Positions 1 through 64,000 of a stretch of DNA of 64,000 bases are shown in pieces; the stretch's first letter is position 1, and each line of letters begins with the position of its first letter. The notes under the pieces were generated by a model. The model worked only from the letters and a program-made list of their open reading frames with translations. It searched no databases and was not told where the DNA came from. The stretch is from Anaerolineae bacterium. GTDB taxonomy: Bacteria; Chloroflexota; Anaerolineae; Anaerolineales; E44-bin32. Where the stretch lies: assembly GCA_011174825.1 (NCBI GenBank), contig DUEZ01000068.1, positions 1-64,000 on the forward strand. Direction: 5' to 3'. Made by a program: the position numbers and the translations under genes.

Positions 1-313
1 ACGCTTACAAGAGCAAGGAAATTACGTCGTGTTCACACACACTGAGAGGATTCTTTGGCATGAATTGTGTGGGCGACGCCTGGCGGGTCTGAAATTCCGT
101 CGCCAATATCCTGTTGGACCTTATATCGTGGATTTCTTTTGTGCTGAGAAGAAACTGGTAATTGAGATTGATGGTGATTCTCATGTAGATGATCTAGAGC
201 GAGAAGCAATCAGGACTGAGTGGCTAGAAAACCAAGGATTTCGCGTCATGCGTTTCACCAATCGGGAGGTGAATAAGCTGATGACATCCGTCTTGGATGT
301 TATAAAGGAATAA
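1..313 (+). pseudogene. DUF559 endonuclease-like protein, frameshifted and cut by the window edge
   Basis: This is a DUF559-family protein, related in fold to very-short-patch-repair endonucleases. Its cellular role is not established. The conserved core reads GLKFRRQYPVGPYIVDFFC and then LVIEIDGDSH. The N-terminal part of the family (pattern RARxLRR) is in frame 1 at positions 1-42, reading TLTRARKLRRVHTH before a TGA at 43-45. The rest continues in frame 2 as THTERILWHEL. The two frames meet in a CA dinucleotide run at about 34-42. Restoring one CA unit gives a continuous family-like protein, so this is a 2-bp slip, a sequencing error or a dead gene. A GTG at 29 could start a 94-residue remnant. 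The true start lies left of the window. Confidence 0.75.
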
Positions 314-382
314 TGTGGTATTGAGCAAATTCAGCCAAAGGTAGATTGTTTGTAGAAGACTAATGATTCTTAACCAATATTT

Positions 383-467
383 CACCCTCACCCCGACCCT
401 TTCCCTGAAAGGGAGAGGGTGAAAATCCTCTCTCCCCTTTGGGGATAGGGAAAGTGTGAGGGGGGGG
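383..467. repeat. C/G-rich imperfect inverted-repeat block
   Basis: The block contains a short hairpin (396-406 pairing with 410-420, one mismatch around GAA). A second CT-rich then AG-rich segment follows and ends in a run of eight G. Blocks of this kind are usually dispersed non-coding intergenic repeats. No coding potential is visible. Confidence 0.45.
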
Positions 468-487
468 TATCTCGTAGGATAGCCTGC

Positions 488-518
488 TTGACAACACGAT
501 CCTGCCCTGTGGTATCAT
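488..518 (+). promoter_or_regulatory. Candidate tyrS promoter
   Basis: A perfect TTGACA (488-493) is followed 19 bp later by TATCAT (513-518). The spacing is slightly long for sigma-70. It would give a leader of about 200 nt before the tyrS start at 725. Confidence 0.4.
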
Positions 519-524
519 AACTCA

Positions 525-724
525 ACGATGAAGCATCTTGCTGTTCTTGAGGCACGCAGGTACATTTATCCTGGGGGCGGGTTCCGCCCCTCCCTTGGAA
601 CCTATTGCGCGCCTATCGCAGGGTGAATCGACGGCTGCTCAGAACGTCTTTGATGAATTCCAGCGTGGGTTGCGCAGCCCACGCTGATAGTTTTAAATTA
701 GTTATATTTCCAGGAGATAATCCG
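525..724 (+). other. tyrS leader with two GC-rich hairpins
   Basis: There is no gene in this stretch. A 7-bp hairpin GGGGCGG-GTT-CCGCCCC lies at 574-590. A 26-nt near-perfect palindrome at 661-686 (CAGCGTGGG arms) sits just ahead of the ribosome binding site AGGAGA at about 712-717. The leader could be regulatory, but no canonical T-box sequence is present. Confidence 0.4.
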
Positions 725-1966
725 ATGGCAGATTTCTCTATCGATCATCAAGTCTCTCTCTTGATGCAAGGCACCGAGTACGGGGATGAGACACTCAAGC
801 AGGCGATGGCTACTGAACTGCGTCAGCGATTAGAGGATGCAGAAGCTGAAAAACGACCACTGCGAGTGTATTGTGGCTTCGATCCCCGAACCTCTGATCT
901 TCACCTTGGTCACACTGTACCAATGCGAAAGATGCGTCAGTTTCAGGAATTAGGACACGATGTAACTTTCGTTATCGGACGTTTTACCTCGTTAGTTGGT
1001 GACCCCTCTGACAAAGATACTGTTCGGGCTCAACTCAGTATCGAAGAAGCCACTCAGAATGCTGAAACCTATGCAGAACAGGCATTTAAACTCCTGGATC
1101 CTAACCGGACACGCATCGCATTCAATGACATCTGGTTATCAGAATTAACCTTCCAAGACCTCATCGAGCTTGCTTCTAACTTCACCATACAGCAGTTTCT
1201 TTCTCGCGAGGCTTTCCGTAAACGGTGGGATGATGAGGATCCAATCTACCTGCACGAGTTCTTCTATGCACTCATGCAGGGCTATGACGCTTATCATCTG
1301 AAGACGGACGTACAAATTGGAGGTTCAGATCAATTGTTTAATATCGTCACCGCTGCACGTAAATTAATGGAAGCATTGGGAGAGAGGCCAAACATCGCGA
1401 TCATTCATGGGATCTTGCCCGGTACCGATGGAGTGGTCAAGATGAGTAAATCTCTTGGCAATCATATTCCTCTCAATGCCACTCCAGAGGATATGTACGG
1501 TAAAGTCATGAGTGTACCTGATAGCGCGATGGGTGATTTCTTCCGCTTGGTTACCCGATATACGCCCAAGGAAATCGGAGAAATCGAAGCTGAATTGGAG
1601 TCAGGTCAACTTCATCCCAGGGATGCAAAGATGCAGTTAGCGCGCGAGATTGTTGAGATCTTTCACGGTGACGATGTTGCCGAAGCAGCGGAGGAGGCAT
1701 TTAAACGAGTGTTCCAAGAACGGGAAGACCCAGAGGAGATGCCGGATTACAAGCTCAAACCTGGAAAAACGTTGTTAGAAGTCATGCTGGAAAGTGGATT
1801 GGTTGAGAGCAAGAGTGAAGCTCGGCGGCTGATCGAACAGCGAGGCGTGCGTTTAGACGGTCGTATCCAAGATGACCAAAACACGGTTCTCGAATCGTCT
1901 GAACCCCAAGTTCTACGAGTAGGTAAGAGACGTTTCATAAGGTTACTTCCACCAAAGCAGCCTTAG
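725..1966 (+). CDS. tyrS: Tyrosyl-tRNA synthetase
   Basis: This enzyme charges tRNA-Tyr with tyrosine in the cytoplasm. It is a class I synthetase. The HIGH-type motif is HLGH within YCGFDPRTSDLHLGH near residues 45-60. The signature KMSKS lies near residue 240. A C-terminal S4-like RNA-binding segment (EARRLIEQRGVRLDG) follows. The length of 413 residues is normal for the family. The frame is open from 605, but the ATG at 725 is preferred because it follows AGGAGA and begins right before the conserved domain. The gene stands alone, with its own leader and a strong terminator 30 bp downstream. It resembles the TyrZ-type branch more than E. coli TyrS, judging by the sequence around HLGH. Confidence 0.96.
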   Translation: MADFSIDHQVSLLMQGTEYGDETLKQAMATELRQRLEDAEAEKRPLRVYCGFDPRTSDLHLGHTVPMRKMRQFQELGHDVTFVIGRFTSLVGDPSDKDTVRAQLSIEEATQNAETYAEQAFKLLDPNRTRIAFNDIWLSELTFQDLIELASNFTIQQFLSREAFRKRWDDEDPIYLHEFFYALMQGYDAYHLKTDVQIGGSDQLFNIVTAARKLMEALGERPNIAIIHGILPGTDGVVKMSKSLGNHIPLNATPEDMYGKVMSVPDSAMGDFFRLVTRYTPKEIGEIEAELESGQLHPRDAKMQLAREIVEIFHGDDVAEAAEEAFKRVFQEREDPEEMPDYKLKPGKTLLEVMLESGLVESKSEARRLIEQRGVRLDGRIQDDQNTVLESSEPQVLRVGKRRFIRLLPPKQP

Positions 1967-1996
1967 GGTTCAGATTAATTGGAATCCGAAGAAGTA

Positions 1997-2029
1997 AGAA
2001 GGGCACCTGATCCGTGCCCTTCTTTGTTT
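1997..2029 (+). terminator. Rho-independent terminator of tyrS
   Basis: A 10-bp perfect stem AGAAGGGCAC / GTGCCCTTCT with a 7-nt loop is followed by TTGTTT. It lies between convergent tyrS and rtcB and may work in both directions. Confidence 0.8.
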
Positions 2030-2058
2030 CAGTTCCCTGTGTTCACTTCTTCGATTCG

Positions 2059-3510
2059 TTACCCCTTAATCACCGCCAAGGGAAGGAGGCGGGCAACCTT
2101 CTGCGCGATTCCTGCTTGTACCACGACATCGACAACGGAATCGACATCCTTATACGCTTGTGGCGCCTCCTCTGCTAAACCAGGCATAGAGTGGGCACGA
2201 ATGCGAATCCCGCTGGCTTCTAGCTCCTCTCGTAATTGATCACCGCGAACCGTCCGCTTGGCTTTTTTGCGGCTCATCACCCTCCCAGCACCATGACAAG
2301 AGGAACCAAAAGAAAGGGACATCGATTCCTCTGTACCGAGAAGGACCCATGAGGAGGTTCCCATACTTCCAGGTACGAGGACAGGTTGGCCAAGCGATCG
2401 ATACTCCTCCGGGAGTTCAGGGAAACCAGGACCGAAAGCGCGTGTGGCACCCTTCCGGTGCACACAGACACGAACCTTTTTTCCATCCACGGTGTGTTCT
2501 TCAATCTTTCCCATGTTATGGGCGATATCATACACTTGATGGAGATCCCAATCCCGAACCTTCCCTGCTAGAGCTTGTTCGAATGCTTTACGAGCGTGAT
2601 GGACCAGGACTTGCCGGTTCGCGAAGGCGTAATTTGCGGCACAAGACATGGCAGAAAGGTAACGCTCGCCCTCAGGAGAATTGAGAGGCGCGCATACCAG
2701 TTCTCGATCTGGAAGATGGATTTTATAGCGTTGGACGGCGGCCTGCAGTTCACGGACGTAGTCGGAACAAATCTGATGACCAAATCCACGAGAGCCGCAG
2801 TGAATTTGGAGTGCGATTGAGCCCTCATTGAGCCCCATCGCACGAGCGGCTTCTGGGTGAAAGATCTGATCAACAAGGTCGACCTCAATAAAGTGATTGC
2901 CAGCACCCAAGCTGCCTAATTGTGGGCGACCACGCTGCAAGGCTCGTTGGCTCACGTGTGACGGATCAGCGCCCATAATTCGCCCCCCCTCTTCTGTTCG
3001 CTGCACGTCTTCTGGACGAGCGTATCCATTCTTGAGCGTCCACTCAGAGCCAAGACGACAAACCTGATCCAATTGCTTTGCACTCAGCCGAACACTACCT
3101 TTGCCTCCAACACCACTTGGGCAGTTTGCGTATAGAGCACTGGCAAGATTCTCCAGGTGAGGTTCGGCTTCCTCTGCTGAGATATTGCTGGCCAGGAGCC
3201 TCACTCCACAGTTGATATCATAGCCAATTCCACCTGGGGAAATCACACCGTCTGGTAGCCGTGTCGCTGCCACACCTCCGATAGGAAAACCATACCCTTG
3301 ATGTACATCTGGCATCACACTGACGTGACTAACAAGACCAGGTAGGGTTGACGCATTAACCGCTTGCAGGATTGAACGGTCACTCAAAGCATCTTCTAGC
3401 ATTCGATCGTCCGCAAAAACACGAACCGGGACGCGCATGTCCTCTCTGAAGGTGGTAGGAATTTCCCAAAGAACAGGTCCAATTTGACGGAAATCTTGTT
3501 TTCTTATCAT
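2059..3510 (-). CDS. rtcB: RNA-splicing ligase RtcB
   Basis: RtcB is a GTP- and Mn-dependent ligase that joins RNA 2',3'-cyclic phosphate or 3'-phosphate ends to 5'-OH ends. It acts in tRNA or RNA repair. Visible family motifs are [14 protein letters not shown], the metal-binding [22 protein letters not shown], and [12 protein letters not shown], which contains the histidine that becomes guanylylated. The length (483 residues) is typical. An ATG at 3528 would overlap the archease stop as ATGA. The ATG at 3510 is preferred because GGGAGG lies 6 bp upstream. The gene follows archease on the same strand, a known functional pair in which archease activates RtcB. Confidence 0.95.
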
Positions 3511-3524
3511 CTCATACCTCCCAT

Positions 3525-3935
3525 TCATACATCAAAAACCACAGTAACCTCTAATCCGCCTTCTACCTGTGCGATTTTGAGATCATGATATGTCACAGCT
3601 TTGATGTGTCTCTTGATATTCCCAATTGGGGCTTCCTGAACCTTCGCCGTCAAACTTGTATTATCCTCCACTGTGAGATCAAACTTCGTGAAACTGACTT
3701 CCTCCATCTCTATTACGTATAAGAGCTCCTCTAACCATGCAACGAGAAGACTTTCGCTATCGGACGCTTGAAGCTCAATTCGACGTTTCCGGGTCGGGCC
3801 TGCGAGTGATTCGATCCCGGCTAATTGCATCATTCCAACCGCGGCATTACAGAACAACTGCTCGAGGTTCGCCCCTCGAATTCGTAGCGCCGAATCGGCA
3901 GTGTGTTCAACCTCCTCGAAATCCCGACCTTCCAC
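3525..3935 (-). CDS. Archease (RtcB cofactor)
   Basis: Archease promotes guanylylation of RtcB and lets it turn over many times. The conserved start of the domain is [20 protein letters not shown], followed by the [12 protein letters not shown] helix. The acidic motif near the C-terminus ([22 protein letters not shown]) holds the metal-ligand region. An open frame continues upstream to 4136, but that part overlaps the start of the divergent FHA gene and has no family similarity. A GTG at 3935 gives 136 residues, the usual archease length, and is the inferred start. No strong ribosome binding site is visible there. It is followed at once by rtcB and almost certainly co-transcribed. Confidence 0.88.
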
Positions 3936-3961
3936 ATCACCAGTATAGTACGGATTCCCGC

Positions 3962-3989
3962 TTGTCGTTCTTCCACAGAATCGTATAAT
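3962..3989 (+). promoter_or_regulatory. Promoter of the FHA gene, probably leaderless
   Basis: TTGTCG (3962-3967) and TATAAT (3984-3989) are 16 bp apart. Only 7 nt separate the -10 box from the ATG at 3997, so transcription should begin at or next to the start codon. No ribosome binding site is present. Confidence 0.6.
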
Positions 3990-3996
3990 TTGTGGT

Positions 3997-4842
3997 ATGG
4001 AAGATCGTTTGGCTTCTCTGGAAGCAGCCCTAAAGGATTCTCTCCGGGGTAGTTTAGAACTTCTCCCTTGGCATACCTTCTCCGCGAGTGCAGTATCTCG
4101 CCATCTAGCTAAGGAAATCATTGAGTGCTCGCGCAAAGATAAAGCGGGTCGTGATTATGCTCCTGATCAATACACCCTGAGCATTCATCCACGCGAGACA
4201 GGCGAGCTCCAAAGCTCACCGCCTGAAGTTCAAAATCAATTGGCTTCTGATCTTCGAGAGGTCCTGAAAGATATCGGGTTCCTCATGGCGAAGGAACCGC
4301 ATATCACACTCGCGACCGACCCCACATTATCAATGGGGGAAATTCGTGTGATAGCCTGGCATAGTAGTGACCCCCTTGAATTCACAGACGAGCAAAAAGA
4401 ACCAATGGTGGAAACTGCTGAACCACCGCCGTTAAATGCATTTTTAGTCGTGGAAGGCAAGCGTCATTATCCACTTGACAAAGATACCGTCACCATCGGG
4501 CGTCTTCCTAGCAATGACCTAATTCTCAATGATCCACACGTATCTAGACGACACGCTCAGTTGAAAGCATCGGAGAATGGCTTTATCATCGAAGATCTTA
4601 AATCGACAGCAGGCACACTTGTTAATAGGCGTCGGGTAAAGAAGCACCGCCTCCGTCCAGGTGATGTCATTTCGATTGCCAGAGTCGAACTGATTTATGG
4701 TGAAGACCCAGGTGGTCCCCCTGAAGTAACCCCACCTTATGCGCCTCCATTTAAACCTCCCTCAGACCGTCATAAAGTGACACCCTTGAACCTAAAGACA
4801 ATTCCTCAAGAGGATACAAGGGCCTTTGATCGCGACGAGTAA
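3997..4842 (+). CDS. FhaA-like protein: DUF3662 domain plus FHA domain
   Basis: The FHA domain near residues 150-240 carries the phosphothreonine-binding signature TIGRLPSNDLILNDPHVSRR and then a conserved GTLVNRR-like turn. The N-terminal 120 residues resemble the DUF3662 domain of actinobacterial FhaA. A proline-rich tail follows the FHA domain (residues 245-281). Such proteins read Ser/Thr kinase output and, in Actinobacteria, act on cell-wall synthesis. Here no kinase, pbpA or rodA gene is adjacent, so the partner is unknown. The gene diverges from archease-rtcB and probably produces a leaderless mRNA. There is no signal peptide or membrane segment. Confidence 0.85.
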   Translation: MEDRLASLEAALKDSLRGSLELLPWHTFSASAVSRHLAKEIIECSRKDKAGRDYAPDQYTLSIHPRETGELQSSPPEVQNQLASDLREVLKDIGFLMAKEPHITLATDPTLSMGEIRVIAWHSSDPLEFTDEQKEPMVETAEPPPLNAFLVVEGKRHYPLDKDTVTIGRLPSNDLILNDPHVSRRHAQLKASENGFIIEDLKSTAGTLVNRRRVKKHRLRPGDVISIARVELIYGEDPGGPPEVTPPYAPPFKPPSDRHKVTPLNLKTIPQEDTRAFDRDE

Positions 4843-5053
4843 ATGAGGGGAAATTCTCCTACTCGCATACCCCAATCCCATAACTTTTCATAAGCTTGCA
4901 TTTTGAGCGCGTCTGCATGCGCCTCTATCAACGTGGTTGAGGTACATTCGAGCAACCACCCATGTTTATGGATGGGATATCACCCTCATCTATTGTGAAG
5001 CTATCTCCTATAGGGAGAATTATTCCTTATGGATGGTTGTTGCCAATGGGTTC

Positions 5054-5082
5054 ATGACAAGTCACCGTACCTATGCTAAGAT
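5054..5082 (+). promoter_or_regulatory. Candidate mtnP promoter
   Basis: ATGACA (5054-5059) and TAAGAT (5077-5082) are 17 bp apart. The -10 box ends 28 bp before the mtnP start and leaves room for the AGGAGG at 5101. Confidence 0.45.
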
Positions 5083-5110
5083 AACGCATCTTCAGCTCAT
5101 AGGAGGCATA

Positions 5111-5977
5111 ATGGAGCAGAAGCCCGTTCTTGGTGTGATCGGAGGCTCTGGGCTATACGGCATGGAGGGTCTAGATAATATCGAATCACACCAGATCGAT
5201 ACACCCTTCGGAAAACCGAGTTCTCCGGTGATCATCGGTGATCTGAAAGGACAGCGGATTGCCTTTCTCGCACGACACGGTGTCGGTCATGTACTTTCAC
5301 CCTCTGAAGTTAACTATCAGGCGAATATCTACGCCTTGAAAGTTTTAGGGATTGATCGTGTCATCTCGGTAAGCGCTTGCGGATCTTTACGGGAAGATTA
5401 TGCACCAGGTGATATCGTTGTGCCTGATCAATTATTCGATCGAACTCACCACCGTAAGCGTACCTTTTTCGGAAATGGCCTGGTAGCCCATATCAGTGTG
5501 GGCAACCCATTTTGCATGGATTTATCTGAACTTTTATTCCAAAGTGTCGCAGCTGCTGAAGGAACCGTTCACCATGGAGGCGCCTTCATTACAATAGAGG
5601 GTCCCCGTTTTTCGACACGTGCTGAATCGAATACATACCGAGCATGGGGAATGTCCATCATTGGCATGACCACTTCACCGGAAGCTTTTTTGGCTCGTGA
5701 AGCGGAAATGTGTTATGCCGTGATGGCACATGTAACGGATTATGATGTTTGGCATGTAACCGAGGAGCCCGTTACCGTTGAGATGATCGTCCGCATTCTC
5801 ACAGCGAACACTCAATTAGCTCAAAAAGCTATCGCCCAGCTGGTGTCATCCATAACGGAAGATCGCAGCTGTGACTGTAGAGAAGCCTTGAAGGATACGT
5901 TTATCACAAGCCCAGAGAAAGTTCCCCAAGAGACTCGTTCCAGACTGTCTATATTCATCGATAAATATATTTCCTAA
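5111..5977 (+). CDS. mtnP: S-methyl-5'-thioadenosine phosphorylase
   Basis: The enzyme splits methylthioadenosine with phosphate to adenine and methylthioribose-1-phosphate, the first step in recycling the by-product of polyamine and related synthesis. The PNP/MTAP family 2 signature is clear: GVIGGSGLYGM at the N-terminus, FLARHGVGHVLSPSEVNYQAN in the phosphate and base region, and MTTSPEAFLAREAEMCYA, where the SPEA-type residues favour MTA over guanosine. An open frame reaches back to 4937, but ATG 5111 has AGGAGG 4 bp upstream and begins the conserved domain. It encodes 288 residues, a normal length. It is a single gene, with ffh downstream on its own promoter. Confidence 0.93.
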   Translation: MEQKPVLGVIGGSGLYGMEGLDNIESHQIDTPFGKPSSPVIIGDLKGQRIAFLARHGVGHVLSPSEVNYQANIYALKVLGIDRVISVSACGSLREDYAPGDIVVPDQLFDRTHHRKRTFFGNGLVAHISVGNPFCMDLSELLFQSVAAAEGTVHHGGAFITIEGPRFSTRAESNTYRAWGMSIIGMTTSPEAFLAREAEMCYAVMAHVTDYDVWHVTEEPVTVEMIVRILTANTQLAQKAIAQLVSSITEDRSCDCREALKDTFITSPEKVPQETRSRLSIFIDKYIS

Positions 5978-6049
5978 AGAAAGGTTGCTCGATTCTTCGA
6001 ACGGGATTTGAAGGCTGAATCTCTTTCCTTGTATTGCTTGAGCCTTCCC

Positions 6050-6078
6050 TTGACCCACCTTCCATTCAAGGCTACAAT
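6050..6078 (+). promoter_or_regulatory. ffh promoter
   Basis: TTGACC (6050-6055) and TACAAT (6073-6078) are 17 bp apart. The expected transcription start near 6085 leaves a leader of about 95 nt. Confidence 0.65.
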
Positions 6079-6111
6079 GCTCGTGCCTTTCAGCATGGTG
6101 CGATATGCAAA

Positions 6112-6151
6112 CCGCCGGCCGGTCGCAAGCACAAGGCAGACCGTTCGGCGG
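6112..6151 (+). promoter_or_regulatory. Stem-loop in the ffh leader
   Basis: A 13-bp stem with 11 pairs joins 6112-6124 (CCGCCGGCCGGTC) to 6139-6151 across a 14-nt loop. There is no T-run, so it is not an ordinary terminator. It could control ffh translation or stabilise the mRNA. Confidence 0.45.
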
Positions 6152-6178
6152 CTTGTGTGTCACGAATGGTCATTGAAG

Positions 6179-7501
6179 ATGTTTGAGACGCTGACAGAAC
6201 GACTACACGGTGTTTTTCAAAACCTAAGCCGCCGGGGGAAATTACGACCCGCAGACGTTGACAGCGCTTTAGGTGAAATTCGCCTGGCCTTGTTGGAGGC
6301 AGATGTCCACTATCAAGTGGCTAAAGGTTTCTTAGAAACCGTTCGGGAAGAGGCGCTTGGCGAAGAAGTTTCACGAGCGTTGAACCCTGCTCAACAAGTG
6401 GTGGGGATCCTGAACCGTGAGTTGATTACTACATTGGGTGAACCTGCGTCTCTCACATTGGTCGGTGAGAAGCCGCGGGCAATCATGTTGGTAGGTCTAC
6501 AGGGTTCAGGTAAAACCACTACGGCGGCAAAGTTAGCTCGTTGGCTACGCTCTCGTGGTGAACGAGTGTGGATGGTGGCGGCTGATCCACGTCGTCCAGC
6601 AGCAGCTGAACAGCTGAAAGTGCTCGGAGATGAAATCGGCGTGCCGGTATTCTTCGATCCCGACCTTTCACCGCCCGATTTATGTTTGGTTGGTAAAACA
6701 GAGGCTTTTAAAGGTGGCGCAAGTGTGTTGATCCTTGACACTGCCGGACGATCGCAATTAGATCAACCGATGATGGACGAACTGAGGGAAATCCGGGATG
6801 CGATCAATCCCGTGGAGATACTGCTTGTTGCTGACGCCATGACTGGACAAGAAGCCCTTCGGATCGCACAAGGATTCCAAGAACCTTTAGGTCTCACGGG
6901 GATGATCCTAAGCAAAATGGACGGTGATGCTCGAGGTGGAGCGGCCATATCGATGAGAGTGGTTACAGGCGTTCCGATCAAATTTATTGGTACTGGCGAG
7001 GCAAGAGACGCGTTAGAAGTTTTTGATCCCAATCGGCTCGCTTCACGGATCCTTGGAATGGGTGACCTGAGGGGATTATTTGAGAAGGCTGAGAGCTCAC
7101 TTAATATTGAACAAGCGAGTCAACAGACTGCTCGTCTTTTAGAGGGTGAGTTTACCCTGGAGGATTTCGCAGAGCAGCTGTCAATGATGCGGAACATGGG
7201 GCCGCTTGGCAAATTGCTTGAAATGCTTCCCGCAGGCCTCGGGGGAGCGGCTCTTCAGGTAGAAGGAGACGTTGCGGAACGCCAATTGGTCCGGACTCAG
7301 GCTATAATTCAATCGATGACACTCGATGAGCGTAGAAAACCCGAGCTTCTGAATGCGAGTCGCAAAAGACGTATTGCCACAGGCTCTGGTACGACTGTAC
7401 AGGAAGTGAACCAGCTTCTACGCCAATTCAAACAAATGCGGAGGATGTTCAAGAAAGTAGGTAAGCGCGGTTTGACAGGATTACCCTTCAAGCTGCATTG
7501 A
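6179..7501 (+). CDS. ffh: Signal recognition particle protein Ffh
   Basis: Ffh is the GTPase of the signal recognition particle. It binds 4.5S RNA and signal peptides and delivers ribosomes to FtsY at the membrane. The N domain covers residues 1-90. The G domain has the P-loop GLQGSGKTTTAAK, DPRRPAAAEQL, DTAGR and SKMDGDARGG. The methionine-rich M domain has MRNMGPLGKLLEMLP and ends in FKQMRRMFKKVGK. The length of 440 residues is usual. The frame is open from 6008, but the homology and the ATG at 6179 (MFETLTERL) define the start. It precedes rpsP on the same strand, a common arrangement. Confidence 0.96.
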   Translation: MFETLTERLHGVFQNLSRRGKLRPADVDSALGEIRLALLEADVHYQVAKGFLETVREEALGEEVSRALNPAQQVVGILNRELITTLGEPASLTLVGEKPRAIMLVGLQGSGKTTTAAKLARWLRSRGERVWMVAADPRRPAAAEQLKVLGDEIGVPVFFDPDLSPPDLCLVGKTEAFKGGASVLILDTAGRSQLDQPMMDELREIRDAINPVEILLVADAMTGQEALRIAQGFQEPLGLTGMILSKMDGDARGGAAISMRVVTGVPIKFIGTGEARDALEVFDPNRLASRILGMGDLRGLFEKAESSLNIEQASQQTARLLEGEFTLEDFAEQLSMMRNMGPLGKLLEMLPAGLGGAALQVEGDVAERQLVRTQAIIQSMTLDERRKPELLNASRKRRIATGSGTTVQEVNQLLRQFKQMRRMFKKVGKRGLTGLPFKLH

Positions 7502-7611
7502 TCTACAGTAGCGTATTGAGGCTTTATTTGCCCTCCTTCCGGGCGCAACCCTCAGAAGCCTCGCACCGCGATAAAAATTGTTGCTACAAAGATAGGAGAG
7601 AAGGAAGGAAT

Positions 7612-8334
7612 ATGGTTCGAATAAGATTACGCCGGGTTGGCGCCCGGCATCAACCAAGTTATCGCATTGTTGTTGCAGACAAGGAGAGCCCACGGGATGG
7701 TCGTTTCCTTGAGAACCTAGGATTCTACAACCCGCGGACGGAACCATCTACGGTCAAGATTGACGAAGTACGCCTCTTTCACTGGTTGAAACATGGCGCA
7801 CAACCATCTGATGCTGTCGTGAAAGTTCTCAAACCTCATGGGACGTGGGAACGCTGGGAACGCTATAAGGGTGGAGAGGACATAGATGTCCTGCTGAAAG
7901 AAGCCGAAGAAGCCTTCCCTGATGTAGATCCCCGAACTCGGAGAGACGACCTGGTTCAGAAACGCGCAGCGAAAAAGGCGCGTAAGAAGAAAGAAGAGGT
8001 CGCTATTGAAGCCCCGATAGATACGGAACCTGCTCTAGAAGAGGAACCACAAGCTGAAACCGAAGCTGAAGAGATCTCTCCTGATCTCAGTAATGAGGAA
8101 GCAGAGGAAGAGATCGTGGAGGAAGAAGAGTCTGCTGAACCATCAGCAACTGCAGAGGTCACAGCGGAGGTTTCAGAAGAAGAGAGTTCCGAGCAGACTC
8201 CGGAAGAGGAACCTGCTGAGACCATTTCTGCTGAAGATGAAATTGAAACAGAAGTTGAAGCAGATGAAGAGGTGGAGGCCGAGACTGAGATCGAGGAAGC
8301 TGAGGTAGAAACCTCAGACGATGGGGAAGATTAA
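7612..8334 (+). CDS. rpsP: 30S ribosomal protein bS16 with a long acidic C-terminal tail
   Basis: bS16 is a small-subunit assembly protein. Residues 1-85 are a normal bS16 (MVRIRLRRVGARHQPSYRIV, then DGRFLENLGFYNPR). The protein then runs on to 240 residues instead of the usual 80-90. A lysine/arginine cluster lies at 117-127 (KRAAKKARKKK). From 128 to 240 there is no lysine or arginine at all, only Glu, Ala, Ser, Thr, Val and Asp. The tail is likely disordered. The start at 7612 has GGAAGGA upstream; an open frame from 7498 has no support. It heads rpsP-khpA-rimM. Confidence 0.93.
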   Translation: MVRIRLRRVGARHQPSYRIVVADKESPRDGRFLENLGFYNPRTEPSTVKIDEVRLFHWLKHGAQPSDAVVKVLKPHGTWERWERYKGGEDIDVLLKEAEEAFPDVDPRTRRDDLVQKRAAKKARKKKEEVAIEAPIDTEPALEEEPQAETEAEEISPDLSNEEAEEEIVEEEESAEPSATAEVTAEVSEEESSEQTPEEEPAETISAEDEIETEVEADEEVEAETEIEEAEVETSDDGED

Positions 8335-8481
8335 AATCCGGGCAGCGATCATATCATCACAGAGATTGATAACAGGTTGTGGTGCGGTTTTGAGTTGATC
8401 TAAGTTTCAGTGAACGCTGTGCCCTAAATTCATCCGAAATGACACAGTCCCTATCATAGAATAAGGGAAGCGTGAAAGATC

Positions 8482-8718
8482 ATGAAGAAATTGATCGAGT
8501 TCATTGCAAAATCGCTGGTGGATGACCCAACGGAGGTCGTTGTAACGGAACGTAGTCGAAGAAAAGATGTGCTTTTATTGTTAAGTGTCGCTGAGGAGGA
8601 CATGGGACGGGTTATTGGACGCAATGGCCGCGTAGCCAGCGCGATGCGAACGCTTTTACGTGTGGCGGCTTCGCGTAAGGGTGTCCGGTCTAGTCTCGAC
8701 ATTATTGAGCGCGAATGA
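8482..8718 (+). CDS. khpA: KH-domain RNA-binding protein KhpA
   Basis: This is a small single-KH-domain protein of 78 residues. The GxxG RNA-contact loop is GRNG inside MGRVIGRNGRVASAMRTLL. KhpA proteins bind RNA, often together with KhpB (Jag), and affect cell size and ribosome biogenesis. The place between rpsP and rimM is conserved in many bacteria. Its stop overlaps the rimM start (ATGA), which suggests translational coupling. AAGGG lies upstream of the ATG. Confidence 0.9.
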   Translation: MKKLIEFIAKSLVDDPTEVVVTERSRRKDVLLLLSVAEEDMGRVIGRNGRVASAMRTLLRVAASRKGVRSSLDIIERE

Positions 8719-9263
8719 GTTTACCCAGATCAGGAGATTCACACGCCCGACAATCCCCGGAATTTTTGGATGTCGGGCGTATCCTTCGTCCTCATGGACT
8801 CCGGGGGGAATTGGTCTTTCAACCTTTCTCTGAGTTAGTACAAATTCTGAAACCTTCGATCGAAATCCATCTTGGATCTGAGTACACCTCCGGGATCGTT
8901 TCTGCGATCCGCCCCCATCGCTCGGGATACCTGCTATCGATTGAGGGCTGTGATGATCGAGATGCGGCCGAGAAGATGCGGGGTGAGGTGGTGCGTATTC
9001 GGTTCGAAATGGCGACGCCGCTTCAAGAGGGAGTTTACTACCACTGGCAAATCCTCGATCTGCCTGTTTTCACTACCGAGGGCGATCTCCTGGGGACGAT
9101 CGTTGAGATCCTCGAAACGGGCGCAAATGATATCTACGTGGTAAAAGATGAGCAGGACGGTGAAATCCTCCTTCCGGCGATAAAGGATGTCATCCTGAAG
9201 GTGGATTTGGAAACCTCAAGAATAATTGTGGATCTACCACTGGGCCTTCAATCAGAGAAATAG
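8715..9263 (+). CDS. rimM: Ribosome maturation factor RimM
   Basis: RimM helps mature the 30S head by binding uS19. The N-terminal RimM domain begins at about residue 18 (LDVGRILRPHGLRGELVFQP). The C-terminal PRC-barrel covers about 100-180 and includes YYHWQILDLPVF, GANDIYVV and ILLPAIKDVI. The protein has 182 residues. The ATG overlaps the khpA stop by 4 bp. The usual next genes, trmD and rplS, do not follow; a Roadblock gene comes about 200 bp later. Confidence 0.94.
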   Translation: MSLPRSGDSHARQSPEFLDVGRILRPHGLRGELVFQPFSELVQILKPSIEIHLGSEYTSGIVSAIRPHRSGYLLSIEGCDDRDAAEKMRGEVVRIRFEMATPLQEGVYYHWQILDLPVFTTEGDLLGTIVEILETGANDIYVVKDEQDGEILLPAIKDVILKVDLETSRIIVDLPLGLQSEK

Positions 9264-9460
9264 ACGAAACCAGATTTTCCCTCGCGTCCCATGAAAGAAC
9301 GGCTCAACCACGACCTATCTTGCTCTGTATACGAGGCTGGTCTCTTATTCGAGCGTGTAATTTCAGTACACTCATGGTTCTAATTGCCATGAAGCTTGCT
9401 CACTAAAACTGGCTATGGTAGACTTCAACCGTTCTATTTTTTGTATGGAAAACACCTTCG

Positions 9461-9835
9461 ATGGAGAGATCACGCACCGATTTGATGGTCGACCGCTTAC
9501 GGGTTTTACAGGCCCGTACACCGGACGTCGAGGCTTCAGCGGTAGTCAGTATGGATGGTTTAACCATGGCTTCCGCACTCCCTGCAGAGCTTGAGGAAGA
9601 CCGTGTCTCAGCTATGTCAGCGGCGATGCTCAGCCTTGGTGAGCGAATTGCTGGTGAACTGGGACGGGGTGACTTGCACGAAGTCTATATTCATGGTCAC
9701 GAAGGTTACGTTCTGCTGACATCCATTGGAGACGAATCTGTTCTTACCGTGTTAGCAAGACACAAGGCCAAGCTTGGGCTAGTGTTCCTAGAGATGCGGC
9801 GGGCAGCGGAGGATTTAGTGCAGCTGGTGGGTTGA
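9461..9835 (+). CDS. Roadblock/LC7 domain protein
   Basis: This 124-residue protein is a single Roadblock/LC7 fold. Typical features are VEASAVVSMDGLTMASALP, RVSAMSAAMLSLGERIAGEL and the C-terminal LTVLARHKAKLGLVFLEMRRAA. Bacterial Roadblock proteins usually act as partners or activators of MglA-type small GTPases. No GTPase gene is within the window. A possible promoter TTGCTC-17-TAGACT lies at 9396-9424. It stands alone between rimM and pyrG. Confidence 0.85.
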   Translation: MERSRTDLMVDRLRVLQARTPDVEASAVVSMDGLTMASALPAELEEDRVSAMSAAMLSLGERIAGELGRGDLHEVYIHGHEGYVLLTSIGDESVLTVLARHKAKLGLVFLEMRRAAEDLVQLVG

Positions 9836-9879
9836 TGAAGATACCACAAAGAAGTTGTTGTACATTATCCTGACATTAA

Positions 9880-9912
9880 GTGGGGAGGTCGCCGAAGGAC
9901 GGCCCTCCCCAC
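9880..9912 (+). promoter_or_regulatory. Strong hairpin in the pyrG leader
   Basis: A perfect 9-bp stem GTGGGGAGG (9880-9888) / CCTCCCCAC (9904-9912) lies 43 bp before pyrG. No uridine run follows, so it is either a weak terminator for the Roadblock gene or part of a pyrG control element. Confidence 0.5.
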
Positions 9913-9955
9913 CGCCCTTTATAGGCAAGAGAGGGATTCCTGGCTGGAGGTCAAG

Positions 9956-11608
9956 ATGAGTAAATACATCTTTATCACGGGAGGGGTCGTCAGTTCTGCA
10001 GGTAAGGGAGTAACAGCGGCAGCGATGGGTAAGCTGCTTAAAGAGCGAGGCTTTGATGTATCGATTCAGAAGCTGGATCCCTATATCAATGTCGATCCAG
10101 GAACGATGAGTCCCTATCAGCACGGTGAAGTCTTCGTCCTGGATGATGGATCGGAGACCGACCTGGATTTAGGTCACTATGAACGTTTTATTGATACCAG
10201 TTTGAATAATGTGTGTAATGTGACAACGGGCCAGATCTATTCGGAAGTGATCTCCCAGGAGAGGCGAGGTGACTTTCTTGGGGGTACGATCCAAGTCATC
10301 CCGCATATCACGAACGAGATTAAACGACGGATTGGGCTCGTTCCACAGACAATGAAAGCTGAAGTTGTTATCGTTGAAGTCGGCGGAACGGTGGGAGACA
10401 TCGAATCACTGCCGTTCTTAGAGGCGTTGCGTCAGATGCGTTCTGACGTTGGTCGTGATAATACGATGTATGTACACGTAACTTGGTTGCCTCACATTGG
10501 TGCGACTGGGGAGTTGAAGACTAAGCCCACACAGCACTCTGTGCGTGAATTGAGGTCAATCGGTATTCAGCCAGATGTCATCATCGCTCGATCGGACTAT
10601 CCTATTCCGGAAGAACTGCGGGAAAAGATAGCGTTATTTTGTGATGTTAAACCACGTGAGGTCATCCCACTAACCACATGCAAGATCTTGTATGAGGTAC
10701 CGCTTGTTTTGGAGCATGAGGGTTTGGGCGAAATTGCGCTTAGTCGTTTGGGGCTTATCCGACGATGCGCGCCGGACTGGTCGGAGTGGGAACAATTGGT
10801 CGCAGCAGGCGAGATCCCGAAACCTAAAGTACGTATCGCGTTGGTCGGCAAGTACATCGAGCTTCAGGATGCATACATGAGCGTACGTGAAGCTTTGCAG
10901 CACGCGGCCCTGGCAGTGGGAGTGGATACCGAAATCCTTTGGTTACACTCTACAGATTTAGAAAGTGATAAGGGATGGAAAGACCTCGATTCGGCTCATG
11001 GCATTATTGTTCCAGGTGGATTTGGCTCTCGAGGAATCGAAGGAAAAATAGCTGCCGCGCGGTTCGCTCGCCAGAATCAGATTCCATACCTGGGATTGTG
11101 CCTAGGGATGCAGGTTATGGTCATTGAATTTGGCCGACATGTATTGGGTTCAGAAAGCGTCAACTCCACCGAATTCAACCGTAGCACATCGCATCCCGTG
11201 ATCGATCTGCTACCTGAACAAGGCAGCATCACTGAGATGGGGGGTACAATGCGATTGGGTCTCTATCCCTGTAAGTTGATCCCTGGGACAATCGCTGAGC
11301 AAGCATATAAGCAGGAGCTTGTGGAGGAACGTCATCGCCATCGCTATGAATTTAAAAACATCTATCGTGAGATCCTTGGCGAGCACGGGATGGTGTTCTC
11401 TGGTCTTTCACCCGATGACCGGCTGGTCGAGATTGTGGAGTTGACTGACCATCCCTTCATGGTTGGATGCCAGTTTCATCCTGAATTCCTTTCTCGACCC
11501 AATAACCCCCATCCGTTGTTCCGTTCGTTCCTGGAAAGTGTTGTCGCGAGAGCACAAGATCTAGCACAAGAGGAATCCGAGGCGCTCAGCGCCGAGAAAG
11601 CCGACTAG
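9956..11608 (+). CDS. pyrG: CTP synthase
   Basis: The enzyme aminates UTP to CTP with ATP and glutamine, the last step of pyrimidine nucleotide synthesis. The N-terminal amidoligase domain begins [20 protein letters not shown] and contains the dense [21 protein letters not shown] segment. The C-terminal class I glutamine amidotransferase domain has the nucleophile Cys at about residue 382 in LGLCLGMQ and the His/Glu pair in CQFHPEF. It encodes 550 residues, a normal length. GGAGG lies upstream of the ATG. Confidence 0.97.
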
Positions 11609-11807
11609 TTGGGAAAGCGCACGAGTTGAATACAAGTTTTTCTGAGGACATCTGAGACGCTCAGAATATCATTTCCACAGCGAACTGTGGCTCCAAGTTT
11701 TACAGATTTAGATCGCATAGCCATACCCTGGGATGAATTTCTTACTCCGGGGTGTTATCCTTGACTGGCGAGTTTACTGCTTGTTTGTTACTTTAGGAGG
11801 TACTGAA

Positions 11808-12971
11808 ATGACGATGACATCTCGTGAACGCGTGCTCTCCGCTATCAATCATGAAGAACCTGATCGAGTCCCTATTGTGATTGGGGTCAGCAATGCAACC
11901 GGAATTAAAATGAAACCCTATCAGGGTATAAAAGAGTTGATCGGCATTGAAGCGCCTGATCATTATATTTATCGATGGCCCGAACTGGGTACGGCAGAAA
12001 TTGACGAAGCTACTATGCAGCGTTTACATAGTGATGTGCGCGGTGTCAGGGATAGTCATCCCCTGGAAACGCTGAGGCGTAATCAAGAGCGCCAACCGCA
12101 CAGCCCTTTCATTGATTCTTGGGGCAGTGGGCAATTGGAAATCGAGCCTGGTGTGTGGTTTCCGGGTGTTCACCCTCTATCCGATGCAACGATCATCGAA
12201 GAGATCGAGGCTTATCCTGGCTGGCCAGACATGAGCGACCCAACCCGTATCGCTCATGTCAAGGAGACAGCCAGACGCCTGGCTGATCAAAATGAGTATG
12301 CCATAATGGCAACACCCTGGCTTTTATTCCCATTCGAACGCGCCCATGCTATGCAGGGCATGGATGTCTTTTTATTGAACATGGTCATGTATCCAGAATT
12401 TGCTAAAGCGCTCTTGCATAAGATCACCGAGGTGTGCAAATCACTCATGGGGCCTTTTCTTGAGGAGCTGGGAGACAATGTCGATATCATCAAAATAGGT
12501 GACGATTTAGGAACGCATGATCGTTTGATGATCTCTCCTAAAATGTATCGAGAGATCTTAAAACCACTCCATGCGGACTATATTCAATTCATTAAAGAAC
12601 GCAGCAAGGCTAAGGTATTTTTCCATTCAGATGGTGATGTATTCGCGCTGATCGATGATTTTATTGAGATTGGTGTTGATATTCTCAATCCTATTCAAAC
12701 ATCAGCTGGCAAAATGAGTGATCTTGAGGCATTGAAAAAGCGCTATGGTAAAAACCTGGTTTTTTGTGGTGCGATTGATACCCACCGTATCCTACCCTTC
12801 GGCAGTCCCGATCAGGTCCAGCAGGAAGTCCGCAGGGTGATGCAAATTCTCGGGCCTGGTGGAGGTTATATGGTGGCATCTGTTCATACAATCATGAACG
12901 ATGTGCCCCCTGAGAATGTGCTGGCCATGGTTGATGCTGTGGAAAAATTTGGGACCTACCCGCTCAATTAA
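11808..12971 (+). CDS. Uroporphyrinogen decarboxylase-family protein (probable methyltransferase)
   Basis: This 387-residue protein has the UroD/MtaA/CmuA fold. It starts MTMTSRERVLSAINHEEPDR, the usual opening of this group, and ends with GGYMVASVHTIMNDVPPENV. The HxD-type segment KAKVFFHSDGDVF and the FCGAIDTHRILPFG region fit corrinoid-linked methyltransferases rather than haem synthesis. No other haem gene or corrinoid protein gene is adjacent, so the substrate is unknown. The start is set by AGGAGG 9 bp before ATG 11808. An open frame reaches back to 11733 without support. Confidence 0.85.
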   Translation: MTMTSRERVLSAINHEEPDRVPIVIGVSNATGIKMKPYQGIKELIGIEAPDHYIYRWPELGTAEIDEATMQRLHSDVRGVRDSHPLETLRRNQERQPHSPFIDSWGSGQLEIEPGVWFPGVHPLSDATIIEEIEAYPGWPDMSDPTRIAHVKETARRLADQNEYAIMATPWLLFPFERAHAMQGMDVFLLNMVMYPEFAKALLHKITEVCKSLMGPFLEELGDNVDIIKIGDDLGTHDRLMISPKMYREILKPLHADYIQFIKERSKAKVFFHSDGDVFALIDDFIEIGVDILNPIQTSAGKMSDLEALKKRYGKNLVFCGAIDTHRILPFGSPDQVQQEVRRVMQILGPGGGYMVASVHTIMNDVPPENVLAMVDAVEKFGTYPLN

Positions 12972-13502
12972 GAATAGTCATGAGGAACCCTCCGACACTA
13001 CATAAGGTATATATGCATGTACCGAGATCGTTAGGTCATCAATTCAGGATTAAAAATCCTAATGAGAACGACGAGCGTTTGGAATTATTGTTCTGTGATG
13101 ACGATTGTGTCGGATAGCAAGAGCGTCTATATGCTCGTTGAAAGAGATATCAGATTATTGCAAGGAAAATTCGCCTCAGCATTCGCGTGAACTGACACTT
13201 CGATATCACCCTATGTCTCGCTTATCTATCAGCACAAGATCGCTCAGCTTGAAGCCCTTATACCTTGTTGACCAAATAAGCTGGTTTGAGTTGGATAGGG
13301 TCATCAGGGAACCCTCAGCCTGTCCACTTAGCGCGGGGTGTCCTGTTATTTGACATCCTTCTAATGTTGAAATGCGTTCGGAAATAGACTATGCTGTATT
13401 GGTTCAGGAATTGAGGAATTATTTTTTCGAAGTATTTCCACAGGAATATAGAACCGAAAATTGGTTGTGTAGACCTTCCAACAAGGAGGGTTAGTCAGGA
13501 TC
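12972..13502. other. Intergenic region without a supported gene
   Basis: This stretch holds 531 bp. Its open frames are short and give protein-unlike translations. I see no clear terminator. AAGGAGG at about 13483-13490 is upstream of the next gene. Confidence 0.5.
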
Positions 13503-14540
13503 ATGAAGGACGAAGTCTTAGCAATGCCTTACAAACCAAACTGGATCATCCGCTTTTTTGCATGGGTTAATAGATTACCGTTCCCAGCTTGGCTTTTTTA
13601 TATCTTAATCCTTTTGATAGGGTGTGCTATACAACATCTTTATGCTTGGTGGAAGGGGTTTTTAGAGATTGGCTTATTCAACGTCTTTTTAGCCCTGAGT
13701 GGGATCTGGTTGGTTGAACAACTATATTATTTTGGTCATTTGAACCCTCAAATTGCCCGTCAGGCGTTGGATGAAATCCGCCCACTATTGGATTTAGATG
13801 ATGAGGGATTCAAGCTCTTATCCTATGAATTCACAATGGTCCCTGCCTCGCCGCCACTCATTTTGCCTATGCTGGGATTTTTATTCGGCTTGGTCTTCGC
13901 TGCGGCTGTTCGCCCTTCTTCACCAGAAATAAATTACGCTTTTCCTGAATTTCTCTTTCTCAGTTGGGGGCTCACACACACGATGACATTTGTATCTGTC
14001 TACGCGATCATTCGGCAACTGGGTATGGTAAATCAAGTCATTACGCAAATTAATAAACTGGATATCTACAACCTCAATTCACTCTATGGGCTTTCAAGGT
14101 TGACAGCTTCCATCGGGGTTGCAATCATCGTGATTACTTTCTTGACCAGCTTTATCCTTGTGCCCCAACATATTGAAAGCACACTTCATGTTGTTTTTTA
14201 CCTATCGTTCTTAATATTAGCGTTGGCGGTTTTCGTTCTTCCATTGACCGAAATCAACCGCCGGTTGAGAGAGGAGAAAAACCGCCTCCTAAAAGTTGTA
14301 AACACGCATATTGAGGATATGTTCGAAAAGGTTCGGGTAGATATTCAGTCCAACGAAATGGAACAAATGCAGACACTTCATGTCGGCATCGATATCATGC
14401 TCAAGGAGAAAGCGCTTCTTGAAACCATTCCAACCTGGCCCTGGGCGCCGAGCACCTTTCGAGGTTTTCTTGCAGCCGTATTCTTACCGCTCTTTATATG
14501 GTTGGTGCAACAGTTATTGGGACGCTTAATGGGGTTTTAG
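13503..14540 (+). CDS. Multi-pass membrane protein of unknown function
   Basis: The 345-residue protein has about six to seven hydrophobic segments. A pair spans residues 28-85 (LFYILILLIGCAIQHLYAWW onward), one is around 120-140 (ILPMLGFLFGLVFAAAV), two are around 155-175 and 205-225, one is around 230-250, and a last one precedes the C-terminus. Between the last two lies a charged, probably helical cytoplasmic stretch (NRRLREEKNRLLKVVNTHIE). I do not recognise the family. It is followed 100 bp later by an ICMT-like methyltransferase on the same strand. Confidence 0.7.
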   Translation: MKDEVLAMPYKPNWIIRFFAWVNRLPFPAWLFYILILLIGCAIQHLYAWWKGFLEIGLFNVFLALSGIWLVEQLYYFGHLNPQIARQALDEIRPLLDLDDEGFKLLSYEFTMVPASPPLILPMLGFLFGLVFAAAVRPSSPEINYAFPEFLFLSWGLTHTMTFVSVYAIIRQLGMVNQVITQINKLDIYNLNSLYGLSRLTASIGVAIIVITFLTSFILVPQHIESTLHVVFYLSFLILALAVFVLPLTEINRRLREEKNRLLKVVNTHIEDMFEKVRVDIQSNEMEQMQTLHVGIDIMLKEKALLETIPTWPWAPSTFRGFLAAVFLPLFIWLVQQLLGRLMGF

Positions 14541-14639
14541 GGGTATCGTCTAGGGCGGACCTCGGAGCCTCAATTCAAAGCTGTCATACGGCATCAAAAA
14601 TATGTTGCTTTGAAGAACTTCTAGGAAGAGGTTTTTGAG

Positions 14640-15101
14640 ATGAAACATAAAGTCTTAGAAAACCTGGGATTAATCGTCAATGGGCTTTCGATAGCTGTTT
14701 TCATTTTTCTGGGGAATCTCATTGAAGTCTCTCTTCGTTGGCCTTATTTTAAGTACATCGGATGGATATTACTAGGGATAGGATTGTTTTTAATTGCAGT
14801 CTCAACCTACACTCTTATTAGCAATCGCGGAAAAGGGCTAATTGATTGGGGCATCTATGGCATTGTTCGACACCCGATGTATGTGGGCGCAATGTTGGCA
14901 TTTTTATCGTGGGTATTTTTCCTTCCACATTGGCTCACGTTATTAATTGCATCAATAAATATCGTTATTGTTTATTTGTTTATTCTTCAAGGAGAACGAC
15001 GGAATCTCGAACTCTTCGGTAGTGATTACGAATCATATATTGAGAATGTACCAAGGGTAAACTTTATAGCAGGCTTTTTAAAATCTTTGCTCAGAAGATA
15101 A
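14640..15101 (+). CDS. Isoprenylcysteine carboxyl methyltransferase-family protein
   Basis: This small integral membrane methyltransferase of the ICMT/PEMT type has 153 residues. The family signature is YGIVRHPMYVGAML, whose RHPMY binds S-adenosylmethionine, followed by the late ERRNLELFGSDYESY. Four hydrophobic segments are visible. Bacterial members methylate lipids or small isoprenoid or aromatic substrates, and the substrate here cannot be told. AGGAAGAGG lies upstream of ATG 14640. Confidence 0.85.
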   Translation: MKHKVLENLGLIVNGLSIAVFIFLGNLIEVSLRWPYFKYIGWILLGIGLFLIAVSTYTLISNRGKGLIDWGIYGIVRHPMYVGAMLAFLSWVFFLPHWLTLLIASINIVIVYLFILQGERRNLELFGSDYESYIENVPRVNFIAGFLKSLLRR

Positions 15102-15198
15102 ATCAGGTCTTGACTTGTATATCTATTCGTTGTTGGTTCGAAATCGCATAGGAATTTATCCGTACTACCGTTGGTTGGAGAAGCTTAGGGGAATGAAA

Positions 15199-15225
15199 AA
15201 AGGGCGTTATTTCCTATCGCCCTTT
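15199..15225 (-). terminator. Terminator of the minus-strand recG-coaD operon
   Basis: An 8-bp stem AAAGGGCG (15199-15206) / CGCCCTTT (15218-15225) reads into TTTTTTCATTC on the minus strand. It lies 35 bp past the coiled-coil gene and may also stop plus-strand transcripts. Confidence 0.75.
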
Positions 15226-15260
15226 CTATTCTGCAGATTGTGAAACAAATAACCCCACAC

Positions 15261-15779
15261 CTATTCTTCTACTTCTTCAAACTCTTCTACTTCAGGATTT
15301 GCTGAGGTTTCCCGCTCAGTTTGAAGAAGGATTTGTTTCTCAGCAGTTAGTTTTGCGATTCCATTGCGGGCCTGAGTGATCAAACGAGTGAGTTCAGCCT
15401 CCAGAGAACCAAGGGTTTCGATGATATAGTCATCAGCGTCGCGACGGACAGCTTCTGCGTCCGCACGAGCTTGGTCGATGATCTGCTCGGCTCTTGTTTG
15501 AGCTGCTTCCACGATGGCATCGCGCGAAACGAACTCATCCCCCTTTTTCTTAGCAAGGGCTATTGTTCGGTTGGCTTCTTCTTGTGATTGTGCGAGTACT
15601 CGATCTCGCTGGGCCAGAACCTGCTGGGCCTTTTTAACTTCCTCGGGGATCGAAATACGCATCTGGTCGATGATCTCCAGCATTCTGTCCTCATCCACAA
15701 TTACATTGTGGGTGAGAGGGATCAACCGACTCTCGTTAAAAAGCTCTTCCAGACGATCCACCAGGTGCAGGATGTCCAT
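15261..15779 (-). CDS. DivIVA/SepIVA-like coiled-coil protein
   Basis: The 172-residue protein starts with a short conserved segment (MDILHLVDRLEELFNESRLI). A long charged helix from about 40 to 150 follows, rich in Glu, Gln, Arg and Ala and predicted to be a coiled coil. It ends in an acidic tail (EVEEFEEVEE). It has no signal peptide. Proteins of this sort beside coaD are seen in Actinobacteria and Chloroflexota and are often labelled DivIVA-like or V-ATPase subunit H-like. A cytoskeletal or cell-pole role is an inference. It is the last gene of the operon before the terminator. Confidence 0.7.
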   Translation of the reverse strand: MDILHLVDRLEELFNESRLIPLTHNVIVDEDRMLEIIDQMRISIPEEVKKAQQVLAQRDRVLAQSQEEANRTIALAKKKGDEFVSRDAIVEAAQTRAEQIIDQARADAEAVRRDADDYIIETLGSLEAELTRLITQARNGIAKLTAEKQILLQTERETSANPEVEEFEEVEE

Positions 15780-15882
15780 ATTTACCTCCGGTCCGCCAAT
15801 GAAGTCTATAGGACCGCCTATGATGGGTGCAAGGTTTAGACCGAAGCGTACACCAGACCGGGATTATGGTCAACTCAGGTTT

Positions 15883-16410
15883 TTAATCCCTCAGCGAGGT
15901 CATGGGAATCATGTTCGGTCCATCTTCGCCAAGTTCAATAAATCGTGCTGTGAGCATCTTGGCCACATGATCTGGCACAAGGCTGCTGACATCACCTCCA
16001 AGCAAAGCGATTTCTTTCACCGTGGTTCCGGTAAGAAAGCTGTGTTCCTCGCTTGTGATGAGCGCAATGACGTCTATCTCAGGCGCTAACCTGTGATTCG
16101 CTAAAGCCATGCGAAACTCGTGTTCAAAATCGGAGAACACCCGCAGTCCACGTACGATCACCTGGGCGTTCACTTCACGGCAATATTTAACGATCAATCC
16201 GCTAAATTGTGTGGCTTTTATGCGATCGTTCTTAGCAAAAGCCTGGTTCACAAGCTCAAGACGCTCCTCAGGCGAAAACAGCAAGCTCTTCTGAGGTTTA
16301 TCGTAGACTGCGATGATGAGTTCATCGAACAGCCGTACTGCTCTTTGGGCGATATCAATGTGTCCATTGTGGATTGGGTCAAAAGTACCTGGGAAAACGG
16401 CTCGAACCAT
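15883..16410 (-). CDS. coaD: Pantetheine-phosphate adenylyltransferase
   Basis: CoaD transfers AMP to 4'-phosphopantetheine, the penultimate step in coenzyme A synthesis. The nucleotidyltransferase motif GTFDPIHNGH is at the N-terminus. The second conserved block is HSFLTGTTVKEIALLGGDVS, equivalent to the ISSTxVRE region. It encodes 175 residues. The ATG at 16410 overlaps the recG stop by one base (TGATG) with GGAGAGATC upstream. A longer frame from 16440 inside recG is not needed. Confidence 0.95.
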   Translation of the reverse strand: MVRAVFPGTFDPIHNGHIDIAQRAVRLFDELIIAVYDKPQKSLLFSPEERLELVNQAFAKNDRIKATQFSGLIVKYCREVNAQVIVRGLRVFSDFEHEFRMALANHRLAPEIDVIALITSEEHSFLTGTTVKEIALLGGDVSSLVPDHVAKMLTARFIELGEDGPNMIPMTSLRD

Positions 16411-18965
16411 CAACTGATCTCTCCTTTTCCTGTCGTCCAAAAACGGTTCATCTCTTGAACCAGCAATGTGTGTTCATCACGTTCAAGAAGTGGGTCATCC
16501 TTAAATATACGTATCGCTTCATTGCGTGCTTTTTCTATTAATTTCACATCCGTCAAGCGGGCTGTGTGTAGCTCTGCAAAGCCGTGCTGGCGTGTGCCTA
16601 AGAAATCACCTGGACCTCGATGACTCAAATCCAGATCGGCCAATTCAAAGCCGTCGGTGGTGGATTCCATGGCAGATAAACGCTCGTTATCAGCCGCATC
16701 TTCACTATCCGGTATAAGCAGACAATACGATTTGTGCTCTCCGCGCCCAATCCGTCCTCGGAATTGGTGGAGTTGTGCGAGTCCAAAACGATTCGCTCCT
16801 TCAATGATCATCACCGTTGCGTTTGGAATATCAACCCCTACTTCAACGACTGAGGTGGAGACCAGCACATGATACTCGCCGGCTCGGAATCCTGCCATAA
16901 TCGTCTCTTTCTCACTTTGACGCATTCGACCATGAAGTAGACCTACCTTATACTCGGTGAATATGTCCTCCTGTAGATGTTGGTGTTCATCAACTGCCGC
17001 CTTGGCTTGAACGTTCTCAGAACCTTCAACCAGTGGGTAGATGATAAACGCCTGGTGTCCCGCTTCCAGTTGACTGATAACGAAGCGGTGAGCTCGGGAT
17101 CGCTCAATTGGTGTAAGAACCCTCGTTTCGACCGGTAATCGACCAGGGGGCAACTCACCGACCACGGTTAAATCTAAATCCCCGTAGATCGTGAGCGCTA
17201 GCGAGCGGGGGATGGGGGTTGCTGTCATGACGATTAAGTTCGGGTTATCGCCTTTCTCACGTAGCGTAGCTCGCTGTTCTACTCCAAAGCGGTGCTGTTC
17301 ATCGATCACTACAAGGCCTAGTCGATCGAAAATAATAGGATCCTCGAGTAGGGCGTGAGTTCCTATAATGAGTGAGATCGATCCCTCTGCCAACCCCTCT
17401 CGGATAGATTTTTTCTCGGCTTCAGGAGTTGCGCCTATCAAAAGCCGTATCTTCTCCGCTGGAATCCCGGACGAAGTAGGCAGCAGATCCAGCATTGTAT
17501 GATAGTGCTGTTCCGCCAGGATACTTGTGGGTGCCATGAATGCCGATTGGGAACGATTTGAAGACGTCATGCCAATTGCAGCGGCGGCGATGACCGTCTT
17601 GCCAGAACCGACATCACCCTGTAAAAGACGATTCATCGGGTGAGGGGCAGCCAAGTCCTTACGCACATCTGATAATGCCTTCTGTTGGGCGTGGGTAAGC
17701 GTATACGGAAGAGCTTCCGTGAAGCTTGTGACCCAACCATCATCTACCTGGAGAGGTGGACATTCTAATTGGTCCCACTCGTTCTTTTGACGTAATACGC
17801 CAAGCTGGAGAAGGAACATCTCGTCAAACGCTAAGCGGTGCTGTGCTTTACGAAGTTGCTCACTGTCATCGGGGAAGTGGATCTGTTGTAAGGCAATATT
17901 AAGTGGCACGAGGTTCGCGGATTGTAGAACGGATTGAGGTAATGGATCGGGAACCCGAGGCGCTAATCGCATGACGACAGAATGGATAACACGGCGGAGC
18001 CATTTGGACGTTACGCCTGCAGTGAGCGGGTATACAGGGACGATTCTGTTTGTGTGCAGTTGTTTGCGATCCAGAGCTTCCCACTCCGGATTGTTCATCG
18101 TCAAGCGCCCGAGGTACTGATCCACTTTCCCAGACAGCACAATTGGACGACCGGGATGAAGTCGGTCAGCGATCCATGGTTGGTTGAACCATGTCGCTCG
18201 GAGAGAACCAGATCCGTCGCTGATAACGGTTTCGACGAGTTTCATCCGACCACTTCGCACAGACCGGACTTGAATATCGTCAACCGTACCAATCACTGTG
18301 ACTTCCTCGCCATACCATAGTCGATTGATGGTTTTCAACTGAGAATAATCGTCGTATCGACGAGGGAGGTGCCATAAGAGATCGCCTAAGGTCTCGAGGT
18401 TCAACTTACGAAGCGTTTTCGCTGATTTTGGTCCGATACCAGCAATGGTTGTCAGGGGCGCTTCTAGAGCAGCGGGTGGTTCTGATGGCCGGATCTCCTT
18501 GTCTGGCTCTTCAGCTATTGCTGTCACAGGCTCGACGGAGGGTGTTGTGGATGGTCTATCAGCGTCTTCTACAACCTCGATCTTCTCTGGCGCTTCTTTT
18601 AGAGGTTCTACTGCAACGACGACTTCTTCTGGTGATCGATCCTCACCACTGGATGGTTCACCGGGTGTTCGCAATTCATGCTCAGCTACCGTGAGCCCTC
18701 TTATTCCGAGTTCAGGAAAATCTACCTTGAGCTGTACCTTTAAGTTATCCAAGACGTTTCGACGTAAGTCAGTAGAGAGTTGTGCGTAATTCTCCAAATG
18801 GGACCGTACTGCCTCAACAGTTTTGTCCGGCAGACCCGTCGCACGAGCCTCAGCTTCCCAAGGTTCCAGCATGCTTTGAAGCCCACCAACGACAGCGCGG
18901 TTGTCGTAACCGCGATCTGCCTCCAGGTGCAAATATTTGGTCAGTTTTTCCAGGGCTGGATTCAT
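16410..18965 (-). CDS. recG: ATP-dependent DNA helicase RecG
   Basis: RecG reverses stalled forks and processes Holliday junctions and R-loops. The wedge/OB domain starts at about residue 170 (TTIAGIGPKSAKTLRKLN). The helicase core has LLQGDVGSGKTV (Walker A), VVIDEQHRFGVEQR (DExH), TATPIPRS and QFRGRIGRG. The family usually begins at the wedge. Here about 165 extra residues precede it: a helical part (PALEKLTKYLHLEADRGYDN) and then a Glu/Pro/Val-rich linker. The frame is open from 19049, but that overlaps the upstream degV gene; ATG 18965 leaves a 40-bp gap and matches the usual start for this subgroup. Confidence 0.93.
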   Translation of the reverse strand: MNPALEKLTKYLHLEADRGYDNRAVVGGLQSMLEPWEAEARATGLPDKTVEAVRSHLENYAQLSTDLRRNVLDNLKVQLKVDFPELGIRGLTVAEHELRTPGEPSSGEDRSPEEVVVAVEPLKEAPEKIEVVEDADRPSTTPSVEPVTAIAEEPDKEIRPSEPPAALEAPLTTIAGIGPKSAKTLRKLNLETLGDLLWHLPRRYDDYSQLKTINRLWYGEEVTVIGTVDDIQVRSVRSGRMKLVETVISDGSGSLRATWFNQPWIADRLHPGRPIVLSGKVDQYLGRLTMNNPEWEALDRKQLHTNRIVPVYPLTAGVTSKWLRRVIHSVVMRLAPRVPDPLPQSVLQSANLVPLNIALQQIHFPDDSEQLRKAQHRLAFDEMFLLQLGVLRQKNEWDQLECPPLQVDDGWVTSFTEALPYTLTHAQQKALSDVRKDLAAPHPMNRLLQGDVGSGKTVIAAAAIGMTSSNRSQSAFMAPTSILAEQHYHTMLDLLPTSSGIPAEKIRLLIGATPEAEKKSIREGLAEGSISLIIGTHALLEDPIIFDRLGLVVIDEQHRFGVEQRATLREKGDNPNLIVMTATPIPRSLALTIYGDLDLTVVGELPPGRLPVETRVLTPIERSRAHRFVISQLEAGHQAFIIYPLVEGSENVQAKAAVDEHQHLQEDIFTEYKVGLLHGRMRQSEKETIMAGFRAGEYHVLVSTSVVEVGVDIPNATVMIIEGANRFGLAQLHQFRGRIGRGEHKSYCLLIPDSEDAADNERLSAMESTTDGFELADLDLSHRGPGDFLGTRQHGFAELHTARLTDVKLIEKARNEAIRIFKDDPLLERDEHTLLVQEMNRFWTTGKGEIS

Positions 18966-19005
18966 CGGATTAACTATAAGTGGGAAGGCGGAAATGTGCC
19001 AGAGG

Positions 19006-19845
19006 CTACCTACATAATCCTGCGAGACCGATGGCCTTAGGTCCGACATGAGTTCCGATTAACGTTGTGACATCTACAATCAAAGGCGGATTTGCACAGA
19101 GATAACGTACTTTATCAGCAAATGCAGATGCTTCATCAGGAATTGCTGAGTGCAGGACCGCAATGCGTTCAAGTGACCCCCAGGATTTTACATGGGAAAG
19201 GAGCTGAATAATCCCTTTTCTGTGAGTTCGTGCAATACCGAGCCTTCCTACGACACCATCGATAACGTTAACCAATAGCTTCATCTGCAGCAGATCACCC
19301 AAACTTGCACGAAGCCAGCTTATCCTTCCACTACGTTTTAAATATTCAAGGCTATCAATAAGAGCCACCAAGCGAACCCTGTCGCGAGCTGATCGGGCGA
19401 CATCGAGTACAGCATCGAAAGACTGACCTCGTAATGATGCTTCAGCGGCTTCCATCACTTGAAATCCAAGTCCCATGGTCAGTGATTTGCTGTCGAAGAT
19501 ACGTACTCGTTCGTTGAAGGCTTGAGCCGCTTGACTGGCCGCGTTGATCATACCACTTAGTTGAGATGCGACATGGATCGAGAGTACACGCTCATAACCC
19601 GAGTCCAATAACCTGCGATACTCTTTCTCGAAGGCAATCGAGGAAGGAATTGCAGTCGTTGCAGGCTCAGACATAGTTGGCATGCGATGGTAAAACTCTT
19701 CCCGCGAGATCTCCTCTCCATCGATATAGGACTGACCCTCAATGATTAAAATCGCAGGTACCACAGATATCTTGAGGGTCTTTACCTGCTCGCTAGGTAT
19801 ATCAGCAATGCTATCGGTGACGATAGCGACGGATGGTTTGGTCAT
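19006..19845 (-). CDS. DegV family fatty-acid-binding protein (FakB-like), copy 1
   Basis: FakB proteins hold a fatty acid so that FakA can phosphorylate its carboxyl group. The DegV start SVAIVTDSIADIPSEQV and the lipid-contact region (TTAIPSS, SQLSGMINAA) are present. It encodes 279 residues, a normal length. One base separates it from the second copy upstream, and fakA lies two genes back, so a complete fatty acid kinase is encoded in this operon. The two copies differ strongly in sequence, which suggests different chain preferences (inference). Confidence 0.9.
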   Translation of the reverse strand: MTKPSVAIVTDSIADIPSEQVKTLKISVVPAILIIEGQSYIDGEEISREEFYHRMPTMSEPATTAIPSSIAFEKEYRRLLDSGYERVLSIHVASQLSGMINAASQAAQAFNERVRIFDSKSLTMGLGFQVMEAAEASLRGQSFDAVLDVARSARDRVRLVALIDSLEYLKRSGRISWLRASLGDLLQMKLLVNVIDGVVGRLGIARTHRKGIIQLLSHVKSWGSLERIAVLHSAIPDEASAFADKVRYLCANPPLIVDVTTLIGTHVGPKAIGLAGLCR

Positions 19846-19846
19846 C

Positions 19847-20710
19847 TTACAAAGTACCTTCTTCAGCCTCCATTACAGCCACTCCCAAACTATTAAATCC
19901 TATAAAGGTTGAGAGGGAAGGGCCATAACAGACGGTTTGAATTGGTGACCTAGGATGGTAACTACGTAGACGATCCATCACGGATAAACTTTCTTGAGTG
20001 GGCCGTTTGTAACTCTGGAGAATGGCTAGATTTTCAACGGCAGAAAATTCGCACACAAATTCGATAAGCTTCTCGATGGCTCTTGGTCTTGAGCGGACCT
20101 TTTCCATTGGGATCATTCGACCCTCTTCCATGGTCAAGAAGGGGATTACCCCAAGCATATTTCCTAGGATAGCTTGGGAGCGGCTGATGAGGCCGTTGTG
20201 TTCGAGATAGGTTAAGTCATCGAGGAAAAACACCAAATATAAGCGGGGAATCATACCACGCACGATACGTACGATGGTCTCAAGAGGTTCTCCCCGAGCA
20301 GCGGCTTCAGCTGCCGCTTGAACAAGCCACCCTAAACCTATTGAGGCGGATTGTGAATCGATCACTTGGATATCTACTCGACCGAGGAAATGCTGGCTGG
20401 CCGCGTTCGCATTGTTCACCATCTCGCTCAATCCTGAAGAAGTGTGGATGGATAGGATTTGATCAGCACCGGATTGGAGTTGAGAGTAAATGTCTATCAT
20501 ATCCCCCATGGAGGGCACTTCGATTTTTGAGTAACTCTTACAGGATTCAGCTATGTCTTGCATTCGCGCCAAGTCAGTTTCAGTTTCATCTTGAACGGAC
20601 ACGGCACCACACCGAACCTTGATCGGGGCTAAAGTGATCGGATAGCGATTAAGAATGCTGGGAGTTGGAAACCGTGTGCTGCTGTCGGTTACAATGCACA
20701 CCGGGGTCAT
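19847..20710 (-). CDS. DegV family fatty-acid-binding protein (FakB-like), copy 2
   Basis: This is a second DegV protein of 287 residues. It begins PVCIVTDSSTRFPTPSILNR and contains ILSIHTSSGLSEMVNNAN and IDSQSASIGLGWLV. It diverges from copy 1 in the segment after residue 35, which lines the lipid pocket in the family. Two bases separate its start from the fakA stop, so translation is probably coupled. Confidence 0.9.
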   Translation of the reverse strand: MTPVCIVTDSSTRFPTPSILNRYPITLAPIKVRCGAVSVQDETETDLARMQDIAESCKSYSKIEVPSMGDMIDIYSQLQSGADQILSIHTSSGLSEMVNNANAASQHFLGRVDIQVIDSQSASIGLGWLVQAAAEAAARGEPLETIVRIVRGMIPRLYLVFFLDDLTYLEHNGLISRSQAILGNMLGVIPFLTMEEGRMIPMEKVRSRPRAIEKLIEFVCEFSAVENLAILQSYKRPTQESLSVMDRLRSYHPRSPIQTVCYGPSLSTFIGFNSLGVAVMEAEEGTL

Positions 20711-20712
20711 GG

Positions 20713-22407
20713 CTACTCTATGGACACAATCAGGTGATAGTGATGTTGGCCACCATCAATGACCTCAACCTCTTGCTGTGGCCACCGTTGGCGGAGATTA
20801 TCGGCAAATTGGTTGGCTTGCATCGGCGTGAGATCTGCCCCGTAGTAGAGCGTGATAAGCTCTGCTTGCTGTACGTTCGCTTTTTTAAGTGTTTCCAGCA
20901 GCACTTCTTCTAGATTGTCACCGGCGTATGCGAGCTGTCCATCAAGAAGGCATATGACCTGCCCCTGATGTACTTGTACACCGTCAATCTCAACCGAACG
21001 AGTGGCGATAGTCAATTCAGCGGTTCGAATATCATCGAGCGAGGATTTCATGGCCTCAACGGTATTCTCGAAGGATCCCCCTTGGTCGAGGGCAAACATA
21101 GCGCAAATTCCCTGTGGAATAGAGACGGAGGGGATGACGGCAACGTTTTTAACAGTCAACTCCGTGGCTTGTTGAGCGGCCATGATGATGTTCTTATTAT
21201 TCGGCAGGATGATAATCTTGTCGGTGGGAAGGTTCTCAAAGGAGTGAAGGATCTCTTCGGTGCTTGGGTTCATGGTTTGACCGCCTTCAACAAGTGCAGC
21301 AACACCCAGGCTGGCGAAAACCCGAGCGATACCCAAGCCGGGTGCAACTGCGACCACAGCGATCTGGCCTGGATCAACAGGTTCCAGGGGTATGTTTTGC
21401 ATATCCTGCTGAGCGGACTGGAACGTCAATTGCTCCATCAAGTTTTCAATCGAGACATTGGTGATGGTGCCAAGCTGATCGATGTATTCAATGGGTTTAA
21501 ACCGCAATTCATTGGGCACATGGATGTGCATCCGGTAAATGCCTTCCCCTTCACCAACCTGGATGGAGGTTCCCATCTCATCGAGCTCTTGATAAAAATC
21601 AGTCACTTTGAGGGGTGAGTGAGGGCGGAAATCAACGACGACCTCCCAATCCTGGCCCGGTTCGATGGCCTCAGAAGCGCGATCCAGGTCAAGTGCACTG
21701 AGTGGTTGGACTGTTGTCAGAGGTTGGTCAAGTGGCAGTCGAGAAACCGCTCGTAAAATCCCTTCAAACAAGAAGAAGAGACCCATGCCACCGCTATCGA
21801 CCACACCAGCTTCTTTTAGAACCGGTAGCAACTCTGGAGTCCGTTCAACAGATTCGTCAGCAGCTTTAACGATACGCTCAAGCATCTCAAAGGCAGATTG
21901 GACACCGTCATCAAGCGCCTCTTGAGCTGCAATGGCGATGTCTTTAGACACGGTTAGGATCGTACCTTCTACTGGTCTAACAACGCCCTTATATGCTGTC
22001 TCTCGGGCCTCGTCCAAGGCTTTTGCCAGAGTTTCGACATCCATCATCTCTTGGCCATCGAGCGCTCGAGCGAAGCCACGCCATAGTTGTGAAAGTATCA
22101 CGCCCGAATTTCCACGAGCGCCCATTAAAGCTCCATGAGCGATGGCATGGGCGATATCCTCAATCGAGCGTTCATTAATCCCGTCGGTCTCATCCATGGC
22201 TGCCTGCATTGTGAGCACCATGTTTGTCCCTGTATCGCCATCGGGAACTGGGAAAACATTGAGGGAGTTCACGAGTTGTTGGTTCGTGCGCAACCAACAA
22301 AGACCGGTATCTGCGACGCGACGTAATGCTCGACCGTCTAATTCACGGTAGCGTTCGACTAACCTTCGACGCATTTCCGTTTTCATTTGTGCCTGCGCTT
22401 CTAACAT
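20713..22407 (-). CDS. fakA: Fatty acid kinase catalytic subunit (DAK2 domain, FakA-like)
   Basis: FakA uses ATP to phosphorylate FakB-bound fatty acids for phospholipid synthesis. The N-terminal DhaL/DAK2 domain holds the Mg-ATP residues in NVFPVPDGDTGTNM and the MGARGNSGVILSQ motif. The middle and C-terminal domains (to residue 564) match the FakA type, with IILPNNKNIIMAAQQA near residue 400. The start could be ATG 22407 or the ATG seven codons later. Asp23 precedes it and two FakB genes follow, the classic yloU-yloV-like order. Confidence 0.92.
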   Translation of the reverse strand: MLEAQAQMKTEMRRRLVERYRELDGRALRRVADTGLCWLRTNQQLVNSLNVFPVPDGDTGTNMVLTMQAAMDETDGINERSIEDIAHAIAHGALMGARGNSGVILSQLWRGFARALDGQEMMDVETLAKALDEARETAYKGVVRPVEGTILTVSKDIAIAAQEALDDGVQSAFEMLERIVKAADESVERTPELLPVLKEAGVVDSGGMGLFFLFEGILRAVSRLPLDQPLTTVQPLSALDLDRASEAIEPGQDWEVVVDFRPHSPLKVTDFYQELDEMGTSIQVGEGEGIYRMHIHVPNELRFKPIEYIDQLGTITNVSIENLMEQLTFQSAQQDMQNIPLEPVDPGQIAVVAVAPGLGIARVFASLGVAALVEGGQTMNPSTEEILHSFENLPTDKIIILPNNKNIIMAAQQATELTVKNVAVIPSVSIPQGICAMFALDQGGSFENTVEAMKSSLDDIRTAELTIATRSVEIDGVQVHQGQVICLLDGQLAYAGDNLEEVLLETLKKANVQQAELITLYYGADLTPMQANQFADNLRQRWPQQEVEVIDGGQHHYHLIVSIE

Positions 22408-22421
22408 ACCAATTCGCTGCC

Positions 22422-22784
22422 TTATTTGATCTCGGTATCACTAATACGCAGATCCTGAACATGCACATTCACTGCCGCTACGGGTAAGCCAATAGCCTTT
22501 TCGACATGGTAATGCACTGTATTGGCAACGCTGGCGGCCACTGATGAGATACGGGTTCCATATTCGATGACGACGTACAAATCTATTGTGATTAAATCTT
22601 CGATGACGTTGACATTGACACCGTGCCCAGGTTTGCGCGTAAAGACATGAGCGATCTCATTTGCTAAGTTTCTGCAAGTCAATCCAACCACACCATACGA
22701 TTCTATTGCGGCTTGGCAGGCAATTGTAGCAATCGCACGCGGTGATATCGTTATTCGACCAATTGTTGTTGCCTCACCAGTCAT
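22422..22784 (-). CDS. Asp23/Gls24 family protein
   Basis: This is a 120-residue Asp23/Gls24 (YloU-type) protein. Features are GRITISPRAIATIACQAAIE at the N-terminus and VNVNVIEDLITIDLYVVIEYG in the middle. Members are linked to cell envelope homeostasis, and YloU is typically encoded just before FakA. AAGGATAAGGAAG lies before the ATG. It is the first gene of the operon running to the coiled-coil gene at 15261. Confidence 0.9.
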   Translation of the reverse strand: MTGEATTIGRITISPRAIATIACQAAIESYGVVGLTCRNLANEIAHVFTRKPGHGVNVNVIEDLITIDLYVVIEYGTRISSVAASVANTVHYHVEKAIGLPVAAVNVHVQDLRISDTEIK

Positions 22785-22804
22785 CTTCCTTATCCTTGAA
22801 TCTA

Positions 22805-22833
22805 ATTTTAGGATTCTTTGATGGTCTGATCAA
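22805..22833 (-). promoter_or_regulatory. Promoter of the Asp23-fakA-recG-coaD operon
   Basis: On the minus strand, TTGATC (22833-22828) and TAAAAT (22810-22805) are 17 bp apart. It overlaps the opposing rpmB promoter, so the two probably exclude one another. Confidence 0.55.
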
Positions 22834-22846
22834 CCTATGGTATGAT
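22818..22846 (+). promoter_or_regulatory. rpmB promoter
   Basis: TTGATG (22818-22823) and TATGAT (22841-22846) are 17 bp apart. The predicted leader is about 44 nt. It overlaps the divergent operon promoter. Confidence 0.6.
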
Positions 22847-22896
22847 TACGCCCGCAAATTCCTTTGAACACACCTTGGAAAGGATTTCGGTTTCTG

Positions 22897-23082
22897 ATGG
22901 CTAGATGTGAGAATTGTGGTAAAACGACGAAATTTGGACAGAGTCGAAGCTTCTCAATGAAAGCTACGAAACGCCAGTTTCGTCCTAACCTCCAGAAAGT
23001 GAGAGTCATGGAGCATGGACGCATGGTTCAAAAGACCTACTGTACCAAATGCATCAAACGGCTCTCACTGGTTAAAGTCTGA
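22897..23082 (+). CDS. rpmB: 50S ribosomal protein bL28, zinc-ribbon form
   Basis: bL28 is a large-subunit protein. The 61-residue product starts MARCENCGK and carries two CxxC pairs (CENC, CTKC), so it is the zinc-binding C+ form. The basic core SMKATKRQFRPNLQKVRV is typical. An open frame begins at 22864, but ATG 22897 is the family start. It diverges from Asp23. Confidence 0.93.
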   Translation: MARCENCGKTTKFGQSRSFSMKATKRQFRPNLQKVRVMEHGRMVQKTYCTKCIKRLSLVKV

Positions 23083-23132
23083 TCCACCTCTCCTACTTCT
23101 ATTAACACCGTCCATGGCCGCCGCCTCGGCGG

Positions 23133-23813
23133 TCATATTGCTTTTATACCTACGAGCGAATTCTTGATCGATTCTACACCTGCTTTGATGCCCTCAGGAT
23201 GCTTGAAGATCGCGCTTGCCGCAACGAAGATATCCGCACCCGCGGACGCAGCGGACGGGGCGGTCTCGGCTGTAATACCACCATCCACCTGAATCCTTGG
23301 TCTCGGTTCAATCTCGGCAAGTAAGGAATGGATTTGTTGTATCTTACTGAGAGAGGAGGGAATGAAAGTTTGACCAGCAAATCCGGGATTAACTGTCATC
23401 ACAAGGATCAAATCAACGAGCGACAGGATATCGGTTAACGCGGAAACTGGTGTCTCGGGGTTTACAGCCACCCCAACACGCACACCAAGTTCACGGATAG
23501 TGGTTATCGTATGCTGTACATCTGGGCAGGCCTCGATGTGGACGGTTAGAGAACTAGCACCAGCGTCAGCAAAAACCTCAAGATATCGGTCCGGATTTTG
23601 GATCATTAGATGAACGTCTAATGGAAGATTCGTGATCCTTCGAACAGCCTCCACGAAGCTAGGTCCAAAGGTGATATTCGGTACAAAATGGCCGTCCATG
23701 ACGTCGATTTGAATCCAATCGATCCCCGCATTCTCGAGTTCCAGTACCACATCTCCTATTCGTGTAAGGTCTGCACCGAGGATCGATGGGACAATGAGGT
23801 ATTTTTTAGACAT
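23133..23813 (-). CDS. rpe: Ribulose-phosphate 3-epimerase
   Basis: The enzyme interconverts ribulose-5-phosphate and xylulose-5-phosphate in the pentose phosphate pathway. It is a TIM barrel with VPSILGADLTRIG at the N-terminus, IDVMDGHFVPNITFGP with metal-binding residues, LDVHLMI, VMTVNPGFAGQTF and IQVDGGI. Starting at ATG 23813 gives 226 residues, the usual length. A longer open frame to 23849 adds only 12 residues without support. It converges with rpmB. Confidence 0.95.
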   Translation of the reverse strand: MSKKYLIVPSILGADLTRIGDVVLELENAGIDWIQIDVMDGHFVPNITFGPSFVEAVRRITNLPLDVHLMIQNPDRYLEVFADAGASSLTVHIEACPDVQHTITTIRELGVRVGVAVNPETPVSALTDILSLVDLILVMTVNPGFAGQTFIPSSLSKIQQIHSLLAEIEPRPRIQVDGGITAETAPSAASAGADIFVAASAIFKHPEGIKAGVESIKNSLVGIKAI

Positions 23814-23954
23814 CCCGGCAATGATACCTGTGTAGAATTGAATTGACAAGGTGGCCTTCTCAGGCGGGGTTATAAGACCTACGAAACGAGTAATAACATG
23901 GTTCGTGCCCCTATATATCCGGTTTAATCCATGTCACCTGAGATATGTTCTTCT

Positions 23955-24992
23955 TCATTTCTCCGTCGCCAATTGCCCACATCCTGCATGTATGTCAACA
24001 CCTTGGCGCATTCTGATTGTGCAGGGGATTTTGTGTTTGGTTAGGAAGTCATGAAAACTTTTTACACGTTCTCGCGAGGTAGCGCGACCTGCATAGCCTT
24101 GGGTTGGATTTAATGGGATGAGATTAACATGACAATTCAACCCTTGGATAAGCTTTACCAATGATTGCGCCTGGTCCAAGCCGTCGTTTACATCGTGAAC
24201 CAACGCCCACTCGAATGTGAGTCGACGGCTGGTTTGCTGGACGTATTCTTTACACGAGGGGATGAGCTCATCCAAGGGGTATCGCCGATTGATCGGAACC
24301 AACGCAGAACGCAACTCATCTGTTGCTGCGTGTAAGGAGACAGCCAAGTTCACTTGATTGTTTTCTTGGGCGAATTGTTTGATCATTGGCACAATACCGA
24401 TCGTTGAGATGGTGATCCGACGGGCACCAAACTTGAATCCTGTCGGATCATTTAAATTCTTGATCGCTTGCATTGTGGCTTGATAATTATGAAATGGCTC
24501 ACCCATTCCCATAATCACTAGATTGGTCATCCGTTGATTTTCATTCGCCAAATAACGTGCGAAGTAAATGACCTGTTCCACGATCTCACCTGGCGTGAGG
24601 TTGCGTTCAAGACCCATTTGACCCGTGGCGCAAAATACACAACCCATCGCGCATCCGACTTGCGTAGATATACAAACCGTCTTTCGACGTTGGTAACGCA
24701 TTAAAACAGCTTCAATCAGTTGATCATCGGGAAGAGCGAAGAGGACCTTCTCCGTGCTGCCGTCGTCGGATCGAGCCGTCGCTCGTATCTCCAAGGAGGT
24801 AAAGGTGACCGTCTCAGAGATTCGACGTTGCAAATCACGAGGAATATCCGTCATCTCCTCAGGATTATCTAGGAGTCTTTTATATGCATTTTGCCAGAGC
24901 TGACGCGCACGAAATGTGGGCTGACCAAGATCTTGGAGAAATTCAGTAAGGTCTTGGAGGGTCAATTCATAAAACGATATTCGCTTAGTCAA
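23955..24992 (-). CDS. rlmN: Dual-specificity 23S rRNA/tRNA adenine-C2 methyltransferase RlmN
   Basis: RlmN is a radical SAM enzyme that methylates A2503 of 23S rRNA and A37 of some tRNAs. The 4Fe-4S motif is CAMGCVFC. The segments LVIMGMGEPFHNY and ISTIGIVPMI are diagnostic. The catalytic C-terminal cysteine lies in VDIHAGCGQL. It has 345 residues. The start is a TTG at 24992 overlapping the stop of the HAD gene (TTGA), with GGGGGAAA upstream. Confidence 0.95.
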   Translation of the reverse strand: MTKRISFYELTLQDLTEFLQDLGQPTFRARQLWQNAYKRLLDNPEEMTDIPRDLQRRISETVTFTSLEIRATARSDDGSTEKVLFALPDDQLIEAVLMRYQRRKTVCISTQVGCAMGCVFCATGQMGLERNLTPGEIVEQVIYFARYLANENQRMTNLVIMGMGEPFHNYQATMQAIKNLNDPTGFKFGARRITISTIGIVPMIKQFAQENNQVNLAVSLHAATDELRSALVPINRRYPLDELIPSCKEYVQQTSRRLTFEWALVHDVNDGLDQAQSLVKLIQGLNCHVNLIPLNPTQGYAGRATSRERVKSFHDFLTKHKIPCTIRMRQGVDIHAGCGQLATEK

Positions 24993-25792
24993 GAGATTTC
25001 CCCCATCAAAGCACGACTAAGCTGTGCTAAATCGTCGAACACATAATTCGGTTGTATGGGAGAAGAAGTAAGTGCGTCCCGTTGAGTCACGCCAGTGAGG
25101 ATCAGTGCCGTCAGCATACCGGCTCGTTGACCACCGAGGATATCCGTCTCGAGACGATCGCCCACAGCAAGCGAATGTTCAGGCTCAGCTTGAAGGTGTG
25201 CAATAGCCTGTAAATAGAGGTGCGGCTCTGGTTTACCGATAATCATCGCCTTCACGCCTGTTGCCGTTTCAAGAGCGGCCAGTAATGCTCCGTTGCCTGG
25301 TACCAGACCACGCTCGACTGGAAAGGTCACATCCGGATTGGTGCCCAGGAACAAGGCTCCCGCCTGAATCGCCAACGCTGCCTCTGCTAACTGTTCCCAT
25401 CTGATTTGACGGTCAAGGCCAACTACAACTGCCCGAGCGTCATTTGCGTCTTGACTGAGTGAAAAGCCTGCGTGAACAAGGGCGGTTTTCAAGGGATCTT
25501 CACCTATCGCATAGATCGAAGCCCCAGGTGGCAATTCCCGTCGGAGAAACTCGGCAGATGCCAGCCCAGAGGTGAGTACATTCTCCGTGGAGGCATGAAT
25601 GCCCATGAACTCCAAACGACGACCTACTTGTTCCGGTGAGGTCGCTGCGTTGTTGGTGGCCAATACAAATGGGATCTTTCTTTCATCTAATATCTCGAAG
25701 AACTCGAGTGCACCTGGAAGGGCAGTTTGTCCGCGCCAAATTACGCCATCGAGATCTATGACCAAGGCTCGTATGTGTGAAAGGTCATCCAT
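24989..25792 (-). CDS. HAD-IIA family phosphatase (NagD-like)
   Basis: This cytoplasmic sugar- or nucleotide-phosphatase-like protein has motif I VIDLDGVIWRG, motif II in LATNNAA, and the late GDRLETDILGG that binds Mg. The lysine of motif III lies in IIGKPEPHLY. The ATG at 25792 has AGAGAAGAT upstream and gives 267 residues, normal for the family. The open frame reaches 25939 with an unrelated sequence. The substrate is not predictable. It is translationally coupled to rlmN. Confidence 0.88.
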   Translation of the reverse strand: MDDLSHIRALVIDLDGVIWRGQTALPGALEFFEILDERKIPFVLATNNAATSPEQVGRRLEFMGIHASTENVLTSGLASAEFLRRELPPGASIYAIGEDPLKTALVHAGFSLSQDANDARAVVVGLDRQIRWEQLAEAALAIQAGALFLGTNPDVTFPVERGLVPGNGALLAALETATGVKAMIIGKPEPHLYLQAIAHLQAEPEHSLAVGDRLETDILGGQRAGMLTALILTGVTQRDALTSSPIQPNYVFDDLAQLSRALMGEIS

Positions 25793-26049
25793 CGATATCT
25801 TCTCTCTTTTTGCTGCTGCTGAATTCGTCCTTTTTATGGTCCATCGTTCGCCTTCATAAATGATGAATGCATGCCCTGAATAAAATACCTTTGAGATGTA
25901 TCGAGGGCCATATCTGGTGGTACGGGACGCAGCCCACACCCCAGATTTACCGGTCCTCCTCTCGCGGTTGACCTTCTTTCAATAGAGCCATAAATGCGTA
26001 GCTCATCATTCGCATGACTTATTTTAGAGATGTGTTGTCAAGCAGGAGA

Positions 26050-27351
26050 TCAAGCGGCGTCGGGGAGGATTTCGTCCCCATAGGTTAGCTCTTGGCCGTG
26101 TTCATCGAGGAGCTTAGGGCGATTTTCGCCTGTGATGGCGTCCTCGTCAACGGTTACCTGTCGGATCTCGGGTCGTGACGGGATCTCGTACATGACGTCG
26201 AGTAAGGCGCCCTCGATAATAGCACGTAAGCCGCGAGCACCGGTTTCTCTATGGAGAGCCAACTCAGCAGCCCGGTCGAGGGACTCAGGGGTGAATTGTA
26301 GCTCGACATCGTCGATCTCTAATAGTCGCTGATACTGTCGTATGAGCGCGTTCCGTGGTCTAGTCAGTATCGCTCGTAGGGCTTCTACATCGAGAGGATC
26401 GACGCTGATCGTCACGGGTAAACGACCAACCAGCTCAGGGATCATACCAAAGCGCATTAAATCGTCAGGTGTGACGAGGCGTAGCAAAATGCTATCATCG
26501 ATGTTTCGTGCATCATCACTAATTACAGTGCCGGGGAATCCTAACCGACCTTTACGACCGATCCGTTCAGCGATGATGTCGGGAAGACCGTCAAAGGTAC
26601 CCCCACAGACGAAGAGAACGTCATTTGTGTCAACTTGAATGAACTCTTGTTGAGGATGCTTGCGCCCGCCTTGAGGCGGTACATTAACGACGGCACCTTC
26701 GATAATCTTTAATAAGGCTTGTTGGACGCCTTCGCCAGAAACATCACGAGTGATGCTTGGGTTATCGCCAGTCTTGCGGGCGGTTTTATCAATCTCGTCG
26801 ATGTATACGATGCCTCGCTCGGCCCGCGGCACATTTAGATCAGCGGCTTGGAGTAACCGAAGGAGGATGTTTTCAACGTCCTCACCAACGTAACCCGCCT
26901 CGGTTAATGCAGTTGCATCTGCGATGCAGAAGGGGACCTCCAAGCTCTTCGCAAGGGTCTGAGCCAAGAGTGTTTTACCGCAACCGGTTGGCCCCATGAG
27001 GAGGATATTGGTCTTTTCCAGTTCCACATCGGTACGGCCACGATGCGCAATCCGCTTGTAATGATTATAGACCGCAACGGATAGGACCCGTTTTGCGTTT
27101 TCTTGACCGACGACATACTCGTCCAATTGAGAATAGATTTCCCGTGGTGAGAGCGGAGGTCGTCCGGAGGGCGTTATGCCAGGAGCAGACCAGGGACTCT
27201 CTCCCTCGAGGATGTCTTGGCACAGGTCAACGCATTCGTTGCAGATAAATACACCTTCGGGACCAGCGATTAAACGCTGCATTTCCCCCTCGTCCCGATT
27301 GCAAAATGAGCAACGGCGTATCTCTGGTGGTGTGGGTCGCGTAGGCGACAT
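26050..27351 (-). CDS. clpX: ATP-dependent Clp protease ATP-binding subunit ClpX
   Basis: ClpX is the AAA+ unfoldase that feeds ClpP. The N-terminal zinc-binding domain has CSFCNRDE and CNECVDLC. The ATPase has [12 protein letters not shown] (Walker A), VYIDEIDK (Walker B), the sensor and [19 protein letters not shown]. The protein has 433 residues. It lies 6 bp after clpP and ends the tig-clpP-clpX run. Confidence 0.96.
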
Positions 27352-27357
27352 CTTATA

Positions 27358-27990
27358 CTACTTGCTTTCCTTTTCTTCTTTCTCTTTCTTGTCGGAAGGA
27401 TAAAGTACGTGATCGACGAGGCCGTACCCCTTCGCTGCCTCGCCGTCCATATAGAAATCACGTTCGGTGTCTGTCTCGATGGTTTCCAAGGTTTGGCCAG
27501 TATGTTTAACAAGTATAGTATTCAATTTTTCACGCAGGCGCAAGATCTCTTTAGCCTGGATCTCGATATCTGTCGCTTGACCTTGAGCTCCGCCAAGTGG
27601 TTGATGCAGGTGAATGGTCGCATGCGGAAGAGCGTATCGCATTTCCTGTGTGCCCGCGGAGAGCAGCACTGTTCCAAAGGAAGCGGTAACACCGACAGCT
27701 ACAGTCGATATCGGGGCGCTGAGTTGCTGCATCGTGTCATAGATCGCCAAGCCGGCATAGATGCCTCCACCAGGACAGTTGATATACATTGCGATCTGTT
27801 TATCGGGATCCTCTCGGTCGAGATAGAGGAGTTGGGCGACCATGAGATTGGAAACTTGGTCATTAATCGGTGTACCGAGAAAGATGATACGTTCTCGTAG
27901 GAGCAAAGAATATATATCGTATGCTCGTTCCCCACGGCCAGTGGTCTCAATGACCATCGGGATAAGTGATCGAAGGCCCTTTTCAGTCAT
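27358..27990 (-). CDS. clpP: ATP-dependent Clp protease proteolytic subunit ClpP
   Basis: ClpP is the serine protease barrel partner of ClpX. The catalytic triad fits Ser104 ([11 protein letters not shown]), His129 (HLHQPLGG) and Asp178 (DTERDFYM). It has 210 residues with a lysine/glutamate-rich tail ([10 protein letters not shown]) that is slightly longer than usual. It is followed 6 bp later by clpX. Confidence 0.95.
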
Positions 27991-28001
27991 AATTCTTCTA
28001 C

Positions 28002-29384
28002 TTACTCCTTCTCTAGATTCTCTAGATTGTCTTCTTCCGGTGTGCGTTCCTCTCGAGCAGCTTCGGTGGGTTCTGGTGAACGATCTGCTTCGCCTCGAGC
28101 GATGGCCACGATGCGTTTAATGGCCTTGTTGGTGAGAAGATCAAGAGAAAGGCGCCGCCGACCTATTGGATTATCAAATGACTTCCGAAGCTCCTCTGAA
28201 TGTTCCTTGAATGGGGCAACGATGCGATCGATCTCAGAGTTGACTTCATCTTCACTTACCTCAATTTTCTCCATTTCTACTATTTTCCCTAAAACCAGCG
28301 CACGTGAGAGTCGTTTTCTCGCCCTAGGCTCTAACTCAGTGCGTAACTCCTCATCACTCTTCTTTTCGATCTTCAGATAATCATCCAGACTGAGGTTTTG
28401 CTCTTGCAGACTCCGTTCCAATTCCGTAACTAATTCATGAGTCTCTTCTTGTAGCATGAGAGGAGGGAAATGTATGCTGGCCCCTTCAACGGTAGCTTCG
28501 ATGGCTTGCTGAGCGAATTCGGCTTCGGCTTCTTGTTGAGTGCGTTCCTGTAAGCTCTCCCGTAATTTTAAGCGTAAATCCAGCAGATCGTTATACTCCC
28601 CGATGTTACGCGCAAGGTCATCCGTCCATTCGGGCACGAAACGTGATTTAACTTCCAAGCACTTTATGTGGAAGTCAGCGATGAGATCGCGAAGCTCTTC
28701 GGAGGGGTAATCCTCAGGGAATGTATACTCGAAATCGCGTTCGTTCCCGATTTCGAGCCCCAGCAAATGCTCTGCTATCCCGGGTACGGGCCAGTCGGTA
28801 TCTTCGGTTACGAGGATCTCGATTCCCTTATTGTCAAGAATTGTAGCGTTCTCATCATCCGGTGGCTCCCGTAAGTCGCCCTTAATATCAATAACCACGA
28901 CATCAGATAATTGAACCGGTCGATCAACGGGTTCGATCAACGCCCGAGTTTGCCGCAACCTCTCCATGGCCTCATCTAATGTCTCGTCGGAGACCTCAGG
29001 CTCCTCATAAGGGAGGCGAAGCTCACGATAATCGCCCAAATCAACCTCTGGCAGAAGCGGAACGGTGTACCGCAGCACTAGCGGATCTCGGCTGACGACC
29101 TCGTTTAACGATCCCGGACCGTAGGGTTCGAGTTCGGATTGATCGAGAGCTTGTCGATAAATCTCTTGGCCAAGGTCATCCATTGTTTCTTGGAACACGA
29201 CCTCCTCACCGAATTTTTGGACGACAATATTGTAAGGGGCTTTTCCCGGTCGAAACCCCGGTATTTTTGTCTCATGACTCAGGCGACGAGCGGTTGTACG
29301 CATCGCCGATTGTAAACGCTCGCCCGGCACCTCAACGGTGAGCTGTACCTCTCGGTCTTCAAGTTCTTCGGTTTCGATCTTCAA
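28002..29384 (-). CDS. tig: Trigger factor
   Basis: Trigger factor is the ribosome-bound chaperone and, in many species, prolyl isomerase. The ribosome-binding signature is [14 protein letters not shown] in the N-terminal domain. The middle PPIase-like domain (VVVIDIKGD to [15 protein letters not shown]) is poorly conserved at the usual active-site aromatic positions. The long helical C-terminal domain follows, with an acidic tail. The best start is TTG 29384, because GGAGG lies about 9 bp upstream and the family opens [10 protein letters not shown]. The frame is open to 29432 without similarity. It gives 460 residues. Confidence 0.93.
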
Positions 29385-29483
29385 CGTACCATACCTCCAA
29401 GGGCGCACCACAGGCGGGTGCGCATTGCACACTGCGCACTGATTTATGAAAGATCACATCAGGGATGGCTCAGGCGCAGGAGT

Positions 29484-29564
29484 GGGGAAGGAGGGATTTG
29501 AACCCTCACGCCCGTGGGCACGTGATCCTAAGTCACGCCTGTCTGCCAATTCCAGCACTTCCCC
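29484..29564 (-). tRNA. tRNA-Leu (anticodon TAG)
   Basis: The minus strand folds as a class II tRNA. It has a 7-bp acceptor stem GGGGAAG / CTTCCCC, a D-arm with GAATTGGCAGAC, and an anticodon stem CGTGA/TCACG around the loop CTTAGGA (anticodon TAG). A long variable arm (GCCC/GGGC) and a T-loop GTTCAAATC complete it. The 3' CCA is not encoded. Confidence 0.95.
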
Positions 29565-29574
29565 TGGTGCGCTG

Positions 29575-29603
29575 ATTATATCTGGCGCTAAATGCGATGT
29601 AAA
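29575..29603 (-). promoter_or_regulatory. Promoter of tRNA-Leu and possibly the tig-clpP-clpX run
   Basis: On the minus strand, TTTACA (29603-29598) and TATAAT (29580-29575) are exactly 17 bp apart. The -10 box lies 10 bp before the tRNA. Confidence 0.75.
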
Positions 29604-29666
29604 GTGGAGAGGATTTTCGTTTCTGAGCAGACCCTTTATCCCAACAAATGTTGGTGATTAACCCTC

Positions 29667-30845
29667 TCATTCTACTAAAGCAGATCGCAACTGGGCTAGA
29701 TGGAGTACGTCATGCTCAGCAGCAATGTTCATGACTTCGATCAATGTGGTCGGCCCGAACAAGGAATGCCGAGCCGGGCGCGACCAATCCTCTGGATCGA
29801 TCTGCTCCAAGATGGAGATCGTTTCCTGTCGCTCCTCGATAAATACAGATAATGCATTGGGACCCGATTGGCATATATAATCTCGTTCCTCTGCCCATCG
29901 GTCGGTATCAAATGATGAAAGGTGGGGATCAAGGTCGCTCAGAATGGTCCGCACCCGAGGGAGGTTGACCTCGGTTTCAACATCTCGTAAATGACAAACG
30001 ATCTCGACGGGCGCCCATTCGCCGCTGTCGTTGCGACGGGTCCATATAGGGTCATTGAGATTCTTCGTCATACTGAGAAGAGCAGCGAGATTTCCTCGAT
30101 GGTGTGCGAGGAGAACCTGAGGTTGGGTAGCGGATGAACCGTGTGAATGTTTTGGGACTTCTTCAAGCCACGGGATCGCATCTTCTAACGATCCGCCTGG
30201 GTACTCATTTGGAGAGGAAGCATGAACATGGAAGACCGCCATTCCCAAGGTCTTGGCGGGTTCGAGATCATTCTCAGGATCGTTCCCAATCATAACCGTC
30301 TCTTGAGATGATTTACCAAGTCGTCCTAAGATCTCTGCATAGTATTCAAGGCGCGGTTTGGAGAAGTGGAAATCCTCATAACTTGTAATTAATTTGTAAT
30401 CGAAACGTTCAACGGATACTCCCGCCCACTCCAGACGTTGAACGATTGCTGTTCTGGGGAACAGAGGGCTGGTCGCGATAACAACTTCATGTCCAGCCTC
30501 AAATATTGTTTTCATGAATTGTTCGGATTCGGGAAAACGTGTGGTGATTGTCTCTAAAGAAGGGAACACAGTGGCATAAAAATCATCGATCTGAGTCCTC
30601 AGTTCTTCCTCGCTCACTCCTAAGGCAGGATAAAAGTGACCAGCGAAGGCTTGTTCCAGGTTGAGGGTCGGATCGAGATTATCCATCATCTTTCGAGTGC
30701 CGTTAAGTAACTCAGGGATCATCTGATCGGGAGGGATGAGGTCAGCGAGATGGGCACCCAGTTTCTGTAGGTAGAAAGGGAGGAAGGTTTCCATATCGTT
30801 GCCGAGGAGGGTGTTGTCAAGGTCGATGAGCAGGGTGGGGATCAC
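29667..30845 (-). CDS. HAD hydrolase fused to a DinB-like domain
   Basis: Residues 1-235 are a HAD phosphatase: LLIDLDNTLLGND (motif I), VVIATSPLFP (motif II), and GNDPENDLEPAKTLGMA (motif IV). Residues 248-392 look like a DinB/YfiT helical bundle, with candidate metal histidines in CHLRDVE and EHDVLHLAQLR. The two domains are in one frame with no sign of a frameshift. The function is unknown; a damage-control phosphatase is one possibility. The GTG start shares its G with the stop of the upstream gene (TAGTG), so the two are coupled. It ends the efp operon. Confidence 0.8.
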   Translation of the reverse strand: MIPTLLIDLDNTLLGNDMETFLPFYLQKLGAHLADLIPPDQMIPELLNGTRKMMDNLDPTLNLEQAFAGHFYPALGVSEEELRTQIDDFYATVFPSLETITTRFPESEQFMKTIFEAGHEVVIATSPLFPRTAIVQRLEWAGVSVERFDYKLITSYEDFHFSKPRLEYYAEILGRLGKSSQETVMIGNDPENDLEPAKTLGMAVFHVHASSPNEYPGGSLEDAIPWLEEVPKHSHGSSATQPQVLLAHHRGNLAALLSMTKNLNDPIWTRRNDSGEWAPVEIVCHLRDVETEVNLPRVRTILSDLDPHLSSFDTDRWAEERDYICQSGPNALSVFIEERQETISILEQIDPEDWSRPARHSLFGPTTLIEVMNIAAEHDVLHLAQLRSALVE

Positions 30846-31192
30846 TAGTCATCCTCTTGAGTCGTCATTGCGGGGAAATCGATGTGACACTGCCCGCAGC
30901 CGATTTCGGGTTCTCGAACAGTCTCACCCGATCGAGTGCAGTTCGCAGCGATTTCAACTCGTCGTCGGAGACCAAGCAATCCTGAAACCACCCGGGCTTC
31001 GAGCACCATATTGGGGCATGCGTTGGCTAAAACGATGCGAGGGATTCGACAACGAGCACAGAGGTCAGGTGAATAGGTTCCACCTCCAGGAGTGCTAGCA
31101 ATGAGGCGACATTCCTGGTGGCTGCGACCTCGGTGGAAATCTTCATAATAATAGGGGCATTCGGTACCGGCAGGAGTTCGCATAGCCAACAT
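30845..31192 (-). CDS. Small cysteine-rich, probably metal-binding protein
   Basis: This 115-residue protein contains eight cysteines: one each in TEC, QEC, NAC and NC, and two each in LCARC and GCGQC. The two CxxC pairs and a nearby histidine suggest a zinc or Fe-S site. I do not recognise the family. It lies 13 bp after efp and overlaps the HAD-DinB gene by one base, so it is likely expressed with both. No strong ribosome binding site is visible; an ATG three codons in is an alternative. Confidence 0.65.
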   Translation of the reverse strand: MLAMRTPAGTECPYYYEDFHRGRSHQECRLIASTPGGGTYSPDLCARCRIPRIVLANACPNMVLEARVVSGLLGLRRRVEIAANCTRSGETVREPEIGCGQCHIDFPAMTTQEDD

Positions 31193-31205
31193 GACTCTGT
31201 AGGGG

Positions 31206-31763
31206 TTATACGCGGGTCACATAATTACCAGAGCGGGTATCGACTCGAATGGTGTCTCCGCTTAGGACGAAGAGAGGCACTTGAACCTTGAGCCCTGTCT
31301 GAGTGGTAACAGATTTATTAGCGCCGGTGGCGGTATCACCTTTCACAGCCACCTCGGCTTCTTCGACCAAAAGATCAACGGTTGTTGGTAATTCGATATC
31401 TAAAGCTTCGCCCTGGTAAAAGGTGAGTTTTACTTCAAGCCCTTCAATTAAGTAATTCACCACATCATCGAGAAGCGTACCACTCACTGCAGGTTGCTCA
31501 TAGGTCTCTGTATCCATGAAGTAATACAGATCGCCGTCTTGATACAGAAACTGAACTATGTGGTGGTCAAGTCTGATATCTTGTACTCGATCGCCAGAAA
31601 GAAAACTCTTTTCCATTACCCCGCCGCTGCGTAGATCGCGGAGCTTAGTTCGGATGGTTGCCTTCCCTCGTCCTGGTTTGTGATGCGAATATTCCAACAC
31701 CTTGTAAAGATTGCCATCCAACTCAAAGGTTACTCCGCTACGCAGTTCATTGACATCGATCAC
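31206..31763 (-). CDS. efp: Elongation factor P
   Basis: EF-P relieves ribosomes stalled at polyproline. The N-terminal KOW-like domain, two OB domains and the C-terminal DTRSGNYVTRV are all present. The protein has 185 residues. The tip of the first domain is KPGRGKA, so the residue equivalent to the modified Lys34 of E. coli is Arg32. The start is GTG 31763 with AAAGGATG 8-12 bp upstream. A promoter lies just beyond. Confidence 0.95.
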   Translation of the reverse strand: MIDVNELRSGVTFELDGNLYKVLEYSHHKPGRGKATIRTKLRDLRSGGVMEKSFLSGDRVQDIRLDHHIVQFLYQDGDLYYFMDTETYEQPAVSGTLLDDVVNYLIEGLEVKLTFYQGEALDIELPTTVDLLVEEAEVAVKGDTATGANKSVTTQTGLKVQVPLFVLSGDTIRVDTRSGNYVTRV

Positions 31764-31793
31764 GTTTAATCATCCTTTCGTAAGGTTGATGCG

Positions 31794-31823
31794 ATTATAG
31801 CCTTGGCAGGTTAGCCTCGTCAA
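31794..31823 (-). promoter_or_regulatory. efp promoter
   Basis: On the minus strand, TTGACG (31823-31818) and TATAAT (31799-31794) are 18 bp apart. The leader is about 24 nt and holds the ribosome binding site. Confidence 0.7.
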
Positions 31824-31949
31824 TCACAAAGTAGACTCTCGTGGGTCATTAGATGTGTTCAACTGGGGAAATTTACTGGTGTTACCTGTTGATGAGTCTG
31901 TCGTTGGCAACGGGCGAGGCGCGCGGAGAAAATATGCTTTTTTTTGTTT

Positions 31950-31976
31950 GTAGGGGCGGTTCGCGAACCGCCCTTA
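31950..31976. repeat. TAGGGGCG-type palindrome
   Basis: A perfect 20-bp palindrome GGGCGGTTCGCGAACCGCCC lies at 31954-31973, preceded by GTAG and a T-run. The core is identical to the element at 36297. Confidence 0.8.
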
Positions 31977-32003
31977 GGCAAGATGTAACCGGTGAAGATG
32001 TCG

Positions 32004-32055
32004 TAGGGGCGCACGGCAGGGAAGATCACCCTGCATCTTCGACCGTGCGCCCCTA
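32004..32055. repeat. TAGGGGCG-type inverted repeat with loop
   Basis: Perfect 13-bp arms TAGGGGCGCACGG (32004-32016) and CCGTGCGCCCCTA (32043-32055) surround an inner small hairpin (CAGGG...CCCTG). The arms match the stem of the ppdK terminator. Confidence 0.8.
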
Positions 32056-32069
32056 GATGTTAAGAATTA

Positions 32070-32102
32070 AGCTTCCCGCGAGCTTCAAGCTCGCGGGAAG
32101 CT
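32070..32102. repeat. 14-bp perfect hairpin
   Basis: The arms AGCTTCCCGCGAGC (32070-32083) and their complement (32089-32102) flank TTCAA. It lies 39 bp past the dinG stop on the minus strand side, without a T-run, and could stabilise or end that transcript. The rest of 31824-32140 holds no gene. Confidence 0.7.
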
Positions 32103-32140
32103 GTAAGCTGTGTCCTTCTTCTCACGACTGCTCAAGAAGA

Positions 32141-34933
32141 TCAGATACCTAACCACCTGGAGGCTGCGGTGGGTAAGTCTGCAAGATGTCCTTTGCGTAT
32201 CGTGCAGCGTGGCAATGAAGTGATGAATGCTTCTCCATAATTCTTCGAGAGAATGCGGCGATCAAATACCGAAACGATCCCGCGATCTGATTTCGTCCGG
32301 ATTAAGCGACCAAATCCCTGACGGAAACGCAAGATCGCTTCGGGAACGGTATATTCATAAAAGGGCGAATCGTATGTTTCCGATCGCGCGGCGACGATTG
32401 GATCACTCGGTACGCTAAAAGGTAACCGAACGATGACCAGGACGGAAAGGGCTTCCCCTGGTACATCGACGCCTTCCCAAAAAGATCGGGTGCCCAGGAG
32501 TACGGCCTGATCCGTTGTGCGGAAATTCTCTAGCAACGCATGGCGCGAGATACCAGCGCCTTGAACGAAGGTGTGGATTCCGTCTTTCGATAATGGTTCA
32601 GCAATGGCTTGAGCCGTCCGCCGCAGTTGTTCATTGGAGGTGAACAGCACCAACGTCCGCCCTCCAGTCTCGTGACATAACGCCAGCAAACCTCTTTCGA
32701 CTGCACGTTGATATGCCTGTACATCTGATGGTTCTGGAATGTCATCGACCAAATACAAGAGTGTGGAGGACTCATAGTCGAAGGGGGATCCGAGAGCAAG
32801 TTCATCAGCATCATCGGAGTTGAGTCTACGACGAATGTGATCGAAATCGCCACCTGTGGTCAGTGTGGCCGAGGTCATCACGATCGATTCTTTCTCATGC
32901 CATAGATAGCGTTCGACAAGGGGACCAACCTCAAGCGGAGCAGCGTGGAGGGATAACCGCTCTAAGCCTATCTGTACTTCAAGCCAGTAAATGGTTTGAG
33001 GATCGGGCTCAAAAATCATGTGATTTAGATTGCTAAAAACTTCTTTAAGATCTCGAGCAATTATCCGTATGGCAATGGACAAATTCTCGCTGGTTTGTGA
33101 ACCACTCTGCGCTAGTTCTTCCATGCCATCGCTGATCTCAATCAGTGCTTCAACAACGGTGGAGAGAGGGCCACGAAAATCCTCCCATGCGATTTCGACC
33201 TCGGACCACTCAGGCAAGGTGCGTGTTGAGGGGACGATCCGAAATTGATGTCCGTACGGTCCAATTGGTTCACCCTCACGACTTTGTGTCATGAAATTTA
33301 ATAGGGTTTCAAAAGTCCGTTGTGCTAGGTGAAGGCAGTCGAGGGTTCGATCAGAGATTGTGGCAATGGCTTGCTCTACACGCGTGAAATCATCTGGATC
33401 GAGCTCAGCTCGCACGATCTCTAGAACTTGGGCGAGCAAACCTACATTCTGATTACCGAGATCCCTAAATAATTGTAAGACCTCGCGTTGATCGACTTGA
33501 AACCTCAAACCGTTGGTTGTGGCATCTTCGAGATGGTGGGCTTCGTCGACGATCAGGTATCGATATTCTGGGATGACCCGATTTCCCGTGGCGATATCAG
33601 CGAGTAATAAAGCATGGTTGACAATCACAACGTGAGCGCCCTCGGCTGCTAACCGGGCTTTGTAATATGGACAGCCGCCCCCAGTATGTTCGAGGCATGT
33701 CTCCAATGAGCATTCCTCTCCCTCGGCAGATAATCTTGACCAAATCATCTGTTCCCTGGGAAGGAGATTGATCTCATTTCGGTCCCCAGAACCTCCATGG
33801 TGTAACCATACAAGGATCTTGGCCAAAACGCGAATCTCATCTGCTGATCGGGCTCCAAGTTGGACCATGCCAATGAGGCGACGAGGGCAGAGGTAGTTCC
33901 TTCGTCCTTTAAGCACGGTGGCCCTGTAATCCTTACCTAACGTCTGGCAAAGATCCGGAATGTCTTTATGGATGAGCTGATCTTGGAGATTGATGGTGTT
34001 CGTGGAAATGATCACTCGCTCACCGTTTAAGGTTGCCCACGCGAAGGCAGGCACAAGATAGGCCATGGATTTCCCCGTTCCTGTCCCTGCTTCAACCAGT
34101 AAGTGCTGATTATTCGACAATGCTTCAGCCACCGCATGCGCCATGGTTATCTGCTGAGGTCGGTGCTCATAGGAGGCAAACTTTTGTGCGAAAGGTCCCC
34201 CTGGCTCAAGTAAGGAGGCGATTTCATCCACGTCCATAGGTTGGGGTTCTTCAACGGTTGTCAATGGCTCAGGAAAAGTTTCAGAGGGCTGGAAATAATC
34301 GTTGAGCTGGATCATGGGAGCAGTATCGAGTGTGGGAACTTGAGCATGGCGATCGACGATCGAATCAAAAGCCCATCCAGCACCCCATTCGATCTCGATC
34401 CCAAGCTGGGAGATCATCTCGACCAAATCATATGGAAGTTCTAAAGCTTTTTCATATAGCCGAAGAAACAAGCGGCGCGTTGTATGTGCATCGTCAAGCG
34501 CCCGATGTGTAATGCGAACTGGAATGCCTAACGATCCAGCTAATGCCGCCAAATTGTAGCGTCCAGCGGTAGGGAGCAAAACGGTGGCCATGTCGAGGGT
34601 ATCAAGGCTTTGATTGTACGTGAACAGGCCCTGAGGCTGGAGGAACGCGAGATCGAATCTGATGTTGTGTCCTAGGATTGGAAGGTCTCCAACGAAATTC
34701 TCCAGATCCCCAAGCACTTGGGTTAAGCGGGGTGCGGCAGAGAGCATGTCGTCATTGATCCCCGTGAGCGCTACGATATAGGGGTCGAGAGGACGGCCAG
34801 GATTAACAAGGGTGCCCCACGTGTCCTCAGTACGTGAGCCGCGGAATTTAACGGCACCAATTTCTATGATCGTATCGCGCTTGGGATCTAGGCCGGTGGT
34901 TTCGAGATCTAATGCGATCAGTGGTTCCATCAT
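32141..34933 (-). CDS. dinG: DinG-type helicase with N-terminal exonuclease domain
   Basis: Residues 1-165 are a DEDDh 3'-5' exonuclease (ALDLETTGLDP, HNIRFDLAFL, HRALDDAHTT). The rest is an XPD/DinG superfamily 2 helicase: EAGTGTGKSMAYLVPA (Walker A), VDEAHHLED (DEAH) and FRQGFGRLIRT (motif VI). Between Walker A and DEAH lie cysteines in NYLC, EECSLETC and GGGCPYY, in the place of the XPD-like 4Fe-4S cluster. The family start is ATG 34933 or the next codon; an upstream ATG at 34984 adds 17 unrelated residues. TATAAT at 34951-34946 would leave almost no leader. It encodes 930 residues. Confidence 0.92.
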   Translation of the reverse strand: MMEPLIALDLETTGLDPKRDTIIEIGAVKFRGSRTEDTWGTLVNPGRPLDPYIVALTGINDDMLSAAPRLTQVLGDLENFVGDLPILGHNIRFDLAFLQPQGLFTYNQSLDTLDMATVLLPTAGRYNLAALAGSLGIPVRITHRALDDAHTTRRLFLRLYEKALELPYDLVEMISQLGIEIEWGAGWAFDSIVDRHAQVPTLDTAPMIQLNDYFQPSETFPEPLTTVEEPQPMDVDEIASLLEPGGPFAQKFASYEHRPQQITMAHAVAEALSNNQHLLVEAGTGTGKSMAYLVPAFAWATLNGERVIISTNTINLQDQLIHKDIPDLCQTLGKDYRATVLKGRRNYLCPRRLIGMVQLGARSADEIRVLAKILVWLHHGGSGDRNEINLLPREQMIWSRLSAEGEECSLETCLEHTGGGCPYYKARLAAEGAHVVIVNHALLLADIATGNRVIPEYRYLIVDEAHHLEDATTNGLRFQVDQREVLQLFRDLGNQNVGLLAQVLEIVRAELDPDDFTRVEQAIATISDRTLDCLHLAQRTFETLLNFMTQSREGEPIGPYGHQFRIVPSTRTLPEWSEVEIAWEDFRGPLSTVVEALIEISDGMEELAQSGSQTSENLSIAIRIIARDLKEVFSNLNHMIFEPDPQTIYWLEVQIGLERLSLHAAPLEVGPLVERYLWHEKESIVMTSATLTTGGDFDHIRRRLNSDDADELALGSPFDYESSTLLYLVDDIPEPSDVQAYQRAVERGLLALCHETGGRTLVLFTSNEQLRRTAQAIAEPLSKDGIHTFVQGAGISRHALLENFRTTDQAVLLGTRSFWEGVDVPGEALSVLVIVRLPFSVPSDPIVAARSETYDSPFYEYTVPEAILRFRQGFGRLIRTKSDRGIVSVFDRRILSKNYGEAFITSLPRCTIRKGHLADLPTAASRWLGI

Positions 34934-34945
34934 CGAGGTGGGGGC

Positions 34946-34951
34946 ATTATA
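34946..34951 (-). promoter_or_regulatory. Candidate -10 box of dinG
   Basis: A perfect TATAAT on the minus strand lies 12 nt before ATG 34933. The -35 region is weak. The mRNA would have a leader of only about 5 nt. Confidence 0.4.
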
Positions 34952-35188
34952 GCACCAAGCTAATTCGGAGGTGATAGAATCCATTCATTCGAAGAGTGGA
35001 TCCTTATCGTATGCAGGAAGTGGGTTAGAATGTGTAAGATGATGTACGCCCCCAGGTCGACTTATGTAGTTGATGAAGCATACGTATGATGAGGGATCTA
35101 AAGTCGCGATTAGAATTCTATATTATAAAGATGGGCAACGATCAAGATGCGGTGGGGTTGTCAAATATGAGTTGTGTAACCCGGTGAA

Positions 35189-35752
35189 ATGGGTCCGATG
35201 ACGAAACCAGACGTTAGTAATATGGATCTCGTCCAGCGGGCCAAATCGGATCCTGAAGCTTTCGGCGAACTTTACGAGAGGCATGTCCGTCGTATCTATA
35301 ACTATATCTACTACCGTACGGGCAATCATCACGACGCCGAGGATTTGACAGCGCGTGTATTTCAGAGAGCGATGCTTCATGTTGCGAATTTTGAGGATCA
35401 GGGTGTGCCATTTTCTGCTTGGCTATACCGCATCGCCCATAATCTTGTGGCGAATTGGCACCGAGATCGTAGCCGTCGCCCTGTAGTTCCGCTGGAAGAT
35501 CATATTGTTGGTAGTAAGGAGAGTTCACATCCGGAGGTTGAAGCGATCGTAGAAGAAGAGCGAGTTGTACTGTTGGCAGCGGTGAGACACTTACCGCCAG
35601 ATCGACAACAATTGTTGATCCTGAAATTTGTCGAGCGGTTATCAAATGCAGAGATTGGGGAAATCATGGGCCGAACGGAAGGTGCAATAAAGAGCCTTTA
35701 CCACCGCACATTGAACGCATTGCGCGATGAAATCTCCTTGATGGAAGGATAA
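35189..35752 (+). CDS. ECF sigma factor (sigma-70 family)
   Basis: Region 2 is AFGELYERHVRRIYNYIYYR followed by DAEDLTARVFQRA. Region 4 is LPPDRQQLLILKFVERLSNA and then AEIGEIMGRTEGAIKSLYHR. The 187-residue protein has no region 3, as usual for the extracytoplasmic group. The start may be ATG 35189, or the ATG three codons later. A small membrane protein gene follows about 100 bp downstream. The signal sensed is unknown. Confidence 0.93.
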   Translation: MGPMTKPDVSNMDLVQRAKSDPEAFGELYERHVRRIYNYIYYRTGNHHDAEDLTARVFQRAMLHVANFEDQGVPFSAWLYRIAHNLVANWHRDRSRRPVVPLEDHIVGSKESSHPEVEAIVEEERVVLLAAVRHLPPDRQQLLILKFVERLSNAEIGEIMGRTEGAIKSLYHRTLNALRDEISLMEG

Positions 35753-35855
35753 TCAACATTTATGAATTGGTGATAGTCCGTGGCGTAAGTCAATGATTTC
35801 GAGACTGGCTTGCCTCGTTATCGGGTGATTGAGGGATATGTAGAAGGAGAATGTA

Positions 35856-36158
35856 GTGGCTAGACGAGAACCGGTGAAACTGGAAAGGAAGGAGTTGGAG
35901 GCTTGGCTTGAACAAGTCTTGGTTCCGGTTGAACCGAATCCTCGCTTTCTGCGACGTCTTCGTGCTCGTCTAGTGACCTACCAAGGTGGTGGTCTCTTCT
36001 CTGGATGGATGATCGTGGTCGTTCTCGCAACCACACTATTGCTAGCGATTACAACCCTCGGATTGGTGATCAGGTTCATTCTTGTATGGCTAAACGTGCT
36101 TGGGATTCTCGATCGTAAACAACGCGAAACAACGGAGCCTGAAACGGTCTCAGTTTGA
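35856..36158 (+). CDS. Small single-pass membrane protein, possible anti-sigma factor
   Basis: This 100-residue protein has a basic, soluble N-terminal half (LERKELEAWLEQVLVPVEPN, RRLRARL), a strong hydrophobic segment at about 50-78, and a short charged tail. Its place right after the ECF gene suggests a membrane-bound regulator of that sigma factor, but no ZAS motif (HxxxCxxC) is present. The GTG start has AGAAGGAG upstream. Confidence 0.65.
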   Translation: MARREPVKLERKELEAWLEQVLVPVEPNPRFLRRLRARLVTYQGGGLFSGWMIVVVLATTLLLAITTLGLVIRFILVWLNVLGILDRKQRETTEPETVSV

Positions 36159-36188
36159 TGGAGGGGAAGCCATTGGAAGATCCTGGTG

Positions 36189-36221
36189 GGGCGACTACCC
36201 GGTCGCCCTTTACTTTTTTTT
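36189..36221 (+). terminator. Terminator after the ECF sigma/membrane protein pair
   Basis: The stem GGGCGAC (36189-36195) / GTCGCCC (36202-36208) is followed by TTTACTTTTTTTT. Confidence 0.8.
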
Positions 36222-36296
36222 AGAGAGGATTTTCCCATTTCCTCACCGGATTTTTTAGGGTCCGCGCGCGCGATCAATATCTCTTCCTGAACGACG

Positions 36297-36322
36297 TAGG
36301 GGCGGTTCGCGAACCGCCCCTA
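36297..36322. repeat. TAGGGGCG-type 26-bp perfect palindrome
   Basis: The 13-bp arm TAGGGGCGGTTCG is followed directly by its exact complement. The core equals that at 31954-31973. The rest of 36222-36471 shows no gene. Confidence 0.85.
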
Positions 36323-36471
36323 TAACATTCCGGTGGTGAGTTTAATACCTAATACTCTTTCCAATACGGTAATTTGTTTTTACCAAAAAAGCTGTAAAGG
36401 CAATTCACGAATTACCCCTACCATAAGAAAATCCTGCCATGAGAAGCTGGGACAGTGATATCACCCAGATA

Positions 36472-36813
36472 TTAGAAAAGTCCCCACTCGGCTGCGGCAC
36501 TGTCCTCCATCATGCTTGGTTCCCACATCTCCATCCCGAGTTCGATCGTGGTAGAGAGCCTCGCGACCTCCTCGGCCTTAGCCCGTGCGCTCTCAAGTAA
36601 TGCTGGACCGTATGGACAGAAAGGCGTCGTCAGAATCATTTTTACTTCGAGGCGATCATCATCCATCGAAACACCCCTAACCAATCCAAGTTCGATAATA
36701 CTCATGCCCAATTCAGGGTCCAGAACCTGACGCAAGGCCTGACGGATCTCGTCGGCTTTGATTGGGTGTGTTGAATCGATTTCCCAGATCAGCTTCGATA
36801 CGTCTTCGCTCAT
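36472..36813 (-). CDS. SufT-like DUF59/MIP18 family protein
   Basis: DUF59 proteins help mature Fe-S proteins. The 113-residue product has the family core LRQVLDPELGMSIIELGLV and TTPFCPYGPALLESA, with the conserved Cys in FCP. Its start overlaps the sufR stop by 4 bp (ATGA), so it is coupled with the regulator and part of the Suf locus. A promoter shared with sufR lies at 37452-37480. Confidence 0.88.
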   Translation of the reverse strand: MSEDVSKLIWEIDSTHPIKADEIRQALRQVLDPELGMSIIELGLVRGVSMDDDRLEVKMILTTPFCPYGPALLESARAKAEEVARLSTTIELGMEMWEPSMMEDSAAAEWGLF

Positions 36814-37442
36814 TCCGCCAGTTCTCCTTCAGGTAAGTGCACGACGAAGGAACAATGTGTATCTCCATCAGTGAGACAATTTACCCGCTCGAAGGGAAGG
36901 GAAAGCGTCTTGGCGATGAGTTCTTGATCGATAAAATTCACTTCAGGGTGGTGTTGAACGAGCTGCAAGTAGGGACAACTGAGTAATCGAATGATGACCT
37001 GATCACCTTGGAGTTCATACTCAGCATCAAATCCTTCGTTTGAGAGCATGGCCATCAACTTAGGAAGTCGTTCCTCCATTGGGAGGTGCTCATATGATCC
37101 AATGAAGTCATCAGCGATCGTGCTCGCCATACGAGAGAACAGAGATTTCACCCTTTCAGGAGACATCTCGTATTTGATTTCATCCAGCAAACGGTTGGTC
37201 AATTGAAAATAGCGGGTGGGGAAGAGTTCGATCCCTTCATCGGTGAGCGAGAACGCATGATGTGGGCGACCTACGCCATGACGAACCTCTTTGGTCGTGA
37301 CGAGTCCCTCTGCCTGGAGTTGCGTCAGGTGATGTCGCACAGAGACAGGCGAGATGCCCACAACATCAGCCAACTCCTTCACTGTGCAATGCCCCTGTGT
37401 CCGAAGAGAACGCAGGATCGTTTCTCGCGTAGGGGATGTCAT
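36810..37442 (-). CDS. sufR: SufR-type Fe-S-sensing transcriptional repressor
   Basis: Residues 1-75 form a winged helix (CTVKELADVVGISPVSVRHH, LQAEGLVTTKEVRHGVGRPH). The C-terminal half holds cysteines at LLSCPYLQL, RVNCLTDGD and DTHCSF, which match the Fe-S ligand set of SufR proteins. SufR represses suf when its cluster is loaded. The gene diverges from sufC and is likely autoregulated. The ATG at 37442 has no ribosome binding site and lies 9 nt after the -10 box, so the mRNA should be nearly leaderless. It has 210 residues. Confidence 0.88.
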   Translation of the reverse strand: MTSPTRETILRSLRTQGHCTVKELADVVGISPVSVRHHLTQLQAEGLVTTKEVRHGVGRPHHAFSLTDEGIELFPTRYFQLTNRLLDEIKYEMSPERVKSLFSRMASTIADDFIGSYEHLPMEERLPKLMAMLSNEGFDAEYELQGDQVIIRLLSCPYLQLVQHHPEVNFIDQELIAKTLSLPFERVNCLTDGDTHCSFVVHLPEGELAE

Positions 37443-37451
37443 CGTTCTCGC

Positions 37452-37480
37452 AGTATACCCACAAGCTCACGATATGTCAA
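37452..37480 (-). promoter_or_regulatory. sufR promoter
   Basis: On the minus strand, TTGACA (37480-37475) and TATACT (37457-37452) are exactly 17 bp apart. The operator copy at 37479-37498 abuts and slightly overlaps the -35 box. Confidence 0.75.
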
Positions 37481-37498
37481 TATTTAAGATATTTATCA
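37479..37498. promoter_or_regulatory. Candidate SufR operator, copy 1
   Basis: The 20-bp AATATTTAAGATATTTATCA is repeated exactly at 37545. The core AATATTTAAGATATT is palindromic apart from one base pair. It touches the sufR -35 box. Confidence 0.6.
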
Positions 37499-37544
37499 TT
37501 TATATACCTCTGAAGCAAGCTTCAAACCTCGAAGAGCAAGTGTG

Positions 37545-37564
37545 AATATTTAAGATATTTATCA
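37545..37564. promoter_or_regulatory. Candidate SufR operator, copy 2
   Basis: This is an exact copy of the 20-bp element, 66 bp from copy 1. It ends 6 bp before the suf -35 box. A further AATATT overlaps that box. Confidence 0.6.
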
Positions 37565-37570
37565 CAAATA

Positions 37571-37599
37571 TTGACTAGTTTGAAGCTGCGTGCTATAAT
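37571..37599 (+). promoter_or_regulatory. suf operon promoter
   Basis: TTGACT (37571-37576) and TATAAT (37594-37599) are exactly 17 bp apart. The leader to sufC is about 48 nt and ends with GGAGG. Confidence 0.8.
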
Positions 37600-37653
37600 C
37601 CGCCTGGTATCCAGAAACTGGATTGTAAAGCTTATTGAGTTGGAGGCTGATTA

Positions 37654-38436
37654 ATGTCTGCGACCTTAGAAATCCACGATCTTCACGTTGCTGTCGAGGG
37701 TAAAGAGATCCTAAAGGGTGTGAATCTAACAGTGAAGCGGGGAGAGATTCACGCACTGATGGGCCCAAACGGTACAGGTAAATCCACCCTCGCATATAGT
37801 TTGATGGGGCATCCAAAATATGAGGTCACGCAAGGTCGGATGATCTTAAAAGGCAAAGAATTGAATGATCTTGAGCCAGACGAACGCTCTCGTTTAGGTC
37901 TATTCCTCGCCTTCCAGTACCCGGTGGCAATCCCTGGGGTTTCGCTGGCTAATTTTCTGCGGATGGCGATCAACGCTCAACGTCGGGGGAGCAACCCGGA
38001 TGACAAAGGTATTTCCATCCCTGTGTTCCGCGCAAAGTTGAAGGAGAAGATGGATCTCCTTCAGATGTCCCACGAATTTGCGGGAAGGTACTTGAACGAA
38101 GGATTCTCGGGTGGTGAAAAGAAACGCGCTGAAATCCTGCAGTTAGCAGCCCTTGAACCAGAGATCGCCGTGCTCGACGAGACCGATTCCGGGCTTGATA
38201 TCGATGCGCTGCGAATTGTAGCGTCCGGCGTCAACACGCTCGCAGGCCCAGAGCTTGGCGTTCTGATCATCACACATTACCAACGCATTTTGAACTATAT
38301 CAAACCTGATTTCGTCCACATTATGCTCGATGGGAAGATTGTTGAGTCTGCAGGTGCGGATCTGGCTGAGCATTTGGAAGAGCATGGTTACGATTGGATA
38401 AGAGAAAAGTATAACGGTAATCTTGTGGAGGTATAA
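37654..38436 (+). CDS. sufC: Fe-S cluster assembly ATPase SufC
   Basis: SufC is the ABC-type ATPase of the SufBCD scaffold. Walker A is GPNGTGKST, the signature is GFSGGEKKR, and Walker B is [12 protein letters not shown]. The 260-residue length is typical. GGAGG lies upstream of the ATG. Two bases separate its stop from the sufB start. Confidence 0.97.
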
Positions 38437-38438
38437 CC

Positions 38439-39851
38439 ATGGCGGCTGAGTCGGATATTGAACGGCTTGAAGGGTTAGACAAGTATAAGTATGGTTTCAG
38501 CGACCCTGATGTCTCCGTTTTTAAGACCCGCAAGGGTCTTGACCGCGAAGTTGTAGAACAAATCTCACATATGAAAGGTGAACCGGAATGGATGCTCGAA
38601 TTCCGGCTCAAAGCACTTCAGCACTTCGAGAAACGTCCGATGCCCACATGGGGTGGGGACCTGAGTAAGCTCAATCTCGACGATATCTACTACTATGTAC
38701 GACCCGCCGAGAAGGAGGGACGTAGTTGGGACGAAGTCCCTGAGACGATCAAAGAGACTTTCAACCGTCTAGGTATCCCTGAAGCAGAGCAGAAGTTTCT
38801 AGCTGGTGTCGGAGCTCAATACGAATCGGAGATGGTCTACCACAGTGTGCAGAAACATCTCGAAGAACAGGGTGTGATCTTTGTCAGCATTGAAGACGGT
38901 CTCCGTCAGCATGAGGAGTTGTTCCGAGAATACTTCGGTAAAGTTATCCCATACACCGATAATAAGTTCGCCGCCTTGAACAGTGCTGTGTGGTCTGGTG
39001 GTTCTTTCGTCTACGTCCCACCAGGGACTACTGTAAACTTACCTCTCCAAGCCTACTTTCGCTTGAATGTTGCCAACATCGGGCAATTCGAGCGTACCAT
39101 CATCATCGTCGATGAGGGCGCTCAGGTACACTATGTGGAGGGGTGCACAGCGCCTACTTATACCACTGATTCCTTTCACAGCGGTGTGATCGAGATTATC
39201 GTTAAAAGGGGCGCTCGTTGTCGCTATACCACGATCCAAAATTGGTCGATTAACGTTTACAACTTGGTTACCCAACGGGCGATGGTACATGAGAATGCCA
39301 CGATGGAGTGGGTGGATGCCAACCTCGGTAGCCAACTAACGATGAAATACCCTTCCTGCTATCTCGTCGGGGAGGGGGCACACGGTGAGATCCTCTCGAT
39401 GGCTTTCGCAGCCGAAGGGCAACACCAGGACGCTGGCGGCAAGGTTATCCACGCCGCGCCTCATACAACAAGCAAGATCACATCCAAATCCATAAGCAAG
39501 GGAAGTGGAAGAGCTTCCTACCGCGGGTTACTCAAGGTATATAAAGACGCGGTGGGAGCGAAATCGAATGTTGTTTGCGACGCGTTGCTTCTTGATCCAC
39601 AGTCTCGCTCCGATACCTATCCATACATCGAGATCGATGAAGACGATGTAACCATAGGCCACGAGGCATCGGTCAGCAAAGTAGGCGAGCAGCAACTTTT
39701 CTACCTCATGAGTCGTGGGTTGAATGAGGAGGAGGCCACTACGATGGTCGTCTCGGGGTTCATCGAACCGTTGGTGAAGGAACTCCCGATGGAATATGCC
39801 GTAGAGATGAACCGCTTAATTCAACTTCAGATGGAAGGATCCATCGGCTAG
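38439..39851 (+). CDS. sufB: Fe-S cluster assembly protein SufB
   Basis: SufB is the scaffold subunit on which clusters form. The right-handed beta-helix core contains [29 protein letters not shown], with its conserved Cys, and the C-terminal [20 protein letters not shown]. The length is 470 residues. GGAGG lies before the ATG. Confidence 0.97.
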
Positions 39852-39915
39852 ATTAACGAACGAGGATCTTAATGCCACCCATGTTTATTGATGGTTTGTA
39901 GAGGATAACTCGAGT

Positions 39916-41268
39916 ATGAGTCAAAGCACCATCATTCGTCCCAGGCGGAAAATTCAGCCTAAGGTCACCCCTGAATTCTCATTTACAGAGGCTGATGTCG
40001 TACAGGCTTCTACGCGTTTAAAAGAACCTGCTTGGTTGGCAAATCGGCGCCTCAATGCCTGGGAGCTCTATCGTAGCTTACCGATGCCTACTACGAAGGA
40101 CGAGCCCTGGCGCCGAACCGATATCAGACGCCTTCCTGCAAATGAGTTGGTTATAAAGCCTGCGGAGGCGCTCCCTGTCGATTCAAAGCTGCACAAGCCC
40201 CTGGTGAGCGAGGCCGACGAATGGGTGCTGACGATTAGTCCAGGCCATCCACCGATCCTAAAAGGGGATCGGAAACTGCGGGAACTCGGTGTTATCGCGG
40301 TTGATTGGGCCACAGCCGTGAGAGAACATCAGGAAATCCTGAAGGATTACTTAGGAAAGATCGTTCCAGACGAGGATGGAAAATTTTCGGCTCTGGCGTC
40401 CGCCATGGCTGAATTCGGTGTTCTCCTCTATGTGCCTCCAGGTATCGAGATTGAAAAACCCTTACACTCGATCTTCTGGGCTCCTGGAACCCAGGCGGCC
40501 TATTTCAGTCGTTTATTAATAATCATCGGGGAGGGGTCCTCGGTCACGTACGTACACGAAACCGCTTCTCCGACATCCTCCGATGGCTCTTCCGTACACG
40601 CTGGTATTGTCGAGATAGATCTTGCAAAGCAAGCTAAATTTAACTTTATCGAGTTCCAGAATCTCGGCCAGCATGTGTGGAATTTCACCCATGAGAGAGC
40701 ACATGTAGGACGTCAGGCACGGCTGGATTGGGTCTATGGTGGTATTGGCAGCCATCTGACCAAGAATTTCACAGAATTCGATCTGCTTGCCGAGGGTGCT
40801 GAAGGTCGGATGTCTGCGTTCTATTTTGCTGATAATGTACAGCATCTTGATCATGATACACAACAAAACCATCTCGCACCCAATACAACCAGCGATTTGC
40901 TTTTCAAAGGTGCCTTATTGGACCGCAGTCGATCGGTATGGCAAGGGATGATCTACGTTGCCCCTGCTGCCCAGATGACGGATGGTTATCAGGCGAATCG
41001 GAATTTGATTCTTAGCAAACAAGCACGAGCGGATTCAATCCCTGGTTTGGAAATTTTGGCTGATGATGTCCGTTGTACACATGGAGCGACAGTTGGACAG
41101 TTAGAGGAAGAATCGATCTTCTACCTGATGTCCCGTGGTTTACCTCGTCGTGATGCGAAACGGATGATGATTGAAGGTTTTTTCGCGGCGGTCTTGGAGC
41201 GTGTTCCATTCGAGAGCGTACGAGACCGATTTCAAGGTATGATAGAGAATAAACTGAGTAAGGTTTAG
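39916..41268 (+). CDS. sufD: Fe-S cluster assembly protein SufD
   Basis: SufD is the SufB paralogue and partner. Shared features are YVPPGIEIEKPLHSIFW, the C-terminal CTHGATVGQLEEESIFYLMS and SRGLPRRDAKRMMIEGFF. The histidine important for iron entry would be in the CTHGA segment. It encodes 450 residues. GAGGATAAC precedes the ATG. Confidence 0.95.
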   Translation: MSQSTIIRPRRKIQPKVTPEFSFTEADVVQASTRLKEPAWLANRRLNAWELYRSLPMPTTKDEPWRRTDIRRLPANELVIKPAEALPVDSKLHKPLVSEADEWVLTISPGHPPILKGDRKLRELGVIAVDWATAVREHQEILKDYLGKIVPDEDGKFSALASAMAEFGVLLYVPPGIEIEKPLHSIFWAPGTQAAYFSRLLIIIGEGSSVTYVHETASPTSSDGSSVHAGIVEIDLAKQAKFNFIEFQNLGQHVWNFTHERAHVGRQARLDWVYGGIGSHLTKNFTEFDLLAEGAEGRMSAFYFADNVQHLDHDTQQNHLAPNTTSDLLFKGALLDRSRSVWQGMIYVAPAAQMTDGYQANRNLILSKQARADSIPGLEILADDVRCTHGATVGQLEEESIFYLMSRGLPRRDAKRMMIEGFFAAVLERVPFESVRDRFQGMIENKLSKV

Positions 41269-41314
41269 CCATCGGCGAACCTCTCAGTTTTGAATTAACA
41301 TTTGGGAGAGAACA

Positions 41315-41608
41315 TTGGCAAAGGAAAGTATCAATTCGCCGGCAGTGAAAAAAGTCCACCGTAAACCGTACCAGGCTGGTGATAGGGTGGATATCTACTG
41401 CGATCATAATCAGGACGGCGTTCGGGTCCGCGACTGGCTTAGTGGGGTGGTCGTACAAGCGGATCGGAAAATGGTGGCCGTCCAGTTTCTTGAAGACGTT
41501 TACCTCACGAACGGCTGGATGGTGCCGGATCGGGTATTGTGGTGTCTGCAAAACAGTGACACCATAAGACCTACTGCACGACGTCGTTCACGCCCCAAAA
41601 GAAAATAA
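41315..41608 (+). CDS. Small basic protein inside the suf operon, unknown function
   Basis: This 97-residue product reads like one compact beta-rich, SH3-like domain (YQAGDRVDIYC, WLSGVVVQADRKMVAVQFLE, GWMVPDRVLWC). A strongly basic tail follows (ARRRSRPKRK). Two cysteines, in IYCD and LWCL, could be functional. It is not a known Suf protein. The TTG start at 41315 has GGGAGAG upstream. It lies 46 bp after sufD and 15 bp before sufS, so it is certainly co-transcribed with them. Confidence 0.75.
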   Translation: MAKESINSPAVKKVHRKPYQAGDRVDIYCDHNQDGVRVRDWLSGVVVQADRKMVAVQFLEDVYLTNGWMVPDRVLWCLQNSDTIRPTARRRSRPKRK

Positions 41609-41623
41609 CCTCGGAGACCAATT

Positions 41624-42871
41624 ATGCACATCGACCCTGACCTCGCTGTGCTGGACATCGAACATGTGCGGGGCCAATTTCCCATCTTATCACGGGAGAT
41701 CAAACCTGGTGTGCCGCTGATTTACCTGGACTCAGCGGCTACATCCCAGAAGCCGCGTCAGGTGATCGAGGCGATGTCGACATATTATGAGCGCCATAAC
41801 GCCAACGTCCATCGAGGCATCCATCTCCTGGCTGAGGAAGCCACAACCTCCTTCGAATCCTCTCGTGAAAAGGTGGCGGAATTCATCGGGGCGGAATCTG
41901 CGCGCCAAGTGATCTTCACGCGCAACACGACGGAAGCCATCAACCTGGTAGCTTACTCTTGGGCTCGAGCGAATCTGGATACAGGTGACCTGATCGTGCT
42001 AACTGAAATGGAGCACCATTCGAACATGGTGCCCTGGCAGATTCTTGCCGAAGAGCGTGGGGTCCGTTTAGCTTTTATTACCGTCACCGAAGATGGACTG
42101 CTCGATCTTAGTTCATTCCACGACTTGCTGGAAGAAAAACCACGCCTGGTCGCGTTCACGCATATGTCGAACATGTTGGGTACAATCAATCCGGTGAAAG
42201 AGATGACACGCTTAGCCCAGGACTCCGGTTCGGTGGTTCTCATCGATGGTGCACAAGCGGTGCCGCACCTCCCTGTGAATGTTTTGGACATCGGCGCTGA
42301 TTTCTATGCCTTCTCTGCACACAAGATGTGTGGGCCGACGGGCATCGGCGTGCTTTATGGAAGAGAGGATTTGTTGGAGGAGATGCCGCCCTTCCTCGGT
42401 GGCGGGGACATGATCAAACGTGTCCAGCTAGAGTCATTCACGACAAACGATCTCCCTTATAAGTTCGAAGCAGGTACTCCACCCATCGCCGAGGGAATCG
42501 GCTTGGGTGCTGCGATTGATTTCTTAACCTCGATCGGTATGCAAGCTGTTCATCAACATGAGAAGCTGCTGATTGGACGGATGCTGGATCGTCTGGACGA
42601 GGTCCCTGGGGTCAAGGTTTATGGTCCGAGCGTTAACCACAAAGGTGGAGTAGCCTCGTTTTCGTTTGAGGGCATTCATCCGCATGATGTGGCCCAGATT
42701 CTCGATTCTCAAGGGATCGCAGTGCGGGCTGGCCATCATTGTGCGATGCCTATCCATGAAAAATTTGGGCTGCCAGCGACAACGCGCGCCTCTTTTTACT
42801 TGTATAACACAGTGGAAGAAGTTGATTCACTGATCGAGGGTTTGTATAAAGTAAAGGAGATCTTTAATTAA
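41624..42871 (+). CDS. sufS: Cysteine desulfurase SufS
   Basis: SufS takes sulfur from cysteine as a persulfide for cluster assembly. It is a PLP enzyme of the type II NifS group. The PLP lysine lies in FSAHKMCGPTGIG near residue 231. The persulfide cysteine lies in RAGHHCAMP near residue 372. The N-terminal YLDSAATSQKP is diagnostic. It has 415 residues. Confidence 0.96.
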   Translation: MHIDPDLAVLDIEHVRGQFPILSREIKPGVPLIYLDSAATSQKPRQVIEAMSTYYERHNANVHRGIHLLAEEATTSFESSREKVAEFIGAESARQVIFTRNTTEAINLVAYSWARANLDTGDLIVLTEMEHHSNMVPWQILAEERGVRLAFITVTEDGLLDLSSFHDLLEEKPRLVAFTHMSNMLGTINPVKEMTRLAQDSGSVVLIDGAQAVPHLPVNVLDIGADFYAFSAHKMCGPTGIGVLYGREDLLEEMPPFLGGGDMIKRVQLESFTTNDLPYKFEAGTPPIAEGIGLGAAIDFLTSIGMQAVHQHEKLLIGRMLDRLDEVPGVKVYGPSVNHKGGVASFSFEGIHPHDVAQILDSQGIAVRAGHHCAMPIHEKFGLPATTRASFYLYNTVEEVDSLIEGLYKVKEIFN

Positions 42872-43151
42872 TTCGACCTGAACAAAGGCCATCATCCTGA
42901 GCCCTGTCATACGTGTCCTGAGCGTTTTCGGTAGGCTCGTAGAAGGATCATTGAACGGTTGTCATGCGATGATGGCACGTCGCTTCCATAACCCTGGGTG
43001 AGATCCGGATTGTAGTTGGATGGGTTGAAACAAGTCGAGCAGATTAATTTATTTTCGATTCATCAACCATGCGGATTAGGTTTGTTGTCATGATCATCGG
43101 GTATCATTAGGAAGTCTTTCGCAAGCTAAAATCAAGAACAAGGATGCGTAC

Positions 43152-43550
43152 ATGGATGACCTGTATCGTGAGCAAATCATCGATCGATATAAATATCCCC
43201 TCAAGAAAGGTACCCTGGAACCGAACGATTTCTCCTATGAAGACGATAACCCATTGTGCGGTGACCGAATTCGGATCGATGTGCGTATCGATAATAATGA
43301 ATTTGTCACGGAAGCTGCATTCTCTGGCACGGGCTGCGCTATCTCGCAGGCTTCAGCGGATCTGTTGATGGAATCCATCATCGGGATGAAACTCGATGAA
43401 GTAAAGGCGTTGACAAAGGAAGACATTATGGAGTTGTTGGGGATTCAACTTGGACCCGTACGTCTGAAATGCGCATTGTTATCGTTAAAGGTCCTCAAAG
43501 CTGGCGTGTATGGCCTCGATGAGCTGGAGGAGGAACTGGCTCAGATATAA
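43152..43550 (+). CDS. sufU: Sulfur-transfer/scaffold protein SufU
   Basis: SufU accepts sulfur from SufS via a zinc-bound cysteine exchange. The three conserved cysteines are in NPLCGDRI, GTGCAISQAS and RLKCALL, and the zinc Asp is in the first motif. The length of 132 residues is usual. It follows sufS after a 280-bp gap containing degenerate repeat-like sequence and has AAGGA upstream. Confidence 0.94.
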   Translation: MDDLYREQIIDRYKYPLKKGTLEPNDFSYEDDNPLCGDRIRIDVRIDNNEFVTEAAFSGTGCAISQASADLLMESIIGMKLDEVKALTKEDIMELLGIQLGPVRLKCALLSLKVLKAGVYGLDELEEELAQI

Positions 43551-43591
43551 ACTATTGAGTGATGAGCGGGAATATATTTTAGGTGGGATGG

Positions 43592-43945
43592 ATGTTCAAC
43601 TACCATGACCTCGAGGAAGATCAAGTGGCATTTGTGACCGTCGCGTCGATTAACGAGCTGGCGGAAGGGGAGAGGTTGATCTTTGAGATCGACGACGTGC
43701 CGGTTGCCTTGTTCAACCTCGGTGGTCACTACTATGCCATCGCGGACCTCTGTTCACACGACGATGGTCCCGTAGCGGAAGGGGAGTTGGAGGGGTTGGA
43801 GATCGTTTGCCCTCGCCATGGCGCACGCTTCAATATCGAAACCGGGGAAGCATTGACGTTGCCAGCGGTAGTGGATATCCCGGTTTACCCGGTGCGGGTG
43901 ATGGGGGATGATATCCAGATAGGAATTCCTATTGAGGAAGATTGA
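43592..43945 (+). CDS. Rieske [2Fe-2S] ferredoxin
   Basis: This 117-residue non-haem Rieske protein has the cluster ligands CSHDDGPV (C-x-H) and CPRHGARF (C-x-x-H). It has no transmembrane helix, so it is soluble, like ferredoxin components of dioxygenases or NirD. Its place at the end of the suf operon suggests electron supply for cluster assembly (inference). The ATG at 43592 is preferred over a GTG at 43583 because AGGTGGG sits at the right distance. Confidence 0.9.
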   Translation: MFNYHDLEEDQVAFVTVASINELAEGERLIFEIDDVPVALFNLGGHYYAIADLCSHDDGPVAEGELEGLEIVCPRHGARFNIETGEALTLPAVVDIPVYPVRVMGDDIQIGIPIEED

Positions 43946-43974
43946 GATCTACGGATAAGCCGTTACTTGATTAT

Positions 43975-44005
43975 CCCGCCAGCCTCATCTGCGCGGGTTT
44001 TTTTT
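43975..44005 (+). terminator. Terminator of the suf operon
   Basis: A short stem CCCGC (43975-43979) / GCGGG (43993-43997) is followed by eight T. Confidence 0.65.
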
Positions 44006-44057
44006 CGAGTTATACCGAGCAAAGTCGAGGGGTTCGCCCCGAATGACATTCATAAGG

Positions 44058-44085
44058 GTAGGGGCGTATGGCCATACGCCCCTAC
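44058..44085. repeat. TAGGGGCG-type 28-bp perfect palindrome
   Basis: GTAGGGGCGTATGG is followed by its exact complement. It has the same outer arm as the elements at 32004 and 36297 but a different centre. The rest of 44006-44362 contains no gene. Confidence 0.85.
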
Positions 44086-44362
44086 AACATCCAATAAAAG
44101 GTATCCTTCCGAGCGCTAGTAGGCGCGCCGTCTTGCACCGGCTTGCCGCCGGCTGAAACTGCCCTTTGTTTTTATCGATATCTCGCGGTACGAACAGTAA
44201 ATTGCCCTTACATCGACAATAAGCCCTTTGTCTTGGATGTATCGAGGCTAAAAGCTTCAGCTTGATGATTCCTCATCGCTGGTGTTGGGAGTCAATCCTG
44301 AACGTCCATTTAGCTTAACACTCAAACATGCGTTTCTCATATGAAGAAACCTGATAAATCTC

Positions 44363-44391
44363 CTGACATCCTATTCATTTTAATGTATCAT
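44363..44391 (+). promoter_or_regulatory. ppdK promoter
   Basis: CTGACA (44363-44368) and TATCAT (44386-44391) are 17 bp apart. The leader of about 90 nt is GC-rich (CCCGCG...CGCGGG) and ends in AGGAGGG. Confidence 0.6.
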
Positions 44392-44484
44392 TGTGCGGAT
44401 GCTCTGCGCCGTGCCCGCGGACGTAGCGGACGCGGCGCGGGTCATATGTCATAGTAATTATTTCTTCTCAGGAGGGATTGAACG

Positions 44485-47175
44485 ATGTCGCAAAAGTGGG
44501 TGTATCTCTTCGACGAGGTCGAAGAGGCGGAAGAAAAAGCTAAAAGTTGGGAAGGCGTCCGAGCGTTGCTCGGAGGCAAGGGTGCCAATCTGGCCGAGAT
44601 GACCCGTATCAACGTACCCGTACCACCGGGATTCACAGTTACGACGGAAGCCTGCAACGCGTATTTAGCGGCCGGTGATGCATTCCCCGAAGGCATGTGG
44701 GAACAAGAACTGGAAGCCCTGAGAGCGGTGGAAGAGAAGACGGGTAAGAAATTCGGCAATCCGAAAAACCCGTTGCTTGTCTCTAGCCGGTCGGGAGCTA
44801 AATTCTCCATGCCCGGCATGATGGACACGGTATTGAACATTGGCCTGAATGACGAGACAGCGCAAGGTATGATCGAATTGACCGGCGATCCACGTTTCGT
44901 TTATGACTCCTACCGACGCTTGGTCCAGATGTTTGGCGCGGTGGTTATGGATGTTCCGGACGAACCCTTCGAGGAGGTTATCACCAAGTACCGCGAGAAG
45001 CGCGGCGTCAAGATCGACGCTGAGCTCACCGCAGAGGATTGGATGGCGATCACTGAAGAGTTTAAGAAGATTGTGAAAGAACATACCGGGAAGAACTTTC
45101 CTCTGGATCCTTACGAGCAGCTCCGCATGGCAACGGAAGCGGTCTTCAAATCCTGGAACGGTAAACGCGCGGTGGACTATCGCAACGCGGCCGGCATCTC
45201 ACACAGTTTGGGGACCGGAGTCAATATCCAAACCATGGTCTTCGGCAACATGGGCGACGATTCTGGTACAGGCGTGGCGACATCTCGCAATGTCTCAACA
45301 GGGGAGAAGGATATCGAAGGAGACTACTTGATCAACGCCCAGGGTGAGGATGTGGTTGCGGGAATCCGACTGACCAAACCGATCGCTGAGCTCAAGAAGG
45401 ATATGCCCGAGATCTATTCCGAATTCGAGGACATCAACCAGGTCCTTGAGAAGCACTATCGCGAAGTACAAGATGTCGAGTTCACTATCGAGCTTGGTAA
45501 GCTCTGGATGCTACAGACCCGTGACAGCAAGCGTACAGCCCAAGCGGCAGTGCGCATAGCCGTCGATTTGGCGGAAGAGGGGTTGATCACACGGCAAGAG
45601 GCCGTGCTGCGGGTGTCGCCGGATCAGGTGGATTTCTTCCTCCATCCGCAATTTGAGCCCGTGGCAAAGAAAAAAGCTGCTGATGAGGGGAAGAAGATCG
45701 CCACTGGCCTGAACGTTTCCCCAGGCGCCGCAGTAGGACAGATCGCTTTCGACGCTGATTTGGCCGCTAGGTGGGCTAAGGAAGAGGGTTATCAGGTCAT
45801 CATGGTTCGTCCTGAGACCAAGCCCGACGATGTGCACGGTATGCTGGCTGCGAAGGGGATACTCACCAGTCGCGGTGGCCGGACCAGCCACGCAGCTTTG
45901 GTGGCACGACAGTTTGGCAAACCAGCGGTCGTTGGCGTGGCCGCACTAGAGATCGACCTGGAGAAGCGACAGATGTCCGTGGATGGGCGTACGATCAAGG
46001 AGGGCGACTGGATCTCGATCGACGGCACCGAAGGGGAGGTATTCCTAGGGCAGCTCGAGACCATGGTGCCCGATATCAACGACCTCTATCTGATCAAGCT
46101 CCTATCCTGGGCAGACGAGTTCCGTCGCTTGGGTGTATGGGCCAATGCTGACTATCCGCGTGATGCTCAACGGGCTCGCGATTACGGTGCGCAGGGCATC
46201 GGCCTCTGCCGCACCGAGCATATGTTTTTCGAGACCGAGCGTCTACCTTACGTCCAGCAGATGATCCTCGCCAAGACGGAGGAGGAGAGAGAAGCGGCTC
46301 TGGAGACGCTGCTACCTTTTCAGCGCTCCGATTTCGAGGGATTGTTCCGGGTGATGGATGGGTTGCCGGTCATCATCCGATTGATCGACCCGCCGTTGCA
46401 CGAGTTCCTCCCCAGTCATGATGAGCTGCTTGTTGAGGTCACCGAGTTGCGAATCAGGGGGGATGATCCTGAGTCGTTAGCTGATAAAGAGAAGATGCTG
46501 GCGGCGGTGGAATCGATGCGCGAAGCCAACCCCATGTTGGGCTTGCGCGGTGTACGATTGGGTATTCACATGCCAGGTGTGACCAAGATGCAGGTCAGGG
46601 CAGTCTTCGAAGCTGCGTGCAAAGTTGCGAAGGAAGGTGTTGTCGTCATTCCTGAGGTGATGATCCCACTGACCAGCCATGTGAACGAGCTGAAAGATCA
46701 ACAGGCAGCGCTGGAAGAGGTGGCCAAGCATGTGATGGAGGAGCAGGGGATCGAAGTTGAGTACAAGTTTGGGACGATGATCGAGATCCCACGTGCAGCA
46801 TTGACAGCCAGGGAAATCGCTCAGTATGCTCAATTCTTCTCGTTCGGAACCAACGATTTGACCCAGACCACCTTCGGCATCAGCCGTGATGACGCTGAAG
46901 CTGGGTTCCTCATCGAATACATCGAAAAGCAGATCTTACCCGGGAACCCGTTCCAGTCCATTGACGGTGATGGTGTGGGTAGGCTGATGCGCTTGGCGAC
47001 GGATGAGGGCCGCGAGACCCGCCCGGATTTGGAGGTGGGCATCTGTGGAGAGCACGGTGGCGATCCAGATTCCATCCTGTTATGCCATAAGTATGGTTTG
47101 AACTATGTCAGTTGCTCTCCCTTCAGGGTACCGGTAGCGCGTCTTGCGGCGGCGCATGCATCGTTGAAGGAATAG
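44485..47175 (+). CDS. ppdK: Pyruvate, phosphate dikinase
   Basis: PPDK interconverts pyruvate + ATP + Pi and PEP + AMP + PPi, in gluconeogenesis or PPi-linked glycolysis. The N-terminal nucleotide-binding domain starts GGKGANLAEMTRINVPVPPG. The swivelling phosphohistidine domain has TSRGGRTSHAALVARQFGKP near residue 465. The C-terminal TIM barrel ends with VGICGEHGGDP, which holds the catalytic cysteine. It has 896 residues and a single AGGAGGG ribosome site. It has its own promoter and terminator. Confidence 0.97.
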   Translation: MSQKWVYLFDEVEEAEEKAKSWEGVRALLGGKGANLAEMTRINVPVPPGFTVTTEACNAYLAAGDAFPEGMWEQELEALRAVEEKTGKKFGNPKNPLLVSSRSGAKFSMPGMMDTVLNIGLNDETAQGMIELTGDPRFVYDSYRRLVQMFGAVVMDVPDEPFEEVITKYREKRGVKIDAELTAEDWMAITEEFKKIVKEHTGKNFPLDPYEQLRMATEAVFKSWNGKRAVDYRNAAGISHSLGTGVNIQTMVFGNMGDDSGTGVATSRNVSTGEKDIEGDYLINAQGEDVVAGIRLTKPIAELKKDMPEIYSEFEDINQVLEKHYREVQDVEFTIELGKLWMLQTRDSKRTAQAAVRIAVDLAEEGLITRQEAVLRVSPDQVDFFLHPQFEPVAKKKAADEGKKIATGLNVSPGAAVGQIAFDADLAARWAKEEGYQVIMVRPETKPDDVHGMLAAKGILTSRGGRTSHAALVARQFGKPAVVGVAALEIDLEKRQMSVDGRTIKEGDWISIDGTEGEVFLGQLETMVPDINDLYLIKLLSWADEFRRLGVWANADYPRDAQRARDYGAQGIGLCRTEHMFFETERLPYVQQMILAKTEEEREAALETLLPFQRSDFEGLFRVMDGLPVIIRLIDPPLHEFLPSHDELLVEVTELRIRGDDPESLADKEKMLAAVESMREANPMLGLRGVRLGIHMPGVTKMQVRAVFEAACKVAKEGVVVIPEVMIPLTSHVNELKDQQAALEEVAKHVMEEQGIEVEYKFGTMIEIPRAALTAREIAQYAQFFSFGTNDLTQTTFGISRDDAEAGFLIEYIEKQILPGNPFQSIDGDGVGRLMRLATDEGRETRPDLEVGICGEHGGDPDSILLCHKYGLNYVSCSPFRVPVARLAAAHASLKE

Positions 47176-47207
47176 GGTTTAAACTACATCTTGGTTAGAT
47201 GAAATCA

Positions 47208-47242
47208 GGGCGCACGGATTTCCGTGCGCCCATTTTTTTTTA
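47208..47242 (+). terminator. Terminator of ppdK
   Basis: A perfect 10-bp stem GGGCGCACGG / CCGTGCGCCC with an ATTT loop is followed by A and ten T. The stem equals the arms of the repeat at 32004-32055. Confidence 0.92.
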
Positions 47243-47645
47243 ACGACACCAGAGGGGAGAATGAGGGTTGATGGGCGAATATGATGCGCATAGCCATACA
47301 AGATTGGATTTTCTATATGTTATAGCTGTAGAGCTAGGCCATCTAAGCTTGTCATATATGGTTGGATAACTTCTTCGGAGGAGCAGAACATTTGGATTCT
47401 CCTGATTGATGTCTCAATCAATTTGCTATATGCTAATCGTGAAGAGGCTGGAGGAATTCCGGTTTCCACTCCCCCTAAGCAGCAAAAGCGGAATCCATTC
47501 CACAAAATAGACAGAGCAGCACATTAAAGTAAAGAATTCCTGAAAAATCACTCTAGGAGGTGATACAAGGAAACCTTTTCGGTTAGCTAATGTTCTGTAC
47601 CTCTAGCCATCACACCGGTGGAAGAAACATGTCAATCGGACCATC
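47243..47645. other. Intergenic region without a supported gene
   Basis: This is about 400 bp. A minus-strand open frame (47320-47505) has no ribosome site or recognisable protein. AGGAGG at about 47554 has no suitable start nearby. Compared with the left part, gene spacing becomes wide from here on. Confidence 0.45.
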
Positions 47646-48854
47646 GTGAAAAGTTCAAGAACGAATCCTAGACGCGTTTGTGCCTCCCATCCAGTTATTG
47701 CGTGGGGATGCGGTCTTACCCTTGCCCTCCGGATCGGACTGGGCTTGGTCATGGGTACAGCGTGGCTCGTGGTTCAGCGACATTTACCCGAAATACTTGA
47801 TCCTTCAGTCTACGGTCAGTTACGCATGCCGACATCGAATGTGGGTAACTTCTTCATAGGGGTCTGGCCGAGGTGGGACGCAGTCCATCACCTCAATCTC
47901 GCTATGGGGGGGTACTTCGCTAGCTCACCGGGCGAATCGGTCTTCTATCCCTTGTATGCCGGTCTAACATGGCTCCTAGCGCTTGTCTTAGGTGGAAGGT
48001 ACATCGAAGCCGGGCTCTTACTCTCAACTATCACAGCAGCCGCAGTGTTTGTGTTCCTTATCCTCATTGGGGATCACCTCTTTGGAGACGAATCAGGGAA
48101 ATGGGCAGCCATCAGTCTCGCTGCTTATCCTACTGCCGTTTTCCTGATCGCTCCTTTTACGGAGGCCTTATTCCTCGCGTTGACTCTCTCGGCCATCTAT
48201 CTTGCTTACCTTGGTCGGTGGTGGCCAGCCGCTGTATCTGCATTCCTAGCAAGCCTTGCCCGCGGACCCGGACTCACCCTATCTCTTCCCTTGGCGATCT
48301 TGGCCATCAGGCAGTGGGATTCCACCCATCGACCCATACGCTTCCAAGCTGTCTCCGTCCTCGTGGCTGTTGCTGCTCCTCTCGTTGGTGGTGTTTCCTT
48401 CCTCGCCTGGAGATCCATTGCAGGTTTTCCTTCGATGAGTGAAACCCTAAGACAGTACACCGGTACGACCTTCGTCGACCCCCTAACTGGGATCGTTACC
48501 GCTCTTCGCCAGTGGATCACGATTCTCGATCTACCCACGACCCTGGATACACTTTCCGCACTGCTCTTCCTCGCCGTCACGGTAGTGATGGCCTTCAACC
48601 CCCGCTGGAGAAAAATCGAGCTCCTTGCATACATGCTTGTCAACATTGGCTTCCTACTTTCCCGCAGGACGGAGAACGCAACATCCCTGAAGTCAATATC
48701 TCGATATGTACTGGTACTCTTCCCGGCATTCCTCGTTGCTGGTGACTACCTGAAACAAGCTCGATCAGCGACCAGATTCCTCTATCTTGTTATCAGCTCT
48801 TCTCTTCTTATCGTTCTAAGCGCGCTTTATGCCCTCTGGTTCTTCCTGGGATAG
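47646..48854 (+). CDS. PIG-V/GT-C-like membrane glycosyltransferase
   Basis: The 402-residue protein has about ten hydrophobic segments. The lumenal motif RWDAVHHLNLAMGGY resembles the RWD motif of PIG-V and bacterial GT-C mannosyltransferases. FYPLYAGLTWLL and SLARGPGLTLSLPLA follow in the family order. Such enzymes use polyprenyl-phosphate sugars and act outside the membrane. The acceptor is unknown. The GTG start at 47646 has no strong ribosome site. Confidence 0.75.
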   Translation: MKSSRTNPRRVCASHPVIAWGCGLTLALRIGLGLVMGTAWLVVQRHLPEILDPSVYGQLRMPTSNVGNFFIGVWPRWDAVHHLNLAMGGYFASSPGESVFYPLYAGLTWLLALVLGGRYIEAGLLLSTITAAAVFVFLILIGDHLFGDESGKWAAISLAAYPTAVFLIAPFTEALFLALTLSAIYLAYLGRWWPAAVSAFLASLARGPGLTLSLPLAILAIRQWDSTHRPIRFQAVSVLVAVAAPLVGGVSFLAWRSIAGFPSMSETLRQYTGTTFVDPLTGIVTALRQWITILDLPTTLDTLSALLFLAVTVVMAFNPRWRKIELLAYMLVNIGFLLSRRTENATSLKSISRYVLVLFPAFLVAGDYLKQARSATRFLYLVISSSLLIVLSALYALWFFLG

Positions 48855-49082
48855 CGGCTCAATTTAACTCACAGAACAACTTGCAGCAACAGACCCGGCT
48901 GGTGGATGGAAAGTGGGAACTTGTCTTGCCTGCCAAGTTGCCGTAGAGTAATGCTTGAGATCCGGGACCCGTCGGGAAGTTGAGTTAGTCGCATTTAGGC
49001 CGCTCGATCCTAAAAATACCAACTGAACACCTTTCCCGGTTCCAAGAAATGCATGCTATCCAGAATATCAGGGACTAGACCA

Positions 49083-49484
49083 ATGACAATGAATCGCTTT
49101 ATTCTCGTCTCTCTCGCCATTGTAGGGATTTGCCTCCTCCTCGTCTATCTCCTCATCAAACGTCGCAAAACGATCTTCGCCGTATTGATGGGTCTTATCA
49201 CCATAGGGGCTTACCAAGTTTACCTTCATCGTTCCTTGGCTTTATCCATCCGAGCCTGTATTGAGCGAGCTTGTACATCTATAGGTCTTCCGCATGACTG
49301 TCTTGAAGCTGAATTCGGTTGTACAGAATGGAGTGGAATCTCTGTCTTCATCTTTATTATCACAGGGATTGTCCAGGTGATCATATTTACAGTGGGTACC
49401 GGAATCATGGCCTTCCTGGGGGCAAGAAAGAAAGGGGATGCGACACATCCGTCGGAAGCCCCCCCCATTTCTCGGGCGACATAG
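49083..49484 (+). CDS. Small membrane protein of unknown function
   Basis: From ATG 49083 the product has 133 residues, with three hydrophobic segments (about 5-22, 30-45 and 90-115). A cysteine-containing loop between the second and third (CIERACTSIGLPHDCLEAEF) is probably outside the cell. An earlier ATG at 49053 adds ten residues. I do not recognise the family. Confidence 0.55.
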   Translation: MTMNRFILVSLAIVGICLLLVYLLIKRRKTIFAVLMGLITIGAYQVYLHRSLALSIRACIERACTSIGLPHDCLEAEFGCTEWSGISVFIFIITGIVQVIIFTVGTGIMAFLGARKKGDATHPSEAPPISRAT

Positions 49485-49723
49485 CGTCTAGTTGCACCGC
49501 ACAGAACAGGGGATCTTCGATGGGCGACCGGGGATCATGTCCAGTTAAGCCGGATGAACGATCATGCGGGACGGAAGGTGTGGGGGGAATTTCAGTAAAG
49601 AAAGTAAGATAGGAGTGGGGAGAAAGTAAGCCGATCTAGCGTACCTGAGCACCTCAGGTCGAGACCATTAGTACCCCGTGTACATGAACATAAAATGAGA
49701 AAGCTATTCGGTGAAAAATTGTA

Positions 49724-50494
49724 ATGAAACATCTTCCAACACTTGACGCTCATGGGCATTTGGCGATAGATCATTCTTCTGATGATTTGACCAACTCGGG
49801 TTTCGTTCTTGCTATGACGCTATCTCTTGAAGAAGCGACAAAAGCCCTTGAACGTCAGGAACCACGAATCGCTTGGGGAGTTGGGTGTTATCCGCGCAGA
49901 GCAGTATCTCAAGAAGCATTCGATATAGGAGAATTTCGTGAACTGGTAGAAAGGTCGGCAATTGTTGGTGAGGTTGGATTAGATACCGGTTCACGTGTCC
50001 CGATTGAGAAACAGATACATACTTTTCGGCAAGTGTTGGAAGTAATCACGGATCACCCACGGTTTGTAAGTATCCACAGCTATCGCGCCACTCGATTGGT
50101 ACTAGACGAATTACGCCGGATACCCATTTCCACTCCTGTGTTGCATTGGTGGACTGGAAGCGCAGATGAAACCTCTGAAGCGGTGGAACTAGGATGTTAT
50201 TTTTCCATTCATTCAGCAATCGCAAGGCATTCGAAATTCCGTACACGAGTACCACAAGAGCGAATACTGGTAGAAAGTGACCACGGCTATGCTGATCCTC
50301 CTGCTGCTATCCCTTGCAGGATCGAATGGGTAGAGCATTTGGTCGCTCAACAGCTAGGTATTCATGTCAAGGAAACCCGAAGGTTGGTTTGGCGAAATCT
50401 TGCTGCGATAATTCAAGAAACTCGAACAATGGATCTATTATCTACGTTATTCATCAAAACCATTCGGGAAGAAATGATACAGGATAATTCTTGA
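49724..50494 (+). CDS. TatD-family metal-dependent hydrolase
   Basis: This is a TIM-barrel hydrolase of 256 residues. Metal-site motifs are DAHGHL at the N-terminus, GEVGLD, VLHWWTG and VESDHGYAD at the end. TatD proteins are deoxyribonucleases or related phosphoesterases. The divergent sequence and short length resemble the TatD-like subunit of Qat defence systems, but no qatA, qatB or qatC gene is near, so it is an orphan here. Confidence 0.8.
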   Translation: MKHLPTLDAHGHLAIDHSSDDLTNSGFVLAMTLSLEEATKALERQEPRIAWGVGCYPRRAVSQEAFDIGEFRELVERSAIVGEVGLDTGSRVPIEKQIHTFRQVLEVITDHPRFVSIHSYRATRLVLDELRRIPISTPVLHWWTGSADETSEAVELGCYFSIHSAIARHSKFRTRVPQERILVESDHGYADPPAAIPCRIEWVEHLVAQQLGIHVKETRRLVWRNLAAIIQETRTMDLLSTLFIKTIREEMIQDNS

Positions 50495-50749
50495 ATAACT
50501 TCTGAAAGACAACACCCGCTGCAGTGGATTAGGTTGTTTCCAGGTGTTTAACGAGGACCTCATATCTAGAGTGGAGCCAACCTAATATTGGTAACCTTAC
50601 CCAGTCCCCTGACTGCTAAGTGTGCTCGATCGGCACATGTAACTCTTATGCTCAGTTGCCAATAGAATATTTGATATAGTGTGACTCCAGTTGATTTGAT
50701 AAGACCATTATAATAAGCGCATCTATGCAGACAGAAAGGACAAAACACC

Positions 50750-51616
50750 GTGGAACAATCGGATCGTAATGTACTAATCGCCCTTCCTATTGTCATTCTG
50801 GTCGGTCTGGGGGTCGCTTTAGCTGGCAGCCAAGGTGGCGCATCAGCCTTCGGGATCCCGATCTTCGCACTATCTGTCGGACTGGCTTTCCTGATCAACT
50901 GGTTGGCTTTTATCCCAGCTTACTTGTTGCAGACCGAAAAATTTTTCGACCTCACGGGCAGCATCACCTATATCTCAGTGACAATCATCGCGGTGCTGCT
51001 CAGCCCGGTAATTGATGGTCGGTCGATCCTGCTCCTGACGCTTGTTTTGATCTGGGCAGCCCGCCTGGGCACCTTCTTGTTCCGCCGTATCCAGAAAGCA
51101 GGGAAAGACGCCCGTTTTGATGAGCTCAAAACCTCCTTCATCCGCTTCCTCAGCACCTGGACCCTACAGGGATTGTGGGTGACCTTCACGCTGGCTGCCG
51201 CATTGGCTGCCATCACCTCGAACATCCGCAAAGAATTGAGCTTGTTTGCCCTGATTGGCACCCTGATCTGGGTATTTGGTTTCGCTTTCGAAGTTATAGC
51301 CGACAGCCAGAAAAGCCGCTTCCGAGCGAACCCTGAGAACCAAGGGAGATTTATTAACACCGGTCTGTGGTCCAGATCCCGACACCCCAACTATTTCGGC
51401 GAGATCGTGCTATGGATTGGTGTAGCGGTCATCGCCCTGCCCATCCTGCGTGGGTGGCAGTGGATCACCCTGGTTTCGCCCGTCTTTGTCACCCTGTTAC
51501 TTACCCGAATCAGCGGGGTTCCCATGCTGGAGAAAAGGGCTGATGAAAAATGGGGAGGCCAGGAGGACTACGAGGCCTATAAAGAACAGACCCCGGTTCT
51601 GATCCCCCGACCTTGA
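50750..51616 (+). CDS. DUF1295 membrane protein (steroid 5-alpha-reductase-like)
   Basis: The 288-residue membrane protein has about six to seven hydrophobic segments. The DUF1295 signature is WSRSRHPNYFGEIVLWIGV near the C-terminus, equivalent to the cofactor region of the 5-alpha-reductase/ICMT fold. The ending YEAYKEQTPVLIPRP is typical. Substrate unknown. The GTG start at 50750 has AAAGGA upstream. Confidence 0.87.
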   Translation: MEQSDRNVLIALPIVILVGLGVALAGSQGGASAFGIPIFALSVGLAFLINWLAFIPAYLLQTEKFFDLTGSITYISVTIIAVLLSPVIDGRSILLLTLVLIWAARLGTFLFRRIQKAGKDARFDELKTSFIRFLSTWTLQGLWVTFTLAAALAAITSNIRKELSLFALIGTLIWVFGFAFEVIADSQKSRFRANPENQGRFINTGLWSRSRHPNYFGEIVLWIGVAVIALPILRGWQWITLVSPVFVTLLLTRISGVPMLEKRADEKWGGQEDYEAYKEQTPVLIPRP

Positions 51617-51717
51617 TTCTAATTCACGCGATCAGTTTGATCGCAGATACAAGGAATTGAGTAAAGACGCATACTATCACAACCTGATTAGCCGTCTCAA
51701 CCTAGATATATTAGGAA

Positions 51718-52179
51718 TTGAAACGACATCCGATGAATCAAATTGTTCACAAAGTTGCGGCCTATATTACCTGTAATCATCGGCTACACGTCTTTTCACA
51801 TGTCGATTTTCCTGAGGCGGGTATACAGGTCCCAGCAGGCACAGTCGGAGAAGGTGAGTCCTTCGATGAGGCTGTATTACGGGAAGCATATGAGGAAACG
51901 GGTTTAACTGACTTAACTATTGAATCATTCCTGGGGACCTGCGTCTACAATATGCTTCCGGTCACCGGTAAGCATATTGATGTGCATCGGCATTATTACC
52001 ATTTATCGATACCTGGACCTATTGAAAGTAAGCGATGGCAACATTGGGAGACAAGCCCTTCGGAAGGAGGGACAGAGCCAATCTTGTTTGAATTGTATTG
52101 GGTAGATTTTCCAGATGAGGTCCCCGAGTTATCAGGAGAACTTGGGGATTTGCTCGATAAACTTATTATCGATGCCTAA
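51718..52179 (+). CDS. Nudix hydrolase
   Basis: The Nudix box is complete: GTVGEGESFDEAVLREAYEE followed by TGL. It hydrolyses a nucleoside diphosphate linked to some group. The specific substrate cannot be told. It has 153 residues from a TTG at 51718. An ATG five codons in (51733) is an alternative. Confidence 0.88.
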   Translation: MKRHPMNQIVHKVAAYITCNHRLHVFSHVDFPEAGIQVPAGTVGEGESFDEAVLREAYEETGLTDLTIESFLGTCVYNMLPVTGKHIDVHRHYYHLSIPGPIESKRWQHWETSPSEGGTEPILFELYWVDFPDEVPELSGELGDLLDKLIIDA

Positions 52180-52260
52180 CGTCTTCCTAGATCGGCTCGG
52201 TAAACATACTGAGAGGATAGTTTTCCAAGACCGTTTAGTTCGCAGCTTTTAGGTCACCCT

Positions 52261-52914
52261 TTGGGAGTAGTTACCTTGGGAAGGTTTATCGAAAATAATG
52301 ATGCTCAAGAGGGTATGATCTGCATTTCGGCAGGTGCGTTTCTATATGGTGAGCGGAAGGAAAAGCGCGAACTGCCAGAATTCTGGATAGCCAGAGCACC
52401 TGTGACCAATGCTGAGTATGCCCAGTTTGTGATTGCCACAGAGTATGAACCACCGAACCATTGGGAAGCAGGGATTCCACCTGATGAGATTTTGGACCAC
52501 CCGGTGACTCAAGTTTCTTGTTATGAGGCTGTGGCTTACGCGGAGTGGGTAGGCAAACGATTACCTACCGAGGAGGAATGGGAGAAGGCTGCCCGTGGCA
52601 TTGAAGGGTGGGCGTATCCATGGGGGGAATGGGAAGAGGGGCGCTGTAATATGAAAGAGGTTGGTGTAGGAACCACTACACCAGTGGGACAGTATTCACC
52701 AGAGGGTGATAGCCCATATGGTTGTGTGGATATGGCGGGGAATGTCTTCGAGTGGACGGCGAGCATGGACGGCAAGTATCAAATCTTGCGTGGTGGGGCA
52801 TATAATCATGGGCAGGACCTTGCCCATAGTACATTCCGCATAAGACACAAGCCTAGCTATCGATACAGGAATATTGGATTTCGGTTAGGGAGTACGATGG
52901 GCGGGGCGAAATGA
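52261..52914 (+). CDS. FGE-sulfatase/SUMF1-fold protein, probably not a formylglycine generator
   Basis: The 217-residue protein has the FGE-sulfatase fold: MICISAGAFLYG, FWIARAPVTNAEYAQFV, RLPTEEEWEKAARG, GNVFEWTAS and ILRGGAYNHG. The active-site cysteines that formylglycine-generating enzymes carry in the RGGS segment are not present. A binding or structural role is more likely. The TTG start at 52261 is uncertain; the domain begins at residue 19. No sulfatase is adjacent. Confidence 0.8.
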   Translation: MGVVTLGRFIENNDAQEGMICISAGAFLYGERKEKRELPEFWIARAPVTNAEYAQFVIATEYEPPNHWEAGIPPDEILDHPVTQVSCYEAVAYAEWVGKRLPTEEEWEKAARGIEGWAYPWGEWEEGRCNMKEVGVGTTTPVGQYSPEGDSPYGCVDMAGNVFEWTASMDGKYQILRGGAYNHGQDLAHSTFRIRHKPSYRYRNIGFRLGSTMGGAK

Positions 52915-53156
52915 AAGTCTCGGGGGAATGTGGGGTGCAAGTAAGCAAAACATCCCTGTTCCTTGATCGGGTATAAGGTTGCTTTAGCACTCGCTGAAGT
53001 TGACCTGGCTATCAGGTGTTATTCCCGCTTTATACCTATTTTTTGGCTGAATAGGTGGGTAAGTGAACGATCACTTGGTAAATTATGTAGTGATCTTCGA
53101 GTCGTTTATCCGAGGATCTGCACAAACACGGATGTTTATTGGAGTTTTGAGATCTC

Positions 53157-54149
53157 ATGACCTATAAAAGCATTGTCGTGACGAAACGAGGGGGCTTGGA
53201 TGCTTTGCAAATCATCGATAATGAACTGCGAGACCCTTTAGTAGGAGAGGTCCGAATTAGAATCCTGGCTACTCCAGTGTGTCAAGATGATATTGCAGTC
53301 AGGGTTGGCAACAGGCCATTTCTGGCAAAGGTTCCATTTGTGCCAGGTTATTCCATCCTAGGTGTGGTAAATGCGATTGGCGAGGGCGTTACTAATGTTG
53401 TCACAGGAGATTTCGTGGCGGCGTTGACAAATTTCGGAGGTCACGCCGAGTATATTTTCCTTGCAGAGGATCAACTGGTTAAGGTCCCAAGCAACCTGGA
53501 TCCAGCAGAAGCGGTTGTGCTTATCTTAAATTTTCTCGTTGCCTATCAAATACTGCATCAGGTTGCAGGAGTAAAACCTGGGGATAGGGTGCTTATCATC
53601 GGTGCGAGCGGTGGCGTGGGAACGGCTTTTCTACAGCTTGGTAAGTTAGCAAGTCTTAAAATGTATGGGCTCGCTTCAGCCAGTAAGCGCAGCACGCTGA
53701 CCCAACTGGATGCGATACCCATTGACTATCATACGCAAGATTTCGTTGAGGTTATCCAACAATCAGAGCCCGATGGTATTGACTTTGTCTTCAATGGCAT
53801 GGGGGATGATTATTTTGAGCGTGGATTGGCAGTGTTGAGGCGTGGTGGTGCGTTTGTTCATTATGGAGGTCCTGAGAGCTTCTTACGCTTCTTACTTCTC
53901 GCTGGTAAGCTCATTCTGTACAACCTCTTACCGAATGGAAAATCGATAAAGGGATATGGGACGCATAGAGGGGCTACAAGCAGTTTCAAGAGAGACTGGG
54001 GCATCCTATTCAAGCTCCTGGAAGATGGCAAGATAAAGCCCATCATCGCTGAAAAGTTTCCGATCCTGGAAGCGGCCAAAGGTTACGCACTGTTGGAAAG
54101 CGGTCAGGTCATCGGGAACGTAGTCTTGGTCACACCGGAATTGTTGTGA
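53157..54149 (+). CDS. MDR-family NAD(P)H:quinone oxidoreductase-like protein
   Basis: The 330-residue protein has an N-terminal GroES-like part (FVPGYSILGVVNAIGEGV) and a Rossmann domain with IIGASGGVGTAFLQLGKLA. The catalytic zinc ligands of alcohol dehydrogenases are missing, which fits the quinone reductase branch. It has its own ATG and lies 50 bp before a methyltransferase gene. Confidence 0.85.
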   Translation: MTYKSIVVTKRGGLDALQIIDNELRDPLVGEVRIRILATPVCQDDIAVRVGNRPFLAKVPFVPGYSILGVVNAIGEGVTNVVTGDFVAALTNFGGHAEYIFLAEDQLVKVPSNLDPAEAVVLILNFLVAYQILHQVAGVKPGDRVLIIGASGGVGTAFLQLGKLASLKMYGLASASKRSTLTQLDAIPIDYHTQDFVEVIQQSEPDGIDFVFNGMGDDYFERGLAVLRRGGAFVHYGGPESFLRFLLLAGKLILYNLLPNGKSIKGYGTHRGATSSFKRDWGILFKLLEDGKIKPIIAEKFPILEAAKGYALLESGQVIGNVVLVTPELL

Positions 54150-54201
54150 ATTCTCTGGTGTTGGAATGAATCGAGGCAAGCTCAATCTCAAGAGGTTTTG
54201 A

Positions 54202-55005
54202 ATGAGGAATTCTGGAGAATATCAAGATTACGCATTCGTCGCAGAGTATTATGATCATGTCATCCCGTATCGGAATCGCGGTGATATTTCCTTCTACGTA
54301 GAAGCTGCAGAAGAATCCGGTGGTCCTGTGCTAGAGTTAGGTTGCGGTACCGGCAGGGTTCTGATCCCGGTAGCGCGTTCGGGGATCCAAATCGTCGGAA
54401 TTGATCTATCTCATCATATGCTGAAGGTATGCCGCGAGCGATTGCAAGAAGAATCGGAGGAAGTACGATCAAGGGCTCAGATTTTCGAAGCTGATATGCG
54501 AGACATCAATCTTGATCAAACCTTCAGCCTGATCACAACACCCTTCCGATCATTCCAGCATTTGATCAATGTTGAAGATCAGATATCGTGTCTCGAGTGT
54601 GTCAACCGACATTTGGCGGAAGGTGGCCGCTTGATCCTCGATATCTTCAATCCATCCTTGGAATCGTTGACCAGAGACAATCTAGGTAAGGAATTTGGTG
54701 AAGAACCGAGTTTTGACATGTCCGATGGAAGGCAAGTGGAACGTGGCCACATCGTTGCCGCGCGGGATTTGTTCCATCAAGTCATTCAGGCAGAGCTTAT
54801 CTATCATGTGACATACCCCGATGGCAGAGAGGAGCGTCTTGTGCATGCGTTCCCAATGCGCTACCTGTTTCGTTACGAGGCTCAACACCTGCTCGAGCGA
54901 TGTGGGTTTGATGTGGTGGATGTCTTCGCCGATTTTGATAAGAGCCCATATGGTTCTAAATATCCAGGTGAGCTCCTGTTCGTGGCGACAAAGCCCCACG
55001 CTTGA
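54202..55005 (+). CDS. Class I SAM-dependent methyltransferase
   Basis: The 267-residue protein has motif I VLELGCGTGRVLIPVA and motif II IVGIDLSHHML. LIDV-type motif IV is LILDIFNPS, which suggests a small-molecule methyltransferase. The substrate is unknown. It may be co-transcribed with the MDR gene upstream. Confidence 0.87.
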   Translation: MRNSGEYQDYAFVAEYYDHVIPYRNRGDISFYVEAAEESGGPVLELGCGTGRVLIPVARSGIQIVGIDLSHHMLKVCRERLQEESEEVRSRAQIFEADMRDINLDQTFSLITTPFRSFQHLINVEDQISCLECVNRHLAEGGRLILDIFNPSLESLTRDNLGKEFGEEPSFDMSDGRQVERGHIVAARDLFHQVIQAELIYHVTYPDGREERLVHAFPMRYLFRYEAQHLLERCGFDVVDVFADFDKSPYGSKYPGELLFVATKPHA

Positions 55006-55169
55006 GGGCTGGTCCGACCTGTAGATTGACTCGCTGGAACGGATGCAGCTTCAGTGCGATAATCCATCCAGAAAAACATTGCCTCCCCTACAGCTCGAGG
55101 TTGTTGAGACGTACTCACATCGCAAGGGAAGAAGTGACAATTAAGGCGTCGCCCTAGGGAGAGGGCATA

Positions 55170-55733
55170 TTGAACTTAGATTGTGTGTTCCAGGGATTTC
55201 CTCACCTAGAAACTGAGCGTTTCGTATTGAGGAGACTACAGCTTTCTGATGCAGAGTCGTTGTTTTCTATCTTAGCGGATGAGGAAGTGACCAGATTCTA
55301 CGATGATGAGGCTTTCACAGCGATATCGCAAGCCAGGGCACAAATTAAAGCTTGGGCTGACGGTTTCGATGAGAGGCGCTGTGTTCGATGGGGAATTGCT
55401 CGAAGAGAAGATGATATGGCCATAGGTACGTGCGGATACAATGGATTCCATGGGTGGCATAAACGATGTTCCCTTGGATTTGAACTAGCACGCTCATACT
55501 GGCGACAGGGGATCATGACGGAAGCGCTGGATGCAATCATAGGATTTGGTTTCAAAGAAATTGGGTTGAATAGGATCCAAGCGGTGGTGATACCTGGGAA
55601 TGAGGCATCAGAGAAGTTACTGGAGAAATTAGGATTTCGCAGGGAAGGTGTTTTACGAGAATACGAGAATTGGGGAAAAAAGGGTTATGTGAACGTGTTG
55701 ATGTTTTCGTTGTTGAGGCGCGAGTATGAGTGA
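55170..55733 (+). CDS. GNAT N-acetyltransferase (RimJ/RimL type)
   Basis: The 187-residue protein begins with the typical FPHLETERFVLRRLQLSDAE. The acetyl-CoA region is LGFELARSYWRQGIMTEALD and is followed by NRIQAVVIPGNEASEKLLEK. Such enzymes acetylate ribosomal proteins or small amines. The TTG start has GGGAGAGGG upstream. Confidence 0.9.
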   Translation: MNLDCVFQGFPHLETERFVLRRLQLSDAESLFSILADEEVTRFYDDEAFTAISQARAQIKAWADGFDERRCVRWGIARREDDMAIGTCGYNGFHGWHKRCSLGFELARSYWRQGIMTEALDAIIGFGFKEIGLNRIQAVVIPGNEASEKLLEKLGFRREGVLREYENWGKKGYVNVLMFSLLRREYE

Positions 55734-55960
55734 CGGTGGTTATGGGGGAAGTTTGTAGATGGTATGGCCAAACACTGCTTGCACTCAACTACACTACCGT
55801 ACTACAAATTAGCGGCTCTACGCACTTATCGTTGGTCCTGTAATACAAGCTTTTTCACGCAGCCGCGTAGCGGAGGAACCCTAGAACGTTAAGTGATTTC
55901 AGCATATGCATCAACCCTAACAAACGACCAATGGTTAGAACTCAGGAGTGAGATAAGATC

Positions 55961-56686
55961 ATGGACCTTGTTGTGGAAACGTATGAACTGCATAAATATT
56001 TCGGCTCTATCCGCGCTGTCGATGGAGTAGACCTTTCTGTACGGAGCGGTGAGATCTATGGGCTGATAGGTCCGAATGGATCGGGCAAAACAACATTGAT
56101 CCGGCTGATAATTGGCTTGCTTCGACCCACATCGGGCAGCATCAGGTTGCTGGGTGAGGTCATTCCCAATAAAGCGATTCTGGCGCAGACAGGTTACATG
56201 ACCCAGGCCAGTGCCTTGTACGAAGAATTGACTGTTCGTGAAAATGTCACCTTTTTCGCTGAGATGTGTGGTAGGTACGACCCGAAATGGAGGGAAGAGG
56301 TCATCGAGCTTGTCGATTTAGAGGATCGTTCACGCAGTCTTGTTCGTACCTTATCGGGAGGTCTAAGGCAGCGAACATCGTTGGCTTGTGCGTTAGCCCA
56401 TAAGCCACGTCTTCTGCTACTCGATGAACCGACCGTGGGCGTCGATCCCCAACTTCGAGCCACGTTCTGGTCCTACTTCCGCAACTTGGCTGATACGGGG
56501 ATTACACTGATTATCTCAAGCCATGTGATGGACGAAGCTGAACGTTGCGATCGTTTGGGCTTCCTGCGTCAAGGTAGACTATTAGCCGAAGGCACACCCG
56601 CACAGTTGCGCAGCCAGAAAAGCACAACCACCCTGGAAGAAGCCTTTCTACAATTCGCGGTTGAAGCCACGGAAGGAGGCTTGTGA
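55961..56686 (+). CDS. ABC transporter ATP-binding protein
   Basis: The 241-residue ATPase has Walker A GPNGSGKTT, the signature LSGGLRQRTSLA and Walker B LLLLDEPTVGVD. The close fit to the multidrug/ABC-2 group (NatA/DrrA type) and the paired permease suggest an exporter. Its stop meets the permease start. Confidence 0.93.
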   Translation: MDLVVETYELHKYFGSIRAVDGVDLSVRSGEIYGLIGPNGSGKTTLIRLIIGLLRPTSGSIRLLGEVIPNKAILAQTGYMTQASALYEELTVRENVTFFAEMCGRYDPKWREEVIELVDLEDRSRSLVRTLSGGLRQRTSLACALAHKPRLLLLDEPTVGVDPQLRATFWSYFRNLADTGITLIISSHVMDEAERCDRLGFLRQGRLLAEGTPAQLRSQKSTTTLEEAFLQFAVEATEGGL

Positions 56687-57852
56687 TGAGTTTGCGGCGT
56701 GTTCTGACCATCACTCGCAGGGTCATGAGGCAGATATTGCGTGACCGCAGGACAGTTGCATTGCTCGTGTTTGCACCGATGCTCATGTTGACCCTCGGTG
56801 CGATCCTGTTCCGCTCCGATCCGGCGCCCATTCCCCTGGGTATGCTCAATGAAGATCAAGGGCTCACATCTCCTGTTATAGGTACGATTGACCTTGGGCA
56901 GCGCATCACAGACGAGCTGGCTGCCAGCGACGCCCTCATTGTGGTGGTCTTGAGTCATGACGAAGTGGATGACCGATTGCGTGACGGCACCGTAGAAGCC
57001 GCACTTTATTTTCCCGAGGATTTCACCACCTACTTCGTGGAGAATCGCAAGGCTGTTCTTGATTTACGCCTGGAAGGCTCAAACCCCACACGCAGTATAA
57101 CGATCACCGCCCATGTGACTCAAGCGGCGATGAGGAGCTTAGCTAGCCTCGTTGGTACGGGCTTTGGCATACCAGGTCCCCAGGTCACTGAGGGGGAGAC
57201 TGCTTTGCCGGTGTCGGTGGAAACGACCTACCTCTATGGAGGAGAGGAATTTGACACGATGGACTTCATAGCGCCAGTCTACATCGCCATCCTTAGTATG
57301 TTCTTCGTCTTTCTCTTAGCCTGCGTCGCGTTCCTGCGTGAGCGTTCACAAGGGACCATGGAGCGTCTGGCAGCCACCCCAGCGACACGCATAGAGATCG
57401 TCCTGGGGTACATGCTTGGTCTGGGTCTCTTTGCCTTGATTCAAGTTGCTGTGATCCTTTTCTTCACTGTCTGGGTGCTCAAGATCCATTACCTCGGAAG
57501 CCTGAGCCTGCTGCTCCTTGTTATCGCTTTCTTGGCCATCGTGGGTGTCAATATGGGCATCCTGGCTTCAGCCTTTGCCCGCACCGAGTTCCAGGTCATC
57601 CAGTTCATCCCCCTGGTCATCATCCCCCAGGTATTGCTTGGAGGTACGTTCTGGGCTGTGTCCGACATGCCCGGGTATCTTCAACCCTTCGCCTATATCA
57701 TGCCTATCTACTATGCGAATAACGCGCTTCGGGATGTGATGCTCAAGGGTTGGGGGTTGGCGGATATCTGGCCCAATCTGGCTATCCTCGTGGGTATAAC
57801 TGGGGTGCTCATCATCCTGAGTTCGCTGATGATGCGGCGTGAAGTTGCCTGA
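56686..57852 (+). CDS. ABC-2 type transporter permease
   Basis: The product has 388 residues. One N-terminal membrane segment (ALLVFAPMLMLTLGAILF) is followed by a large extracytoplasmic domain (about 45-175) and about five more segments from 185 to the end, the YhgE/DrrB-like layout. The ATG at 56686 follows GGAAGGAGG and shares a base with the ATPase stop; a GTG one codon earlier is the alternative. Confidence 0.88.
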   Translation: MSLRRVLTITRRVMRQILRDRRTVALLVFAPMLMLTLGAILFRSDPAPIPLGMLNEDQGLTSPVIGTIDLGQRITDELAASDALIVVVLSHDEVDDRLRDGTVEAALYFPEDFTTYFVENRKAVLDLRLEGSNPTRSITITAHVTQAAMRSLASLVGTGFGIPGPQVTEGETALPVSVETTYLYGGEEFDTMDFIAPVYIAILSMFFVFLLACVAFLRERSQGTMERLAATPATRIEIVLGYMLGLGLFALIQVAVILFFTVWVLKIHYLGSLSLLLLVIAFLAIVGVNMGILASAFARTEFQVIQFIPLVIIPQVLLGGTFWAVSDMPGYLQPFAYIMPIYYANNALRDVMLKGWGLADIWPNLAILVGITGVLIILSSLMMRREVA

Positions 57853-57975
57853 AGAATCGAGCTCATTATTCTCGTAGCATTCGAGTTATGTCTATCGCGA
57901 TTTCCCATCGAAAAATGATTTCAGCCTGACTACTCACTTAAGTAGAACCCGCCAGTTGCGCGATTGGTTGTTAAT

Positions 57976-58001
57976 CCTGGTGCTTCGGCACCAGGTTTTT
58001 T
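57976..58001 (+). terminator. Terminator of the ABC exporter operon
   Basis: A perfect 8-bp stem CCTGGTGC / GCACCAGG capped by a TTCG tetraloop is followed by six T. Confidence 0.95.
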
Positions 58002-58084
58002 CGTTGTATGCTTGAAGCAGGGTCGCATAGCTTGTGGCTGTTAAGCGGCGGTCATAATAAGATTAGAAACTTAGGAAACGAACC

Positions 58085-58459
58085 ATGAATACAGTTGACC
58101 CAAAACTCACAGCGTTACAATTCAACCAATATATCAATTACCAAGACATAGACGGATTATCAAGTATGATGACAGAAAGCCACACCTTTATTGATCGTAA
58201 AGGGGAAGTTGACAAGGGTAAGGAAACCATGATAAAGGGATGGTTGGAGTTCTTCAGGTCCTTTCCAGACTACAAGAACACTTTCGAAAGGGTGGAATCT
58301 CATGGCGACCTCGTCATCCTGTATGGTTTTGCCACATGGGAGCAGGGGTCAGATCCAGATTATGCGATTTGGACAGCGCGTGTCGAAAGTGACCTGATCG
58401 CAGAGTGGCGTATCTACGAAGACACTGAGGAAAACAAGAGGAAATTCAATCTGTTGTAG
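58085..58459 (+). CDS. SnoaL-like / NTF2-fold protein
   Basis: The 124-residue protein matches the SnoaL/NTF2 group of small alpha+beta barrels (INYQDIDGLSSMMTESHTF, WLEFFRSFPDYKNTFE, EWRIYEDTEENKRKF). Members are isomerases, cyclases or binding proteins. The role here is unknown. It has no signal peptide. Confidence 0.8.
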   Translation: MNTVDPKLTALQFNQYINYQDIDGLSSMMTESHTFIDRKGEVDKGKETMIKGWLEFFRSFPDYKNTFERVESHGDLVILYGFATWEQGSDPDYAIWTARVESDLIAEWRIYEDTEENKRKFNLL

Positions 58460-58519
58460 TTCTCTGAGCGATTGAGTCGATCGGCAATAACATTGAAAGA
58501 ATAAAGAGAAGGCCTGATT

Positions 58520-59728
58520 GTGAAACGAGATGAATTTACCATAAAAACGCAGTCGTATTTGAAGACCTTATGCGGTGTGAAACCAAACAGACGGACGGGC
58601 TCTTCAGGAAACCGGGAAGCGACGGATTTCTTGGCAAATACTATCCGTCCGTACGGATATGGAATCGACGCTTCTCCTTTTGAATGTCTAGACTACATCT
58701 GCAGAAGATCATTATTGACACATGATGAAGAAGCTTTCGAAGTCTTTGTTAGTCCCTACTCTTTGGGATGCGATGTCTTGGCTGAGCTGATCACTGTCTC
58801 GACGGTAGAAGAGCTCGAAAGCATCAACTGCGAGGGCAAGATTTTGTTAATGAGGGGGGAGATCTGCTCGGAACAGTTGATGCCAAAGAGTTTTGTCTTT
58901 TACAACCCAGAGCATCACAAGAAGATCATTGCCCTTTTAGAGAGCCAGAAGCCTGCGGTGATAATTACAGCCACAGCTAGAAGTCCTGAACAAGTAGGGG
59001 CGTTATACCCATTTCCTTTGATTGTCGATGGTGATTTTGATATCCCAAGTGTCTACTGTCGGGGAATTGTGGGTGAGGTACTGGCGGCGTTACAGGGTGA
59101 TACATTTCGATTGAAGATCGATGCCAGCCGACTGCCATCGAATGCAACCAACATCATTGCCAGGTTGAATGGAGATGCACCTGGGAAGATTGTCATCACT
59201 GCGCACATCGATGCATATGAAGACACTCCGGGAGCTTCAGACAATGCCTCTGGCGTGGTCGTACTGCTTCTTTTCGCTGAGATGATCTCCGACTACCGAG
59301 GGGAGAACTGCATAGAAATCGCGGCCCTGAATGGCGAAGATCACTATAGTGCGGGCGGTCAGATGGACTATCTGAAGCGTTATGGGGATGAATTCCCGAA
59401 CATCCTGCTTGCTGTGAACGTCGATAACGTTGGCTACAAGAAAGGAAGGTCTTCATACTCGTTCTATGAATGCTCTCCGCAACTGGAGAAAAAAGCAGAG
59501 GATGTCTTCCGACGCTTCGACGGGCTCGTCCGCGGTGAACAGTGGTTTAGTGGGGATCATATGATCTTTGTACAGAGCCAAGTTCCCTCGGTAGCTTTCA
59601 CATCAGAATGCATGCATGAGCTGATGAGGACTGTAACCCATACATCCTCAGACACACCGGAAATCATTGACTGCTACAAGCTCGTCGAAGTTGCAGAGTC
59701 ACTGAATATTTTGGTGCGATCGCTCTAG
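58520..59728 (+). CDS. M28-family metallopeptidase
   Basis: The 402-residue protein has a central PA-like insertion and an M28 zinc peptidase core. The first metal ligands are in VITAHIDAYEDTPGASDNAS. The catalytic glutamate region is NGEDHYSAGG, where the usual Glu-Glu is Glu-Asp. Other ligands are VNVDNVGY and the late THTSSDTPE. It has no signal peptide, so it is probably cytoplasmic. The GTG start has AGAAGG upstream. Confidence 0.82.
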   Translation: MKRDEFTIKTQSYLKTLCGVKPNRRTGSSGNREATDFLANTIRPYGYGIDASPFECLDYICRRSLLTHDEEAFEVFVSPYSLGCDVLAELITVSTVEELESINCEGKILLMRGEICSEQLMPKSFVFYNPEHHKKIIALLESQKPAVIITATARSPEQVGALYPFPLIVDGDFDIPSVYCRGIVGEVLAALQGDTFRLKIDASRLPSNATNIIARLNGDAPGKIVITAHIDAYEDTPGASDNASGVVVLLLFAEMISDYRGENCIEIAALNGEDHYSAGGQMDYLKRYGDEFPNILLAVNVDNVGYKKGRSSYSFYECSPQLEKKAEDVFRRFDGLVRGEQWFSGDHMIFVQSQVPSVAFTSECMHELMRTVTHTSSDTPEIIDCYKLVEVAESLNILVRSL

Positions 59729-59851
59729 AGTGTACGATACTTCATGTTCATCGCACCTGGGAATCTTGATCGCTTAGCTCGGGGCTGTTATCCTGTCGCA
59801 GGAATACTTTTTCGCACCTGATACCTTGCCATCTTTCACTGGAGAAGTATT

Positions 59852-60079
59852 ATGAAAGAACAGAAGGATATCGAGAGGATTATCCGTTATAGTTCCGTTG
59901 GCTTCATTGCCGCAATTTCCTTGCTCATTGCATGGGTCCTGATGAGCATTCTGGGTGTTTCTCAAGCAATCGTATGGTGGATTGTACTTTTCCTAGCCGT
60001 GATTGCAGTGTTCTTTGCGATTGATTATGTGTCGATGTTCATCATGTGGATTGCTGTCAAATTGGGAATTCTTGATTGA
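59852..60079 (+). CDS. Small two-helix membrane protein
   Basis: The 75-residue protein has two hydrophobic helices (about 14-34 and 39-70) after a charged start (KEQKDIERIIRYS). I do not recognise it. ATG 59852 lies about 120 bp after the M28 gene. GGAGAAG lies upstream. Confidence 0.55.
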   Translation: MKEQKDIERIIRYSSVGFIAAISLLIAWVLMSILGVSQAIVWWIVLFLAVIAVFFAIDYVSMFIMWIAVKLGILD

Positions 60080-60439
60080 GTTTGGGGTGGTAGCATTTGA
60101 TACGTAAGAGAAATACATACTGCTTATGTGAAATACCTCAAATCCGAACTTTGGGTACCAGGATAAACCCTCAATGGTATGACCCCCGTACATAGCGAGA
60201 TTTGTTAGGTTCCGCTCTCAGCATTGGTTGGATACACTACTCGGGGCGGTAGTAACGGTTTTGTAGTATTACGATATATATCGTGAAGAGAAGAACAACA
60301 TCGTGAGGTGTGGCGACGAATCCGAAAAATTTGAAGTAAATGCCTAGGATGAACTTCGTAGTGAGCATGATCCGGTTGCTCCGGAGTAGGAGTGGGGGGT
60401 GAAAGAGCGGTTTAGCGGGTCGCTCTGGCTGAACACATT
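60080..60439. other. Intergenic region without a supported gene
   Basis: I see no recognisable element here. A minus-strand open frame (60344-60595) is not protein-like. Confidence 0.4.
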
Positions 60440-60619
60440 ATGAAGAAACTTATTTGGAGCTGTGTCGCTTTTTATAGTTCTTTGCTTTACGTTTTGTTTC
60501 ACCATATCAGCTCCTGGGCGCCAGAATTCCGGTTCGTTAGACCGCTTGCCTATTCTACCCATGCTATTTTGAACGGATTGAGTAATGAAATTCAAGAAGT
60601 GACCAGGATCCGATCATGA
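60440..60619 (+). CDS. Possible 59-residue membrane peptide
   Basis: The frame ATG 60440 to TGA 60619 encodes KKLIWSCVAFYSSLLYVLFH and a short soluble end. It overlaps the DUF998 start by 4 bp (ATGA), which suggests translational coupling. No ribosome binding site is visible, so it could be a relic or non-coding. Confidence 0.3.
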   Translation: MKKLIWSCVAFYSSLLYVLFHHISSWAPEFRFVRPLAYSTHAILNGLSNEIQEVTRIRS

Positions 60620-61326
60620 TCACTGTTACCATGAAATGGAAGGAAAGGATATTGTTAGCTTGTATCGTCAGTTTTGTCATTTACGCACTCCTCAATATTC
60701 TGGCTATGGTTTACTATCCTGGTGGCACTTCAGTTGAACATCATAGGATTGGATATTCTTTTTTCGATAATTTCTTCAGTGATCTGGGAATGGCAAGAAC
60801 GTACGCTGGAGGATCAAATGCGGTGTCTCAATTCCTATTTGCCTCCGCGCTAATATTGGTTGGGGCAGCGCTCATCATCTTCTTTATGTTGATGGTAAGT
60901 TTTTTCAATGAAACAAAACTCGAAAGGAATTCAAGCCGGATTGGCTCCGTGGCGGGCGTTCTGGCTGGATTGGCGTGTATTGGCATCGCTGCGGCACCGT
61001 GGGACCTTTATCTAAATATCCACTTAGTATTTGTTATCATTCTCTCATTTTCCCTTTTAGCCGTTTTGATTTCTTATTCCATTGCAATCTTGAGTAAAGA
61101 ATCCTACCCGAATCGATATGCCTGGGTGTTTGGGGCTTATGCGCTTGTTCTGGTTGTCTACATTGCTCTCATGATGATGGGGCTTGATATCGAGACTGCA
61201 TCTGGATTGAGGATCATGGCAACGGGTCAGAAGATCGTTATTTACTCAGGTATGCTTTGCTTATTTCTGCAAATCCTGGGTGCGTTTTTCTACAATAAAA
61301 GAAAAGACTCTGGGTATGTAGCTTAG
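60616..61326 (+). CDS. DUF998 family membrane protein
   Basis: The 236-residue protein has about six hydrophobic segments. The conserved first loop (YPGGTSVEHHRIGYSFFDNF, FSDLG) marks DUF998. The function of the family is unknown. It could be coupled to the 59-codon frame just upstream. Confidence 0.8.
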   Translation: MITVTMKWKERILLACIVSFVIYALLNILAMVYYPGGTSVEHHRIGYSFFDNFFSDLGMARTYAGGSNAVSQFLFASALILVGAALIIFFMLMVSFFNETKLERNSSRIGSVAGVLAGLACIGIAAAPWDLYLNIHLVFVIILSFSLLAVLISYSIAILSKESYPNRYAWVFGAYALVLVVYIALMMMGLDIETASGLRIMATGQKIVIYSGMLCLFLQILGAFFYNKRKDSGYVA

Positions 61327-61464
61327 TCACACGCTTCTGCGGTCCGATTATTCCGGCAGAAATCCCCTAGGAGCTATTTTCATGATAATTCGGTCATACT
61401 ACTAAGCTCAAGGCCATTGGGTGGTTCACCCAAAAAGTGGCACCGTCTTCATCCAAAGGTCTTG

Positions 61465-62469
61465 ATGAGCAAACCGTTGAGAAAGCTCATGCCGGAAGAG
61501 AACTTGCCTGTATCCAAGCATTTCACTCTCAAGCCGCTGACAAGTGGTGTGTACGCATGCATTCATAAGCCAGGAGGAGCAGCGTATTCAAATGCCGGGA
61601 TCATTGATCTAGGCGATCGCACCTTACTGGTGGATGCTTTCGACACCATGCTGGCCGGTCGCGATCTACGACAGACTGCGGAAGGTTTGTTTGAGCGTCC
61701 GGTCGAAACGATTATCCTCACCCATGCCCACAGTGATCACTGGGTAGGCGCTTCTATTTTCGAGGCTAATACTACACTGTTGGCCAGCAAGACAATTCGT
61801 CAGGTTTGTCTTGAATGGGGTGCAGAGATGATGGAAGATATCCAAAACCCTACCGAATGGGAAGAATGGCTGAAAGACGCTGAGGAGCAATTGCAGATCG
61901 AACAAGACGAACGCGTACGTGTCGGCCTTGAAAACTCGATCACACACATCCGTTATGTCATGGCTGAGATGGCCGAATTTCAACCCCGTTACGCAGATCA
62001 GACATTCGAAGACACGGTCACATTTCAGGGCAGTACGCGAAACGCTGAACTACGCTCTTTAGGCCGCGGGTACTCGGAGGATGATACTGTCTTCCTGCTT
62101 CCACAGGACAACATTGCTTTTATTGGTGATGTCGGTTTCTTTGATACTCAGTCCTTCTTTGGTTTCTGTGACATCGACCTCTATCGCGAGCAGCTGCTGA
62201 TCTTTCAAGATTCTGATTTCGAGGTATTAGTTCCCGGTCATGGTCCAGTGGGGGGCAAGGATGATGTCGCATTGCAGCTCAAATACTTTGATGTGATGGA
62301 AGACCTGGTTGGGGAGGTGGCACTGAGGGGAGGTTCGTTTGAAGAAGCGATGCAGATCACCTTACCTGAACCTTTTGATAAATGGTTGGTAGGAGGTATG
62401 GAGAGGTTCGAGGTCAATGTGCGGTACTTGTTCGCGCGCTTTGGGGGGGAAGTACCAGAAGATGAGTAA
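61465..62469 (+). CDS. Metallo-beta-lactamase-fold hydrolase
   Basis: The 334-residue protein has the MBL signature ILTHAHSDHWVGA, a third metal-site region at FIGDVGFFD and a late VPGHGPVGG. A long helical insertion follows the first half (LKDAEEQLQIEQDERVRVGL). Members include glyoxalase II, lactonases and similar enzymes. The substrate is unknown. ATG 61465 (MSKPLRKLM) is chosen because AAAGGTC lies just upstream; an open frame starts at 61417. Confidence 0.85.
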   Translation: MSKPLRKLMPEENLPVSKHFTLKPLTSGVYACIHKPGGAAYSNAGIIDLGDRTLLVDAFDTMLAGRDLRQTAEGLFERPVETIILTHAHSDHWVGASIFEANTTLLASKTIRQVCLEWGAEMMEDIQNPTEWEEWLKDAEEQLQIEQDERVRVGLENSITHIRYVMAEMAEFQPRYADQTFEDTVTFQGSTRNAELRSLGRGYSEDDTVFLLPQDNIAFIGDVGFFDTQSFFGFCDIDLYREQLLIFQDSDFEVLVPGHGPVGGKDDVALQLKYFDVMEDLVGEVALRGGSFEEAMQITLPEPFDKWLVGGMERFEVNVRYLFARFGGEVPEDE

Positions 62470-62715
62470 AGTGTGAGGGTGAGAGCCATTGATCTAGGAT
62501 TGCGCTGCTCAATCAATCTCTGCGAAGGGCGTGGTTAGTGAAAGTCCTTCAAGAGGCGTTTTTAATAGTGGTCGTTCCAATGATGGTTAGGAGGTTCATC
62601 TTAGCCGCCAAGCCGCTGATCTCCAATCATTTGGACGGAAGTGACAAAATGACAGAGATCGATTGGACGAGCCAACATCGATTGCACTTATCAGGAGAGA
62701 GGGGGTACGAACGCA

Positions 62716-63354
62716 ATGAAAAATGACAACCGACGTAGAGTTATCTACGCTGCGATTCCCCTTGCCATGTTCGTGTTGAGCAGGTACATCTACTCCGCAC
62801 TATTTCTCTTTTTACTCGCACCATTTGTGATCGTGACTCTTGTCGAGAGAAGGGGGGTTTCCACGCTCGGTGTTCGCTTCGAACGGGAAAAGATCCCCAG
62901 CTATTTGTTCTACACCATCGTGGGATTTTTGGCCCTCATGTTGGTGCTCATTGTTGATATTTATTTTTGGCGTAGGGTGAGCAATGAGATCGTCGATCTA
63001 TCCGGCCCGACGAGCTATAGTAGGGAGTTCGTCGACCAAGTTCTATTCGTCGCTGGACCCGAGGAAGTGTTTTATCGAGGGTATATGATGACTCGCATAG
63101 GTGATTGGCTCGGGAGTATGTGGGGGCTCTTTTCGAGCAGCTTCCTGTTCGGATTGGAGCACTTCCTCACGCGCTTTTTCATCTACGGGTACACCACCCC
63201 GGCTTCTCTATGGGTGGGGGTCAGCTCAATGATTGGAGGGTTGATCTTCGGATGGCAATTCCAAAAAACGAATAGCATTTTCCCGTCACTCATTGCTCAT
63301 ATTGCTCAAAATCTGTTTGGTTATGTCATAACGGCGATTGTCTTAGGCGCATAA
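62716..63354 (+). CDS. CPBP-family intramembrane metalloprotease
   Basis: The 212-residue protein has about seven hydrophobic segments. The conserved motifs are GPEEVFYRGYMM (EExxxR), FGLEHFLTRFF and LIAHIAQNLFG, the latter two giving the metal histidines. Members cleave prenylated or other membrane proteins. The substrate is unknown. Confidence 0.87.
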   Translation: MKNDNRRRVIYAAIPLAMFVLSRYIYSALFLFLLAPFVIVTLVERRGVSTLGVRFEREKIPSYLFYTIVGFLALMLVLIVDIYFWRRVSNEIVDLSGPTSYSREFVDQVLFVAGPEEVFYRGYMMTRIGDWLGSMWGLFSSSFLFGLEHFLTRFFIYGYTTPASLWVGVSSMIGGLIFGWQFQKTNSIFPSLIAHIAQNLFGYVITAIVLGA

Positions 63355-63562
63355 TATAACTTTCACCTAACAGCTTCCTGGAGCCCTTTTAAAGATGCCA
63401 TCTCGTTGTACTCACGGGAGGAGCATTTTGGTTTATTCAAGTTTACTGAAAGGTGATCAACACCAGGTAGGCGGTAGGATGCTTCGCAGTTCACGTCAAT
63501 GAACCTATCAAGCCTCACTTGAAGAACATGTCCACAATGTGTATAGGAGGATACGAGAAGTA

Positions 63563-64000
63563 ATGAATCGGCGACGCATTTTTCTCGGAGTAATAATTAC
63601 TGTTCTCGTTCTCGTCATAGGATTGGGAAGCTTGTATGCCCTCATGCCAAAGATGGGTTACTGCTTTGGAGCAGCGCTATCAGAGACGGGTGACCGTCTT
63701 CTGGTTACGGCGGGATACCGAGGGCTCCATTCTTTCGAGATCACGCGGGAGGGGGAATTGGAGTTCGTCTCAACTGTATACGACAGTGGGTACTATCGTT
63801 ATGTTGAGCTGCGCGGTCAGACAGCGTATGTGGCGAACAGCCACCGTGGTCTGATGATCCTTGATGTCGCTCAAGATGAACCTGCGATTCTGTGGGCTCA
63901 GTCCGACTCCATGGCTTATGGCATTCACCTTCAGTCTCCATTGGCCTACGTGGCTGCTGAAAGAGACGGGCTCTTCATCTTCGACATCTCGGTTCCTGAG
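63563..64000 (+). CDS. LVIVD-repeat beta-propeller protein, cut by the window end
   Basis: The open frame runs from ATG 63563 past the end of the window (146 codons seen). A basic start followed by one hydrophobic helix (IFLGVIITVLVLVIGLGSLY) is a signal anchor. After it come repeats of the LVIVD type: VELRGQTAYVANSHRGLMIL and SPLAYVAAERDGLFIFDIS. Such repeats fold into surface beta-propellers. AGGAGG lies 12 bp upstream of the ATG. Confidence 0.8.
   Translation, partial: MNRRRIFLGVIITVLVLVIGLGSLYALMPKMGYCFGAALSETGDRLLVTAGYRGLHSFEITREGELEFVSTVYDSGYYRYVELRGQTAYVANSHRGLMILDVAQDEPAILWAQSDSMAYGIHLQSPLAYVAAERDGLFIFDISVPE

Follow-up and report, generated by a model that had tools for sequence, protein, structure and literature searches.

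The SUF system is among the best-studied systems of Fe-S cluster assembly, and its usual inventory comprises SufA-E, SufR, SufS, SufT and SufU. The window (the whole stretch of 64,000 nucleotides that was analysed) carries a suf operon with one small additional gene, here called X97, between sufD and sufS. The locus raises the question of whether this gene encodes a further component of a known system and, if so, what its product may do. The original prediction was of an undescribed protein with an SH3-like core, acting in cluster assembly or in linking SufBCD to SufS.

The suf operon and its additional gene

X97 occupies positions 41315-41608 of the forward strand, starts with TTG and has 97 codons, as described earlier. 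SufD ends at 41268, leaving a gap of 46 nt, and 15 nt separate X97 from the ATG of sufS (41624). A ribosome-binding site, GGGAGAG (41304-41310, +), lies 4 nt 5' of the TTG. On the same strand, the operon consists of sufC (37654-38436; TIGR01978), sufB (38439-39851; TIGR01980), sufD (39916-41268; TIGR01981), X97, the cysteine desulfurase gene sufS (41624-42871; TIGR01979), sufU (43152-43550; TIGR01994) and a gene for a Rieske-type ferredoxin (43583-43945; PF00355). Genes for a SufR-like regulator (36810-37442; TIGR02702, with a score under the model cut-off) and a SufT-like protein (36472-36813; PF01883) are divergently oriented on the reverse strand.

The start codon (TTG or GTG) and the purine-rich ribosome site are kept in close relatives (L031-L034), and dN/dS values were 0.03-0.19. 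A frame artefact was ruled out by these conserved starts and dN/dS values. Judged from sequence conservation, X97 is a real, translated gene, since its dN/dS, its spread across the order and its constant slot far exceed chance.

A sigma70-like promoter of the suf operon (TTGACT-17-TATAAT) was predicted at 37571-37599 of the forward strand. Immediately 5' of the sufC -35 box is a predicted SufR-type operator, GTGAATATTTAAGATATTTATCAC (37542-37565), and a second predicted operator, GTCAATATTTAAGATATTTATCAT (37476-37499), overlaps the -35 box of the divergent sufR promoter. The two are near-identical, palindrome-like sites of 24 bp, kept in three relatives, and are predicted, as a likely reading, to be SufR operators. 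Neither a promoter-like nor a terminator-like site was found on the forward strand of the sufD-sufS interval, and the arrangement fits a prediction of X97 being carried on one SufR-controlled suf transcript. The shared promoter under SufR control that had been proposed is thus backed, at the level of prediction, by two conserved palindromic sites in the promoter region.

The gap between sufS and sufU (42872-43151) measures 280 bp in the window and in its nearest relatives, and contains neither a conserved ORF nor an Rfam match. A pyruvate phosphate dikinase-like gene (44485-47175) is found downstream of the suf operon, likewise in several relatives.

Distribution and gene order of X97 in relatives

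In profile searches, X97 was detected in 253 of 301 genomes of Anaerolineales (164 of the 174 high-quality ones), and outside the order just one divergent copy was found within the class. When 400 genomes of the phylum were searched with the single sequence, all listed members of the order had X97, and it was found essentially nowhere outside it. A separate scan, covering about 85,000 species genomes and sensitive to close relatives only, returned 17 loci, all from Anaerolineae and all (17/17) with suf genes adjoining X97. A match in Methylobacterium (L048) covered 28 residues in a locus in which no suf gene was found, and was treated as due to chance. Plasmids and phages gave zero matches, and X97 as mobile-element cargo was rejected on that ground. 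The suf operon of two families in the same order (f143 and f147) contains no X97; the gene is therefore not needed for SUF as such. A tree of 59 X97 sequences had two strongly supported groups, the divergent one consisting of f144, f138, f5 and the G425 copy; the underlying alignment is short, and the tree does not settle finer branching.

The conservation of X97 in other suf operons, on which the original prediction hinged, was borne out by gene order. SufD lies upstream of X97 in 75 of 82 loci, the exact order sufD-X97-sufS recurs in 63 of 82, and the large majority of loci, spread over about twelve families, show linkage to suf genes. A preserved position beside the suf core genes is expected of a SUF accessory protein, and X97 is very probably a lineage-specific one of Anaerolineales.

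Two genera of family f3 (g8 and g12) bear on the proposed link between SufBCD and SufS. Both retain sufC-sufB-sufD-X97 and have lost the sufS and sufU of the operon (in g8 the Rieske gene still follows X97); no close SufU was found in their genomes, and a SufS-SufE pair is encoded at a separate site. The retention of X97 is thus independent of SufU and of the operon's own SufS, and a strict SufBCD-SufS or SufU linker was ruled out. A role in cluster assembly stands as the best guess and, as judged from gene context, probably concerns the scaffold or the delivery of sulfur; the specific linking function does not stand.

Other arrangements, seen in the divergent group of the tree (the sister subfamily), place X97 beside sulfurtransferases. 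Three genomes of f144 have sufD-X97-rhodanese, with sufS directly next in one and a second NifU-like gene before sufS in two. In family f5 the suf operon is without X97, and three genomes of this family carry a divergent X97 in an operon with genes for CysM, a JAMM peptidase, a ThiS- or MoaD-like carrier and a ThiF-rhodanese protein, with additional rhodanese and thioredoxin genes in G318 and TusA and DsrE-like genes in G776. This gene set matches CysO-CysM-Mec+-MoeZ, a sulfur-transfer pathway for cysteine (PMC3227635). Its placement next to rhodanese and among genes of cysteine synthesis suggests that X97 is generally concerned with sulfane sulfur and not with iron, and the gene contexts as a whole suggest sulfane-sulfur transfer as their common theme.

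A few loci depart from these patterns. In G867 the order is X97-sufS-sufU-Rieske and sufD does not adjoin; in G903 X97 is solitary next to a tyrosyl-tRNA-synthetase-like gene, with divergent SufB, SufD and SufS encoded elsewhere; and one copy, in G425, lies outside suf and sulfur operons. In two loci of family f145 the suf operon is broken up around X97 by other genes. In L164 sufD and X97 are separated by one gene resembling a DNA methyltransferase and by another, related to it and possibly of restriction type; in L162 a gene related to this second one separates X97 from sufS. In sister orders, which have no X97, the sufD-sufS slot is empty or holds the same rhodanese as in f144 and/or the NifU-like gene. 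Two-domain rhodaneses occupy it in L082, L086, L089, L097, L103-L105, L111 and L118, often together with a second NifU-like gene, which is a further unusual layout of a SUF operon; a literature search found nothing on rhodanese in suf operons of Chloroflexi.

Predicted fold and conserved residues of X97

No family in Pfam or NCBIfam claims X97; its sole Pfam match was a spurious one to Alfin (0.035), and none of the curated models for SufA, SufB, SufC, SufD, SufE, SufR, SufS, SufT or SufU matched, in line with the earlier claim that no described Suf protein has this form. AlphaFold, run on an alignment of 18 sequences, gave a core pLDDT of about 95, the expected strands and disordered ends; the core (approximately residues 17-88) is confidently predicted as a five-stranded Tudor/SH3-like barrel of the chromo-like superfamily. 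VIA-align placed the model among Tudor domains, that of SETDB1 matching with Z 7.9 and an rmsd of 1.7 across 54 residues, and other matches included PHF1, PHF19, agenet proteins, the small E subunit of photosystem I, ZapC and a UvrD-UvrB complex. For the Tudor matches Z was middling, at 6-7.9, with rmsd mostly 1.6-3, and a Z below 8 alone may reflect merely a common arrangement. The commonest sub-threshold Pfam match was Agenet (PF05641), found in 16 of 18 members (best 2e-4), with a best score of 22.1 against a cut-off of 27 bits. Foldseek gave no significant match to the model, and searches of PDB sequences with the single sequence and with a profile gave chance-level matches only; the Tudor assignment is thus based on VIA-align and the weak Agenet profile. 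Together, the AlphaFold barrel and the VIA-align Tudor matches bear out the SH3-like core.

X97 resembles Tudor and agenet proteins in its predicted barrel (SETDB1, PHF1, PHF19, agenet) and frequent weak Agenet match, but differs from them in falling below the Agenet gathering score and in that the bacterial domain stands alone, as the whole product of one suf-operon gene. Bacterial Tudor-like domains are known from two E. coli proteins, ZapC, for which binding to a protein tail has been demonstrated (PMC4686002), and ProQ (PMC5393179). Unlike X97, these proteins are multi-domain, act in cell division or RNA biology and have no sulfur link.

Among 78 distinct X97 sequences, Cys29 is present in 77 (lost in G290) and His31 also in 77 (lost in G318). 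Further near-invariant positions include Trp41, Gly44, Phe58, Tyr/Phe63, Gly67, Trp68, Pro71, Asp72, Leu75, Trp76 and Arg85. The second of the two cysteines pointed out in the original prediction, Cys77, is variable (31/78). Sequence alignment with the PHF1 Tudor domain covered the central hairpin only and was without significance, with Phe58 opposite the Phe of the PHF1 VQF stretch; on the model, Cys29 would stand in place of the first aromatic (Trp) of the PHF1 cage, the kind of cage with which Tudor domains bind methylated Lys or Arg, if the register from model residue 16 to PHF1 residue 28 is ungapped. A reading of X97 as a Rieske protein or ferredoxin was rejected: each chain has a single conserved CxH (Cys29-x-His31) in place of the Rieske pair CxH ... 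CxxH, and the true Rieske protein is encoded at 43583-43945.

The basic tail that had been described is C-terminal in the window; its position varies by family, being long, K/A-rich and N-terminal in f2, weak in others and almost absent in g8. The barrel itself is neutral to acidic, with a net charge of 0 to -8. The f2 homologues (L003-L005, L011, L013, L014, L018, L019, L023-L030) carry at the N terminus a tail that is rich in K, A and P, resembles histone H1 and reaches about 170 residues at most; the majority of them end in IPDY or a similar motif.

Possible functions of X97

X97 is a good candidate for a new, lineage-specific component of the known SUF system, and a literature search, with subscription papers mostly outside its reach, found no description of it. 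Like SufE and SufU, X97 is small, belongs to the same system and has a conserved cysteine, but it has another fold, coexists with SufU or SufE where examined and persists with either. Like SufT (PF01883) and the Rieske ferredoxin, it is a non-core accessory gene of the operon; those two are unrelated to it in sequence and, unlike it, occur also in sister orders without X97. In M. tuberculosis, SufT is needed for Fe-S maturation (PMC9045647).

The reading tentatively preferred here, from gene context, is that X97 is an accessory docking or relay protein for the hand-off of sulfur to SufBCD. The barrel would form a docking module on the SufBCD scaffold, probably at SufD or at the SufB-SufD face, and would help sulfane sulfur to be handed over safely from whichever carrier is there, be it SufU, SufE or a rhodanese. 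Cys29, which shares a strand with His31 at a distance of two residues and is close to the ligand site of Tudor domains, might, more conjecturally, serve as a transient persulfide site, and a persulfide on this residue is doubtful. It is rather unlikely that X97 represents a sulfur-transfer protein of a new class, namely a persulfide relay with a bacterial Tudor fold that has a cysteine in place of one wall of its ligand cage and serves both SUF assembly and, in the sister subfamily, sulfur-carrier-dependent cysteine synthesis. The single natural losses of Cys29 (G290) and His31 (G318) count against essential chemistry. The suf operons of f143 and f147, which have no X97, the solitary X97 of G903, the copy of G867 without an adjoining sufD, and a Tudor match that is structural, with Agenet below its cut-off, also weigh against the hand-off reading. 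If the claim is true, X97 adds a new component to SUF, and one docking fold ties together two sulfur-transfer pathways, those of SUF and of cysteine synthesis; small recombinant proteins would suffice for a direct test.

The nearest rival to sulfur hand-off is a purely structural one, in which X97 would be a non-catalytic Tudor-type adaptor whose barrel binds a tail or loop of SufD/SufB, or of client apoproteins, stabilizing SufBC2D or targeting clusters, with Cys29 in a structural role. Such an adaptor is a real possibility, though not a probable one: some bacterial Tudor-like domains do dock, as ZapC does on the FtsZ tail (PMC4686002); ZapC and the UvrD-UvrB complex are among the structural matches of X97; aromatic residues are abundant at conserved sites (Trp41, Phe58, Tyr/Phe63, Trp68 and Trp76); and Cys29 has been lost in G290. 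By itself, however, it accounts neither for the near-invariance of Cys29 and His31 (77/78 each) nor for the pairing of one subfamily with sulfurtransferases.

An unlikely alternative is that X97 handles metal, with Cys29-x-His31, half of a Rieske-like pair, binding iron, zinc or an interfacial Fe-S cluster during assembly together with ligands supplied by a partner or by another X97 chain. The near-invariance of the CxH, the true Rieske protein encoded in the same operon and the proposal that the nascent SUF cluster forms with ligands of SufB and SufD (PMC6006206) speak for it. A chain offers just two nearly invariant soft ligands, however, of which His31 is missing in G318 and Cys29 in G290, and iron is not evidently needed in the context of the cysteine-synthesis operon.

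It is very unlikely that X97 is a nucleic-acid-binding or ribosome-associated regulator, for example of suf mRNA, with a KOW/L19-like barrel and basic tails. Weak matches to L19 in Pfam and to L19/eL21 in the PDB, and tails that are strongly basic in some families, are consistent with such a role; against it stand the neutral to acidic charge of the conserved barrel, the lack of conservation of the basic tails and the linkage of X97 to suf and sulfur genes. An X97 that merely travels with the suf operon and does unrelated housekeeping work, as the G903 and G425 copies outside suf and sulfur operons might suggest, is highly improbable given the suf linkage in most loci of some twelve families and the joint absence of X97 and detectable SufD from two well assembled genomes (G799 and G750).

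Apart from X97, SufB was found to be interrupted by at least one long insert in several relatives (L037, L042, L154, L098, L099 and G772), which is suggestive of inteins; those open frames that were measured span about 840-890 aa.
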